A stretch of DNA of 43,622 bases from Fimbriimonas sp. (GTDB taxonomy: Bacteria > Armatimonadota > Fimbriimonadia > Fimbriimonadales > Fimbriimonadaceae), in NCBI GenBank assembly GCA_031292555.1, contig JARLGV010000038.1, forward strand, positions 1 through 43,622, written 5' to 3'. Made by a program: the position numbers and the translations under genes. Positions 1-43,622 of the stretch are shown here, piece by piece. How positions within the stretch are numbered: position 1 is the first letter of the stretch; each line of letters opens with the position of its first letter. Below the pieces are notes generated by a model. It saw only the letters and a list, made by a program, of their open reading frames with translations, searched no databases and was not told where the DNA came from.

Positions 1-349
1 TCAAACCTAGGGATCAAGAATGATTCAGGTTCTGGAGTATCCAGCTCTCGGGCCCAGGTTCAGTTAGCCCGTCTGAGCCTGCGCCAGTACGCTATGCGGC
101 ATTCGGTCGCGTAAGACCTCAGTGCACCAAGACCTCTCACAAAGTTCAAGCCAGCCCTCACCTTGCTAATGATGTTGCCGGTCCAGGTCATCACGGTGAC
201 GGATACTGCTTTCCCCAACTCAAGTGTTCGAGAGATTCCTACTTGGGGGCACACCGGAGATTAACGCAGCCTCGCTTTGACTCTACGATCGCAAAGAACG
301 TGCGAACGGAATCCCGGGTCTCTGAAAGCCGATCATCTCGCGCCCAAAG
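1..349. other. Left-edge stretch with no supported gene
   Basis: No convincing gene is visible. The longest open stretch is a 64-codon minus-strand frame at 60-254 with a GTG start. Its product shows no motif, signal peptide or ribosome binding site that I can recognise, so I do not call it. The stretch lies downstream of the ABC exporter gene, whose stop codon is at 350. No hairpin followed by a T-run is obvious next to that stop. Confidence 0.5.
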
Positions 350-2101
350 CTATGCCCCTACTAGCTCATAGAGTTCGGCGTAGCGGCCGCCGTGTTCCAG
401 GAGTTGGGTGTGAGTGCCGATCTCGACGACCTTGCCTTCGGCGAGGACGGCGATCTGGTCTGCGCTTTGGACGGTGGATAGGCGGTGGGCGATGACCATC
501 GTCGTCCGGCCTTGCATCAAGCGGTCGAGCGCTTCGCGAACCAGAGACTCGGAAATCGTATCGAGTGCGGAGGTCGCTTCGTCCAGGATCAGAATCTCCG
601 GGTCCTTGAGCATCACTCGGGCGATCGCCACGCGTTGACGCTGACCGCCGGATAGGGTGATTCCCCGTTCGCCGATCATCGTTTCGTAGCCTTCCTTGAA
701 CCCGCTTACGAACTCCTCGATGTTGGCGGCTTTGGCCGCCGCCTCGACTTCGGCGTCGGTCGCGTCCAGCCGGCCATATCGAATGTTCTCCCGGATCGTC
801 CCGTTGAACAGAATCGTATCCTGCGGCACGATTCCGATGTGCTGGCGCAGCGAACTTCGTTTGATCGAGCGAATCGGCACTCCGTCGATCGTGATCACAC
901 CCGATTGGGCCTCATAGAATCGATAGAGCAATGACGAGACGGTCGTTTTTCCGCTGCCGCTCGGACCGACGATTGCCGTAACCTTGCCGGGCAAAAGTTC
1001 CAGTGTCAGTTTGCGAAGCACCGGCGTGTCGGCAACGTATGCGAATTCGATGTCTTTGAGGAGAACTTCTCCTGGCCCTTTGCGGAAGTCGATCGCCCCT
1101 TCGGGATCAGCCTCCTCCGGATGCTCGTCGAGGATCGCGAAAAGCCGATCCGCCGCGCCCACTGCTCGCTGAAGCCGGGTCCAAAGGGATGCCAACGACG
1201 CCATGGGACCACTAATGAACAAGATCGTCATCACGAATGCGATCAGTTTGCCGACGGTAATGCGTCCCTCGAGCACGCTCTTTCCGCCGTACCAGAACAC
1301 GCCCAGGATCACGAGCGTCATACCGGCGGCGGCGACGGTACCCATCATCCCTTCCCAGACCGCGCTTCGCATGCTGATACCGAAAACGGTAATCAGTTTC
1401 TCGTTCGAGCGCTTGTCCTCGTATGGCTCTCGAGCGAATGCCTTGACAAGCCGGATGTTGGCGATCGCCTCCGACATCATGCCCATGACGTCGGCAAGAG
1501 CATCGAGCCCTTTGCGCGTGAGTTTACGAAGAGCGATGCCGGAAACGACGAATCCCGCCATTGTGACGGTCAGGACTGACATGACGACCACCGTCAAAAC
1601 CCAATCGACGTAGAGCGCCACCGCCATCATTCCGACGAGGACGACGATGTTGCCGCCGAGTTTCACGATGTCGTCGGTAAGGGTCGACTGGAGCATTCCG
1701 ACATCGTTGGACAGATGGGACGTTAGGTCGCCCGACCGGTTGCGGTCGAAGTACGCCACCGGGAGACGTTGCAGGTGCGCGAACAATTTGCAGCGAAGGT
1801 CCATCACAATCCGGTTCCCCGCATACGCGGCGATCATGTATTGCGAGTAGCCGAAAACGGAGGACAGCAGCACCAGGCCCACGATCTTGACGACCATCGA
1901 GTCCAAACTGTCGAGGCTGTGGGTATTGACGACAACGTCGATCCCTTGTTTGGTGATCAACGGCAGGGACAGGGTAATCGCGCTGGTGAGCAGTGTCAGA
2001 AGTCCGGCAACCAGAAGTCGTGCCTTGTAGGGGGCAGCGAGCTTGAGGAGCCGGGTGATGCCGGTGAAGGACAGCTTGACCAACTTGTCTTCGTCGGTCA
2101 T
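350..2101 (-). CDS. MsbA-like ABC exporter, fused membrane and ATPase domains
   Basis: This is a half-transporter that should work as a homodimer in the inner membrane and export a lipid, drug or peptide with ATP. The N-terminal ~320 residues hold about six membrane helices of the ABC type-1 fold. The ATPase domain follows with Walker A GPSGSGKTT, signature LSGGQRQRVAIARVM, Walker B ILILDEATSALD and H-loop IAHRLSTV. The total of about 583 residues is normal for MsbA/LmrA-type exporters. I chose the ATG at 2101 (MTDEDKLVKL). An in-frame ATG at 2125 and a TTG at 2158 are possible longer starts, and none has a good Shine-Dalgarno site. The gene stands alone and is divergent from egtD. The substrate cannot be read from the sequence. 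Confidence 0.93.
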   Translation of the reverse strand: MTDEDKLVKLSFTGITRLLKLAAPYKARLLVAGLLTLLTSAITLSLPLITKQGIDVVVNTHSLDSLDSMVVKIVGLVLLSSVFGYSQYMIAAYAGNRIVMDLRCKLFAHLQRLPVAYFDRNRSGDLTSHLSNDVGMLQSTLTDDIVKLGGNIVVLVGMMAVALYVDWVLTVVVMSVLTVTMAGFVVSGIALRKLTRKGLDALADVMGMMSEAIANIRLVKAFAREPYEDKRSNEKLITVFGISMRSAVWEGMMGTVAAAGMTLVILGVFWYGGKSVLEGRITVGKLIAFVMTILFISGPMASLASLWTRLQRAVGAADRLFAILDEHPEEADPEGAIDFRKGPGEVLLKDIEFAYVADTPVLRKLTLELLPGKVTAIVGPSGSGKTTVSSLLYRFYEAQSGVITIDGVPIRSIKRSSLRQHIGIVPQDTILFNGTIRENIRYGRLDATDAEVEAAAKAANIEEFVSGFKEGYETMIGERGITLSGGQRQRVAIARVMLKDPEILILDEATSALDTISESLVREALDRLMQGRTTMVIAHRLSTVQSADQIAVLAEGKVVEIGTHTQLLEHGGRYAELYELVGA

Positions 2102-2492
2102 TGGCGTGCGGGAGTAACGTCGCATGGCGGGGGGATCTCTAGGGTACCCGCGTCGCAAAGTCGCCTTTACGCAAGATGCGAACTGTTGCGGGACCTAGCG
2201 CTTGTTTCACGATGGGGAGGCTTCCATTAACAATACGCGCATGATCGCGTGTTTCAATCGAGCGTCGTGCCACTCTACGGCCAAACCTGGCATATCGGGC
2301 ATGAAACGTACCGCGACGAACAGGACCTTTACGTTAATAGAAGGTTACGTCGGCCAATCGGACGATCGAAGGAACTACCTTTGCGGATAACGTATTCGTA
2401 AAGTGTGAGAGGTTTGGACATCTCTCGACGTTTGGAACATAGAGATCGGTTGAATTCTCAGGAAACTGGAATAGTTTGTAAGCGTGCAAGTC
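2102..2492. other. Divergent intergenic region, exporter / egtD
   Basis: About 390 bases separate the divergent exporter and egtD genes, so promoters for both must lie here. A weak sigma-70-like pair may serve egtD: TTGAAT at 2450-2455 and TAGTTT at 2472-2477 with a 16-base spacer. The -10 match is poor. A 62-codon plus-strand frame at 2202-2390 has no recognisable product. I see no RNA gene here. Confidence 0.35.
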
Positions 2493-2502
2493 AGGGGGAG
2501 GA
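2493..2502 (+). promoter_or_regulatory. Strong ribosome binding site fixing a TTG start for egtD
   Basis: The run AGGGGGAGGA lies four bases before TTG at 2506. It is among the best Shine-Dalgarno matches in the window and supports the non-ATG start of egtD. There is no in-frame ATG close by that fits the family's N-terminus. Confidence 0.75.
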
Positions 2503-2505
2503 CGC

Positions 2506-3489
2506 TTGGAATCTAGATTGAAGTTTATCGAAGTGAAGGGGGATCATCCCAAGACGACCTTCTGCCAGGCGGTGGACGAGGGCCTGTCGGCGGCGCCCAA
2601 ATCGCTGCCCACTCTGTACTTGTACGACCATCGCGGCTCGGAACTGTTCGAAGAGATCACTTGCCTGCCCGAGTACTACCCGACGCGCACTGAGCAGTCG
2701 ATCCTCGAGCGAGTCTCGTCGGAGATTGTTGAAGCAGTAGGAGGCGACCTCATGATCGTCGAGTTCGGAAGCGGAAGTTCGACCAAGACGCGCCTTCTGC
2801 TTAGCGCCGCCCTCGACCGGCAGAGGAGCCTGCCATACGTGCCGATCGACATCTCGACCGAGTTTCTCAAGCAGACGTCGCTCACACTGCTTCGCGATTT
2901 TGACCGGCTGACCATCCAGGCAATGAGCGCCGAATATTTCGATGCCATCGCGGCCATGCCGGAGCACTCTGGCCCGCGCCTTATGCTCTTCCTGGGCAGC
3001 AATATCGGGAATCTGACCCATGAGGAGGCGACGTCCTTCCTCGCTCAGGTGCGAAGCCAGATGAAGCCGAAAGACCGAATTCTGATCGGAATCGACCTGG
3101 TGAAGGAGCGGACGATTCTCGAGGATGCCTACAACGACCGGCGGGGAGTGACCGCCGAATTCAACTTGAATCTGTTGCGCCGGATCAACCGAGAGTTGGA
3201 CGGCAACTTCGATTTGTCCGGCTTCTACCACAGCGCCCCGTACGACGAGCGGGAGCAACGGATCGAGATGAGGCTCTTCAGCTTGTCGCGTCAGATTGTC
3301 GATATCGACGGCACCGGAGGCGTGTACTCGTTCACTCCCGGAGAGTTCATCCATACCGAGTGGTCCCACAAGTACACCCTCGATTCCTTCCGCCGTCTTT
3401 GCCGCCCCGCCGGGTTGGAATTGGATGCGACGTGGCGAGACGAGCGAGACTGGTTTGCGATGATTCTGCTGAGGCCCGATGCGCCCTGA
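2506..3489 (+). CDS. egtD: EgtD: L-histidine N-alpha-methyltransferase (ergothioneine)
   Basis: The enzyme should trimethylate histidine with S-adenosylmethionine to hercynine, the first step of ergothioneine synthesis in the cytosol. The 327-residue length fits the family. Visible features are LPEYYPTRTE (Tyr57/58, histidine site), the SAM loop VEFGSGSSTKTR (~85-96), FLGSNIGN with Asn166, AYND with Tyr209, and HTEWSHKY with Glu285 and Ser287. These correspond to the histidine-binding residues Tyr56, Asn166, Tyr206, Glu282 and Ser284 described for the mycobacterial enzyme, as I recall them. The start is TTG with a strong ribosome binding site. The 3' end overlaps egtB by 11 bases, so the two are almost surely co-translated. 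Confidence 0.93.
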   Translation: MESRLKFIEVKGDHPKTTFCQAVDEGLSAAPKSLPTLYLYDHRGSELFEEITCLPEYYPTRTEQSILERVSSEIVEAVGGDLMIVEFGSGSSTKTRLLLSAALDRQRSLPYVPIDISTEFLKQTSLTLLRDFDRLTIQAMSAEYFDAIAAMPEHSGPRLMLFLGSNIGNLTHEEATSFLAQVRSQMKPKDRILIGIDLVKERTILEDAYNDRRGVTAEFNLNLLRRINRELDGNFDLSGFYHSAPYDEREQRIEMRLFSLSRQIVDIDGTGGVYSFTPGEFIHTEWSHKYTLDSFRRLCRPAGLELDATWRDERDWFAMILLRPDAP

Positions 3490-4783
3490 GACGGACCTTC
3501 GCAGGAAAGAGCTGCTTCGGGCGCTTGGCAAAACGCGAGACAAGACGCTCTGGCTGCTCGAACAGGTTCCGGATGAATTCTTGCGCCGCCGCGTCCACTC
3601 GTTCTACTCCCCAATCGGGTGGCACTTCGGCCACGTGGGCCGCACCGAGGAGTATTGGGTAATGTCCCGAGCGCTCGGCCAGTCCGTATTTGACGAGAAG
3701 TTGAGCTTCCTCTATGCCGACCTCGCGGAGAACCCGAAGGACAATCGTGTGAACATCCCCGGCCGAGAGGGCACGATCGAGTACCTACGGCAAACCCGCG
3801 AGCGGGTCTTGGGTGCGCTGAAGACGTGCGAATTCGAAGAAGATTCCCCTTTTCTGGCCGACGGATATGCCTGGGAATTCGCCCTCCAGCACGAGTGCCA
3901 GCACCAAGAAACGATCACGGAGATGCTGCAACTCATTCAAAAGCAGTTGCCCGTATCGCCGGTCGAACTCCCCGCCTGGCGAACTGACCACGAGACCAAC
4001 ATGATCGACATCCCAGGCGGGACGTTTCAAATGGGGTCGGATGACCTGCGCGGGTATGACAACGAGAAGGGCGCCCACGAGGTTCACGTCGATGACATTC
4101 GGCTTGCCTCACACCCAGTGACCGCAATCGAGTGGACGCAGTTCATGGAGGACGGCGGCTACCATCGCCCGGAACTATGGACCGCCGAGGGCTGGGCATG
4201 GCGGATCGCCGAACAAGCGAACTGCCCAGAATACTGGGTTCCCCAGAACGGTGGCTGGGTGTATTTCGCTCCACTCGGCGCACGCGCGATCCACCCCGAC
4301 GAACCGGCGATGTGCCTGAGTTGGTTCGAGGCGGATGCCTACGCACGATGGCGCGGAAAGCGCTTGCCGACCGAGGAAGAGTGGGAGTATGCCGCCGCCT
4401 ATGCAGGCTCTCGCCGAGAACCAAGCATGGTGCGCCGATTTCCATGGGGCGACACGCCACCGACTTGCGATCATGCATCGCACGCTTTGGATCGCTGGGC
4501 GCCCTCTCCAGTCGGAAGCCATCCATTGGGGGCCACGCCCCTCGGACTGGCCGACATGGCGGGAGGAGTTTGGGAATGGACCTCAAGCCGGTTCCTTCCC
4601 TACCCCAGATTCTCGGCCTTTCCCTACGACGGGTACTCCAAGGACCACATGCTCGGCGCACATCGCGTATGCCGAGGCGGATCCTGGGCGACCGCCGGGG
4701 CAATCCTTCGCTGTTCGTTTCGAAACTGGTATGTACCCACCTACCGACAGGGTCTCCTGGGTATGAGACTTGCCGAATTGTGA
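3479..4783 (+). CDS. egtB: EgtB-like hercynine sulfoxide synthase
   Basis: This non-haem iron enzyme should join hercynine to a thiol (gamma-glutamylcysteine or cysteine) using oxygen, giving the sulfoxide precursor of ergothioneine. An N-terminal DinB-like helical domain (~1-160) carries the iron ligands: His49 or His52 in GWHFGHVGRTEEYW, and His138 and His142 in the HxxxHQE motif QHECQHQETITEM. A formylglycine-generating-enzyme-like C-terminal domain starts near residue 173 (IDIPGGTFQMGSDD) and ends GLLGMRLAEL. The 434-residue length fits EgtB. The ATG overlaps the end of egtD by 11 bases. No egtA, egtC or egtE lies in the window, so the thiol donor is open. A cysteine-using (type II) EgtB is possible. 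Confidence 0.9.
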   Translation: MRPETDLRRKELLRALGKTRDKTLWLLEQVPDEFLRRRVHSFYSPIGWHFGHVGRTEEYWVMSRALGQSVFDEKLSFLYADLAENPKDNRVNIPGREGTIEYLRQTRERVLGALKTCEFEEDSPFLADGYAWEFALQHECQHQETITEMLQLIQKQLPVSPVELPAWRTDHETNMIDIPGGTFQMGSDDLRGYDNEKGAHEVHVDDIRLASHPVTAIEWTQFMEDGGYHRPELWTAEGWAWRIAEQANCPEYWVPQNGGWVYFAPLGARAIHPDEPAMCLSWFEADAYARWRGKRLPTEEEWEYAAAYAGSRREPSMVRRFPWGDTPPTCDHASHALDRWAPSPVGSHPLGATPLGLADMAGGVWEWTSSRFLPYPRFSAFPYDGYSKDHMLGAHRVCRGGSWATAGAILRCSFRNWYVPTYRQGLLGMRLAEL

Positions 4784-4824
4784 CGCTCGAAATACGATAA
4801 CCTGGTGCCGGTAGGTTGATCACA

Positions 4825-6219
4825 ATGCCATCGAGGCCAAAAACTAAGCGGAAGCGATTGCTCAAGGGGTGCCTTCTCCTGTTTGGAGCACTCGTTCTTG
4901 GAGCCGGCGTAACGGTTGGATTCCTCGTCTACCGGGTAATCATGGGGCCGGCAGGTATGGCTGAAGGGGCATCCAAGGCGTACCGAGCCGCCGGCATGCC
5001 ATGGGAGGCCAAGGACCTTGGGCAGGGCCCAGTTGCTCCCGAAAGGAATGCGGCAATTCTCTTCCAGGAAACCGGCAAGCAATTGGCCAAACTGCACCCG
5101 GACCAGGACGCCACTTCGATTCGGAAGCTTATTGAAGTCGGGTCCTTTGGCGCGGCAGCCAAGCAGCTAAGTTCCTATGCGGCGGCCCTCGATATCCTGG
5201 ACACGGCGTCAAGTCGTCCGGAGATTGTCTACGATTGGGACTGGGACCTGGGCATGGCCCTGCAGATGCCCGAATTGACCGACACAAAGAGATACGTCAG
5301 GCTCGTCTGCCTCGAAGCGCAGCTTGACGCGGCCAACCATGCGCCGGACAAAACGATTCGGGACCTGGCAATCGCATGGCGGCTTTCAATCCTGATAGGG
5401 CGTGAACCGGGAATGCTTGCGATGTTAAGCCAAGTCGGCTGCGAAAACATTGTCCTCGATGCGTGCCAGCGGTGTGCCGCAACGATGAAGGACGATGTTG
5501 CGTCGCTCGCCGAAATCGAATCGATCACGAATGTGCCGAATGCGCTGCCGAATTTCGGCAGGGCTCTCCGCGGCGAGGCCTATTTCATCCTGGCAGGAAT
5601 TCGGAATCCCTCCGTGATCGAAAAGGCCATGGAGTCGTCCGGAAATGCCGATCCAACCCAAGGGATTGATCGGGCAACCTTGGTTCGATCCGGACTCCCA
5701 CGCGATATTAAAGACCGAGCGCTTGCCGCTCTCTTCTTTCAAATCTGGACTGACGTGAAGGCGGCGATCGACTCGTACCCCGATGACCCCCAAGGACTTG
5801 GCGCAGCCACCGTCAGAATCTCGGACAAGTGGAGCAAGAAGAGCCTGATGGGGCAGATCGGAGTTGTCGCCCTTCCGGCGTTCTCGCAGGCCGGAAAGGC
5901 CGTTGCCGAACTGAAGGCAACACGTGCGGTGACATTTGCCTTGATCGAGGCCATGAGGCTCAAGGCCCGAATCGGTAGGTGGCCGACTCGGGCCGAGGAT
6001 ATTCCTGGGAAGTGGATCGACCCTTTCACCGGCGACCCACTCAAGATCAAAGAGACGCCAGAGTCCTTTCGGGTCTACAGTGTGGGACCAAACCTCCACG
6101 ATGACGGTGGAATTCGCAAATCAGAAATACTCGGCGACTTAAGCAAAGCCAACTACGATATCGTGGCATCGTATCCACCCCGCAAATACGGCCAACAGGG
6201 GTTAGCCAAATCGCGTTGA
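4825..6219 (+). CDS. Membrane-anchored protein of unknown function
   Basis: I do not recognise this 464-residue protein as a named family. It has a basic N-terminus (MPSRPKTKRKRLLKG) followed by one hydrophobic helix (~16-42), which suggests an inner-membrane anchor with a large periplasmic part. The middle is helix-rich. The C-terminus (DPFTGDPLKIKET, then YSVGPNLHDDGG) resembles the tail found in many pseudopilin-like and secreted proteins of Planctomycetes and Armatimonadota, where it may bind calcium. That resemblance is from memory. The ATG at 4825 is preferred over the TTG at 4816 because AGG at 4813-4815 is well spaced from it. It lies 41 bases after egtB and could be in that transcript. 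Confidence 0.75.
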   Translation: MPSRPKTKRKRLLKGCLLLFGALVLGAGVTVGFLVYRVIMGPAGMAEGASKAYRAAGMPWEAKDLGQGPVAPERNAAILFQETGKQLAKLHPDQDATSIRKLIEVGSFGAAAKQLSSYAAALDILDTASSRPEIVYDWDWDLGMALQMPELTDTKRYVRLVCLEAQLDAANHAPDKTIRDLAIAWRLSILIGREPGMLAMLSQVGCENIVLDACQRCAATMKDDVASLAEIESITNVPNALPNFGRALRGEAYFILAGIRNPSVIEKAMESSGNADPTQGIDRATLVRSGLPRDIKDRALAALFFQIWTDVKAAIDSYPDDPQGLGAATVRISDKWSKKSLMGQIGVVALPAFSQAGKAVAELKATRAVTFALIEAMRLKARIGRWPTRAEDIPGKWIDPFTGDPLKIKETPESFRVYSVGPNLHDDGGIRKSEILGDLSKANYDIVASYPPRKYGQQGLAKSR

Positions 6220-6268
6220 AACCGCTATCCTAGTCTCAGGCTTGGCGGATCGTCCCACCCTCCAGACC

Positions 6269-7003
6269 ATGATCAACCTAACGAACGTATGCAAACGATA
6301 CGGCTCGCTGACTGCTTTGCAGCCGACGAACCTTGAGATTCCAAGCGGCAAGGTCACCGCATTGATCGGGCCAAGCGGTTGCGGCAAATCAACCATTTTG
6401 CGGATCATCGTCGGCTTGGTCAGGCCCGATTCCGGCGAAATCCGGATCGATGGAGCGCGGATGGACCCAGAGTCTTCCCTTTCGCTTCGCCGAAAACTCG
6501 GATACGTGATTCAAGACGGCGGGCTCTTCCCTCACCTCACGGCCCGGCAGAACGTAACGCTCATGTCCGAGCACCTCGGCAAGCCTGTCGACGAAGTCCA
6601 GCGGCGGGTCGAGGCGCTAGCAGATCTTACGCGTTTCCCAAAGGATTCGCTTGACCGGTATCCACTCGAGTTGAGTGGAGGACAGAGACAACGCGTCGGG
6701 CTAATGCGGGCATTGGCGCTGGAGCCTTCGACACTGCTTCTCGACGAGCCGCTCGGGGCTCTCGATCCATTGGTCAGATCGGGACTGCAAGCCGACCTCA
6801 AGGAGATTTTCATCCGCCTTGGGCAGACGGTGGTGCTGGTCACCCACGACATGGGGGAGGCAGCCTATCTGGCGGATCAGATTGTTTTGCTGAGAGAAGG
6901 GGCCGTCGTCCAGCAAGGAACGCTGGAGGACTTTCAAAAGCGCCCCGCGGAACCCTTCGTGACCGAGTTCCTGAATGCCCAAAGGGCTCTGGTGGCGCTA
7001 TGA
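6269..7003 (+). CDS. Osmoprotectant-type ABC transporter ATPase
   Basis: This ATPase powers the uptake system encoded by the next gene. It has Walker A GPSGCGKST, Q-loop VIQDGGLFPHLT, signature LSGGQRQRVGLMRAL, Walker B LLLDEPLGALD and the H-loop in VTHDMGEA. It resembles OpuCA/ProV-type ATPases but is only 244 residues long and lacks the C-terminal CBS domains that OpuCA uses to sense ionic strength. The ATG at 6269 (MINLTNVCKRYG) matches the usual start of the domain; a TTG at 6242 is possible. Its stop overlaps the following ATG by four bases (ATGA), indicating translational coupling. Confidence 0.92.
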   Translation: MINLTNVCKRYGSLTALQPTNLEIPSGKVTALIGPSGCGKSTILRIIVGLVRPDSGEIRIDGARMDPESSLSLRRKLGYVIQDGGLFPHLTARQNVTLMSEHLGKPVDEVQRRVEALADLTRFPKDSLDRYPLELSGGQRQRVGLMRALALEPSTLLLDEPLGALDPLVRSGLQADLKEIFIRLGQTVVLVTHDMGEAAYLADQIVLLREGAVVQQGTLEDFQKRPAEPFVTEFLNAQRALVAL

Positions 7004-8508
7004 ACCGGTTTGCCTTCGCCATCGCCGGACTTGCCGTAGCCCTGACGGTGTCCGCCCAGACGATCACGGTGGGCTCCAAGAAGTTCACCGAATCGTACGT
7101 CCTCGGAGAAATCGCCAAGCGCACGCTAGAGAACGCCGGATTCCAGGTGGATCACAAGCAAGGCATGGGTGCGACCGCGATCGTCTGGGGCGCGCTCAAG
7201 AACGGCGATATCTCGATGTATCCGGAGTACACCGGGACCGTCAGCGAGGAGATCCTGAAGCAACCGAGAGCGTCCCGCGAGGCAATGGTGACGGCGCTCG
7301 CAAAGGACGGCATCGGAATGTCGCCCGATCTGGGGTTCAACGACGCATACGGCATCGTGATGCGTCGCAAGCAGGCCGACGACCTCAAGATCGCCAAGAT
7401 CAGCGACTTGCAGGGACATCCCGACCTGAAGTGCGGCATCACTCACGAGCTACTGGGAAGGAAGGACGGGTGGTCGCCGCTACTTGCGAAGTACGGACTG
7501 CACTTTGACGACGTGAAGGGCATCGACCACGCGCTTGGCTACGCCGCTCTCTATGCCGGCCAAGTCGACATAAAAGACTGCTACACCACAGATGCGGAGA
7601 TCAAGAAGTACGACCTGGTAGTGCTACAAGACGACCGGGAGTTCTTCCCGCTCTACAAAGCGGTGTTCCTGTACCGTCTGAATCTTCCGCAGAAGGCGAT
7701 CGACGCCGTCGCGAAGCTTGCGGGCACCATCGACGAACAAAAGATGATCGCCATGAACGCGGAGGCGAACCAGAGCAAGGACTACTCCGAAGCCGCTACC
7801 ATGTATTTCGCGCCCAAGAGTTCACCCGAGGCTGCGTCCGCCCAGCCAAAGCCGGTTGGCAACTCGCGCCTCGATCAGCTGCTTCCCGAGACTCTTCGGC
7901 ACCTGGAACTCGTGGCGGTTTCCATGGCGTTCGCGATCTTTGTCGGGATCCCGCTCGGAATCTGGGCATCAAAGCCAGGCAGGCTAGGCGTCGGTATTTT
8001 GGGTGTCACGGGCGTCATTCAAACCGTCCCCTCGCTAGCATTGCTTGCCCTGCTTGTTCCCATTCCCTTCTTCGGGATCAGCTTCACGACGGCAGTGGTC
8101 GCGCTATTCCTGTATTCGCTCCTACCAATTGTCCGAAACACGGCCGCCGGACTTTCGGGCATTCCGGTCCCGCTTCGAGAATCGGCGGCGGCCTTGGGAC
8201 TTGAACCTTCGGCCCAGTTGCGAAAGGTCTTCCTGCCGATGGCGCTGCCGATGATCCTAGCCGGCATTAAGACCAGCGCGGTAATCAATGTCGGAACCGC
8301 AACGCTGGCCGCGTTGATCGGTCAGGGCGGACTCGGGGAGCCGATCGTGAGCGGCCTTTCGCTGAACGATGGACCGACGATCCTGTGGGGAGCCATCCCG
8401 GCGGCCCTTCTGGCGATCATCGTTCAGGTCGCGTTCGATCTACTGGAGGCGGGAATCGTTCCCCGCGGACTGCGGCTTCGCCCTCAGGGATATGAGCACG
8501 ATCATTAG
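7000..8508 (+). CDS. Fused substrate-binding protein and permease, OpuC/OpuF type
   Basis: This single chain supplies the extracytoplasmic binding domain and the membrane channel of an uptake system, probably for glycine betaine, choline or a related quaternary amine. A signal peptide (~1-20, ending VSAQ) precedes a type II binding domain (~22-265) with GSKKFTES and MYPEYTGT, hallmarks of OpuBC/OpuCC proteins. A linker (~270-290) leads to a permease with about five helices and the EAA loop (ESAAALGLEPSAQLRKVFLP) that docks the ATPase. In the OpuFB and ProWX fusions I know of, the permease comes first; here the order is reversed. The gene overlaps the ATPase gene by four bases. The exact ligand is not decided by the sequence. 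Confidence 0.9.
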   Translation: MNRFAFAIAGLAVALTVSAQTITVGSKKFTESYVLGEIAKRTLENAGFQVDHKQGMGATAIVWGALKNGDISMYPEYTGTVSEEILKQPRASREAMVTALAKDGIGMSPDLGFNDAYGIVMRRKQADDLKIAKISDLQGHPDLKCGITHELLGRKDGWSPLLAKYGLHFDDVKGIDHALGYAALYAGQVDIKDCYTTDAEIKKYDLVVLQDDREFFPLYKAVFLYRLNLPQKAIDAVAKLAGTIDEQKMIAMNAEANQSKDYSEAATMYFAPKSSPEAASAQPKPVGNSRLDQLLPETLRHLELVAVSMAFAIFVGIPLGIWASKPGRLGVGILGVTGVIQTVPSLALLALLVPIPFFGISFTTAVVALFLYSLLPIVRNTAAGLSGIPVPLRESAAALGLEPSAQLRKVFLPMALPMILAGIKTSAVINVGTATLAALIGQGGLGEPIVSGLSLNDGPTILWGAIPAALLAIIVQVAFDLLEAGIVPRGLRLRPQGYEHDH

Positions 8509-8526
8509 CGGTCGACTGGCAACCGG

Positions 8527-8994
8527 CTACGAGCGCTCGGAAGGTGTGTTGTAGCCAACGTCATTGACGGCTACTCCAATACGCTGCTCGTAGACCTTCT
8601 TGTTTGGGGTGGAGAACTGGATCTTCGCCCACCAATAACCGTCCCGAATGTCGGCCGAAACCTGGGGCCCCCAGGAACGAAGCGCATCGGTCGTCACCGA
8701 TTGCTTTCGCTGTGCCACATGCAAAGGCTCATCAGGAATCTTGGGAACTGCGCTAGTGTCGGCAAAAACCAAATAGCACTGGTGGAAAAACTCCTTGGCA
8801 AGTTCGTTCTGCTGGTACGAGGCCTCGCGAATCGGAATCCAATTCCAGGCCACAACACACGCAATCACGATCAACGGGCCGGTAATGACAGCAGCAATCT
8901 TGCGATATTTCCAATAGAGCGGGGTCGCGATTGGAATGTTCTTAGGCTGCGATTCTGCGGCAGATGCGGGATTTGGTTTCTTCACTTCGGCCAT
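8527..8994 (-). CDS. Small single-helix membrane protein, unknown
   Basis: The product is 155 residues with no family that I recognise. A Pro/Ala-rich cytoplasmic start (~1-30) is followed by one membrane helix (~34-52, VITGPLIVIACVVAWNW). A mostly polar C-terminal domain follows, probably in the periplasm, containing SWGPQVSADIRDGYWWAKI. It lies tail-to-tail with the osmoprotectant permease gene. A good promoter with a perfect TATAAT sits just upstream, which supports both the gene and its ATG start. Confidence 0.65.
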   Translation of the reverse strand: MAEVKKPNPASAAESQPKNIPIATPLYWKYRKIAAVITGPLIVIACVVAWNWIPIREASYQQNELAKEFFHQCYLVFADTSAVPKIPDEPLHVAQRKQSVTTDALRSWGPQVSADIRDGYWWAKIQFSTPNKKVYEQRIGVAVNDVGYNTPSERS

Positions 8995-9005
8995 TCCAAT
9001 AAAGA

Positions 9006-9032
9006 ATTATAGTGGAATAAACTATGCCTCAA
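9006..9032 (-). promoter_or_regulatory. Sigma-70-like promoter for the small membrane protein gene
   Basis: On the minus strand TTGAGG (9032-9027) and a perfect TATAAT (9011-9006) are separated by 15 bases. The -10 box ends 11 bases before the ATG at 8994, so the untranslated leader would be only a few bases long. The short spacer is the weak point. Confidence 0.45.
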
Positions 9033-9144
9033 TCCCGGCGTCGCCCATGTCGCCCGACCTTCCATTGAGTTCGGCTCGTTTTGCGGTGATCTTCGCAACC
9101 TTGATCACCTCGGGTATACGGCGAGTTCGACGATTCTCAATCTG

Positions 9145-10128
9145 CTACATCCGGGTCACAGCCAACAGGGCCGCAACGCTGATGAATGCCCACAGCGTAA
9201 CTCCTTGCAGCAAAGGACGCACGCCGACGGCCTTGAGCGTTTTGACGGTTATGCCTCCTCCTATGAGGAACAGAGACAGGGCGAAACCAGCGACCGCCAC
9301 CAATTTAGAGATCTGACCAACTGAGTGGACGGCAGGCAGATACGTGCTCAGGATACTGGCCAGCACAAACAAGCCGATGAACCATGGCATTGGGGCGGAG
9401 CCAGACTTGACCGCACCCTCGTTACGCTTTCGCAGGAATGCTACGAGCAGAGTGATAGGCACGAGATAGAGAACTCGGCTCAGTTTGACGGCCGTCGCCA
9501 CCTGAACGGCGCCTCCCCCAAACGCGGTCGCCGCCCCGACGACGCTGCTCACATCGTGGATGGCAATCCCGCTCCAAGTGCCGAACTGGTCGGGAGTCAT
9601 CTTCATGAGGTGGCCCAACGGAGGAAAGAGGACCAATGCGACGGCGTTGAGGAGGAATACGGTTCCCACCGCCACCGAGACATCCTCTTGAGGCGCATCC
9701 GTCACCGTGCTCATCGCCGCAATGGCACTGCCGCCACAGATCGCAGTTCCGGTGCTGACCAGAAGCCCGGTAAGCGGACGGACTTTCAACAGTCGCTGCA
9801 CGAGCCACCCGAGAAGGAACACGCCCGAGATCGAGATCAGCGCGAAAACAAGTCCGCTACGTCCGGCCTCAAATACTTTCTGCAGGTCCATGCTGAACCC
9901 AAGCAAGACCACTGCAGCCTGCAATAGCACTTTGCTGACCTTCTTGGACTCGTCGGGGTAAGGATTACCGATCGTGAGCGCAAGCGCCATGCCCAAAATC
10001 AAGGCTCCTGGCGCGACGATCGCCAAGAGCCTTTCGGGGAGTTTTAAGAGCGGAGTACAACAGAGGCACGTCACCAACCAAAACAGAATCTTGGGCAACG
10101 CCTTGCGGGCGGGAGTTGAAGTGGACAT
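9145..10128 (-). CDS. YeiH/UPF0324 family membrane protein, putative sulfate exporter
   Basis: This 327-residue inner-membrane protein has about nine or ten helices and matches the YeiH (UPF0324, Cons_hypoth698) family. Family members are annotated as putative sulfate or sulfur-oxoanion exporters, mostly by analogy. The typical glycine-rich motifs are present: LLGFSMDL (~95-102), STGTAICGGSAIAA (~134-147) and SGIAIHDVSSVVGAA (~195-209). The length is normal. The ATG at 10128 has no clear ribosome binding site. No sulfur-assimilation gene or LysR regulator lies next to it, so context adds nothing on the substrate. Confidence 0.88.
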   Translation of the reverse strand: MSTSTPARKALPKILFWLVTCLCCTPLLKLPERLLAIVAPGALILGMALALTIGNPYPDESKKVSKVLLQAAVVLLGFSMDLQKVFEAGRSGLVFALISISGVFLLGWLVQRLLKVRPLTGLLVSTGTAICGGSAIAAMSTVTDAPQEDVSVAVGTVFLLNAVALVLFPPLGHLMKMTPDQFGTWSGIAIHDVSSVVGAATAFGGGAVQVATAVKLSRVLYLVPITLLVAFLRKRNEGAVKSGSAPMPWFIGLFVLASILSTYLPAVHSVGQISKLVAVAGFALSLFLIGGGITVKTLKAVGVRPLLQGVTLWAFISVAALLAVTRM

Positions 10129-10266
10129 CGTGCTTCAGGACCGAACGGCAGATGGAAATCCTCCATCACAGTCCCGTCGCCCAACCCCATGGCTCGAGCA
10201 CAGGCTGGCGGCACCGTCCAGTTTTACCCGCAACGGAACGGTCCAACTATCGGGCTTCGCCCGTGG

Positions 10267-10629
10267 TCACTCGTCGACGCGCGAGAAATAGATCACCGTC
10301 ACACGGTTATCGGGAGTGATCAAATCTCCGTAGATGCGACTGAGCATTCCAATCACATCGTCGTGCGACCGAAACTCCGGGTTCTCACGCTCGATATCGC
10401 GGGGCGAGAGTTCGGCGATCGTCTTTAGTTCTACACGGTCCAGAATTGCGGAGTAGAGTTTCTGCCTCCTTCCGAACCTTGGGCCTATTGTCACCCACAC
10501 AACCATTCCTGTCTGATATTTGTCTGTCTTGTCGCCGAGACGAATAGTGACGGTCTTGCGATTGTTCCTAAGGACATCGCCGTAAAGGTCGGAGTAGAAG
10601 TTCAATGCAAACATAGAGTTTCGCTCCAT
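10267..10629 (-). CDS. ASCH/PUA-like domain protein
   Basis: The 120-residue product looks like a stand-alone ASCH-type beta-barrel of the PUA superfamily, a group linked to RNA binding or nucleotide metabolism. Supporting features are the short ASCH-sized length and the segment RNNRKTVTIRLGDKTDKYQT, which resembles the KTVEIRLGD-like ligand loop. A strand-rich middle (MVVWVTIG) and a closing strand (VTVIYFSRV) follow. ATGs at 10629 and 10614 are both possible. It is divergent from the alpha/beta hydrolase gene across 62 bases. The function in the cell is not known. Confidence 0.7.
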   Translation of the reverse strand: MERNSMFALNFYSDLYGDVLRNNRKTVTIRLGDKTDKYQTGMVVWVTIGPRFGRRQKLYSAILDRVELKTIAELSPRDIERENPEFRSHDDVIGMLSRIYGDLITPDNRVTVIYFSRVDE

Positions 10630-10691
10630 TAATCACACATGCCCCCAAAAAACGCAAACCCTAGCGCATGTTTGGTGGTAGCTACTAACGG

Positions 10692-11612
10692 ATGTTTTGG
10701 ATTGTGGGACTTTCCCTCGTGTACTTGCTCGGTTTGCTCGCAATTGCGTGGATTAGCCTCCATCCCTACCGCATTCCTATTTACATTTCACCCGAATCCT
10801 TGGGCGCCGAGCAATCCGACGTGGCGATCGAGTCGGACGGCGAAACGCTCCGCGGGTGGTGGATCGAGGCGCCGGGAGCTGAGTCCGCGATGATTCTCGC
10901 CCACGGCTACATGATGAACCGCTGCGAGTTGACGCCGGAGGCCTTCCAGCTTTGGAGGCGAGGCGTCTCCTGCCTGTTGCTCGATTTGAGAGCTCATGGC
11001 AAGAGCGGAGGCAAGCGGTGCTACCTGGGAAATCGGGAACGGTGGGACATCGTTGCCGCGGTCACCGAAGTAAGAAGGCGTGCGCCCCACGCCAGAATCG
11101 GCCTCTATGGGAGCAGCATGGGGGCGGCTGCGTGCGCGTTGGCCATGGGCGACGACCCCAAACTGGCCGACGTGCTGGTTTTGGACAGTTGCTACTCTCG
11201 CTTGCACCGTGCAATCAACGGCTGGTGGCGGTTCCTGGGCGGAAACCTCCTGATGGCGATCCTCTCGCCATCCGTCGTTTTGTGCGCGCCGATGGCCGGC
11301 TTCAATCCGTTTCGCATCGATGTCTCCCGCTCGCTAGCCAAACTCGAGGGGGTTCCTGTCCTCTTCCTACATGGGACGGAGGACAATCTGGCTACGCCTG
11401 GCGAGGCGCAGCGGAATGTGGATGCGACGCCCGGCCCTAAAAACGTCGTTTGGTTCGAACGGTCAGGACACTCGGAGGGACGCTTTCATGAGCCGGCTCG
11501 CTACCGAACCGAACTCTTCCAGTTCCTAGTTGAGTACGGCTTTATGGCGAAGCCACCGGAAACTGACGCGTCTGATAGAGATCGGCCGGTGCGCCGTTCA
11601 GAGAAACGCTAG
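10692..11612 (+). CDS. Membrane-anchored alpha/beta hydrolase
   Basis: This is a serine hydrolase of 306 residues with an N-terminal membrane helix (~2-23). The oxyanion region is AHGYMMNR (~70-77). The nucleophile elbow GSSMG has Ser142. The acid is probably the Asp in LHGTEDNLATP (~237) and the base the His in SGHSEGRF (~260). It is like the YqkD/FrsA-type hydrolases that are often annotated as esterase or peptidase. The last ~25 residues are polar and probably disordered. The ATG at 10692 has no strong ribosome binding site. The substrate is unknown. Confidence 0.85.
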   Translation: MFWIVGLSLVYLLGLLAIAWISLHPYRIPIYISPESLGAEQSDVAIESDGETLRGWWIEAPGAESAMILAHGYMMNRCELTPEAFQLWRRGVSCLLLDLRAHGKSGGKRCYLGNRERWDIVAAVTEVRRRAPHARIGLYGSSMGAAACALAMGDDPKLADVLVLDSCYSRLHRAINGWWRFLGGNLLMAILSPSVVLCAPMAGFNPFRIDVSRSLAKLEGVPVLFLHGTEDNLATPGEAQRNVDATPGPKNVVWFERSGHSEGRFHEPARYRTELFQFLVEYGFMAKPPETDASDRDRPVRRSEKR

Positions 11613-11849
11613 GGGCTGAGTTTGGTCGTCGTAGGAGTATGAAAACTAGGCCTACGCTGCCTCACATCCTAGTTGCACGCCACGAGTTACATTGGCCTCG
11701 ATCGCAGGCGGGCAAATTCAATGCAGATTTCGCGTTCAGTTCGAGCCCACTAACATAATCGAAATCACCCAGGCGCTCACTTACCGGCACGATCCGGGCG
11801 TCGGTGTCGTTGAATAGCTTGCGCGGTAGACTTTCCGCACTCTCACACC
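11613..11849. other. Intergenic region before lgt, with an inverted repeat
   Basis: The stretch holds no gene. AACTAGG at 11644-11650 and CCTAGTT at 11668-11674 form a perfect 7-base inverted repeat with a 17-base loop. On the minus strand the second arm is followed by a short T-run, but no minus-strand gene ends here. The promoter of lgt should lie in this stretch, though I cannot assign it. Confidence 0.3.
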
Positions 11850-12698
11850 ATGCTGCCGATCTTTTTTACCGTCCCGAAGCTCCACCTCGGATCGTTCGCG
11901 CTCGGCCCCATACCGATTCACAGCTATGGCGTGATGCTGATTATTGGGTTTCTGGCCGGAATGTGGCTCGTCAGACGCCGAGCCCACCTTTACGGCTTCC
12001 TGCCGGACAAGGTCATCGACATGGGCTTCTGGGCTCTGATCGCCGGAGTATTGGGTGCGAGAATCGCCTTTATCCTGCAAGATCTTCCCGACTACCTGAA
12101 GAACCCACGTGAGTTATTCTCGCCCCAGTTCAACGGCCTCACCAGTTTCGGCGGCGAAATTCTCGCCGTCATCGCGATTGTTCTGTGGGCGCGACGAAAC
12201 AAGTACTCGATCGTCTCCATTCTCGATTTGGCGGCTCCGGGCTACCTGCTGGGATACGCCATTGGTCGGGTCGGCTGCTTCCTTAACGGGTGCTGCTATG
12301 GAGGAGTTTGCAGTCCCAGCCTGCCTTGGGCGACCAAGTTCCACGACGCGGTGGGTTACCATCACCCGGCCCAGCTGTACGATTCGCTCATGAATTTGGC
12401 CGCGCTTGGCGTCCTTCTATGGCTCGGGCGGAAGAAACTCCTGCCCGGGCGGATGGCGGCTACGATGCTCATGCTCCATGGATTCGCTCGTTTCGTGTAC
12501 GAGTTCTGGCGCGCCGGAACCGATGACGAGGTCAGGCGCGGGCTGGCGTCTTCCACCTATTGGGGCACTCTGCCGATCACCCAAGGGCACGCAATGGCGT
12601 TGGCCCTGATCGCTATCGGCGTCGTTTGGTACTTCCTCGCCGGACGAAAAGCGGAAATTCCCGCCCATCCAGAGACCCCAGAAATGAAGGCCGCTTGA
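11850..12698 (+). CDS. lgt: Prolipoprotein diacylglyceryl transferase
   Basis: Lgt transfers diacylglycerol from phosphatidylglycerol to the lipobox cysteine of prolipoproteins, the first step of lipoprotein maturation in the inner membrane. The 282-residue product has about seven helices. It shows the family core FNGLTSFGGEI (~91-101) and GRVGCFLNGCCYGG (~140-153), equivalent to the GRxGNFxNxExYG signature in a common variant form. A YEFWR segment lies nearer the C-terminus. Several proteins in this window have lipobox signal peptides and would be its clients. It is followed 69 bases later by a small basic protein gene, probably in the same transcript. Confidence 0.93.
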   Translation: MLPIFFTVPKLHLGSFALGPIPIHSYGVMLIIGFLAGMWLVRRRAHLYGFLPDKVIDMGFWALIAGVLGARIAFILQDLPDYLKNPRELFSPQFNGLTSFGGEILAVIAIVLWARRNKYSIVSILDLAAPGYLLGYAIGRVGCFLNGCCYGGVCSPSLPWATKFHDAVGYHHPAQLYDSLMNLAALGVLLWLGRKKLLPGRMAATMLMLHGFARFVYEFWRAGTDDEVRRGLASSTYWGTLPITQGHAMALALIAIGVVWYFLAGRKAEIPAHPETPEMKAA

Positions 12699-12767
12699 TC
12701 ATTGAGGGTATCCTTTACCGTCTGCCCGTCCAGTTTTCGGGCTCTAAGTATTGGATCAGGAGCAATT

Positions 12768-12989
12768 ATGCGAATTAAGAACAAAGAGATACGCCAAAGG
12801 CGACATCGGAAAGAGCAGAAGGTTAAGGAAGCTCAGCGCCTTTTGAGAGCCCAGTACGGCGACAAGAAGACGGGCGGAGCGACAGCGGTCAAAGCCAAGC
12901 CGACTCAGGCTAAGAGATCTGCAACGGCAAAGACCGTGGACTCCAAGCCGAAGTCTGCCCCACGCCCCAAGAAAGCCGAAGGCGAATAG
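12768..12989 (+). CDS. Small, very basic protein (73 residues)
   Basis: The real start is the ATG at 12768, which has AGGAG at 12758-12762 at good spacing; a longer frame from 12702 lacks such a site. The product begins MRIKNKEIRQRRHRKEQKVK and continues as a Lys/Ala/Pro-rich tail (TKAKPTQ-like repeats), so it is extremely basic and probably disordered. This suggests RNA, ribosome or DNA contact. Short proteins with a similar RRRHRREK-type head occur in Planctomycetes and relatives, but I cannot name a family. The gene ends just before a strong terminator. Confidence 0.75.
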   Translation: MRIKNKEIRQRRHRKEQKVKEAQRLLRAQYGDKKTGGATAVKAKPTQAKRSATAKTVDSKPKSAPRPKKAEGE

Positions 12990-13010
12990 TTCTCTGCGTT
13001 CACTAGTTGC

Positions 13011-13049
13011 CGAGCCCATGCCACAAGGCACTGGGCTCGTTTTCGTTTT
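13011..13049 (+). terminator. Intrinsic terminator after the lgt / small basic protein genes
   Basis: CGAGCCCA at 13011-13018 pairs with TGGGCTCG at 13032-13039. Inside, TGCC (13019-13022) pairs with GGCA (13027-13030) around an ACAA loop, with one bulged C. The stem is followed by TTTTCGTTTT. It lies 21 bases after the stop of the small basic protein. Confidence 0.9.
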
Positions 13050-13107
13050 GCTTGGAGCACCCTTCCAGTAAGCGTCGCCGGAGGACCGGAGGGCTAAACT
13101 GGACTCC

Positions 13108-14139
13108 ATGAATGTAGCGGTCGTTGGAGCCGGAATCTGCGGGCTTTCGGCCGCAAGATCGCTCGCCCACAGGGGCCACCAGGTCACGCTTTACGAGCAG
13201 TTCGAGTTGTTTCACGACCGGGGCAGTTCGCACGGCGCTTCCCGAATCGTACGCCGCGCCTATCCTGACCCCTTCTATACCGCCTGTATGGCAGAAGCCT
13301 ATCCGATGTGGTCGGATCTGGAGCGAGAATCGGGGCGCATCCTATTGCACGAGTGCGGCTTACTATATTTCGGGCCATCCAACGCGCCCGATTTGCTCTC
13401 GATGGTCGAGGGCCTCACCGAATGTGGAGTGCCATTCGAGCAACTTGACGCGAATGAAACGCACCGCCACCTTCCCGAACTCCGCCTGGAGCCGCACGAA
13501 TCGGCGATATGGACGCCCGAAGCCGGATGGGTTGAGGCGGATCGCACTTTGCGAACCCTGGCAGATCTCGTACTTGCCGACCGAGTCGCGATTCGAACCG
13601 GCCTGGCGGTCGATCCGGCTTTACTTTCAGGTCAATACGATGCAGTTGCCGTCTCCGCGGGCCCCTGGACTGCGCACATCGCACCGGTGCCGGTCTCGAC
13701 CACGTTGCAGACCTTTGCCTACGTCGATGCACACATCGGAGGTCCGGTGTGGATCGAGGATAGTCATGACCAGCCGTACGGCTTCCCCAGCGATACAAAC
13801 GGGCTCAAAATCGGAGTCCATCGTGCCGGACCGACTATCGATCCACGGGTTGACCTTCGCGAACCAAGCTCGGAATTCATCGGCATCATCGCCGAGACGG
13901 CTCGTCGCCGTTTCGGAATCGACCAGCCAACGATCAAAGAAGCCAGAGGATGCATCTACACGACGACGGCGAACAACGACTTTCTTCTCGGCAGATTGGC
14001 GCCCAACACTTTCTATGCATCTGCCTGCAGCGGACATGGATTCAAGATGGGACTCTGGATCGGCAAATTGCTTGCCGATTTCGTTGAGGGCGCCGACCGC
14101 CCGGAGAATCACCCTCGATTCTTCTGGCATGAGGCATAG
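13108..14139 (+). CDS. Monomeric sarcosine oxidase-like FAD oxidoreductase
   Basis: This is a DAO-family flavoenzyme that oxidises an N-methyl or secondary amine with oxygen. The N-terminal Rossmann motif is VVGAGICGLSAARSLA (~5-20). GSSHGASRIVR (39-49) matches the GSxHGxTRIxR motif of monomeric sarcosine oxidase and N-methyltryptophan oxidase, giving His42 and Arg46. Cys282 in GCIYTTT matches the cysteine that binds FAD covalently, and the C-terminal SGHGFKMG is also typical. The 343 residues are slightly short for the family (~370-390). It starts after the terminator as its own unit and runs tail-to-tail into a deacetylase gene with a 6-base gap. Substrate choice (sarcosine, N-methyltryptophan, other) is open. 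Confidence 0.87.
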   Translation: MNVAVVGAGICGLSAARSLAHRGHQVTLYEQFELFHDRGSSHGASRIVRRAYPDPFYTACMAEAYPMWSDLERESGRILLHECGLLYFGPSNAPDLLSMVEGLTECGVPFEQLDANETHRHLPELRLEPHESAIWTPEAGWVEADRTLRTLADLVLADRVAIRTGLAVDPALLSGQYDAVAVSAGPWTAHIAPVPVSTTLQTFAYVDAHIGGPVWIEDSHDQPYGFPSDTNGLKIGVHRAGPTIDPRVDLREPSSEFIGIIAETARRRFGIDQPTIKEARGCIYTTTANNDFLLGRLAPNTFYASACSGHGFKMGLWIGKLLADFVEGADRPENHPRFFWHEA

Positions 14140-14145
14140 GCGTGA

Positions 14146-15069
14146 CTATTTCTGCGCGTTGAGACGGACGATCCAGTCGGGAGGGCTGAGCGGCCAGGTG
14201 GCCGACATGCCCTTCCCAAGTTCCCAGCGGTAGATCCACGAGATTCCGCCGCTGCCGTAGTACTTGTCCGGCGTCCGGTACGCCGGGTCAGAAATGGCTT
14301 CCCTTAGGGACACAAACCGATAGTGCCGCCTGCGGAATAGATCCAGAATTGCCGGCATCATTTTGGCGTTCAGGTAGTGCGCGTGAAGCAAGATCACCTG
14401 CGAGCACACGCGTCCGAAGACCCTTACCGACTGACCCTCGAAGTAACGAATCGCCTTGTCGACGTAGGGCAGATAAGTGCGTTCGATACGAGATGCGGTC
14501 GCCAAGTCGCCCTTGTTGACCGCCTTGTCATAGGCGCCCGCAAAGTAGAACTCGTCCATATCGATCGTAACCGGCGCTTCCTTGTAGCTTTGCGACCGAA
14601 GAAAGCTTTGCAACTCCTCCTTCGTCTCTCGGTTCTTGCCGTCATTCAGGTAGGGCGAGCGGAAGAAGTCGACCTTGACCGGGTCCAGAAGTTCATGGAG
14701 ATACTGGTCCGTCTTCATGATCTGTGCCTCGTAGTCCGTGACAGACATCGCATCCAGGTCGGCATGGGTCCAGGTGTGGTTCCCCAACTCGCACCCGGCA
14801 TCGAGCCATAGCTGCAACAGCCGTCGCTGTTCGGACTTAGGCAGATTGTCGGCGCCACCTCCGACGACGAATCCGATGGCGGGGACCTTCGCCTCTCGAA
14901 TCGGGCGGAGTAGTGCCTTGGTGTTCGCGAACATCGTTTGGAAATCCCGGTGTTCACCGACAAAGGGAAGATCGTCGATCGTAATCGCAACTTGAAGGCT
15001 AGTAGCGGGTTTACTGGACGACTGGCCAGTAAGTAGGCACATGAGAACGGCCGACTGGACTAGAAACAT
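14146..15069 (-). CDS. Secreted polysaccharide deacetylase (CE4/NodB type)
   Basis: The enzyme should remove N- or O-acetyl groups from a cell-envelope or external polysaccharide. After an N-terminal signal sequence (MFLVQSAVLMCLLTG) the NodB core shows TIDDLPF with Asp32/Asp33, the metal-binding GNHTWTHADLD with His98 and His102, FFRSPY with the motif-3 Arg, and a later LLHAHY with the final His. All key residues are present, so it looks active. I chose ATG 15069 because the signal peptide starts there; a TTG at 15162 would add 31 residues in front of it. The product is 307 residues. An 18-base perfect inverted repeat abuts the start codon. It is divergent from the large secreted protein gene. 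Confidence 0.88.
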   Translation of the reverse strand: MFLVQSAVLMCLLTGQSSSKPATSLQVAITIDDLPFVGEHRDFQTMFANTKALLRPIREAKVPAIGFVVGGGADNLPKSEQRRLLQLWLDAGCELGNHTWTHADLDAMSVTDYEAQIMKTDQYLHELLDPVKVDFFRSPYLNDGKNRETKEELQSFLRSQSYKEAPVTIDMDEFYFAGAYDKAVNKGDLATASRIERTYLPYVDKAIRYFEGQSVRVFGRVCSQVILLHAHYLNAKMMPAILDLFRRRHYRFVSLREAISDPAYRTPDKYYGSGGISWIYRWELGKGMSATWPLSPPDWIVRLNAQK

Positions 15070-15087
15070 GGCAATAGGAGTATTGCC
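15070..15087 (-). promoter_or_regulatory. Perfect inverted repeat abutting a deacetylase start codon
   Basis: GGCAATA (15070-15076) and TATTGCC (15081-15087) are perfect inverted repeats around a 4-base loop. In the minus-strand transcript this would be a hairpin with loop CUCC ending immediately before the ATG at 15069. It may be a protein operator in the divergent promoter region or a structure that hinders initiation. Confidence 0.45.
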
Positions 15088-15212
15088 TATCCGATCGCCA
15101 ACCAAGTTTATTCGTGAATCCAAGGAATCGCGAATTTGGTCCAAAGCCTTCGCGGGGACCAAGGTGAAGGGCAGGATTGCGGAGTCGAGGCGCGAAGGTA
15201 TTCTCTTCCGAT

Positions 15213-17690
15213 ATGATCGCTGCCCTCCTGTTCTATGCGACTTCGAGTCAGGGGAGCATACGGACGATCGACCTGAGTCGTGGCGCCGTTATCCAACCCG
15301 CCAATTCGTCGATCAAGCCGTTCACCTATTGGGACACTTCCGACACCTTTATCGACGGAGCCGACGCCGACGACAATTTCGGTGGCGAGCCGGTTCTTTC
15401 CGCGGGCCCTACCAAGACGGTTCTCATCCGATTTGGGGACCTCCGCCGGGCGATGGCCGGTACGCCCCATATCCGTAAAGCAAGCCTTATCTTGACGATC
15501 GCCGGAGGTGACAAGCCTTCGCTTCGCTCGATCGCACGCGTCATCCCCTATTGGAATGCCGGGCCGTATTTCTCCATCAACGCCCTCATCAATCGTAGCC
15601 TTAACGCGAAGGCAGAGGCCAAGAAGATTTCGCCGGATAGGCCCGGTCCTCCACGTTGGTCAGCGACATGGAAGGCAGCTGTGGCCGGTCAGGGCGGATC
15701 ACCATGGCAACAGGCGGGGGCGAACGGGCCCGAAGACAGCGAACCGATCGCCAAGGCGGCCGCGACCGCTGGCGAGAAACTGCTCACAATCGACGGGCTG
15801 GCGGAAGCGGTCCAGAATATGGCCGACGCCGGGGACCGAAATAACGGATTCGCCCTCCACTTTCAGAACGACTGCGAGTTCTTCTCCAGCCGGGCCGTCA
15901 CGGGCCGTCCCATGCTTGAACTCGAATTGGAACCAGAGCCTCCGGCCACGGGTCCCGACTTGAGCGTGGTAAGCATTCAGCAAACGCCCGCTAACGGCGC
16001 CCCTAAAGAGGGCGAGGACGTCGGATATGTCGCGCACATCAAAAACGTTGGCACCGAAAAGTCTGGCGGGTTCAGCGCAGTCTGGTACGTGAACAGTAAG
16101 GCTGGCGCGACTCTCGACGTCACGGCTGCCCTCGACCCAGGCGCCGAAACGACTCTGACCACCCATGTGCCGTATCACTTGGACCGGACCGACCACCGAA
16201 CCGACACGGTGGAGTTGGCAATCAAGCTGGCGGGTAAGGATGCGTCCAAAGCAAACAACTCGCTTACGGTCTATCAGAACGGCAAGCAGATCGACGTCAT
16301 CCTGCCTGCCGTTCTTGAGAAGTCGGCGGCTCCGAATCTGGTCGGGTCGCATGCGGTCGAAGACTGGGTTCAAGAGCAGTTTCGGATCTTCAATAATGTC
16401 TATGCTGCCCAAAGCCGATTCTCCTTCGCTCCTGACGGGGCAAAGGAGAGGGTCTCCGTCCACCGCATACAGTTCGGAGACGTAAAGCCTGCCGACGCGG
16501 GACTGGCGGACGGCACACTGACGGTGGATGCAAACGAGAGCGATTGGTACGGCGCGGATCCTGGCGTACTCCGATCGATCGGCCTCGCCGCCGGTCTTCC
16601 GGACTTCACGAACGCCAACTTCCCTGACGGAGTACGCATTCACCTGAAGGACGGAGGTTCGGCCGTCACGCGTGGCACGGTCGACATGTTTCCCGGAGTT
16701 GTCGGATATGGGGACACACGTTACGAGGGCAGCCTGCCTGGCGCCGTGCCACTCCAGTACGAGCCGTTTACCCAGTCGAACTCCAGCCTCCTGCCGTTGG
16801 TTCCGTCCGGGTTGCTGAGCGCCACTGACGTTCAGGTGATGAACAGCCGGCTTGATCGAAGGGACGAGCCTCTCGTTATGCCCAGGACGACCTTGCTCAA
16901 GGCAACCGATTTGGCAGGCCGACCGCTTGGGAACGTACACCTGGACTTCTACCAATCATCAGGCGGTCAGATCGTCGACGGTCCACCCGCTTTTTCGGCA
17001 ACCACAAGCGAGAATGAGGGCACCGTCTTGTTGCCGAACCGGGACGGCGCCAGCCCATTCGGCAAGGTGGAAATGAACGGCGGGAACGGAGCCTTTCTCA
17101 TCAAGGCAACTTCAAACGGCGCTTCGGCATGGTCGTGGCTGAAGGCCTGGCAGGTTGCCGATGCGGCAAGTCGGGGGAATGCCTTGGCGGACATCTTGGA
17201 AGTCCACTTTAATCTCACATCGGGCCCACTCGATACGTCCGTCGATCTCGCCAGAGATCGGCTGGTGACCGATTCGACGAACCTGCTTCCCGCCAAAATC
17301 GCGCCGTTGATCTCAGGTTCGGTGGATCGAGAAGTGACTCTAGGCGGAAAAGCGGGAGATTGGGTCGAAGTGGATCTGGGCCGGGACCGAACGATCGGCG
17401 AGATCTCGCTAGTCGGGGACATCGGTAAGTTCTGGTCGAAGTTCGACATTCTCGTCTACGCCACTGGACAAAAGCCCGACGAGGCAACGGCCTGGGCCAA
17501 GGAAGCAGATTGGAGGTGGACGTCGGCGAATCGCCGTAACCCAATCGCAGGATCTCCGAGTGTGTCCGTAAGTTACTGTGCGCCGGCGGCTCGTTTCCGG
17601 TTTATTCGCATAGTAAATCGGTCCGATTCGACGGGAATCCTAAGGGCAATTCGCGTCACGCCAATTAAGATTTCACAGGTATCCCAATGA
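15213..17690 (+). CDS. Large secreted multidomain protein (DNRLRE, CARDB, discoidin-like)
   Basis: The 825-residue product starts with a short signal-like segment (MIAALLFYATSSQG) and appears secreted. Residues ~30-220 resemble the DNRLRE domain (SDTFIDGADADDNFGG, then a strand-rich fold). Residues ~245-345 resemble a CARDB domain (GPDLSVVSIQQTPA, IKNVGTEKSGGFSAVWYV). The middle (~360-600) is unassigned. The last ~130 residues look like an F5/8-type (discoidin) carbohydrate-binding domain (GDWVEVDLGRDRTIGEISL to FRFIRIVNRSD). No catalytic motif is evident, so it is likely an adhesin or glycan-binding surface protein. The ATG at 15213 is preferred over TTG 15177 because the hydrophobic leader begins there. 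Domain names are pattern-based and should be treated as probable. Confidence 0.78.
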   Translation: MIAALLFYATSSQGSIRTIDLSRGAVIQPANSSIKPFTYWDTSDTFIDGADADDNFGGEPVLSAGPTKTVLIRFGDLRRAMAGTPHIRKASLILTIAGGDKPSLRSIARVIPYWNAGPYFSINALINRSLNAKAEAKKISPDRPGPPRWSATWKAAVAGQGGSPWQQAGANGPEDSEPIAKAAATAGEKLLTIDGLAEAVQNMADAGDRNNGFALHFQNDCEFFSSRAVTGRPMLELELEPEPPATGPDLSVVSIQQTPANGAPKEGEDVGYVAHIKNVGTEKSGGFSAVWYVNSKAGATLDVTAALDPGAETTLTTHVPYHLDRTDHRTDTVELAIKLAGKDASKANNSLTVYQNGKQIDVILPAVLEKSAAPNLVGSHAVEDWVQEQFRIFNNVYAAQSRFSFAPDGAKERVSVHRIQFGDVKPADAGLADGTLTVDANESDWYGADPGVLRSIGLAAGLPDFTNANFPDGVRIHLKDGGSAVTRGTVDMFPGVVGYGDTRYEGSLPGAVPLQYEPFTQSNSSLLPLVPSGLLSATDVQVMNSRLDRRDEPLVMPRTTLLKATDLAGRPLGNVHLDFYQSSGGQIVDGPPAFSATTSENEGTVLLPNRDGASPFGKVEMNGGNGAFLIKATSNGASAWSWLKAWQVADAASRGNALADILEVHFNLTSGPLDTSVDLARDRLVTDSTNLLPAKIAPLISGSVDREVTLGGKAGDWVEVDLGRDRTIGEISLVGDIGKFWSKFDILVYATGQKPDEATAWAKEADWRWTSANRRNPIAGSPSVSVSYCAPAARFRFIRIVNRSDSTGILRAIRVTPIKISQVSQ

Positions 17691-17774
17691 ACTAAGCGGA
17701 ACTTGCGGTCAACGGGATAATCTATCGTATTGAAGCGGCTAGGATGCGTATCCAGCCGCAAGGAGAAAAAGCGC

Positions 17775-20279
17775 ATGAAAGCCGTGGTAATGGCAGGTGG
17801 TGAAGGATCTCGCCTACGTCCCGTAACGACCAATCGCCCCAAACCGATGGTCCCCATCTGCAACCAGCCGATCATGGAGCACATCGTGACGCTCTTAAAG
17901 CGGCACGGAATGACGGAGATCGTATCTACACTGTATTACTTATCGGAAGAGATTCAGGGCTACTTCGGAGACGGCGAAGACTTCGGAATCAAGATGGATT
18001 ACAGCATCGAGACGACGCCGTTAGGAACTGCCGGTAGCGTCAAGAAAGCAGAGCACCTTCTCAAGGACGGCACCTTCATAATCGTTTCGGGAGATGCTCT
18101 TACCGACTGCGACCTAACGAAGGCGATCGAATTTCACAAGCGCAAAGGAAGTCTCGCTACCCTAATCCTCTACCGCGTTCCCAATCCACTCGAATTCGGC
18201 GTCGTCATCACCGACGAAGACGGCAAAGTTGTGCGCTTCCTGGAAAAGCCAAGCTGGTCGGAAGTGTTCTCAGATACCGTAAATACCGGCATGTATATTC
18301 TGGAACCCGAGATCTTCCAGTACATGGAGCCGAACAAGCAGTATGACTGGAGTGGCGACATCTTCCCACGCCTCTTGGCAGAAAGAAAGCCGATGTTCGG
18401 ATACATCATGGAAGAGTATTGGGCAGACGTAGGATCGCTAACCCAGTACCGCGAAGCCCAAGAGCATATGCTTGCCGGCAAGGTGAACCTGCCCGTCCAA
18501 GGACAGCCGATCGGCAACGGCGTATCCATCGGCCCGAATTGCGTCATCGACGAAGAGGCGAAACTCATTCCGCCGGTATGCCTTGGTCGCAACTGTAAGA
18601 TCAAGCGAGGCGCTACCGTCGGCCCGTTTTCGATCATCGGCGACAACTCGTTTGTCGAGGAAGACGCCAATGTCGAGCGGTCGGTTGTTTGGGATAGCGC
18701 CTATATTGGCCCAAATGTCGGGATTCACTCGGCGATTGTTTGCGGTCGAGCTACAGTCAAGCGCGATAGCGTCGTTCGCGAGGACGCCGTTATCGGCGAC
18801 CGATGTTTGGTAGACGTCGGTTGTACGATCCGTCCGAGAGTCAAGCTTTGGCCAGACAAGATTGTCGAACGCGGGTCGACGGTTACGATGTCGCTCGTGT
18901 GGGGCAGTAAGTGGCGGGGCAACCTTTTCCGCGAACTCGGTGTCGCCGGACTCAGCAACATCGAGATCACGCCCGATTTTGCCTGCCGCCTCGGCTCGGC
19001 GTTTGGGTCTTGTTTCCCTCCCGGATGCAAGATCGTCACGAGTCGGGACTCGACGCGCAGTTCACGAATGATCAAGCGGGCCATCATCGCGTCGCTCCTA
19101 AGCGTCGGTTGCGATGTGCTGGACATGCGCAGCGCAGCTCTGCCAATCGCCCGACACTTCATCAAGACGAGCGGCGCCGCCGGTGCGGTCAGCGTGCGCA
19201 AGCTGCCGGGCAACACGCGCGTCACGTTGATCGAAATGCTCGACTCGACAGGGTCATACCTCTCTCGAAGCCTCGAACGTAAGGTCGAAAGCGCCTTCTT
19301 CCGCGAGGACTTCAAGCGAACTGATCCGGATGACCTAGGACAGATCGAGTTTGCGAGCCGCGCGGTCGAAGAGTATCAGGCCGACTACTTCCGGCTGTTG
19401 AACAACGACACGCCGGTCAAACGGCTGAAGATCGTGTGCGACTATGGCTACTCATCGCTCGGTTCGATCTTCCCCGCGATGCTCGAACGACTAGGCGTAG
19501 AGTCGATCAGCCTCAACAGCTTCAATGACGCCAAGCGAGCCCCACGTTCGATTTCTGAGGTTGAACGGCACGTTCAGAATCTTGGTCAGATCGTCGGCAC
19601 TCTGGGTTACGACCTGGGCGTCCTCTTCACAGCGGAAGGCGAGCGACTCACGATCGTGGACGAACATGGCGAACAGGTTCAAGGCAACTCGCTCCTTGCG
19701 ACACTGGGAACGCTTGTGGCCAAGACGCACTCCGACGTCAAGATCGCCCTCAGCGTTACCGCCCCGACCCTTCTGGAGGAGACGCTGCGCAAGCAGGGCG
19801 CCGTTACGATCCGCACCAAGGCAGATGTCCGTTCGCTGATGAACACCAGCATGAACGAGCACGTGACTTTCGCAGGAGACGAATATGGCGGGTTTATCTT
19901 CCCGGAGATGCATCCAGGATTCGATGCTCCGTTCAGCCTCGGAATGCTCGTTTCGATGCTTCAGAAGACCGGCTTGTCGGTCAGCGAGGTCGCAAGCGAG
20001 TTACCAGTCTTCCAACTTGCCTACGAACAGGTTCGAGTTCCGTGGGAAGCGAAGGGCACGGTCATGCGACGCATCTCGGAAGAGGGCCAAGCCGGATCTC
20101 GCGTCGAGTTGCTCGATGGCATCAAGATCTACGATGGCGACTCTTGGGTGCTGGTGCTCCCCGATGCCTTGGAGCCGGTCTTCCACGTCTATGCCGAGAC
20201 CCCCGAGGTGGGCGCGAGCAAGTCGCTCGTCGGACGCTACGTGAAGAAGATAGAAGGGATGCTGGTCGTAGATAACTGA
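17775..20279 (+). CDS. Sugar nucleotidyltransferase fused to a degenerate phosphomannomutase
   Basis: The N-terminal ~235 residues are an NDP-sugar pyrophosphorylase, probably mannose-1-phosphate guanylyltransferase or glucose-1-phosphate type, with [10 protein letters not shown] (7-16) and the FLEKPSW loop. Residues ~250-370 are left-handed beta-helix hexapeptide repeats. The rest (~385-834) has the fold order of a phosphohexomutase but not its active site. The TASHNP phosphoserine loop is replaced by [13 protein letters not shown] and the DGDADR metal loop by TAEGERL, while [14 protein letters not shown] is kept. The second half is therefore probably not a mutase. ATG 17775 is supported by AAGGAG at 17760-17765; a TTG at 17730 is unlikely. 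Product length is 834 residues. It would feed nucleotide sugars to surface glycans. Confidence 0.9.
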
Positions 20280-20290
20280 ACCGCATTTCG

Positions 20291-20320
20291 GCGGCTACGG
20301 GTCCAGGGACCTGTAGCCGC
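20291..20320 (+). other. Long GC-rich hairpin after the nucleotidyltransferase gene
   Basis: GCGGCTACGGGTCC (20291-20304) pairs with GGACCTGTAGCCGC (20307-20320) over 14 positions with one G-U wobble. It begins 12 bases after the stop codon. There is no T-run, so it is not a classical terminator. It may stabilise the 3' end or stop transcription in another way. The remaining ~230 bases up to 20552 contain no gene that I can support. Confidence 0.5.
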
Positions 20321-20552
20321 TGGATGTTCGTCTCCGCGCGAGAGCCTTTCGTTGCAGACGCCTTGAACCTAACCAACCCTCGCACAGGGCCCGAGCCGGC
20401 GACTGTCTCTTGTGGGCGCAGCTGTATGGCTGTGGGCGACTGCGAGCGAAACTCCGGGACGAACATCCGGCGCCTGCAGGTAACTGAAAAGCTAGGTTGC
20501 GAGGCAGCTACGGACGATCATCCGGCTACGACATGTCACCAACTTGGTGTAT

Positions 20553-21443
20553 CTAGAACGTGACGGCGCATCGGAAACCGCAGATGTCCAGATGGACATC
20601 CGGCTTTAGGTGAAACCTAAACGATCCTCGGAAGAGGACCGGACTGATGCCGCCCCAGCCGCCGCCTCGAAGGGAGCGGTAGGTTCCGGTCGAAGGTCCG
20701 CCTGGATTATTGGCTGACACTTCGGAATAGTCCTTGGAATCCCAGTTTAGGCACCATTGCGATACGTTGCCCGCCATGTCGTAGCATCCGAATGCGCTGC
20801 GAGCCCCCGCAAACTGGCCGACCGGGCAAGCTCCGCTTCGGCGATGTTCGACGCTGTTGGCACACTTCCCCGCATCCCAAACGTCGCCCCAAGGATAGTT
20901 CAGGTCCCGCGGACCGCGAGCCGCGTGCTCCCACTGGAACTCAGTGGGCAACGTGACATGGGCCCACTTGGCATAGGCCATTGCCTGATTCCACGTGATG
21001 TTGACGACCGGATGCAGGCCGGACTTGGGATAGCCGGGCTGAGGAATATTGGGAAGATGCTGCGTTCGGCAGTACAGGTCGAACTGCGACCACGTGACGG
21101 GATACTTCGACAGCCAGAAACCGGAGAGCCGTACGTTACGGAAGGGGTGGGCCGACGCCAGTTTGCCTTCTGGATCGAGGTCGTTCGTTCCCAGGACGAA
21201 GCTGCCGGCAGGAACCCAAACGAACTCCATTCGATCGACCGGGTTGATTGTCTCGTCGCCGATCTGCGTCCCAGGCAGGCCCCATTGCACGAAGTGACCG
21301 GGCAGGTCGACCTCGATATGTCGTCGAGGAGCCGCGGACTCCCATTCGTTTTCCGCTTGGGCAGCCAGACAGACCCCAAAAAGCAATGCCGCCCCCATCA
21401 AAGCGGGGCGAGTGAACCTATTGTGGAGTCTCCCAACCATCAT
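20553..21443 (-). CDS. Secreted SUMF1/FGE-fold protein without the FGE cysteines
   Basis: The 296-residue protein has a signal peptide (~1-30, ending LAAQA) and one formylglycine-generating-enzyme-like domain from about residue 70. Its hallmarks are FVWVPAGSFVLGTND, LPTEFQWEHAARGP, YPWGDVWD, MAGNVSQWC and SLRGGGW, ending CGFRCAVTF. In true FGE a Cys pair lies between RGGSW and GFRC and binds copper; here that stretch (GGISPVLFRGSFRFHL) has none, so sulfatase activation is unlikely. Such proteins are often carbohydrate- or peptide-binding and of unknown role. It is co-directional with the DUF4015 gene 119 bases upstream. The start is at ATG 21443 or 21440, with AGGT just before. Confidence 0.87.
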   Translation of the reverse strand: MMVGRLHNRFTRPALMGAALLFGVCLAAQAENEWESAAPRRHIEVDLPGHFVQWGLPGTQIGDETINPVDRMEFVWVPAGSFVLGTNDLDPEGKLASAHPFRNVRLSGFWLSKYPVTWSQFDLYCRTQHLPNIPQPGYPKSGLHPVVNITWNQAMAYAKWAHVTLPTEFQWEHAARGPRDLNYPWGDVWDAGKCANSVEHRRSGACPVGQFAGARSAFGCYDMAGNVSQWCLNWDSKDYSEVSANNPGGPSTGTYRSLRGGGWGGISPVLFRGSFRFHLKPDVHLDICGFRCAVTF

Positions 21444-21562
21444 CTAACCTGATTTACGCCTATGCATCCGTCACGCATAGTCCGATTTCATGAATGAGGA
21501 CGATTGACAACCTCGGAAAGGCTCACCCATCTGGCGGGGTTAGCGATAGACAATGGCCAAAG

Positions 21563-22753
21563 CTAGTCATCTTTCCGCTCTTTACCGGCCAATGCCGATT
21601 CAATGTTCTCACCGTATTTGTTTTTCGCGTTCCACAACAGAAAGCTCCGATACCCGACGTCGCGGGTCGCCTTGATCTGGGCTCGGATCTCCTGAGGGCC
21701 ATACTTTGCCCCCAGAGAGAATGCCTGGAGCCAGGGACGGATATGCATCTTTGGCAGTCGTCTCTTGTAGTCGTCGATCGATTTCTTGACGATGTCATAG
21801 GGCGCGAGCGCAGGATCGTCGATGCCGTATTCGCCCTTTGCGAAGTGCGAAGGATAGACCATCGGGCACAGAAGATCGAATGGCTGCGCCACCTTCTCCA
21901 ATTGCTGACCAATTCCTTCGTCTCCGCTCGTCGAGGAGATGATGCCGAACACGTCCGCCGAGAACACCGCTCCGTGCGCTCGCACACGCTGCCCTATGTA
22001 GGCCGCAAACGCGGCCACAACATCTTCGTTGGCCACGTTGGTCTTGGCGAACTCAGACCGGGATGGAAATCTTTGCGACGAGGCTGCCCCTTCGCTTGGA
22101 AACCGAACGTAGTCCAGTTGAATCTCCGGGAATCCCAAATTGAGAGCGAAGTCGACCGTGCTGGCAAGATACTCCCAGTTCCGCCGGTTGTATGGGTCGA
22201 GCCAGGCCTTGCCGCCACGATCCTTCCAGACCTTGCCATCCGGCGTCTGGACAGCTAACTCCGAGTGAACCAGCGGAACGATCGCGTCCTTGAAGCAGGC
22301 GATCCGCGCGATCGGCCAGATTCCGTGTTTCATGAGGCTGTCGAAAAGCGCTTCCGGTCGAGGAACCGCCACCGTCGTGGCGTGGCACTCGTCGGCGAGC
22401 GGTATGCCGGTCTTGAAGTACATCTGGCCAACGTCGCGAACGTCGATGACCACCGCGTTCAGTTCAGTGCGGTCGATCAGTCCGAAAAGCGGCTCGCGGA
22501 GCGAGGACGTGCCGGCCGTCCACGCCGTAATGTAGATTCCCTTTACATGCTTGGGACGCTTGAATGCATACTTATCGTTGGAAGTCCCCGTCGCCGATTT
22601 TTGTCCAGTTCTTTCGCCCGGGACGACCGTCTTTTGTTTGATCCGTTTCGATAGATCCAAATCTGCGAGCTTCTTGTGAGCGCAAGAAACCGAGCAGAGA
22701 AGACCGGTAAGAACGGCCAGAGCAAAGGGAACACGCACGAGAAGATAATGCAT
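21563..22753 (-). CDS. Putative glycoside hydrolase, DUF4015 (TIM-barrel)
   Basis: The 396-residue exported protein matches the DUF4015 (GHL-type) putative glycoside hydrolase family. The signal peptide runs ~1-24 and may end in a lipobox-like SVSC. The barrel begins at KHVKGIYITAWTAG (~70), with NAVVIDVRDVGQMYF (~99-113), WLDPYNRRNWEYL (~185), the family hallmark IQLDYVRFPSEG (~215) and DLLCPMVYPSHF (~290). It should act in the periplasm or at the surface on a glycan not identifiable from sequence. The ATG at 22753 shares the palindrome ATGCAT with the divergent deacetylase gene, and AGGT lies upstream in the minus direction. The pairing with deacetylases points to polysaccharide processing. 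Confidence 0.86.
   Translation of the reverse strand: MHYLLVRVPFALAVLTGLLCSVSCAHKKLADLDLSKRIKQKTVVPGERTGQKSATGTSNDKYAFKRPKHVKGIYITAWTAGTSSLREPLFGLIDRTELNAVVIDVRDVGQMYFKTGIPLADECHATTVAVPRPEALFDSLMKHGIWPIARIACFKDAIVPLVHSELAVQTPDGKVWKDRGGKAWLDPYNRRNWEYLASTVDFALNLGFPEIQLDYVRFPSEGAASSQRFPSRSEFAKTNVANEDVVAAFAAYIGQRVRAHGAVFSADVFGIISSTSGDEGIGQQLEKVAQPFDLLCPMVYPSHFAKGEYGIDDPALAPYDIVKKSIDDYKRRLPKMHIRPWLQAFSLGAKYGPQEIRAQIKATRDVGYRSFLLWNAKNKYGENIESALAGKERKDD
22748..22753. promoter_or_regulatory. ATGCAT palindrome giving start codons on both strands
   Basis: Bases 22748-22750 are the ATG of the plus-strand deacetylase, and 22751-22753 read on the minus strand are the ATG of the DUF4015 hydrolase. Signal peptides begin directly from both ATGs, which supports both starts. 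There is no space for promoters between the genes, so each leader and promoter must lie inside the 5' coding region of the other gene. Confidence 0.7.
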
Positions 22754-23683
22754 TTGAACCTGGGAAACGTGAAGCTAGTCATTTTACTGGCAACCTCGCT
22801 CCACTCCGCGGGCTGCTCGATGAAAGTCGGGCACACCGATCCTCCCGTCGCGTCGGCCATTGCCCAATCTGCAAGCCAAGAATCAGAGAAGAGGGTCACG
22901 AACCAGCCGGGGAACACGATGGGACGTGTCTTCATCGTCATGTACCATCACTTCAAACCGGGTCACGGCGATCTCTATCGAACTCCCACCCAGTTCCGTC
23001 ATGACCTGGAGACCTATTACGACATGGGATTTCGGCCCGTGCTCGCCAGCGAGTACCTGGCCAACAAGATGCCGCTGCCGTCCGGCGCTATGCCGATCAT
23101 TCTCACGTTCGACGATTCGAATCCGACCCAGGTCCACTTCCTGGCCGATGGCTCCCTCGACCCGAAATGCGCGCTCGGAGTATGGAAAGACTTCGCCGAA
23201 ACCCATCCCGACTTCCCCGTCCACGGCACCTTCTTCGTCCTGCCCGGTGAGATGTGGGGCCAGCTCCACAAATATCGCGACAAGAAGATCCAGCTCGTTT
23301 TGTCCATGGGCAGCGAGATTGAGAGCCACACGATGACCCATCCGTTCTTGAACCGACTTACGGATGCGCGAGTCGAACGAGAATTGGGCGATGCCAATAT
23401 CACGATGGAGAAATTCGGCCAGAAACCGCCGATCTCACTGGCCCTTCCCTATGGGGTGCTTCCTCGGCACACTCAGTGCTTTTACGGTTTCAAGTGGAAG
23501 GGGCAGAAGATCCATTTCTCCGGCGTCTTCCTTGCGGCCGGACCTCCGGCTCGCTCGCCGATCGACCCCAAAATAAAGCGTTTTCGGATTCCTCGAATGG
23601 CAGGCAACTGGGAAGGCGACGCGGTCGGATACTGGCTGAAGGAACTCAAAAAGGGCAAGATCAAGTCGTACGTTCAGCCGTAA
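22748..23683 (+). CDS. Polysaccharide deacetylase lipoprotein, copy 1
   Basis: This 311-residue CE4-type enzyme should deacetylate a polysaccharide from a membrane-anchored position. A lipoprotein signal ends at Cys23 (HSAGC). The catalytic domain starts VFIVMYHH (~61) and has LTFDDSN with Asp122/Asp123, FPVHGTFFVLP (~157-167) and SHTMTHPF with His194 and His198. The usual Arg of motif 3 is replaced in LALPYG, as in some YxkH-like members. ATG 22748 is preferred over a longer frame from 22676 because the signal peptide starts here. It shares long blocks with the next gene, such as YDMGFRPVLASEYLANKMPL, so the two are tandem duplicates. It is divergent from the DUF4015 gene with no spacer. Confidence 0.88.
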   Translation: MHLNLGNVKLVILLATSLHSAGCSMKVGHTDPPVASAIAQSASQESEKRVTNQPGNTMGRVFIVMYHHFKPGHGDLYRTPTQFRHDLETYYDMGFRPVLASEYLANKMPLPSGAMPIILTFDDSNPTQVHFLADGSLDPKCALGVWKDFAETHPDFPVHGTFFVLPGEMWGQLHKYRDKKIQLVLSMGSEIESHTMTHPFLNRLTDARVERELGDANITMEKFGQKPPISLALPYGVLPRHTQCFYGFKWKGQKIHFSGVFLAAGPPARSPIDPKIKRFRIPRMAGNWEGDAVGYWLKELKKGKIKSYVQP

Positions 23684-23750
23684 GGCCGCCGCGGGAACGG
23701 TTGGCAAACGGCGTTGATTGGGCGCCTCACGGACCACATCAGAGCGACCA

Positions 23751-23794
23751 AAAAATCGTGATTTTTGTCGATCGAAAATGCTCGAAATTGAGCA
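23751..23794. repeat. Two small hairpins in the AT-rich spacer of the deacetylase pair
   Basis: AAAAATC (23751-23757) pairs with GATTTTT (23760-23766), and TGCTC (23779-23783) pairs with GAGCA (23790-23794). The spacer is much richer in A and T than the genes around it. The first hairpin ends in a T-run and might act as a weak terminator for copy 1. The promoter of copy 2 could lie in the same AT-rich stretch. Confidence 0.4.
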
Positions 23795-23854
23795 AGAATA
23801 AAGGTGCGTCAGGACGACGCACGCCAGGACGGCGCCCGCCACGCTCAGGAAGAA

Positions 23855-24796
23855 ATGTTCAACGATCGACGTCTCGCAAGTTTCCTTGCCGCCTCCCTTA
23901 TCGCCCTTTCCCTTGCCGGTTGTTCAGGGTCGAAAACCCATGACGACCGCGCAAACGATGCCGCCAAAGCGGCCCTGCTCAAACCCAAGAAACCCGCTCC
24001 GCCCCCCCGGGTTACCAACCGCAAGGCCAACATCCAGGGCGTTGTCTTCATTCCCGAATACCATCGTATCAAGGCGGGAAAGGGGGAGATGTTTCGTTCG
24101 CCCGAGCAGTTCCGAGCTGACCTCCAAACCTTCTATGACATGGGTTTTCGGCCGGTGCTCGCGAGCGAGTATCTAGCCAACAAGATGCCATTGGCTCCCG
24201 GCGCATCGCCGATAGTCATTACCTTCGACGATTCGATGCCGTCCCAACTTGAATTGACGCCAGATGGCGTACCTACCCCGGATTGCGCCATCGGTATCTG
24301 GCAAGACTTCGCCAAGACCCATCCCGACTTCCCGGTGCACGCCACGTTCTTCGTTTTGCCCGATCACCTTTGGACGACCAACGTCGTCGACGAGCGAAAG
24401 GCCCCCTACGTACGCGGTCTTGGATCGGAGTTGGCGAATCACACGATGAAGCACCCATTCCTGCGCAAGATGAGCGACGCCCGGGTCAAATGGGAGTTGG
24501 GCGCCGCATCCGAGAAACTCGCCGAACTGGGACAGTCGTTACCGACATCGCTCGCGCTCCCCTACGGCGTATCCCCGAAGAATAGGGCGCTTTTGAAGGG
24601 ATTCGATTGGAAGGGGAAGCAAGTCACGTTCACCGGCGTGTTCCTGTCCGGCGCCGGGCCGGCCAAATCGCCGAACAGCAAGAAATTCAACAGCCTTAAG
24701 ATCGCCCGTATTCTCGCCGTTCCGAAGCGCTTCGGACTGGACTTTTGGCTTAAGGAACTCAAAGAAGGTCGCGTAAGGCCGTACGTTCAACCCTAG
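23855..24796 (+). CDS. Polysaccharide deacetylase lipoprotein, copy 2
   Basis: This paralogue of the preceding gene makes a 313-residue CE4-type lipoprotein. A clear lipobox LAGC ends at Cys23, followed by a Lys/Pro-rich linker (~45-65). The deacetylase domain starts VVFIPEYHRIK and has ITFDDSM, FPVHATFFVLP and NHTMKHPFL, so the metal-binding Asp and HxxxH are kept. Motif 3 is again LALPYG without Arg. ATG 23855 has AGGAAG close upstream and starts the signal peptide; a frame from 23804 adds 17 polar residues and is unlikely. The C-terminal GLDFWLKELKEG and PYVQP match copy 1. The two may differ in substrate or regulation. The gene ends convergent with an MBL hydrolase. Confidence 0.88.
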   Translation: MFNDRRLASFLAASLIALSLAGCSGSKTHDDRANDAAKAALLKPKKPAPPPRVTNRKANIQGVVFIPEYHRIKAGKGEMFRSPEQFRADLQTFYDMGFRPVLASEYLANKMPLAPGASPIVITFDDSMPSQLELTPDGVPTPDCAIGIWQDFAKTHPDFPVHATFFVLPDHLWTTNVVDERKAPYVRGLGSELANHTMKHPFLRKMSDARVKWELGAASEKLAELGQSLPTSLALPYGVSPKNRALLKGFDWKGKQVTFTGVFLSGAGPAKSPNSKKFNSLKIARILAVPKRFGLDFWLKELKEGRVRPYVQP

Positions 24797-24935
24797 GACA
24801 AGGCATAGGAGTCGCTCGGAATCATGAGACAAGAGCGGGTTTGGCGCTGCGACAAAGGTAAATGGCCATCCTGGCCTTTGCGCCCGCCACTCCTTTGGCA
24901 TGGATACAGACGCATTAAGAGTCCGTAAAGCACCG

Positions 24936-25742
24936 CTATATTTCTATCAACATGCCATCGAATCCCGGTTCGATGCGATGCGGCAGCAACGCTCGTTCCA
25001 AATCGCAGTGCCTCGCATCCCCGTGGTGCCCATGATGGGTCGTCACAACGCGGCTTTCGGGCGTCAGAACGCCCTCCGTACGGAGGCTCTCGACGACCTG
25101 GATCACGCTCTCGATATTGAGGTGCCCCTTGTACACCGACTCGTTGAATCCGTCCGTGCATTCGATAACCAGTAGGTCCAGGACAAAGCCTTTCAGGAAC
25201 TCGAATGTCTCGCTCGGCCAGATGCCGGTGTCGGTTGCATACAGTAGCCGTTTGCCGTCCCTTTCGATGATCAAGTTCTGGCAGTCCTCCTCGTCAATGT
25301 GGGTTGCTTTGATGGGGACGACTCGATAGGGGCCGTGGCTGAAGCTCTCGAAGCTGTGGGTTTCGATTAGTTCGATCGGCCAGTCGGGATACCGGCCGAG
25401 AATTTCGTCGCAGATCACCCGGTTTGCATAGATCGTGTACGGCAGATGATCCAAATCGGTAAAGGGGATCAGAGCGTACTGCAGTTCGTTCACCGCAATA
25501 TGGTCGTCGTCGCTATGGGTGAAGACGAGGGCCGTCCAGTCGAGGGCGTCAAGCGAATCCCGCTGAAGCTGATTGAGCGTGTCGGGAGGAAAGTCGATCT
25601 TCATCACGCCGTCCACGATCGCCGCGGTGCGGGATCGAATTTCCTTCCCTCCGTTCTCGCGCGCGAACCGGCTCACGGAGTCGTTTCCGAAGAAACCCGG
25701 AATTCCGTCTGCCGCGCCCGTGCCGAGGAGTCTGATGTTCAT
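24936..25742 (-). CDS. MBL-fold metallo-hydrolase, PhnP/RNase Z-like
   Basis: The 268-residue product has the metallo-beta-lactamase fold in the arrangement of PhnP and RNase Z relatives, which are usually phosphodiesterases. The N-terminus MNIRLLGTGAADGIP is typical of the group. The metal motif is FTHSDDDHIA with His76, Asp78, Asp80 and His81, so the second His of the common HxHxDH is an Asp. Other ligands are probably in IKATHIDEEDC, YATDTG and TTHHGHHGD. The gene begins 7 bases after the DUF1015 stop and is surely co-transcribed with it. The substrate is unknown; a cyclic phosphodiester is a reasonable guess for the family. Confidence 0.87.
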   Translation of the reverse strand: MNIRLLGTGAADGIPGFFGNDSVSRFARENGGKEIRSRTAAIVDGVMKIDFPPDTLNQLQRDSLDALDWTALVFTHSDDDHIAVNELQYALIPFTDLDHLPYTIYANRVICDEILGRYPDWPIELIETHSFESFSHGPYRVVPIKATHIDEEDCQNLIIERDGKRLLYATDTGIWPSETFEFLKGFVLDLLVIECTDGFNESVYKGHLNIESVIQVVESLRTEGVLTPESRVVTTHHGHHGDARHCDLERALLPHRIEPGFDGMLIEI

Positions 25743-25749
25743 GGAAAGG

Positions 25750-27027
25750 TCAGAAGTCGTTCAAACTCCAGAGGACTAGCCCGCTCAGGATCTTCGGATA
25801 GTAGTAGGTGCTCTTTTGGGGCATCTTCTCGCCGCCCATCGCGATTGCCTTCATGTCTTGGACTGTCGGCGGGTTCATGAGGAACGACATGGCCGCTCCA
25901 TTCTCCACTGCCTCTACCGCCTCACGCTCGTCACGCGTATAGGCGATCGTGTCCAGCCCCTTCACATTCAGCAATCTCGATAGAATTACCTGGTGGAGGA
26001 CCGTAACGTCGAGATCTTTTAGTAAATTGCTGTCGTTTGTCGTGATCGAGGCAAGGAGGCCGGTCGGATCCTTGGCCGTCATCACATAGCCCGTCCCGCC
26101 CTTTATGGCAACTCCGAATGCGCGAGTGCCCTCCGCCGACTTCGATTCGATGGCCGACATGAGGTCTCCCGCCGGGGCTTCGACCATGTCGAACTCCTCG
26201 CCAAGCGAGGCAAGCGCCTCCGACAATTCCACCGGAAGGGATAGCAAAATGCGATGTGTCGGCAACAAAACGAGTCCCGGGTCCGAAATCGAACACAGCG
26301 CCATCATCATGTAATCTTCGGCGACCGGGCCTGGCTGCTCACCAAGTGCCTGACGAAAGGCCAGGGCCGTTTCGTATCGATGATGGCCGTCGGCAATCCA
26401 CACCGTCTTATCGGCGATAAGGCCCTTGATCTCATTAATCGCATCCGGGTCGGAGATCGGCTCCAGAAAATGCGTGACGCCATCGCCAGAATCAGTGTGC
26501 ACGGACTCCGTCGAAGGAGCGTCGTTGATGGATCGAAGCACTTCTCCGCCCGGATCGTCGAATAGGCCAAAAATGCACTCCAGATGCGAGCGAGTCGCCT
26601 CCAAGATGCGCATACGGTCTTCCTTGTGCTTCGGGAAGGTCTGCTCGTGAGGCAGCACCACCCCGTTCTCGTAAGGCTCGACCTTGATCAGAACGATAAT
26701 AGACGTCCGAATCAGCGGGTCGACAACTCCAGGAATCGTGAACTTCTGGGTATAGCGGTAGAGGGCCGGCTTCGGCTCGAGTGCCAGATCTCCGTTCCTT
26801 CGCCACTCAGTCAAGAGCGATGAACTTCGCAGGTACTTGACGTATTTGCTTCGATCGTCCGGCTTCTGTTCCGGAAGGGTGAGGTGCACTATATTGTGGG
26901 GATTCCGAGATGCATAATCGTCTCGTTCCTTTGGCGAAAGAACGTCATAGGGCGGAGCGGTCAAGCAGTCTATGGAACCACAATGCGAGGCATAGCGCAG
27001 GCCCAAGAAGGGTCGGATAGACGCCAT
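25750..27027 (-). CDS. DUF1015 family protein
   Basis: This 425-residue cytosolic protein belongs to the conserved DUF1015 family. It begins with the family signature ASIRPFLGLRY, then LTAPPYDVLSPKERDDY (~22-38), NIVHLTLPE and YRYTQKF. WIADGHHRYETALAFR and MMALCSISDPGLVLLPTHR follow further on. The biochemical role is not settled. From memory, members are often encoded near serine biosynthesis genes in Firmicutes and have been discussed as possible serine kinases; serC lies about 14 kb away here, so the link is weak. It forms an operon with the MBL hydrolase and is divergent from the polyprenyl synthase across 50 bases. Confidence 0.9.
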   Translation of the reverse strand: MASIRPFLGLRYASHCGSIDCLTAPPYDVLSPKERDDYASRNPHNIVHLTLPEQKPDDRSKYVKYLRSSSLLTEWRRNGDLALEPKPALYRYTQKFTIPGVVDPLIRTSIIVLIKVEPYENGVVLPHEQTFPKHKEDRMRILEATRSHLECIFGLFDDPGGEVLRSINDAPSTESVHTDSGDGVTHFLEPISDPDAINEIKGLIADKTVWIADGHHRYETALAFRQALGEQPGPVAEDYMMMALCSISDPGLVLLPTHRILLSLPVELSEALASLGEEFDMVEAPAGDLMSAIESKSAEGTRAFGVAIKGGTGYVMTAKDPTGLLASITTNDSNLLKDLDVTVLHQVILSRLLNVKGLDTIAYTRDEREAVEAVENGAAMSFLMNPPTVQDMKAIAMGGEKMPQKSTYYYPKILSGLVLWSLNDF

Positions 27028-27034
27028 AGACTGC

Positions 27035-27071
27035 GAGTCTACCAGTGTCCGCCAATACCGGCGGTAGACTC
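27035..27071. promoter_or_regulatory. 9-base perfect inverted repeat in a divergent promoter
   Basis: GAGTCTACC (27035-27043) and GGTAGACTC (27063-27071) are perfect inverted repeats separated by 19 bases. They fill most of the 50-base gap between the DUF1015 and polyprenyl synthase start codons. The placement suits an operator for a dimeric regulator acting on both genes. A hairpin in either mRNA leader is the alternative. Confidence 0.5.
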
Positions 27072-27077
27072 TGACCG

Positions 27078-27953
27078 GTGGCGAACCAATCCAGTCTAAA
27101 TACCTACGGTGAGCGGATCGATCGGCGCCTTGGAGAACTCCTTCCGCCCGCCGATGCCGTTCCGGAGAAGCTGCACGAAGCGATGCGTCACTCGTGCCTG
27201 GCGCCCGGAAAGCGACTGCGACCGGCCTTGGCCATGGCCTGTGCGGAATCGATCGGTGGTAACGGAGACTCTGTGCTGGATGCCGGATGCGCTATCGAAT
27301 TCGTCCACTGCTTCTCATTGATTCACGACGATCTCCCCGCGATCGACAACGACGATCTGCGACGCGGCATTCCTACCTGCCACAAAGTCTTCGGCGAGGC
27401 GATCGCGATATTGGCGGGCGACGCCCTGTTTGCCCTTGCCTTCGACACCCTGGCGAACGGCCCATGGCCGGCCGACCAACGCGTTCGCGCGATCCGATCA
27501 TTAACCCTTGCTACTGGCTCCAGTGGGCTTGTCGGCGGAGAGACGATCGACATCCTGTCGGAAGGCAAACCGATCGAGCGATCGACTCTGGAACTGATTC
27601 ATGCCCGGAAGACCGGCTCGCTCATCGCCTCCAGCTGCGAGATCGGGGCGATTCTTGCCGGTGCGACTTCCGATCAGTCCGGACAGCTCTACCGGTACGG
27701 TCAAGCGATCGGCCTCGCCTTCCAGATTGCCGACGATCTGCTCAACGAAACGTCGACCGCCGCTCAACTCGGCAAGGCGGCGGGATCGGATCGTGAGCGC
27801 GGAAAGGCCACGTATCCGGCGATGTTTGGCGTCGAAGCGTCCCGCCGAATGGCGATCGAGACGGCGGAATCGGGAATCGCCTGTTTGGTCGACATCCCCA
27901 ATCCCAATTTGCTGGCTGAGTTAGCCCGCTACTCGGTCGAACGGCTTCGCTAG
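27078..27953 (+). CDS. ispA: Polyprenyl diphosphate synthase (farnesyl/geranylgeranyl type)
   Basis: The enzyme should add isopentenyl diphosphate to allylic diphosphates to make a C15 or C20 chain for quinones, carriers or terpenoids. The 291-residue length fits bacterial short-chain synthases. The first Asp-rich motif is HDDLPAIDNDD (83-93), preceded by CFSLI. LRPALAM and GGETIDIL are also conserved. The second Asp-rich motif reads DDLLN (219-223), where the family has DDxxD; the lysine motif GKATYP is intact. The GTG start at 27078 has no clear ribosome binding site. It is divergent from DUF1015 with a shared inverted repeat. Product length cannot be fixed from sequence alone. Confidence 0.9.
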   Translation: MANQSSLNTYGERIDRRLGELLPPADAVPEKLHEAMRHSCLAPGKRLRPALAMACAESIGGNGDSVLDAGCAIEFVHCFSLIHDDLPAIDNDDLRRGIPTCHKVFGEAIAILAGDALFALAFDTLANGPWPADQRVRAIRSLTLATGSSGLVGGETIDILSEGKPIERSTLELIHARKTGSLIASSCEIGAILAGATSDQSGQLYRYGQAIGLAFQIADDLLNETSTAAQLGKAAGSDRERGKATYPAMFGVEASRRMAIETAESGIACLVDIPNPNLLAELARYSVERLR

Positions 27954-28041
27954 GAGCGGTCCAGTTCGCTACATCCGCAGATGTACTGCCGACTGTCATC
28001 TACGATTCTCCGATCGGTCGTGATAATATGCCTCCACTTCC

Positions 28042-28743
28042 ATGAAGGCAAATTACGGGATCGATGCCCCAACCGTTGTGCGCAACCTCGTCTTCATCGG
28101 GGTTTTCCTTTTGGTGCTCGGCATATTCGTGCCAGCCCCGGATCCAATTCCCGCCATATGCGACTGGGTAGGCGCCACCTGGCTTGTCACGGCCGGCGCA
28201 ATGGTTCTTGGCAGCCGATTCTTCAAGCTTCGTATTCAGCAACAGGTGGTCCAGTCTCTTCAGTTGACTGGAACGGAGAAGGTCATGGATATGGGATGCG
28301 GGCGTGGCCTTATGCTCATCGGTATGGCCAAGCACCTACCCCACGGCCGGGCGATCGGCATCGACCTCTGGCAGGTCAAGGATCAGTCGAGCAACGATCC
28401 GGAGGTCACTCGGGCAAATGCGCGTATGGAGAAGGTCCAAGACTCCGTCGAGGTGATGACCGGCGATATGCGTAAGCTGCCTTTCGACTCGGAGTACTTC
28501 GACGTCGTTACATCCAGTTGGGCAATCCACAATATCCCCGATGAGGCGGGCCGAGCCGCTGCCGTCCGGGAGGCCGTTCGAGTACTCAAACCGGGAGGCA
28601 GGCTCGTGATCGTCGATATCTTCCATTCAAAGGAATATGCTCGAACCCTCTCCGACGTGAAGATGGCAAACGTGAAGGTCTCCGGCCCGAACTTCCTATT
28701 CGTCGTACCGACGAGGACCGTAAGCGCCTCCAAACCCGCATAG
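28042..28743 (+). CDS. Membrane-anchored class I methyltransferase
   Basis: The 233-residue protein has two hydrophobic segments near the N-terminus (~14-31 and ~43-58) that should anchor it in the membrane. A SAM-dependent Methyltransf_11/25-type domain follows. The SAM motifs are MDMGCGRGLMLIGMAK (~82-97), AIGIDLW, MTGDMRKLPFDSEYFDVV (~139-156) and VLKPGGRLVIVDI. The substrate may be a lipid, quinone or other membrane compound. A TATAAT-like GATAAT at 28022-28027 lies 14 bases before the ATG, which would give a very short leader. It is 88 bases downstream of the polyprenyl synthase, so a prenylated substrate is conceivable. Confidence 0.85.
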   Translation: MKANYGIDAPTVVRNLVFIGVFLLVLGIFVPAPDPIPAICDWVGATWLVTAGAMVLGSRFFKLRIQQQVVQSLQLTGTEKVMDMGCGRGLMLIGMAKHLPHGRAIGIDLWQVKDQSSNDPEVTRANARMEKVQDSVEVMTGDMRKLPFDSEYFDVVTSSWAIHNIPDEAGRAAAVREAVRVLKPGGRLVIVDIFHSKEYARTLSDVKMANVKVSGPNFLFVVPTRTVSASKPA

Positions 28744-28852
28744 TCCTGGCTGAAAGGGCATTGCGGCCACTTTCCTCAGGCGACGGCCCCCGCCGAAGTG
28801 GAATGTGGATAAATACCTGACGCTTTCTAGCTTACGGCAGCGTCCTTCCAAC

Positions 28853-28879
28853 AACGGAATTCACTCTGCGAGTGCCGTT
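28853..28879 (+). promoter_or_regulatory. Hairpin in the ftsZ leader
   Basis: AACGG (28853-28857) pairs with CCGTT (28875-28879), and CACTC (28862-28866) pairs with GAGTG (28870-28874) around a TGC loop. AATT is bulged on one side. The 10-base-pair structure ends 22 bases before the ftsZ ATG and 12 bases before its ribosome binding site. It could affect ftsZ translation or mRNA stability, or be a binding site in DNA. Confidence 0.4.
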
Positions 28880-28901
28880 CGACTGTCTATTTGGAGTGAC
28901 C

Positions 28902-30032
28902 ATGCGACCAGAAAACCTATTTGAGAACCAGGCGACGATTAAAGTCCTTGGTATCGGCGGAGCCGGTTCAAACGCCGTGAACCGGATGATCCAGGAAGGG
29001 CTCATGGGTGTTACGTTCGTGACAATGAACACCGATGCCCAGGCTCTGGGTCAAAGTAAGGCGCAGAGACGCATCCAGCTGGGAGAGGCGCTGACGCGAG
29101 GACTGGGCGCAGGCGGAAATCCGGAAGTCGGCGAGAAGGCGGCCATGGAGAGCGAAGAGACCATTCGCGGCATTCTCGATGGAAGCGACATGGTCTTCAT
29201 CACCGCCGGCATGGGTGGCGGCACGGGTACCGGCGCAGCCCCGGTCATCGCCGACATGGCCCGAAAGATGGGAATCCTCACCGTCGGCGTGGTCACCAAG
29301 CCGTTCCTGTTCGAAGGCCCGAAGCGCTCCCGCTTGGCGGACGACGGCGCGCGTAGGCTGCAAGCGAACGTGGACACCCTCATCACCGTGCCGAACGATC
29401 GGTTGCTGGGCTTTGTCGAGAAGAAGACCACGATGCAGCAAGCGTTCGCGGCCGCCGACGACGTGCTCCGTCAGGGCGTCCAGGGGATCTCCGACATTAT
29501 CCTTCTCCCGGGAATCATCAACGTCGACTTCGCCGACGTTCGCTCGGTCATGAAGAATGCGGGAGTCGCGCTGATGGGCCTCGGCAAGGGCGTCGGCGAC
29601 CAGAGAGCCCGCATGGCAGCCCAACACGCCGCCACGTCTCCGCTCCTCGAAACGAATATTCAGGGCGCCAAGAGGCTGCTGGTGAACGTCACCGCCGGCC
29701 CTGACTTCAGCATCGGCGAAGCCCACGAGGCGATGGAGTACATCCTTCAGTTCACCGACGCCGACGATGCCGACATCATCATGGGTCACGTGATGAAGGA
29801 TTCGCTCGACGGCGAAGTCCAGATCACCCTCCTTGCCGCCGGCATGGACTCAAAGGCCCCGATGGCGGGAAAGCGACGTGATACGGAAGTATTCGTTCAG
29901 CCGGCCAACTTAGGCTCGGCCGCGCCTTCCTATTCGCCTCAACCGAGTGCGACCATCCCCACTCCCATCCAGCTGGATGAGATCGACATCGACATCCCCA
30001 CGTTCCTCAGACGGCAAAAACTGGGCACGTAA
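28902..30032 (+). CDS. ftsZ: Cell division GTPase FtsZ
   Basis: FtsZ polymerises with GTP into the division ring at midcell. The 376-residue protein has the GTP-binding [11 protein letters not shown] (~19-29), the tubulin signature [14 protein letters not shown] (GGGTGTG at 105-111) and the T7 loop [11 protein letters not shown] that completes the active site of the next subunit. A short linker leads to the conserved C-terminal peptide ([12 protein letters not shown]) that docks FtsA or other anchors. ATG 28902 is chosen for its GGAG at good spacing; a GTG at 28872 would add 10 residues. No mur, ftsA or ftsQ gene lies nearby, so it is outside a dcw cluster. A strong terminator follows. Confidence 0.97.
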
Positions 30033-30090
30033 CGACAGCTTAACTCCAAGAGTCTCGGCGCAGTTCGAGAGTAGACTGGTCCAAATGCTA

Positions 30091-30120
30091 GCCCCGCCCT
30101 AACCGGCGGGGCGCTTTTTT
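30091..30120 (+). terminator. Intrinsic terminator of ftsZ
   Basis: GCCCCGCC (30091-30098) and GGCGGGGC (30105-30112) form a perfect 8-base-pair stem with a CTAACC loop. It is followed by GC and six T (30115-30120). The T-run ends three bases before the annotated ATG of the next gene. Confidence 0.93.
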
Positions 30121-30123
30121 CGT

Positions 30124-30588
30124 ATGATGAGGGTGATGCTGCGATCATTCTTTTCCTCCTTGAGTTCGAAGCCCTCTGACGTGCAAGTGTGGGACTGCGT
30201 CCCCCTCGTCGTCGTGCGCGAGGGACACTCCATGGTTTACGGATTGGCGACCAAGGTGGAATTCACTCCCGCCGACGAATCGTCGAGTCTCGTCGGTGCG
30301 GCGGTCGCCCTCAAGCCCGACGGGGGCGGCCTTCGACCGGAAATCGCGATCGTAGCAAGGCAGTACATCGACAACCCCATCGAATTGGGTCGCCGGCAAG
30401 GCATGATCCTGTCGGGAACCAACGAGTCGGGGGAACCGGTGGAGTGGTACATCAACGGCGCCGCCGACCGCTTCCTGACCTCGGAAGAGGTCCAGGACGT
30501 CGAGTACGACGAGGAGACGGCCAAGGAACTCGAGTCGGAACTAGGCAGCGAGGAGCCGACCAAGCTGAACCTGAACTCCTACCTGTGA
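30124..30588 (+). CDS. Unknown acidic protein, 154 residues
   Basis: I do not recognise a family. The protein has a short Ser-rich start, a strand-rich core (VWDCVPLVVVREGHSMVYGL, VGAAVALKPDGGG, EIAIVARQYI) and a strongly acidic tail (EEVQDVEYDEETAKELESEL). No signal peptide is clear, so it is probably cytosolic. Candidate ATGs are at 30124, 30127 and 30136. The first lies only three bases after the ftsZ terminator T-run, so either the start is further in, or the transcript begins inside the terminator, or read-through supplies it. GAGGG at 30129-30133 is too close to the third ATG to be a good binding site. Confidence 0.65.
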   Translation: MMRVMLRSFFSSLSSKPSDVQVWDCVPLVVVREGHSMVYGLATKVEFTPADESSSLVGAAVALKPDGGGLRPEIAIVARQYIDNPIELGRRQGMILSGTNESGEPVEWYINGAADRFLTSEEVQDVEYDEETAKELESELGSEEPTKLNLNSYL

Positions 30589-30966
30589 GCCGAAGGGGCT
30601 CCTGAACGAAAATGCTTCAGCCATTGCCCCCGGAAGCCAACCATGATTCGCAGGGACCGCCCCTTCCACATGGGCCCCAGTCGGCAAGCCTTCGCTTCTA
30701 CTGCCCACATCTCGGTTGCGAACCGAGCGGGAGCGCCGACGGCGCGTTGCAATAGCGGCCGCGATTTTCTTGGGCAGCATCGCAGGCGGCCTTGGACTTT
30801 GGGCGGCAATGGATTCCGAACCCACGGCAGCGGCATGGAGCCGCAACCATGGGCTAGCGCACAGGACCCGCTTCGGGGGTCCTCGGAGCGGACATCGTCC
30901 TGCATCCTTGTTGCCCAGGCTTAGCCAGTCCCGGCCGCCAGGTGTCCGTGTTCACTTTGTCAACGG
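30589..30966. other. Gene-poor stretch, possibly a decayed or frameshifted small gene
   Basis: No gene is clearly supported. On the plus strand a 47-codon frame at 30612-30755 contains CPHLGC, a zinc-ribbon-like pair. A second frame from TTG 30716 has a basic head and a hydrophobic helix (VAIAAAIFLGSIAGG) but then turns into unconvincing sequence to 30970. Together they could be a zinc-ribbon plus membrane helix protein split by a frameshift, or chance. AGGACCC (30863-30869) and GGGTCCT (30877-30883) form a hairpin without a T-run. Confidence 0.35.
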
Positions 30967-31818
30967 CTAGAACTTGCCCTGGTAGACCTCGGTGGCGATG
31001 CCTTCGACGGTGATCGGCGTGTACCAGGCGTCCATCGAGACGGTCACGGAGCCGCCGGGGTTGACGACTTCTACCGAACCGCCTTTGCTCTTTCGACGCA
31101 GATAGTCGGCCGCCGCCGCCGAGCTTCCGGTGCCGCATCCGAGCGTTTCACCGACTCCCCGCTCCCATATCCGGATCTTGAGCTTCATCGGCTCGATCTC
31201 TTGGGACCAGATCACGCTTGTGCGCTGAGGATACAGCGGATCGGTTTCGATCTTTGGGCTGATCGACCGAAAGCTGTCGTCGTCGGGTAGGCAACTGGTA
31301 GGAATGACGACATGGGTGCTGCCGGTCGTGAGCGCGCTTCCGAAAAGGCTCAGCGGCATACCGGAATCCATTCCGCTCCAAACGGTTTGGTTGAACAGCT
31401 CGCCGTTCTTCTGGGGGACGCGAGCCGGATCGTAATCGGCACCGCCGATGTTCGTCGTCACCTTCGATCCGTCCACCGTCACAGCAATCTCGCGGCCGAG
31501 ATGACGCATCGTGAAAGCCGTGCCAACCCAACCTGCGCCGTGGCAATGGAATGCCGCGCACCGCAAGCCGTTACCGCAGAAATCCTCGGTGCCGTCGGGA
31601 TTGAACATGCGCATCAGTACATCCGACCCCGACATCGAGACCGCCAACAGCCCGTCGCTGCCGATGCCAAACCGACGGTTGCAGGCCCTGATCGCAAGCT
31701 GCGCCAGCGCGCCGTCGAGGTCTGCTTCCACCTTCAAATCATCCAGGTGAATCAACACGAAGTCGTTTCCGATGCTCTGCAATTTCCAGAACGGCAGTTT
31801 CGATTGGCTTTCGTCCAT
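30967..31818 (-). CDS. dapF: Diaminopimelate epimerase
   Basis: DapF converts LL- to meso-diaminopimelate, needed for lysine and for peptidoglycan cross-links. The 283-residue protein has both catalytic cysteines: Cys81 in DFCGNGLRCAA and Cys228 in GETLGCGTGSSAAA. It also has the N-terminal KLQSIGNDFVLI (~12-23) and RRFGIGSDGLL typical of the family. Its ATG follows the TAA of the upstream 652-residue protein with no base between (TAA then ATG), a layout that implies coupled translation. It is the last gene of the minus-strand run from 35992. Confidence 0.95.
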   Translation of the reverse strand: MDESQSKLPFWKLQSIGNDFVLIHLDDLKVEADLDGALAQLAIRACNRRFGIGSDGLLAVSMSGSDVLMRMFNPDGTEDFCGNGLRCAAFHCHGAGWVGTAFTMRHLGREIAVTVDGSKVTTNIGGADYDPARVPQKNGELFNQTVWSGMDSGMPLSLFGSALTTGSTHVVIPTSCLPDDDSFRSISPKIETDPLYPQRTSVIWSQEIEPMKLKIRIWERGVGETLGCGTGSSAAAADYLRRKSKGGSVEVVNPGGSVTVSMDAWYTPITVEGIATEVYQGKF

Positions 31819-33777
31819 TTAGTTGAGCGGCTCCGTATAGCACTCCGCGTTATCGACCGTCTCTCGGAACCAAAGTCCATCCGGGCATACGAGACGGAAC
31901 CACCATGCGCTCGGTCGCAGGTTCGCTTGAATCAGCCCCCGCGAGCAGATTATCGCCTGGCGGATCAACCGCAAGCGTTTCAGCTCAGCCTCGAACTCGA
32001 TCGACCGCCGCCGTTCGTGGATCCGCTGCACCTCTTCGTCCTGCAGAAGGGCGTTTTGCTTGTGCCTCAGATCGAGCATCCGGTTCTGAGCCTCGACTCC
32101 GCTATGGATGATCTTCTCGACCTCGTGGGTCAATCTCGACCGTTCCGCGACGTCGGCGGGAGTGTGGGGCTTGTCGAATATCTTCTCGCGGAAGTGGTCG
32201 CCCTTCTCACGCTCCGCCCTCAAACGCTCCGCTCGGAGTTTTCGGATTTCATCGTACAGCGCGTAGCGTTGCGAGCGAATCTCCTCGAGCGATCGTTGCA
32301 GGCTGCCTAAACTGGCGTGCAATCCCTCGTACTCGCGGGCAAGGCAGTTCCAAGAACCTCCCTGCGTCCGGTCAAGGAAACGAATGAGCTCGATCGGTCG
32401 CCTCAAACCGGCGAGGGTGGCCAGGAGCGACTCCTGCTCGTGGGCGACCTCCTTCCAGCGGCCGGAAAAGCTCGGAGCGCACATCTCCTCCGTACCGAAG
32501 GCTCGTTGGAACGGATCCGGCAACTTCATCCAGGAGCAGCAGACCTTCAGGGCGTCCCACGCATCGTACTTGACACGCAAGATCGGGTTCATCTTGATCG
32601 AGAAGCCCTTGTCCGCCAGCTTCCGGTGAAGCGCGCGGCTGTACTTCACATACGAACTGGCGCCTTCGTGGAAGACAAAGACGAACTCAGGCGCCAACAT
32701 CCCGATCAGAGTGACCGCCTTACCGACGAGCACACAGTCCGGGCCGAACTTCCGCTCAACAGCCTCCGCCAACTCAGAAATGGAGTTGAGCGGCTTCTTG
32801 AAAGTCAGGAATTGCGGTGTCGCCGTCATGATCACCGCTCCGCGCGTCCCCAGCCGAATCGTTCCACGGCCGTGCTCCGGAAGAATCAGGTCGAATGGAA
32901 TCGCCCCTGTTCCGAACCGGGCAAGTTCGTACAGACCGGATGAGCCTCGGATCGCCTCGTCATAAGCGGAACAAGCCACCGCGCGGGTGGCTTGATCGAC
33001 AAACAGATTCACGAGCTCGAATCGAGAGCTACAACATGTCGCAGCATTGAATCGAAGCAGTTCGCTGGTGGCGGTGGTCTCGATATCGACGGGCGCATTG
33101 GCGCAGAACTCATAGAAGATAGGCAGCAGTCGCTGGTAAAACTCCGAGACCGTCTGGGTCCGTGGCTCGGCGGCGTCGCAGACCTTGGCGCGCAAATCGT
33201 TGGCCAGTTCCTCGGCTTTCTGCCGTCCCATGCCGGAAAGCGACTGAAGGGTCGAATCGATCGCCCAGTCCATCGTCGACTGGCACACTTGAAAAAGCTG
33301 TTTGAGCTGAACGTCCTTGGTGATGGGAGCGTGTTCGTCGAGCGACACGATGCCTCGCCAGCCCCATGCCTCAGTGGCTTCGTCCATGAAAGTCGGCCGG
33401 GCGGCTCCCAGCTTGCCAATTCGCAGACCCGCTGCGTGGAGCATTTCGCGCGTGATGACGGTTTCGCTCCCGAAGAGGGTCGAGAACTCGCCGGCCGCGC
33501 TCCACAGCCCCTTGGTCGTGGTGTCGTTGTGAGGCAGCGCTTTGAATTGTCCGGCTTCGTGCTTGCCGCTGGGAAGCTTCGCGAAATAGTCCGTGTCGTG
33601 GACTCCTGCCACGAGGCGAATCGGAGATCCCAAGCGCCGGGCGGCAACCGCCAAGCCCGCTTTCATCGGTTCGTCCCAGAATACGGTCTGTCCCAACGCC
33701 AGCAGAGGCGCCCCCGGAGCTACCGTCGCAAGCTCGTGCAGCGCCGCATCAAGGCTCGATCTCTCCTTAACTGCCAT
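31819..33777 (-). CDS. Large protein of unknown family, coupled to dapF
   Basis: I do not recognise this 652-residue protein. It has no signal peptide or membrane helix, so it should be cytosolic. Striking segments are LALGQTVFWDEPMKAGL (~26-42) and AGVHDTDYFAKLPSGKH (~57-73) near the N-terminus. A mixed alpha/beta region follows (~290-470, with FDLILPEHGRGTIRLGTRG). A long charged helix with coiled-coil character runs ~495-625, and a Trp-rich end contains WWFRLVCPDGLWF. The N-terminal order GQ, then a HDxD-like segment, plus a C-terminal coiled coil loosely recalls BshC (bacillithiol synthesis), but the match is too weak to assign. Its stop abuts the dapF start, suggesting a shared expression unit and perhaps a shared amino-acid pathway. 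Confidence 0.8.
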   Translation of the reverse strand: MAVKERSSLDAALHELATVAPGAPLLALGQTVFWDEPMKAGLAVAARRLGSPIRLVAGVHDTDYFAKLPSGKHEAGQFKALPHNDTTTKGLWSAAGEFSTLFGSETVITREMLHAAGLRIGKLGAARPTFMDEATEAWGWRGIVSLDEHAPITKDVQLKQLFQVCQSTMDWAIDSTLQSLSGMGRQKAEELANDLRAKVCDAAEPRTQTVSEFYQRLLPIFYEFCANAPVDIETTATSELLRFNAATCCSSRFELVNLFVDQATRAVACSAYDEAIRGSSGLYELARFGTGAIPFDLILPEHGRGTIRLGTRGAVIMTATPQFLTFKKPLNSISELAEAVERKFGPDCVLVGKAVTLIGMLAPEFVFVFHEGASSYVKYSRALHRKLADKGFSIKMNPILRVKYDAWDALKVCCSWMKLPDPFQRAFGTEEMCAPSFSGRWKEVAHEQESLLATLAGLRRPIELIRFLDRTQGGSWNCLAREYEGLHASLGSLQRSLEEIRSQRYALYDEIRKLRAERLRAEREKGDHFREKIFDKPHTPADVAERSRLTHEVEKIIHSGVEAQNRMLDLRHKQNALLQDEEVQRIHERRRSIEFEAELKRLRLIRQAIICSRGLIQANLRPSAWWFRLVCPDGLWFRETVDNAECYTEPLN

Positions 33778-33925
33778 CTCTCGTAGATGCTACGCTACTT
33801 TGGATCAAGAAGTTTTGGTTTCTGACGCCGAAAACAGGTTCAAAGGGGCCGTATCCGGGAATCACACGGACGGTGGTTGCATTGGCAATCCGCTAACAGT
33901 CGCGAAGCTCAAGGGCTCCGATCCG

Positions 33926-34357
33926 TCATTCAACTGTGTCAAATAGAGAAGGATCCCGAGTCAGCCATTCTCGGATCTCGACCGGCATCGTCACCGCCTT
34001 GCGACTGGTTCCGATCAGGACGTGCCAAGTGTGGCCAATCGTCGTCACCTTGCCGGTGGATGTATTTACGACCTCGTAGTCGAAGCGGATCGAGGCGCGG
34101 CGCAATTGGCTGACCCAGACTTTGACGACGACTAAGTCGTCGTAGAGCACCTCTCCCTTATATTCGACGTGGACTTCTACGACAGGAATCTTGTAGCCCA
34201 GATCCTCCATCTGTCTGTAGGTCCAACCTCGATCGCGGCACCAGGCGCCCCGGGCTTGTTCGAACCAATACAGATAATTCGCATAGTAGGCGTGCCCCAT
34301 CTGGTCGGTTTCGCCGTACCGGACGCGGATCCGCTCTTCTGTCACTACTGGAGTCAT
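33926..34357 (-). CDS. YbgC-like acyl-CoA thioesterase
   Basis: This 143-residue hot-dog-fold enzyme should hydrolyse acyl-CoA thioesters in the cytosol. The catalytic signature YGETDQMGHAYYANYLYWFEQAR spans ~14-36 (Asp18 acting as catalytic acid/base), and HVEYKGEVLYDDLVVV and GKVTTIGHTWHVLI are also typical of the YbgC/FadM group. YbgC genes often sit with tol-pal; no tol gene is here. The start is ATG 34357. It lies between the DUF4139-like gene and the 652-residue gene on the same strand, with tandem hairpins just upstream. Confidence 0.9.
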   Translation of the reverse strand: MTPVVTEERIRVRYGETDQMGHAYYANYLYWFEQARGAWCRDRGWTYRQMEDLGYKIPVVEVHVEYKGEVLYDDLVVVKVWVSQLRRASIRFDYEVVNTSTGKVTTIGHTWHVLIGTSRKAVTMPVEIREWLTRDPSLFDTVE

Positions 34358-34370
34358 TGATGCTTGATAC

Positions 34371-34427
34371 CCCAGCCGGCGGCTTGCGAGTCACCGGCTG
34401 GGCGTAGTCCGACGGAAGCCGGACTAC
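34371..34427 (-). other. Tandem perfect hairpins between two minus-strand genes
   Basis: GTAGTCCG (34404-34411) pairs with CGGACTAC (34420-34427), and CCCAGCCGG (34371-34379) pairs with CCGGCTGGG (34394-34402). Both stems are perfect (8 and 9 pairs). The first includes the stop codon of the DUF4139-like gene, and the second ends 13 bases before the thioesterase ATG. Neither is followed by a T-run. Confidence 0.55.
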
Positions 34428-35992
34428 TGCATCGATCGGACGTACAGGTTGTACTTGTACGTGATGGTCAGGACCTTGCCCGGCTCGATATCGGCGTTCC
34501 ACTCGAGCTTCATGCCCGGGTTCATCGATCGCAGGCCCTTGGTGGTCTTCACGACAGTCGGGTTTCCGGTCATCGCGACCATGTCGCCCGTGAGTTCCTT
34601 CTTGATCCGCAGGTGGACTTTGACGGCCTTGTAGTTGGCGATACGGAGATCTCCTTGGATCGTCACCAGATCGTAGAGGGGGTAGTTGCCAGGGTTCTTG
34701 ATCGCGCCGCGCTGACGATTCAGTTCCGACTCGCTCGCCTCGGCATGAACGTCCAGCGCCTTGGTGATTTTGACTTCGGCCATGGATGTCGCCGTCGTGT
34801 AGTGCATGGCGTCCTGTCCGAGAATCTGTCCATTCTTGAAGATGGTTGCCACCGCCGTCGTGAACGGCTCGCCGCTCGTGTTCTTGAACCTCAGAGAATG
34901 CCAAACGTCCACCGGTCCATCGGGAAGGCCTGTGTACTCGATATTGTTCACGGTGCCATCCGGCAGGTCCCAGGTGTAGATCTCCTCGAACGGCGCGGCA
35001 GCGCTAAAGAGAATCTGGTAAGTTCGGTCCCCCTTCTTCGCCGTGACATTGGGCAGCTTGTAGAAGAACAGGTCCTCCATCTGCCCGCCTAGAAGAAGCG
35101 AGTTGTTCATCGACTCGGCAAAATCCCCGTTCATGACCAACGAGTTCGTGGCCATCCGCGACTGGCCCTGCCCGCCGAAGCCGCTGGAGCGGCGATTGAT
35201 CGTGACCGCATTGGGATCGCCGATGCCCTCCAGCATCGAAGCGAATTCGTTCACCGTTCCTCCGTTGATCAACGGGTCGAGATAGGTGGAGAACGGTACG
35301 TTCGGAAATCCCGTCACGAAGCGCGCCTCGACGTTCTTCAGGTCCTCGATGTCGTCCATGACGGTGGCCTTGCCAATAATCGACAATTTCTTGGGATCCG
35401 AGATGTCGATCGCATAGGCGGGAGCCCACGTCAGGCCGCGCTCAAGCGAAATCATGTGGACGCTGCCGGGCTTTCCCGACACCTCGACCCGAAGCACCCG
35501 GTTCGTCTTGACAACATCGGTTTTGTAAAGGAGTTGACCCGATACGGAGGCCATGCTTGTCACTTGCGATTTGGACACCGCAAAGGTCGACGTGGCGGTC
35601 TGAAGAAGCAGAAAATCGCTTCCGGCCAACAACAGCTTCCCTTCCTGGATCTGACCGAGATTCTGATCGCCGCTTCTGATTCCAATGCGGACTTCGTGTC
35701 CCACGTTGGCATTCATGATCCCTTCGAGACTCGATAGATCGGTTTTCACGTTGGTCGAAACTTCGGTGACCCGGACGTCGTCGAGTTTGGTGCCATCGCT
35801 GGCGGTGAACCAAAGCGTCCCCATCGAACTTGAAGGGATCTTCTCGATCGTATAGGTTCCCGGAGCCGGAGCGTCAAATTCGCGGCTGACGACGGCAAAG
35901 CCGTTCTTGAAGAGCGATGCCGCCACGATATGCGGTTCAACCGCCTTGGTAGTGACGGATACAAGACAATGGGCTACTAAAAGCGTCAACAT
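34424..35992 (-). CDS. Secreted DUF4139-like protein
   Basis: The 522-residue protein has an N-terminal signal-like segment (MLTLLVAHCLVSV) and resembles DUF4139-domain (mucoidy inhibitor A-like) proteins. The start AASLFKNGFAVVSREF fits the family's opening strand. LERGLTWAPAYAIDISD (~183-199) and ATVMDDIEDLKNVEARFVTG (~210-229) match the family core, and the C-terminal strands end ITYKYNLYVRSMQ. A Gly/Ser-rich insertion near ~265-300 is low in complexity. The role is unknown; an outer-surface or periplasmic place is likely. It is divergent from the TspO-like gene and is the first gene of the run down to dapF. Confidence 0.8.
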   Translation of the reverse strand: MLTLLVAHCLVSVTTKAVEPHIVAASLFKNGFAVVSREFDAPAPGTYTIEKIPSSSMGTLWFTASDGTKLDDVRVTEVSTNVKTDLSSLEGIMNANVGHEVRIGIRSGDQNLGQIQEGKLLLAGSDFLLLQTATSTFAVSKSQVTSMASVSGQLLYKTDVVKTNRVLRVEVSGKPGSVHMISLERGLTWAPAYAIDISDPKKLSIIGKATVMDDIEDLKNVEARFVTGFPNVPFSTYLDPLINGGTVNEFASMLEGIGDPNAVTINRRSSGFGGQGQSRMATNSLVMNGDFAESMNNSLLLGGQMEDLFFYKLPNVTAKKGDRTYQILFSAAAPFEEIYTWDLPDGTVNNIEYTGLPDGPVDVWHSLRFKNTSGEPFTTAVATIFKNGQILGQDAMHYTTATSMAEVKITKALDVHAEASESELNRQRGAIKNPGNYPLYDLVTIQGDLRIANYKAVKVHLRIKKELTGDMVAMTGNPTVVKTTKGLRSMNPGMKLEWNADIEPGKVLTITYKYNLYVRSMQ

Positions 35993-36079
35993 AGTGTTCG
36001 AAACCTTCCAGGAATTCAGACCACCAGGCGCAAGAAGGGTTACGTAATAGAGTTATAGGAATCCACGCAACAGGGGATT

Positions 36080-36586
36080 ATGCGAATCAACGAAGACACG
36101 CCAAACGAAGGGAGCCTGCGCCCAACCATCCTGCTTTTGAGTTGGCTGACGTTTTGTTACGCGATCTGTTTTGTCGGCTACCAAGGCCGCATGCAGGGCT
36201 TGTGGTTCTGGTACGTCGCTCTGCGCCGCCCCGATTGGGACGTACCGACATGGCTTCTCACTCCCGCATGGACGATCCTGTTCGGCCTGATTGGCGCCAG
36301 CCTATGGAATCTCTTCCGAGAAGGCCCAAGCCGGCCAAGATTCGTCGCGATCCTCCTGCTGATCGTGCAGTTGATCCTGAGCGCCCTGGAGCCCTGGATC
36401 TATTTCGCCTGGCACCGCATGCCGGTTTCGCTGGCGATGAACACCGCCTCATGCCTCATTGTGCTGCTCGCTATGGTCTTCTCATTGAAGGCCAGGCCGC
36501 TATCGGCGAAGCTGATGATCCCCTATCTCGGATGGATCGTCTACGGATCGATCCTGGAGTTCGCTGTCATGCGACTGAACGCTTAG
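36080..36586 (+). CDS. TspO/MBR family membrane protein (divergent)
   Basis: The 168-residue protein has five predicted helices and the layout of TspO, a porphyrin- and cholesterol-binding regulator in the membrane. WYVALRRPDWDVPTWLLTPAWTILFG (~44-69) matches the WY..L..P.W.PP.W.F.P.WT signature, and MIPYLGWIVYGSILEFAVMRLN matches the last helix. The helix-3 motif NxxWSxLFF is changed to SALEPWIYFAW and the Asn of the last helix is Glu, so ligand binding may differ. AGGGG lies four bases before the ATG. It is divergent from the DUF4139-like gene and tail-to-tail with the LolA-like gene. Confidence 0.82.
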   Translation: MRINEDTPNEGSLRPTILLLSWLTFCYAICFVGYQGRMQGLWFWYVALRRPDWDVPTWLLTPAWTILFGLIGASLWNLFREGPSRPRFVAILLLIVQLILSALEPWIYFAWHRMPVSLAMNTASCLIVLLAMVFSLKARPLSAKLMIPYLGWIVYGSILEFAVMRLNA

Positions 36587-36610
36587 CCCTGGCCGAGAGC
36601 AGGTGCGCGG

Positions 36611-37600
36611 CTAGGTGCGGTGAACCGTGTCGACCCTGTACGGGATGACGAAGCTGTCCGGTGGGAACTTCTGGTTGGGCTGGAGGTTCCATTGGCAATC
36701 CCAGTCGAACATGGATCGGGTCTGCACCAGGCTGGTAAGGGCATTCATCGAAACCGGAAGGCCAAAGTCCTTGTCCACGACGACAATAACGTCGATGTGC
36801 AGTTTGTTGGGCGGCGTTATCCGAATCACGAGCCTCTGCTGATGGAACGTACGGCCTTTGTACTCGAAGGACCGCTCCTCGACCCGCATCGCGTTGTAGG
36901 ACCCGAGCTTCCGGACTTGATCAACGAGCTCGCTCAGAGGCTTCCCACCCGTGATGGCCGAAAACATGAACTGCGGCGACTGGTAGATCCAATCGGGAAG
37001 CGGGGCCGTTGACGGGATCTTGAGTTCGGATACCGGTTGCTTTGGAGTGAGCCCGTCGTCGCTTTGGGTTACGAACTGCGACCCGTCGGCGATTAGGATG
37101 TGCCGGGCAAGTCCCACGCTCTTCCCACCGATCACGGGGTACTGCAGCCGGAACGTCTTTGGCGCCTTGATGTCGACCTCGCACTGGGTGATGCCTCGCC
37201 CCTTGAGGTCGTGGAACGAGACGTTGGTCCGCGCCGACACGCCCTTCAGCGAGGCCATCTTCGCATCGGTCGCCCTCGCAAGCTCCTCGGGTTTGAGCGG
37301 CGACACGTTCCAACCTTCCGCAGCAGTCGGGGAATCCGGCGCTTTGGCGTGCTTGTTGGTCCCGGCGGGCGACTTGGTGGGTGCGCCTGGAGTCGTTTGA
37401 ACGCCTGAACTGACGGCCGGTGCGGGAGGAACCGTAGCGGACGTGCCAGACGAATCGGCAGGAGCGCTTGAGCCGGAAGAATCGGCTGCAGCGGATGACG
37501 CCGCATCCGGCTTGGCCGACCCGGCATCGGGATTGGGGCTGCTGCCGCACCCGTACAGGGCTAGACCGATGACACCAAGGAAATATGCGTACCGCTTCAC
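36611..37600 (-). CDS. LolA-like lipoprotein
   Basis: The 329-residue lipoprotein has a signal ending at a lipobox LYGC (Cys18). A long Ala/Ser/Pro/Thr-rich disordered linker (~20-95) leads to a LolA/LolB-like half-barrel (~100-329). The barrel shows ATDAKMASLKGVSARTNVSF, VDIKAPKTFRLQYP and DFGLPVSMNALTSL, as in outer-membrane lipoprotein-sorting or DUF1571-type proteins. It could carry a lipid or lipoprotein. I chose the GTG at 37600, which overlaps the TGA of the GH57 gene as GTGA. The open frame runs back to 38023, but that part is only a shadow of the GH57 gene. Confidence 0.8.
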   Translation of the reverse strand: MKRYAYFLGVIGLALYGCGSSPNPDAGSAKPDAASSAAADSSGSSAPADSSGTSATVPPAPAVSSGVQTTPGAPTKSPAGTNKHAKAPDSPTAAEGWNVSPLKPEELARATDAKMASLKGVSARTNVSFHDLKGRGITQCEVDIKAPKTFRLQYPVIGGKSVGLARHILIADGSQFVTQSDDGLTPKQPVSELKIPSTAPLPDWIYQSPQFMFSAITGGKPLSELVDQVRKLGSYNAMRVEERSFEYKGRTFHQQRLVIRITPPNKLHIDVIVVVDKDFGLPVSMNALTSLVQTRSMFDWDCQWNLQPNQKFPPDSFVIPYRVDTVHRT

Positions 37601-39285
37601 GGGCAGTAGTGTACATGCTCGCCATGCGCCAAGGGATCGACCGCCCAGTACCGGCAATCCAGATCGTCGAATACGCCGTCTTGACGCCGGAATTCCTGAA
37701 TGATTCGATCGATTTCGTCTGGAGGGATCGACCCGTCGTTTGCTCGCTCCGCCAAGTCGGCTATCCGGTTGAATCGGTCCAAATGATCCCGGAATCGGCG
37801 CTCGGCATAGTCTGCCGAAGTCGCGGAGGCGATGAGGAACGGCCAGTCGCTGCTCTCGGCCAATATCAGTTCCCGGGCGGCCAAGGCGACGATGGCGCGG
37901 GCATGACTGGCGGCAAATTCGGTTGCCATCCGACCCAACCGCCTCTCGGCCGGGTAGAGCGATTCCCAAACCCATCGGTTCGAGTCGTTCAGCCAGACAT
38001 CGTGTCGTCCCCCCTCGCCCCAAGAGCCCTCTGGAAGGGCGATATCGACGGTCGGCGGAACGGCACGCAACGATTCCGAGCCAGTTACCGGCACGACCTC
38101 GCGGTCACGGTGCATGAGTCGGGCGAACTCGAGCAGAAACTGAGGCCCCTCCGACCACCAATGACCGAATAACTCGGTGTCGTACATTGCGACGACGGCG
38201 CCGTCCTTCCCGGTCATATCGCGATACCGAGTCAGGGTTTGTCTGACCGTCGTAAGCAGGTCGGCGGCATGGGCGCCGATACGCTCGAAGGCCGCAAACG
38301 GATCGTAAGGCAACTTCCGGGCGATGTCGTCCCGTGTTTCGGAGACCCGCCAGTACCGAAGCTGCCCCGGATACTGCCGTTTGTGAAATTCCAGGTAGTT
38401 GGGATCGCCCGGGTAGCCGATTTCCGCCGACCACACTTTGGCCGCCGTTTCCGGATCTCGGACGAAGACGGCAAGTCCGCCATCGACTCGGTAGCTCTCA
38501 TAGGCGTTCCCAATGGCTGTGTGATATTCACCGTCACGGCTCAATCCCGCCAGCGGGGCGAAGCGCCGGCCTGAAGACCCCGAGGGCTCGCTCCCGCACA
38601 CGAGCGACGAATCGACGAAGAAATAGGTCAGACCAGCAGGTGCCAGGAGTTGGCCGGTGCTTCTTCTCCGCCAGGGCTTTGAGCCGGCCTCGACGGGTGA
38701 ACTCCAGTCGCAGGAGGGCCGGTATCCGCATTCGGGAATCCAGAAGCCTCTCGGTTCGACGCCGAACCGCTTGCGGTAGGTTTGCACACCGACCCAGATT
38801 TGCGCCTCGCAAGACTCGTCGGTTCCAAGCAAAGGAAGGTAGCCGTGAGTGGCCGCTCCGCCGAGGATCTCGATGGCGCCGATCTCCTGAAAGTGCTTGA
38901 AACCGCCGACGATCGACCGGTTCCACCGGCTGCGAAAGCGATCGAGAACCCTCTCGTAGGAACACTTCCATCGATAGGCCAATCCGGCAAGCCAGACGTC
39001 GCCTTCCCGCTCAAACCGATCCCGATCGTCGACCGCAGAGTCGATCTTCGCGAGACAATAGGCCTCGAATCCGTCATGGAACGACGGCGACTCCAACTGC
39101 TCAAGGAGAATGGGAGTGAAACCGATGGTCCAGCAAGGCCGAATCTGTTCCATGGATAGCCGATCGAGGACTTCGAGAATCGGCAGGTAGCTCTCGGCCG
39201 CCGCCTCGTTCAGCCAATCCTGGCCTTGGTCGAGGACGTACGGCATGTGCGTGTGCAAGCACAGGAGAAAACGTCCAAGCGGCAT
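37597..39285 (-). CDS. GH57 family glycoside hydrolase, probably 1,4-alpha-glucan branching enzyme
   Basis: The enzyme should cut and rejoin alpha-1,4-glucan chains to make alpha-1,6 branches in glycogen, as in the Thermus GH57 branching enzymes. The 562 residues fit. The N-terminal LCLHTHMPYV (His11, His13), EAAAESYLPIL, WIPECGYRPS with Glu185 (nucleophile) and MYDTELFGHWWSEG with Asp369 (acid/base) are all in place. A helical C-terminal domain follows. No glgA, glgC or glgP lies in the window. Some family members are hydrolases rather than branching enzymes, so activity is probable, not proven. The gene follows tgt by 35 bases and overlaps the LolA-like gene by four. Confidence 0.9.
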   Translation of the reverse strand: MPLGRFLLCLHTHMPYVLDQGQDWLNEAAAESYLPILEVLDRLSMEQIRPCWTIGFTPILLEQLESPSFHDGFEAYCLAKIDSAVDDRDRFEREGDVWLAGLAYRWKCSYERVLDRFRSRWNRSIVGGFKHFQEIGAIEILGGAATHGYLPLLGTDESCEAQIWVGVQTYRKRFGVEPRGFWIPECGYRPSCDWSSPVEAGSKPWRRRSTGQLLAPAGLTYFFVDSSLVCGSEPSGSSGRRFAPLAGLSRDGEYHTAIGNAYESYRVDGGLAVFVRDPETAAKVWSAEIGYPGDPNYLEFHKRQYPGQLRYWRVSETRDDIARKLPYDPFAAFERIGAHAADLLTTVRQTLTRYRDMTGKDGAVVAMYDTELFGHWWSEGPQFLLEFARLMHRDREVVPVTGSESLRAVPPTVDIALPEGSWGEGGRHDVWLNDSNRWVWESLYPAERRLGRMATEFAASHARAIVALAARELILAESSDWPFLIASATSADYAERRFRDHLDRFNRIADLAERANDGSIPPDEIDRIIQEFRRQDGVFDDLDCRYWAVDPLAHGEHVHYCP

Positions 39286-39320
39286 GGCGCTAGTTTATCG
39301 ACAGCGGCCTGCCGGAAGAT

Positions 39321-40421
39321 CTAGGTATCGCGATATCGGTGGAGCAAATCTGGCCAGGACCCTTCCTCGATCGCCTGGCGGATCTCGCGCATCAGTCGCG
39401 CGTAGAAGTTGAGGTTATGGAGGGTCGCCAATCGGGCGCCAAGCGGTTCGCCCGCCTTGAACAGGTGGCGAACGTAAGCGGCCGAGTAGCGCTCGGTCTC
39501 CGGAAACACCGACCCCTCGTCGAACGGCCCCTGATGGTCATGCCACCGCTTTCCAAGAGCGTTTACCCGCCCAAACAGGGTGTACAGCGCATGGTGCCGC
39601 GCCATTCGGGTCGGGAGAACGCAGTCGAACATATCGATTCCGTGCGACACCGCATGAAGGATGTCTTTGGGGTGCCCAACGCCCATTAGGTAGCGCGGAC
39701 GATCCGTTGGAAGGAGCTTTGCCGCGTATGCCACTACCGGATACTGCATCTCGGTCGGTTCGCCGACGCTGACGCCTCCAATCGCAAAGCCCTCGAACGG
39801 CAAGGATGAGATATATGCGGCCGATTCGGCCCGCAGGTCCTCATGGACTCCGCCCTGAACGATGCCGAACACCGCCTGATTTTCGCGTCTGGCGCTAAGG
39901 TTGCGTGGCGCCCATAGGTGGGTCCGACGCATCGCCTCGGCCGCTTCGTCGCGTGAGCAAGGGTAGGGCGGACACACGTCAAGGGCCATGCTGATATCGA
40001 CGCCAAGTTCGCCCTGAATCTCGATCGACCGCTCCGGCGACAGGAACTGGACCGAGCCGTCCAGGTGAGACTTGAATTTCACGCCCGAATCGTCGAGCGT
40101 GCGCGAGTCCGACAGGCTCATGACCTGATAGCCTCCGCTATCCGTGAGGATCGTTCCCTTCCAGGACATGAACCGGTGCAGCCCGCCGAAACTCTCGATC
40201 AGCTTCGAACCGGGCCGAAGTGACAGATGGTACGTATTCGAAAGCACCTGCTCGTAGCCCATCGCCTCAAGGTCTTCCGAACCGACCGTCTTGACCGACG
40301 CCTGGGTGCCGACTGGCATAAAGAACGGCGTTTCAACCGTTCCGTGGGGGGTGTGGAGTCGACCTCGTCGTGCCCCGGTATGCGGGCAGGTCGCCAGATG
40401 CTCGAATCGGATACTGCCCAT
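39321..40421 (-). CDS. tgt: tRNA-guanine transglycosylase lacking the zinc cysteines
   Basis: Tgt exchanges guanine-34 of certain tRNAs for preQ1 on the path to queuosine. The 366-residue protein keeps the catalytic residues: Asp94 in TDSGGYQVMSL, Asp148 in ALDVCPPYP, GGVSVGE (215-221) for base recognition and the nucleophile Asp266 in FDCVLPTR. The C-terminal zinc site is gone: where E. coli Tgt has CxCxxC, this protein has SVFPET (304-309), with only the later His335 (TLHNLNFY) left. The spacing is unchanged, so this is not a frameshift. No queA, queG or preQ1 gene is nearby. It lies between the acetyltransferase and GH57 genes with 35-base gaps on each side. Confidence 0.93.
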   Translation of the reverse strand: MGSIRFEHLATCPHTGARRGRLHTPHGTVETPFFMPVGTQASVKTVGSEDLEAMGYEQVLSNTYHLSLRPGSKLIESFGGLHRFMSWKGTILTDSGGYQVMSLSDSRTLDDSGVKFKSHLDGSVQFLSPERSIEIQGELGVDISMALDVCPPYPCSRDEAAEAMRRTHLWAPRNLSARRENQAVFGIVQGGVHEDLRAESAAYISSLPFEGFAIGGVSVGEPTEMQYPVVAYAAKLLPTDRPRYLMGVGHPKDILHAVSHGIDMFDCVLPTRMARHHALYTLFGRVNALGKRWHDHQGPFDEGSVFPETERYSAAYVRHLFKAGEPLGARLATLHNLNFYARLMREIRQAIEEGSWPDLLHRYRDT

Positions 40422-40456
40422 GGCCTAGCATGGTACCGCCCGCCGGATGTACCGGA

Positions 40457-41008
40457 TCAGCCTTCCCAGTCCGGATTGTGGAGGGCTGACAGGATGTGGT
40501 CCTGCCACTGACCGTTGATCAGAAGGTAGTCGCGCGCATACCCTTCCACCTGAAACCCCAGCGAACGCAGAAGCCGTCCGCTACGTTGGTTGTGAGGCAT
40601 ATAGTTGGCAGTGATGCGATGGACGTTGCGAACCTTGAACACGTAGTCGATGATGGGGACGAGCGCCTCTTTCATGTAGCCCTGTCCCTGCATCGTTTGA
40701 GAAAGGGTGTAGCCGAGGATGCAGGAATGACTGGGGCTCTGCGTGATCGAGGTCACGTTGGCGACCCCGATCATCACGAGGTCCTTGAAGAGGCAAAAAC
40801 GCATCGAGCGGCCCACGGCAAACTCCTGCCTTATAATGGGAATTGACCGCTCCCAGTCGTGCTCGCTAAACATATCTTCGCTGAACCGGGGCGACAAAGG
40901 CTGAAGGAAATCCCGATTCTCGCGGTAGTAGCGGGCATAGTGAACGCCGTCTCCCATCTGAGGGGTTCGAACGATCATCCTGGCGGTTTTGAATGACACA
41001 CCCTGCAT
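40457..41008 (-). CDS. GNAT acetyltransferase, RimJ/RimL-like
   Basis: The 183-residue enzyme should transfer an acetyl group from acetyl-CoA to an alpha-amino group, possibly the N-terminus of a ribosomal protein as RimJ does. It begins FKTARMIVRTPQMGDG (~6-21), has the beta-bulge strand CILGYTLSQTMQGQGYMKEAL with the acetyl-CoA loop QGQGYM (~107-112), and continues NVHRITANYMPHNQRSGRLLRSLGF, classical for the RimJ/L branch. It is the first gene of the minus-strand run with tgt and GH57 and is divergent from serC across about 90 bases. The substrate is unproven. Confidence 0.88.
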   Translation of the reverse strand: MQGVSFKTARMIVRTPQMGDGVHYARYYRENRDFLQPLSPRFSEDMFSEHDWERSIPIIRQEFAVGRSMRFCLFKDLVMIGVANVTSITQSPSHSCILGYTLSQTMQGQGYMKEALVPIIDYVFKVRNVHRITANYMPHNQRSGRLLRSLGFQVEGYARDYLLINGQWQDHILSALHNPDWEG

Positions 41009-41099
41009 AGCGACTCGTGCAAATGCGGTAACGGCTGCAAGCTCATTATATGCTCTGAATGCGGTCTCGCCGCACTCGGCAAAAGGTAAAACTCAGGGT

Positions 41100-42194
41100 A
41101 TGAATCAGCCTTACGATCGCGTCTACAACTTCTCGGCTGGTCCTTGCACTTTGCCCGTCGAAGTGCTCGAAGAAGCCCGAGAGGATCTGCTCAATTACAA
41201 AGGCATGGGAATGAGCGTGATGGAAATGAGTCACCGCTCGAAACCGTTCGAGGCGATTCTTGCGCAAGCGGAAGCAGACCTCAAGAAGCTCCTCAAAGTG
41301 CCTGACAACTACAAGATCCTGTTCCTTCAGGGCGGCGCAACCATGCAGTTCAGCATGATCCCGCTGTGCTTCCTCGGGGAGGGGAAGAGCGCCGACTACA
41401 TGGTGACAGGAGCCTGGGGAGAGAAAGCCTTCGAGGCAGCAGCGTTGGTCGGGAATGCCAATCTGGCTTACAGCGGCAAAGCGGCCAACTACAACGACAT
41501 TCCGAAATTCGACTCGATCAAGCTCAACTCGGACGCGGCATACGTCCACTTCACAAGCAACGAGACGATCCATGGCGTTCAGTTCCACGAGGATCCGACC
41601 GTCGCGGCGCCGCTAATTTGCGACATGTCCTCGGACATCATCTCACGCCCAGTGGACGTGTCCAAGTACGCCCTGATCTATGCGGGCGCCCAGAAGAATA
41701 TGGGGCCGGCCGGCGTGACGGTCGTGATCATTCGGGACGACCTTCTGGAGAGGATTCCAGCCAAAATGCACCCGATTCTGGACTACAAGCTGCATGCGAA
41801 GAACACGTCGATGTACAACACGCCGCCCTGCTGGAGCATCTACATGTGCGGGCTGGTCTATAAGTACATCCTCCACCACGGCGGCGTCGCCGGCGCTCAC
41901 GAGCGCAACCTCTGGAAGTCCAAAGTGATCTATCAGACGATCGACGGGACCCACGGATTCTTCAAGGGCCACGCCGAGCACCATGCCCGCAGCACGATGA
42001 ACGTCACCTTCACGCTGCCCAACGACGAACTCACGACCGAGTTCGTGAAGGAGGCCGAGGCACTCAAGCTGGACGGGCTGAAGGGCCATCGTTCGGTCGG
42101 CGGAATTCGAGCGAGCATCTACAACGCGTTCCCGCTCGAAGGTTGCCAGGCGCTGGCGAAATTCATGTGGGAGTTTGCGACCAAGCATGCCTGA
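41100..42194 (+). CDS. serC: Phosphoserine aminotransferase
   Basis: SerC makes phosphoserine from phosphohydroxypyruvate and glutamate with PLP, the second step of serine synthesis, and can also act in B6 synthesis. The 364-residue length is usual. Visible features are NFSAGPCTLP (10-19), GMGMSVMEMSHRSKPF (35-50), the phosphate-binding QGGATMQF (~78-85) and the PLP lysine Lys199 in YAGAQKNMGPAG. ATG 41100 fits the family start (MNQPYDRVYNFSAGP); the open frame extends upstream to 40989 but adds unrelated residues. It overlaps the next gene by eight bases. No serA or serB is in the window. Confidence 0.95.
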   Translation: MNQPYDRVYNFSAGPCTLPVEVLEEAREDLLNYKGMGMSVMEMSHRSKPFEAILAQAEADLKKLLKVPDNYKILFLQGGATMQFSMIPLCFLGEGKSADYMVTGAWGEKAFEAAALVGNANLAYSGKAANYNDIPKFDSIKLNSDAAYVHFTSNETIHGVQFHEDPTVAAPLICDMSSDIISRPVDVSKYALIYAGAQKNMGPAGVTVVIIRDDLLERIPAKMHPILDYKLHAKNTSMYNTPPCWSIYMCGLVYKYILHHGGVAGAHERNLWKSKVIYQTIDGTHGFFKGHAEHHARSTMNVTFTLPNDELTTEFVKEAEALKLDGLKGHRSVGGIRASIYNAFPLEGCQALAKFMWEFATKHA

Positions 42195-43029
42195 GGTCGC
42201 GGCCAAACGCGCCGCCTTTCGGGCGCTGCATGAGTCGGGTTGTTTCGTAATCCCAAATCCTTGGGACGTTGGAAGCGCCCGGTTCTTGCAGAGCCTGGGA
42301 TTCAAAGCGCTTGCCACCACGAGTTCGGGATTTGCGTTTACGAAGGGCCGTCCCGATTCGGTCCTCGCAATGTCGCGCGGCGAGGTCCTCGACCACTTTG
42401 CGGAGATGGCAGGAGCGGCCGACGTTCCGGTGAATGCCGACTTTCAGTCAGGTTACGCAGCGAACACGACCGAGTTGGCCGAAAGCGTACGTCTTTGCAT
42501 CGAGACGGGCGTCAGCGGCTTCTCGATCGAGGATTCCACCGGAGATCCCGATCGCCCGTTGTTTGAACTTGCAGAGGCCGTTGAGCGGATTGTCGCCGCC
42601 AGGCAGACGATCGACTCATCCGGCAAAGACGTGTTGCTGACCGCACGTGCGGAGTGCTTTCTCGTCGGCCACTCCGATTCGCTCGCCGAGTCGATCCGCC
42701 GGTTGCAGGCATATTCGGACGCCGGCGCCGACGTCCTTTTCGCACCCTGCCCGGGCAAGCCCGAGTTGATGCGGTCGATCGTCGAAGCCGTCAAGCCCAA
42801 GCCGGTCAACGTGATTATGAGTTCACACACCGGGCTGACCGTAGCGGACATCGCCGAACTAGGCGCAAGGCGCATAAGCGTCGGCTCGGCGCTTTCCCGA
42901 ACGGCCTGGGCCGGCTTTCTGAGGGCCGCTCGGATGTTGGCTTCTGACGGTGATTTCTCGGGTCTGGAGGGCGCCTCCGCTTCCGCCGAACTGAACGGTT
43001 TCTTCGCGGCCGACTACGCTTCCCGTTAA
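42187..43029 (+). CDS. Isocitrate lyase/PEP mutase family protein
   Basis: This 280-residue TIM-barrel enzyme belongs to the ICL/PEP mutase superfamily, whose members make or break C-C or C-P bonds next to a carboxylate (PEP mutase, oxaloacetate decarboxylase, methylisocitrate lyase). It shows FVIPNPWDVGSARFL (~20-34), TTSSGFAFTKGRPDS, VNADFQSGYA (metal-binding region), GFSIEDSTGDP and LTARAECFL, close to the pattern of the carboxyvinyl-carboxyphosphonate mutase-like group. The exact reaction is open. ATG 42187 overlaps the end of serC by eight bases, so it is co-translated with it; a GTG at 42175 is possible. It runs tail-to-tail into the reductase gene. Confidence 0.85.
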   Translation: MPEVAAKRAAFRALHESGCFVIPNPWDVGSARFLQSLGFKALATTSSGFAFTKGRPDSVLAMSRGEVLDHFAEMAGAADVPVNADFQSGYAANTTELAESVRLCIETGVSGFSIEDSTGDPDRPLFELAEAVERIVAARQTIDSSGKDVLLTARAECFLVGHSDSLAESIRRLQAYSDAGADVLFAPCPGKPELMRSIVEAVKPKPVNVIMSSHTGLTVADIAELGARRISVGSALSRTAWAGFLRAARMLASDGDFSGLEGASASAELNGFFAADYASR

Positions 43030-43032
43030 GCT

Positions 43033-43622
43033 CTACGCCGGGACGAACGGGTCGGCCGAGATGTCCGCGAGATTGGCCCCGGCGAGGAAGCACTGCTTCT
43101 GGCCGATCCGCACCAATTCGGGATGCCCACACAGATACACGCGAGACCCTTCCATATCGGGGTGCTCAGAAAGGGCCCACTTCAATGGCGAGCCCACTCG
43201 GTCGCCCGACTCGACGTAGGCTTCTGCAGTCGGCACATAGCGGACGTTGGGATTAGCACGCGCAACTTCCGCAAGCTCCTTCCGAAAATAGAGGCGTGAC
43301 GACGTCGCCGCTCCATGGTAGAGGTGAATCAAACCGGTATGACCCTTGAAGAGGGCATCAGTGAGGATGCCGTAAAGGGGAGCAAGGCCGGTGCCAGACC
43401 CAATGAGGACGATCGGTTCTTCGCCGGTTTTCGAGCGGTAATAGCACTTTCCGAACGGCCCTTCGATCTCGAATCGCTCGCCTGGCTTGGTCCCGGCAAG
43501 CAGTTCGCTCATCTCGCCGCCCGCGATATAGCGAACATGGAACCTTACGGTCGACGAAGGTCCCCATGCCGGAGCGGCCAAGCTGTAAGGCCGCGAAACG
43601 CCCGACTCATGCCGAAGGTGCA
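43033..43622 (-). CDS. Ferredoxin/flavodoxin reductase-like protein, partial (C-terminal part)
   Basis: The reading frame stays open to the window edge, so the gene's 5' end lies outside. The visible ~196 residues begin within the FAD domain with the RxYS motif RPYSLAAPA. They continue FEIEGPFGKCYY and the NAD(P)-binding LIGSGTGLAPLYGIL, and end with VYLCGHPELV and FLAGANLADISADPF. This is the ferredoxin-NADP reductase fold in the form seen in oxygenase reductases and FAD-binding oxidoreductases. It should move electrons from NAD(P)H to a ferredoxin or an attached iron-sulfur domain; whether such a domain lies upstream cannot be seen. It is convergent with the PEP-mutase-family gene, three bases apart. 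Confidence 0.88.
   Translation of the reverse strand, partial: HLRHESGVSRPYSLAAPAWGPSSTVRFHVRYIAGGEMSELLAGTKPGERFEIEGPFGKCYYRSKTGEEPIVLIGSGTGLAPLYGILTDALFKGHTGLIHLYHGAATSSRLYFRKELAEVARANPNVRYVPTAEAYVESGDRVGSPLKWALSEHPDMEGSRVYLCGHPELVRIGQKQCFLAGANLADISADPFVPA

Follow-up and report, generated by a model that had tools for sequence, protein, structure and literature searches.

The sole tRNA-guanine(34) transglycosylase (Tgt) encoded by the genome of Fimbriimonas sp. has lost the three cysteines of its structural zinc site and has kept its catalytic residues. With a probability of roughly 85%, we regard it as a most likely working, preQ1-inserting enzyme whose zinc was lost in a single event before Fimbriimonadaceae and one sister family diverged, and whose zinc subdomain, inherited vertically since, would be packed without a metal. 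The gene was found in a stretch of 43,622 nucleotides (contig JARLGV010000038.1; the window), where it is read from 40421 to 39321; the plus-strand reading of the same interval contains stops. The positions that are relevant for the following are:

39321..40421, minus strand: complete tgt ORF for tRNA-guanine(34) transglycosylase (366 aa), without a second copy in the genome
39495..39512, minus strand: former CxCxxC zinc motif, codons 304-309 (SVFPET), now Ser304/Phe306/Thr309; position computed from the start at 40421
39417..39419, minus strand: the fourth zinc ligand His335, still present (codon 335; His349 in Z. mobilis)
39624..39626, minus strand: intact catalytic nucleophile Asp266 (codon 266; Asp280 in Z. 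mobilis)
40140..40142, minus strand: intact general acid/base Asp94 (codon 94; Asp102 in Z. mobilis)

The protein is matched by the Pfam family TGT (PF01702) at residues 16-363 with 462.7 bits and, over its full length, by the NCBIfam equivalog Q_tRNA_tgt (TIGR00430) with 436.2 bits at a cut-off of 306.75. Its nearest named relatives are from Fimbriimonadaceae and other MAGs of Armatimonadota. A sequence-only reading of the gene had described a Tgt in which the three cysteines are replaced by Ser304, Phe306 and Thr309 at unchanged length. The alignment to Z. mobilis Tgt confirms this; it is gap-free, and Cys318, Cys320 and Cys323 of Z. mobilis correspond to Ser304, Phe306 and Thr309. Instead of the motif CxCxxC plus His that is usual for TIGR00430, S-F-T plus His is found; the retained ligand His335 had been passed over. 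The residue numbers given for Asp94, Asp148 and Asp266 are likewise correct, and all three aspartates are intact, as is the GGVSVGE loop at residues 215-221. Across the genome as a whole (G000; 140 contigs with a total of 6.46 Mb, 100% completeness), the TGT-family search yielded the gene of the window as its single match. The second, zinc-type Tgt that had been named as a possible objection was not found by this search.

The immediate neighbours of tgt code for a GH57 glucan-branching-type enzyme, a GNAT acetyltransferase and a class-V aminotransferase (probably SerC); no queuosine gene is among them, and no Rfam matches were obtained in the window. Elsewhere in the window, a fusion of a nucleotidyltransferase with hexapeptide repeats and a phosphomannomutase/phosphoglucomutase is encoded at 17730-20279 (+), and a protein with a DinB_2 and an FGE-sulfatase domain, i.e. 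of EgtB-type architecture, at 3479-4783 (+). Two long ORFs of 652 and 522 aa at 31819-33777 (-) and 34424-35992 (-) have no Pfam match at E 0.001.

The distribution of the zinc ligands was determined for Fimbriimonadaceae (f1), one sister family of the same order (f2), and other families of the order (f3, f4, f5). The triad of cysteines is absent from 48 of 48 distinct Tgts of f1 and from 6 of 6 of f2. The comparison with related genomes, which had been proposed as a check, thus reveals a lineage-wide loss (every one of the 54 distinct Tgts from both families), and the same state in independent assemblies rules out chance and a sequencing error. In these 54 sequences, position 304 is occupied by Ser (52) or Asp (2), Phe306 and His335 are both invariant, and position 309 contains Thr, Leu, Val, Cys, Ser or Asn. 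The remaining 111 distinct Tgts of the same alignment, which were drawn from f3, f4 and f5 (13 sequences), other Armatimonadota and other phyla, all possess the CCCH ligand set. In a tree calculated without the motif columns, one change suffices to explain this pattern; the zinc-less clade has an SH-aLRT value of 98 and is nested within the zinc-type families f3, f5 and f4, which is also the case in a second tree. The single change and the nesting indicate that the loss of zinc is derived, occurred once, and was inherited vertically within the order; the tree places it at the base of f1 and f2. The orthology of the zinc-less enzymes follows from the tree and from the single copy.

Two other candidates were rejected during this survey. 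A partial loss (third Cys) in the distant Armatimonadota family f43 and in the Clostridia MAG L080 had been suggested by pairwise tblastn; the raw sequences and the multiple alignment show that CxCxxC is intact there, with an insertion or a shift of one residue. Second Tgt genes in the genomes G074 (L439, contig C25) and G002 (L440, contig C413) might have been zinc-type paralogues; they are likely located on contaminant contigs. Both genomes are fragmented MAGs that are 73-75% complete, the extra Tgts are closest to those from other phyla or distant families, and the GC content deviates in G074. In nearly all other genomes of the family, Tgt is single-copy.

The remaining enzymes of queuosine synthesis were identified in the Fimbriimonas genome G000 at the following loci:

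C35:68292-69287: QueA
C140:11309-11539: QueF
C120:7768-8697: QueG
C119:32421-33065: QueC

In the 34 genomes of f1-f5, QueA is present throughout and QueF in 32; QueG-type matches were obtained for all 34, 32 of them over the cut-off. The f3 genome G174 (94% complete) has matches for QueA, QueF and QueG and no match for Tgt, which is due either to an assembly gap or to a real absence. Moreover, tRNA-Asp, -Asn, -His and -Tyr of G000 all contain the sequence C32-U33-G34-U35. The UGU context of the anticodon loop is what a bacterial Tgt reads. Thus, the search for QueA, QueF, QueG and substrate tRNAs recommended beforehand was successful, and companion genes and G34 tRNAs are those that accompany a bacterial Tgt. 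QueC, a zinc enzyme of this pathway, keeps its four-Cys zinc motif at 21 loci in genomes from f1 and f2; the loss in Tgt is therefore not part of a general abandonment of zinc.

A structural model was generated with AlphaFold2 from a 54-row alignment. Its pLDDT is 94, with a mean of 94 for residues 301-310 and values of 94-98 for residues 291-320, which overlap the region 296-340 for which a prediction had been suggested. The (beta/alpha)8 barrel of known Tgt structures is reproduced. Among solved structures, T. maritima Tgt (2ash) matches the model best, with a Z score of 52.7 and an rmsd of 1.2 A over 358 residues; entries from Z. mobilis rank next with an rmsd of about 1.6, and the TM values to known Tgt structures are 0.94-0.96. 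In a model of the zinc-type control L067, residues 307-311 form a short helix, whereas the same loop is a coil in the zinc-less model; AlphaFold2 models contain no metals. A conserved new cluster of Cys or His residues was not found at positions 288-339 of the 54 Tgts from f1 and f2. Phe306 is invariant and residue 309 is hydrophobic or small; for this reason, both side chains probably pack against the helix that carries His335.

The residues required for catalysis and base recognition resemble those of standard bacterial Tgt. This applies to C150, Q189, G216, V219, E221 and M246 of the preQ1 pocket, to the nucleophile D266, and to the arginines R272 and R275. In Z. mobilis numbering, the catalytic aspartates D102 and D280 and the pocket residues D156, C158, Q203, G230, V233 and E235 are those of a bacterial Tgt, and R286, R289, Y330, H333 and E339 are kept as well, so that catalytic, base-pocket and dimer-interface positions are all represented. 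Across the clade, the positions that form the pocket, contact the tRNA or line the dimer interface are unchanged with one exception: the Fimbriimonad MAG sequence L051 891-1973 contains a His at the base-recognition residue Asp148 (Z. mobilis Asp156), which is either real or a sequencing error. The dN/dS values of seven close pairs within the clade are 0.026-0.049 (NG86), which indicates that tgt is functional. Pocket, pathway and selection argue for an ordinary preQ1-inserting Tgt and against a changed substrate or a relic.

It had been proposed that the enzyme might act on a changed base or substrate, and the clade-specific barrel residues M101, V141, Q226, H256 and M273 are in line with a different base or nucleic acid as substrate, which would have freed the zinc subdomain from constraint. 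This proposal is unsupported by the standard pocket and by the presence of QueC, and we consider it very improbable: QueF, QueA, QueG and the UGU anticodon loops are retained, and the equivalog score is well above the cut-off. Furthermore, the enlarged queuine pocket (Val233 to Gly, Cys158 to Val in Z. mobilis numbering) is absent, V219 and C150 being kept in 54 of 54 sequences; Tgts of the eukaryotic queuine type contain Val and Gly at positions 158 and 233 (PMC3660597). It is barely credible that the gene is inactive or decaying and that the genome relies on another enzyme. Nothing specific speaks for this apart from the second Tgt-like genes in the fragmented genomes G074 and G002, which look like contaminants, and both the dN/dS values of 0.03-0.05 and the single copy in its own and nearly all other family genomes contradict it.

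The invariant His335 counts against a zinc-free enzyme, as it might belong to a residual or different metal site. Such a new site would combine His335 with non-Cys ligands such as Asp/Glu295, His296, Asp301 or Glu310. It is compatible with the conservation of His335 in all 54 sequences, with an acidic residue or Asn at position 301 in all of them, and with an acidic residue at position 295 in 93%. However, Asp301 is common in zinc-type Tgts too, His296 (37/54) and Glu310 (39/54) are not conserved, and the former ligand positions are now occupied by an invariant Phe and by Thr, Leu or Val, which favours packing over coordination. We therefore judge a new metal site to be improbable. The zinc-free interpretation offered previously is in turn well supported by the lineage-wide loss, strong purifying selection, the sole Tgt, and the lack of a replacement Cys/His cluster. 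We infer from sequences and model a clade-wide variant within the known Tgt family that binds no metal, is packed by Phe306, and is active.

According to this metal-free reading, the enzyme would exchange G34 for preQ1 in tRNA-Asp, -Asn, -His and -Tyr, and QueA and then QueG would complete queuosine. The C-terminal subdomain would retain its fold, its position and its dimer-interface residues in the absence of zinc, and Ser304, the conserved Phe306 and the small or hydrophobic residue 309 would pack against the His335 helix in place of the metal. This state would go back to a single event in the ancestor shared by Fimbriimonadaceae and the sister family, and would have been passed on vertically.

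The premise that the zinc site is very conserved in the family holds for the 111 CCCH sequences mentioned above and has to be softened, because Planctomycetota lost the site several times. A total of 392 genomes from this phylum were searched. Of the Tgt sequences examined (145, with L268-like ones over-represented), 18 lack CxCxxC. In addition to L268 (see below), the following ligand sets were observed in Tgts from Planctomycetota:

L289-L297: C-S-S-H or I-S-S-H
L316-L319: S-P-A-H
L322, L325: S-E-R-Q, the His ligand being lost too
L385, L410, L413: three further Tgts without CxCxxC, two of which look partial

The catalytic aspartates are retained in those zinc-less sequences that were aligned. 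In a joint tree, four changes are required, of which at least three are unavoidable given its well supported branches; one loss may account for both L268 and the C-S-S-H group (AU p 0.89). The two cases that were inspected, the zinc-less tgt genes of L419 and L421, are located upstream of secDF, which is the neighbourhood of an orthologous gene. L268 (1001-2119) itself is a G-T-G-H Tgt on an IMG/VR contig; it lies beside a prophage in a bacterial tgt-secD neighbourhood. Viral contigs contained only few Tgts, at least one of which is bacterial sequence flanking a prophage. The losses in Planctomycetota signify that the zinc site is evolutionarily dispensable and that the enzyme tolerates its loss. 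Judged by these sequences, the site is commonly present in bacterial Tgt without being obligatory, and the Fimbriimonad case is one of several losses, with the widest and cleanest fixation among those seen here.

It is conceivable, albeit doubtful, that zinc in an ordinary Tgt ties queuosine formation to the zinc or redox state of the cell, and that these lineages were selected to cut this tie, repeatedly and convergently, by means of a metal-free packed knuckle. The clade-wide loss with retained catalytic residues and the separate losses in Planctomycetota suggest that Tgt can dispense with its metal. Sister enzymes with and without zinc constitute a natural experiment on the role of the metal in stability, dimerisation and tRNA binding, and the latter are candidate metal-independent Tgts for RNA-labelling applications. 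What speaks against a working zinc-free enzyme is that the zinc ligands of E. coli Tgt reportedly matter for activity, as the ligand mutants of Chong et al. from 1995 are said to be impaired. In an open-access library, no earlier description of a zinc-free Tgt was found, nor any paper that treats queuosine, Tgt or zinc in Fimbriimonadales or Planctomycetes.

Compared to the bacterial enzymes from Z. mobilis (1pud) and T. maritima (2ash), the Fimbriimonad Tgt is alike in its full-length fold (rmsd of 1.2-1.6 A to the model), the catalytic Asp pair, the preQ1 pocket, the dimer interface and the His ligand; it differs in that the three Cys ligands are replaced by Ser, Phe and Thr/Leu/Val. The zinc-less Tgts from Planctomycetota (L316-L319, L322, L325, L268, L289-L297) have also lost CxCxxC and kept the catalytic Asp, but these are separate losses with other replacements, and some keep one Cys. 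A related situation is known from an unrelated protein: bacterial GluRS is likewise a tRNA enzyme whose zinc motif was lost in some bacteria, and fold and function persist by alternative side-chain packing (PMC4381286). For GluRS this was tested experimentally, whereas it is deduced for Tgt; the zinc-binding subdomain of GluRS is locked by other side-chain contacts, which is why the zinc proved dispensable there, and it was called rare for zinc to be lost inside a family (PMC4381286). TGTs have been described as having two structural hallmarks, one of which is zinc (PMC6165067). The eukaryotic proteins QTRT1 and QTRT2 share the TGT fold and the C-terminal zinc subdomain with bacterial Tgt and, unlike the Fimbriimonad enzyme, both retain the zinc ligands (PMC4425180, PMC6165067). 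QTRT2, which has lost catalysis and kept zinc (PMC4425180), is the reverse of the Fimbriimonad Tgt.
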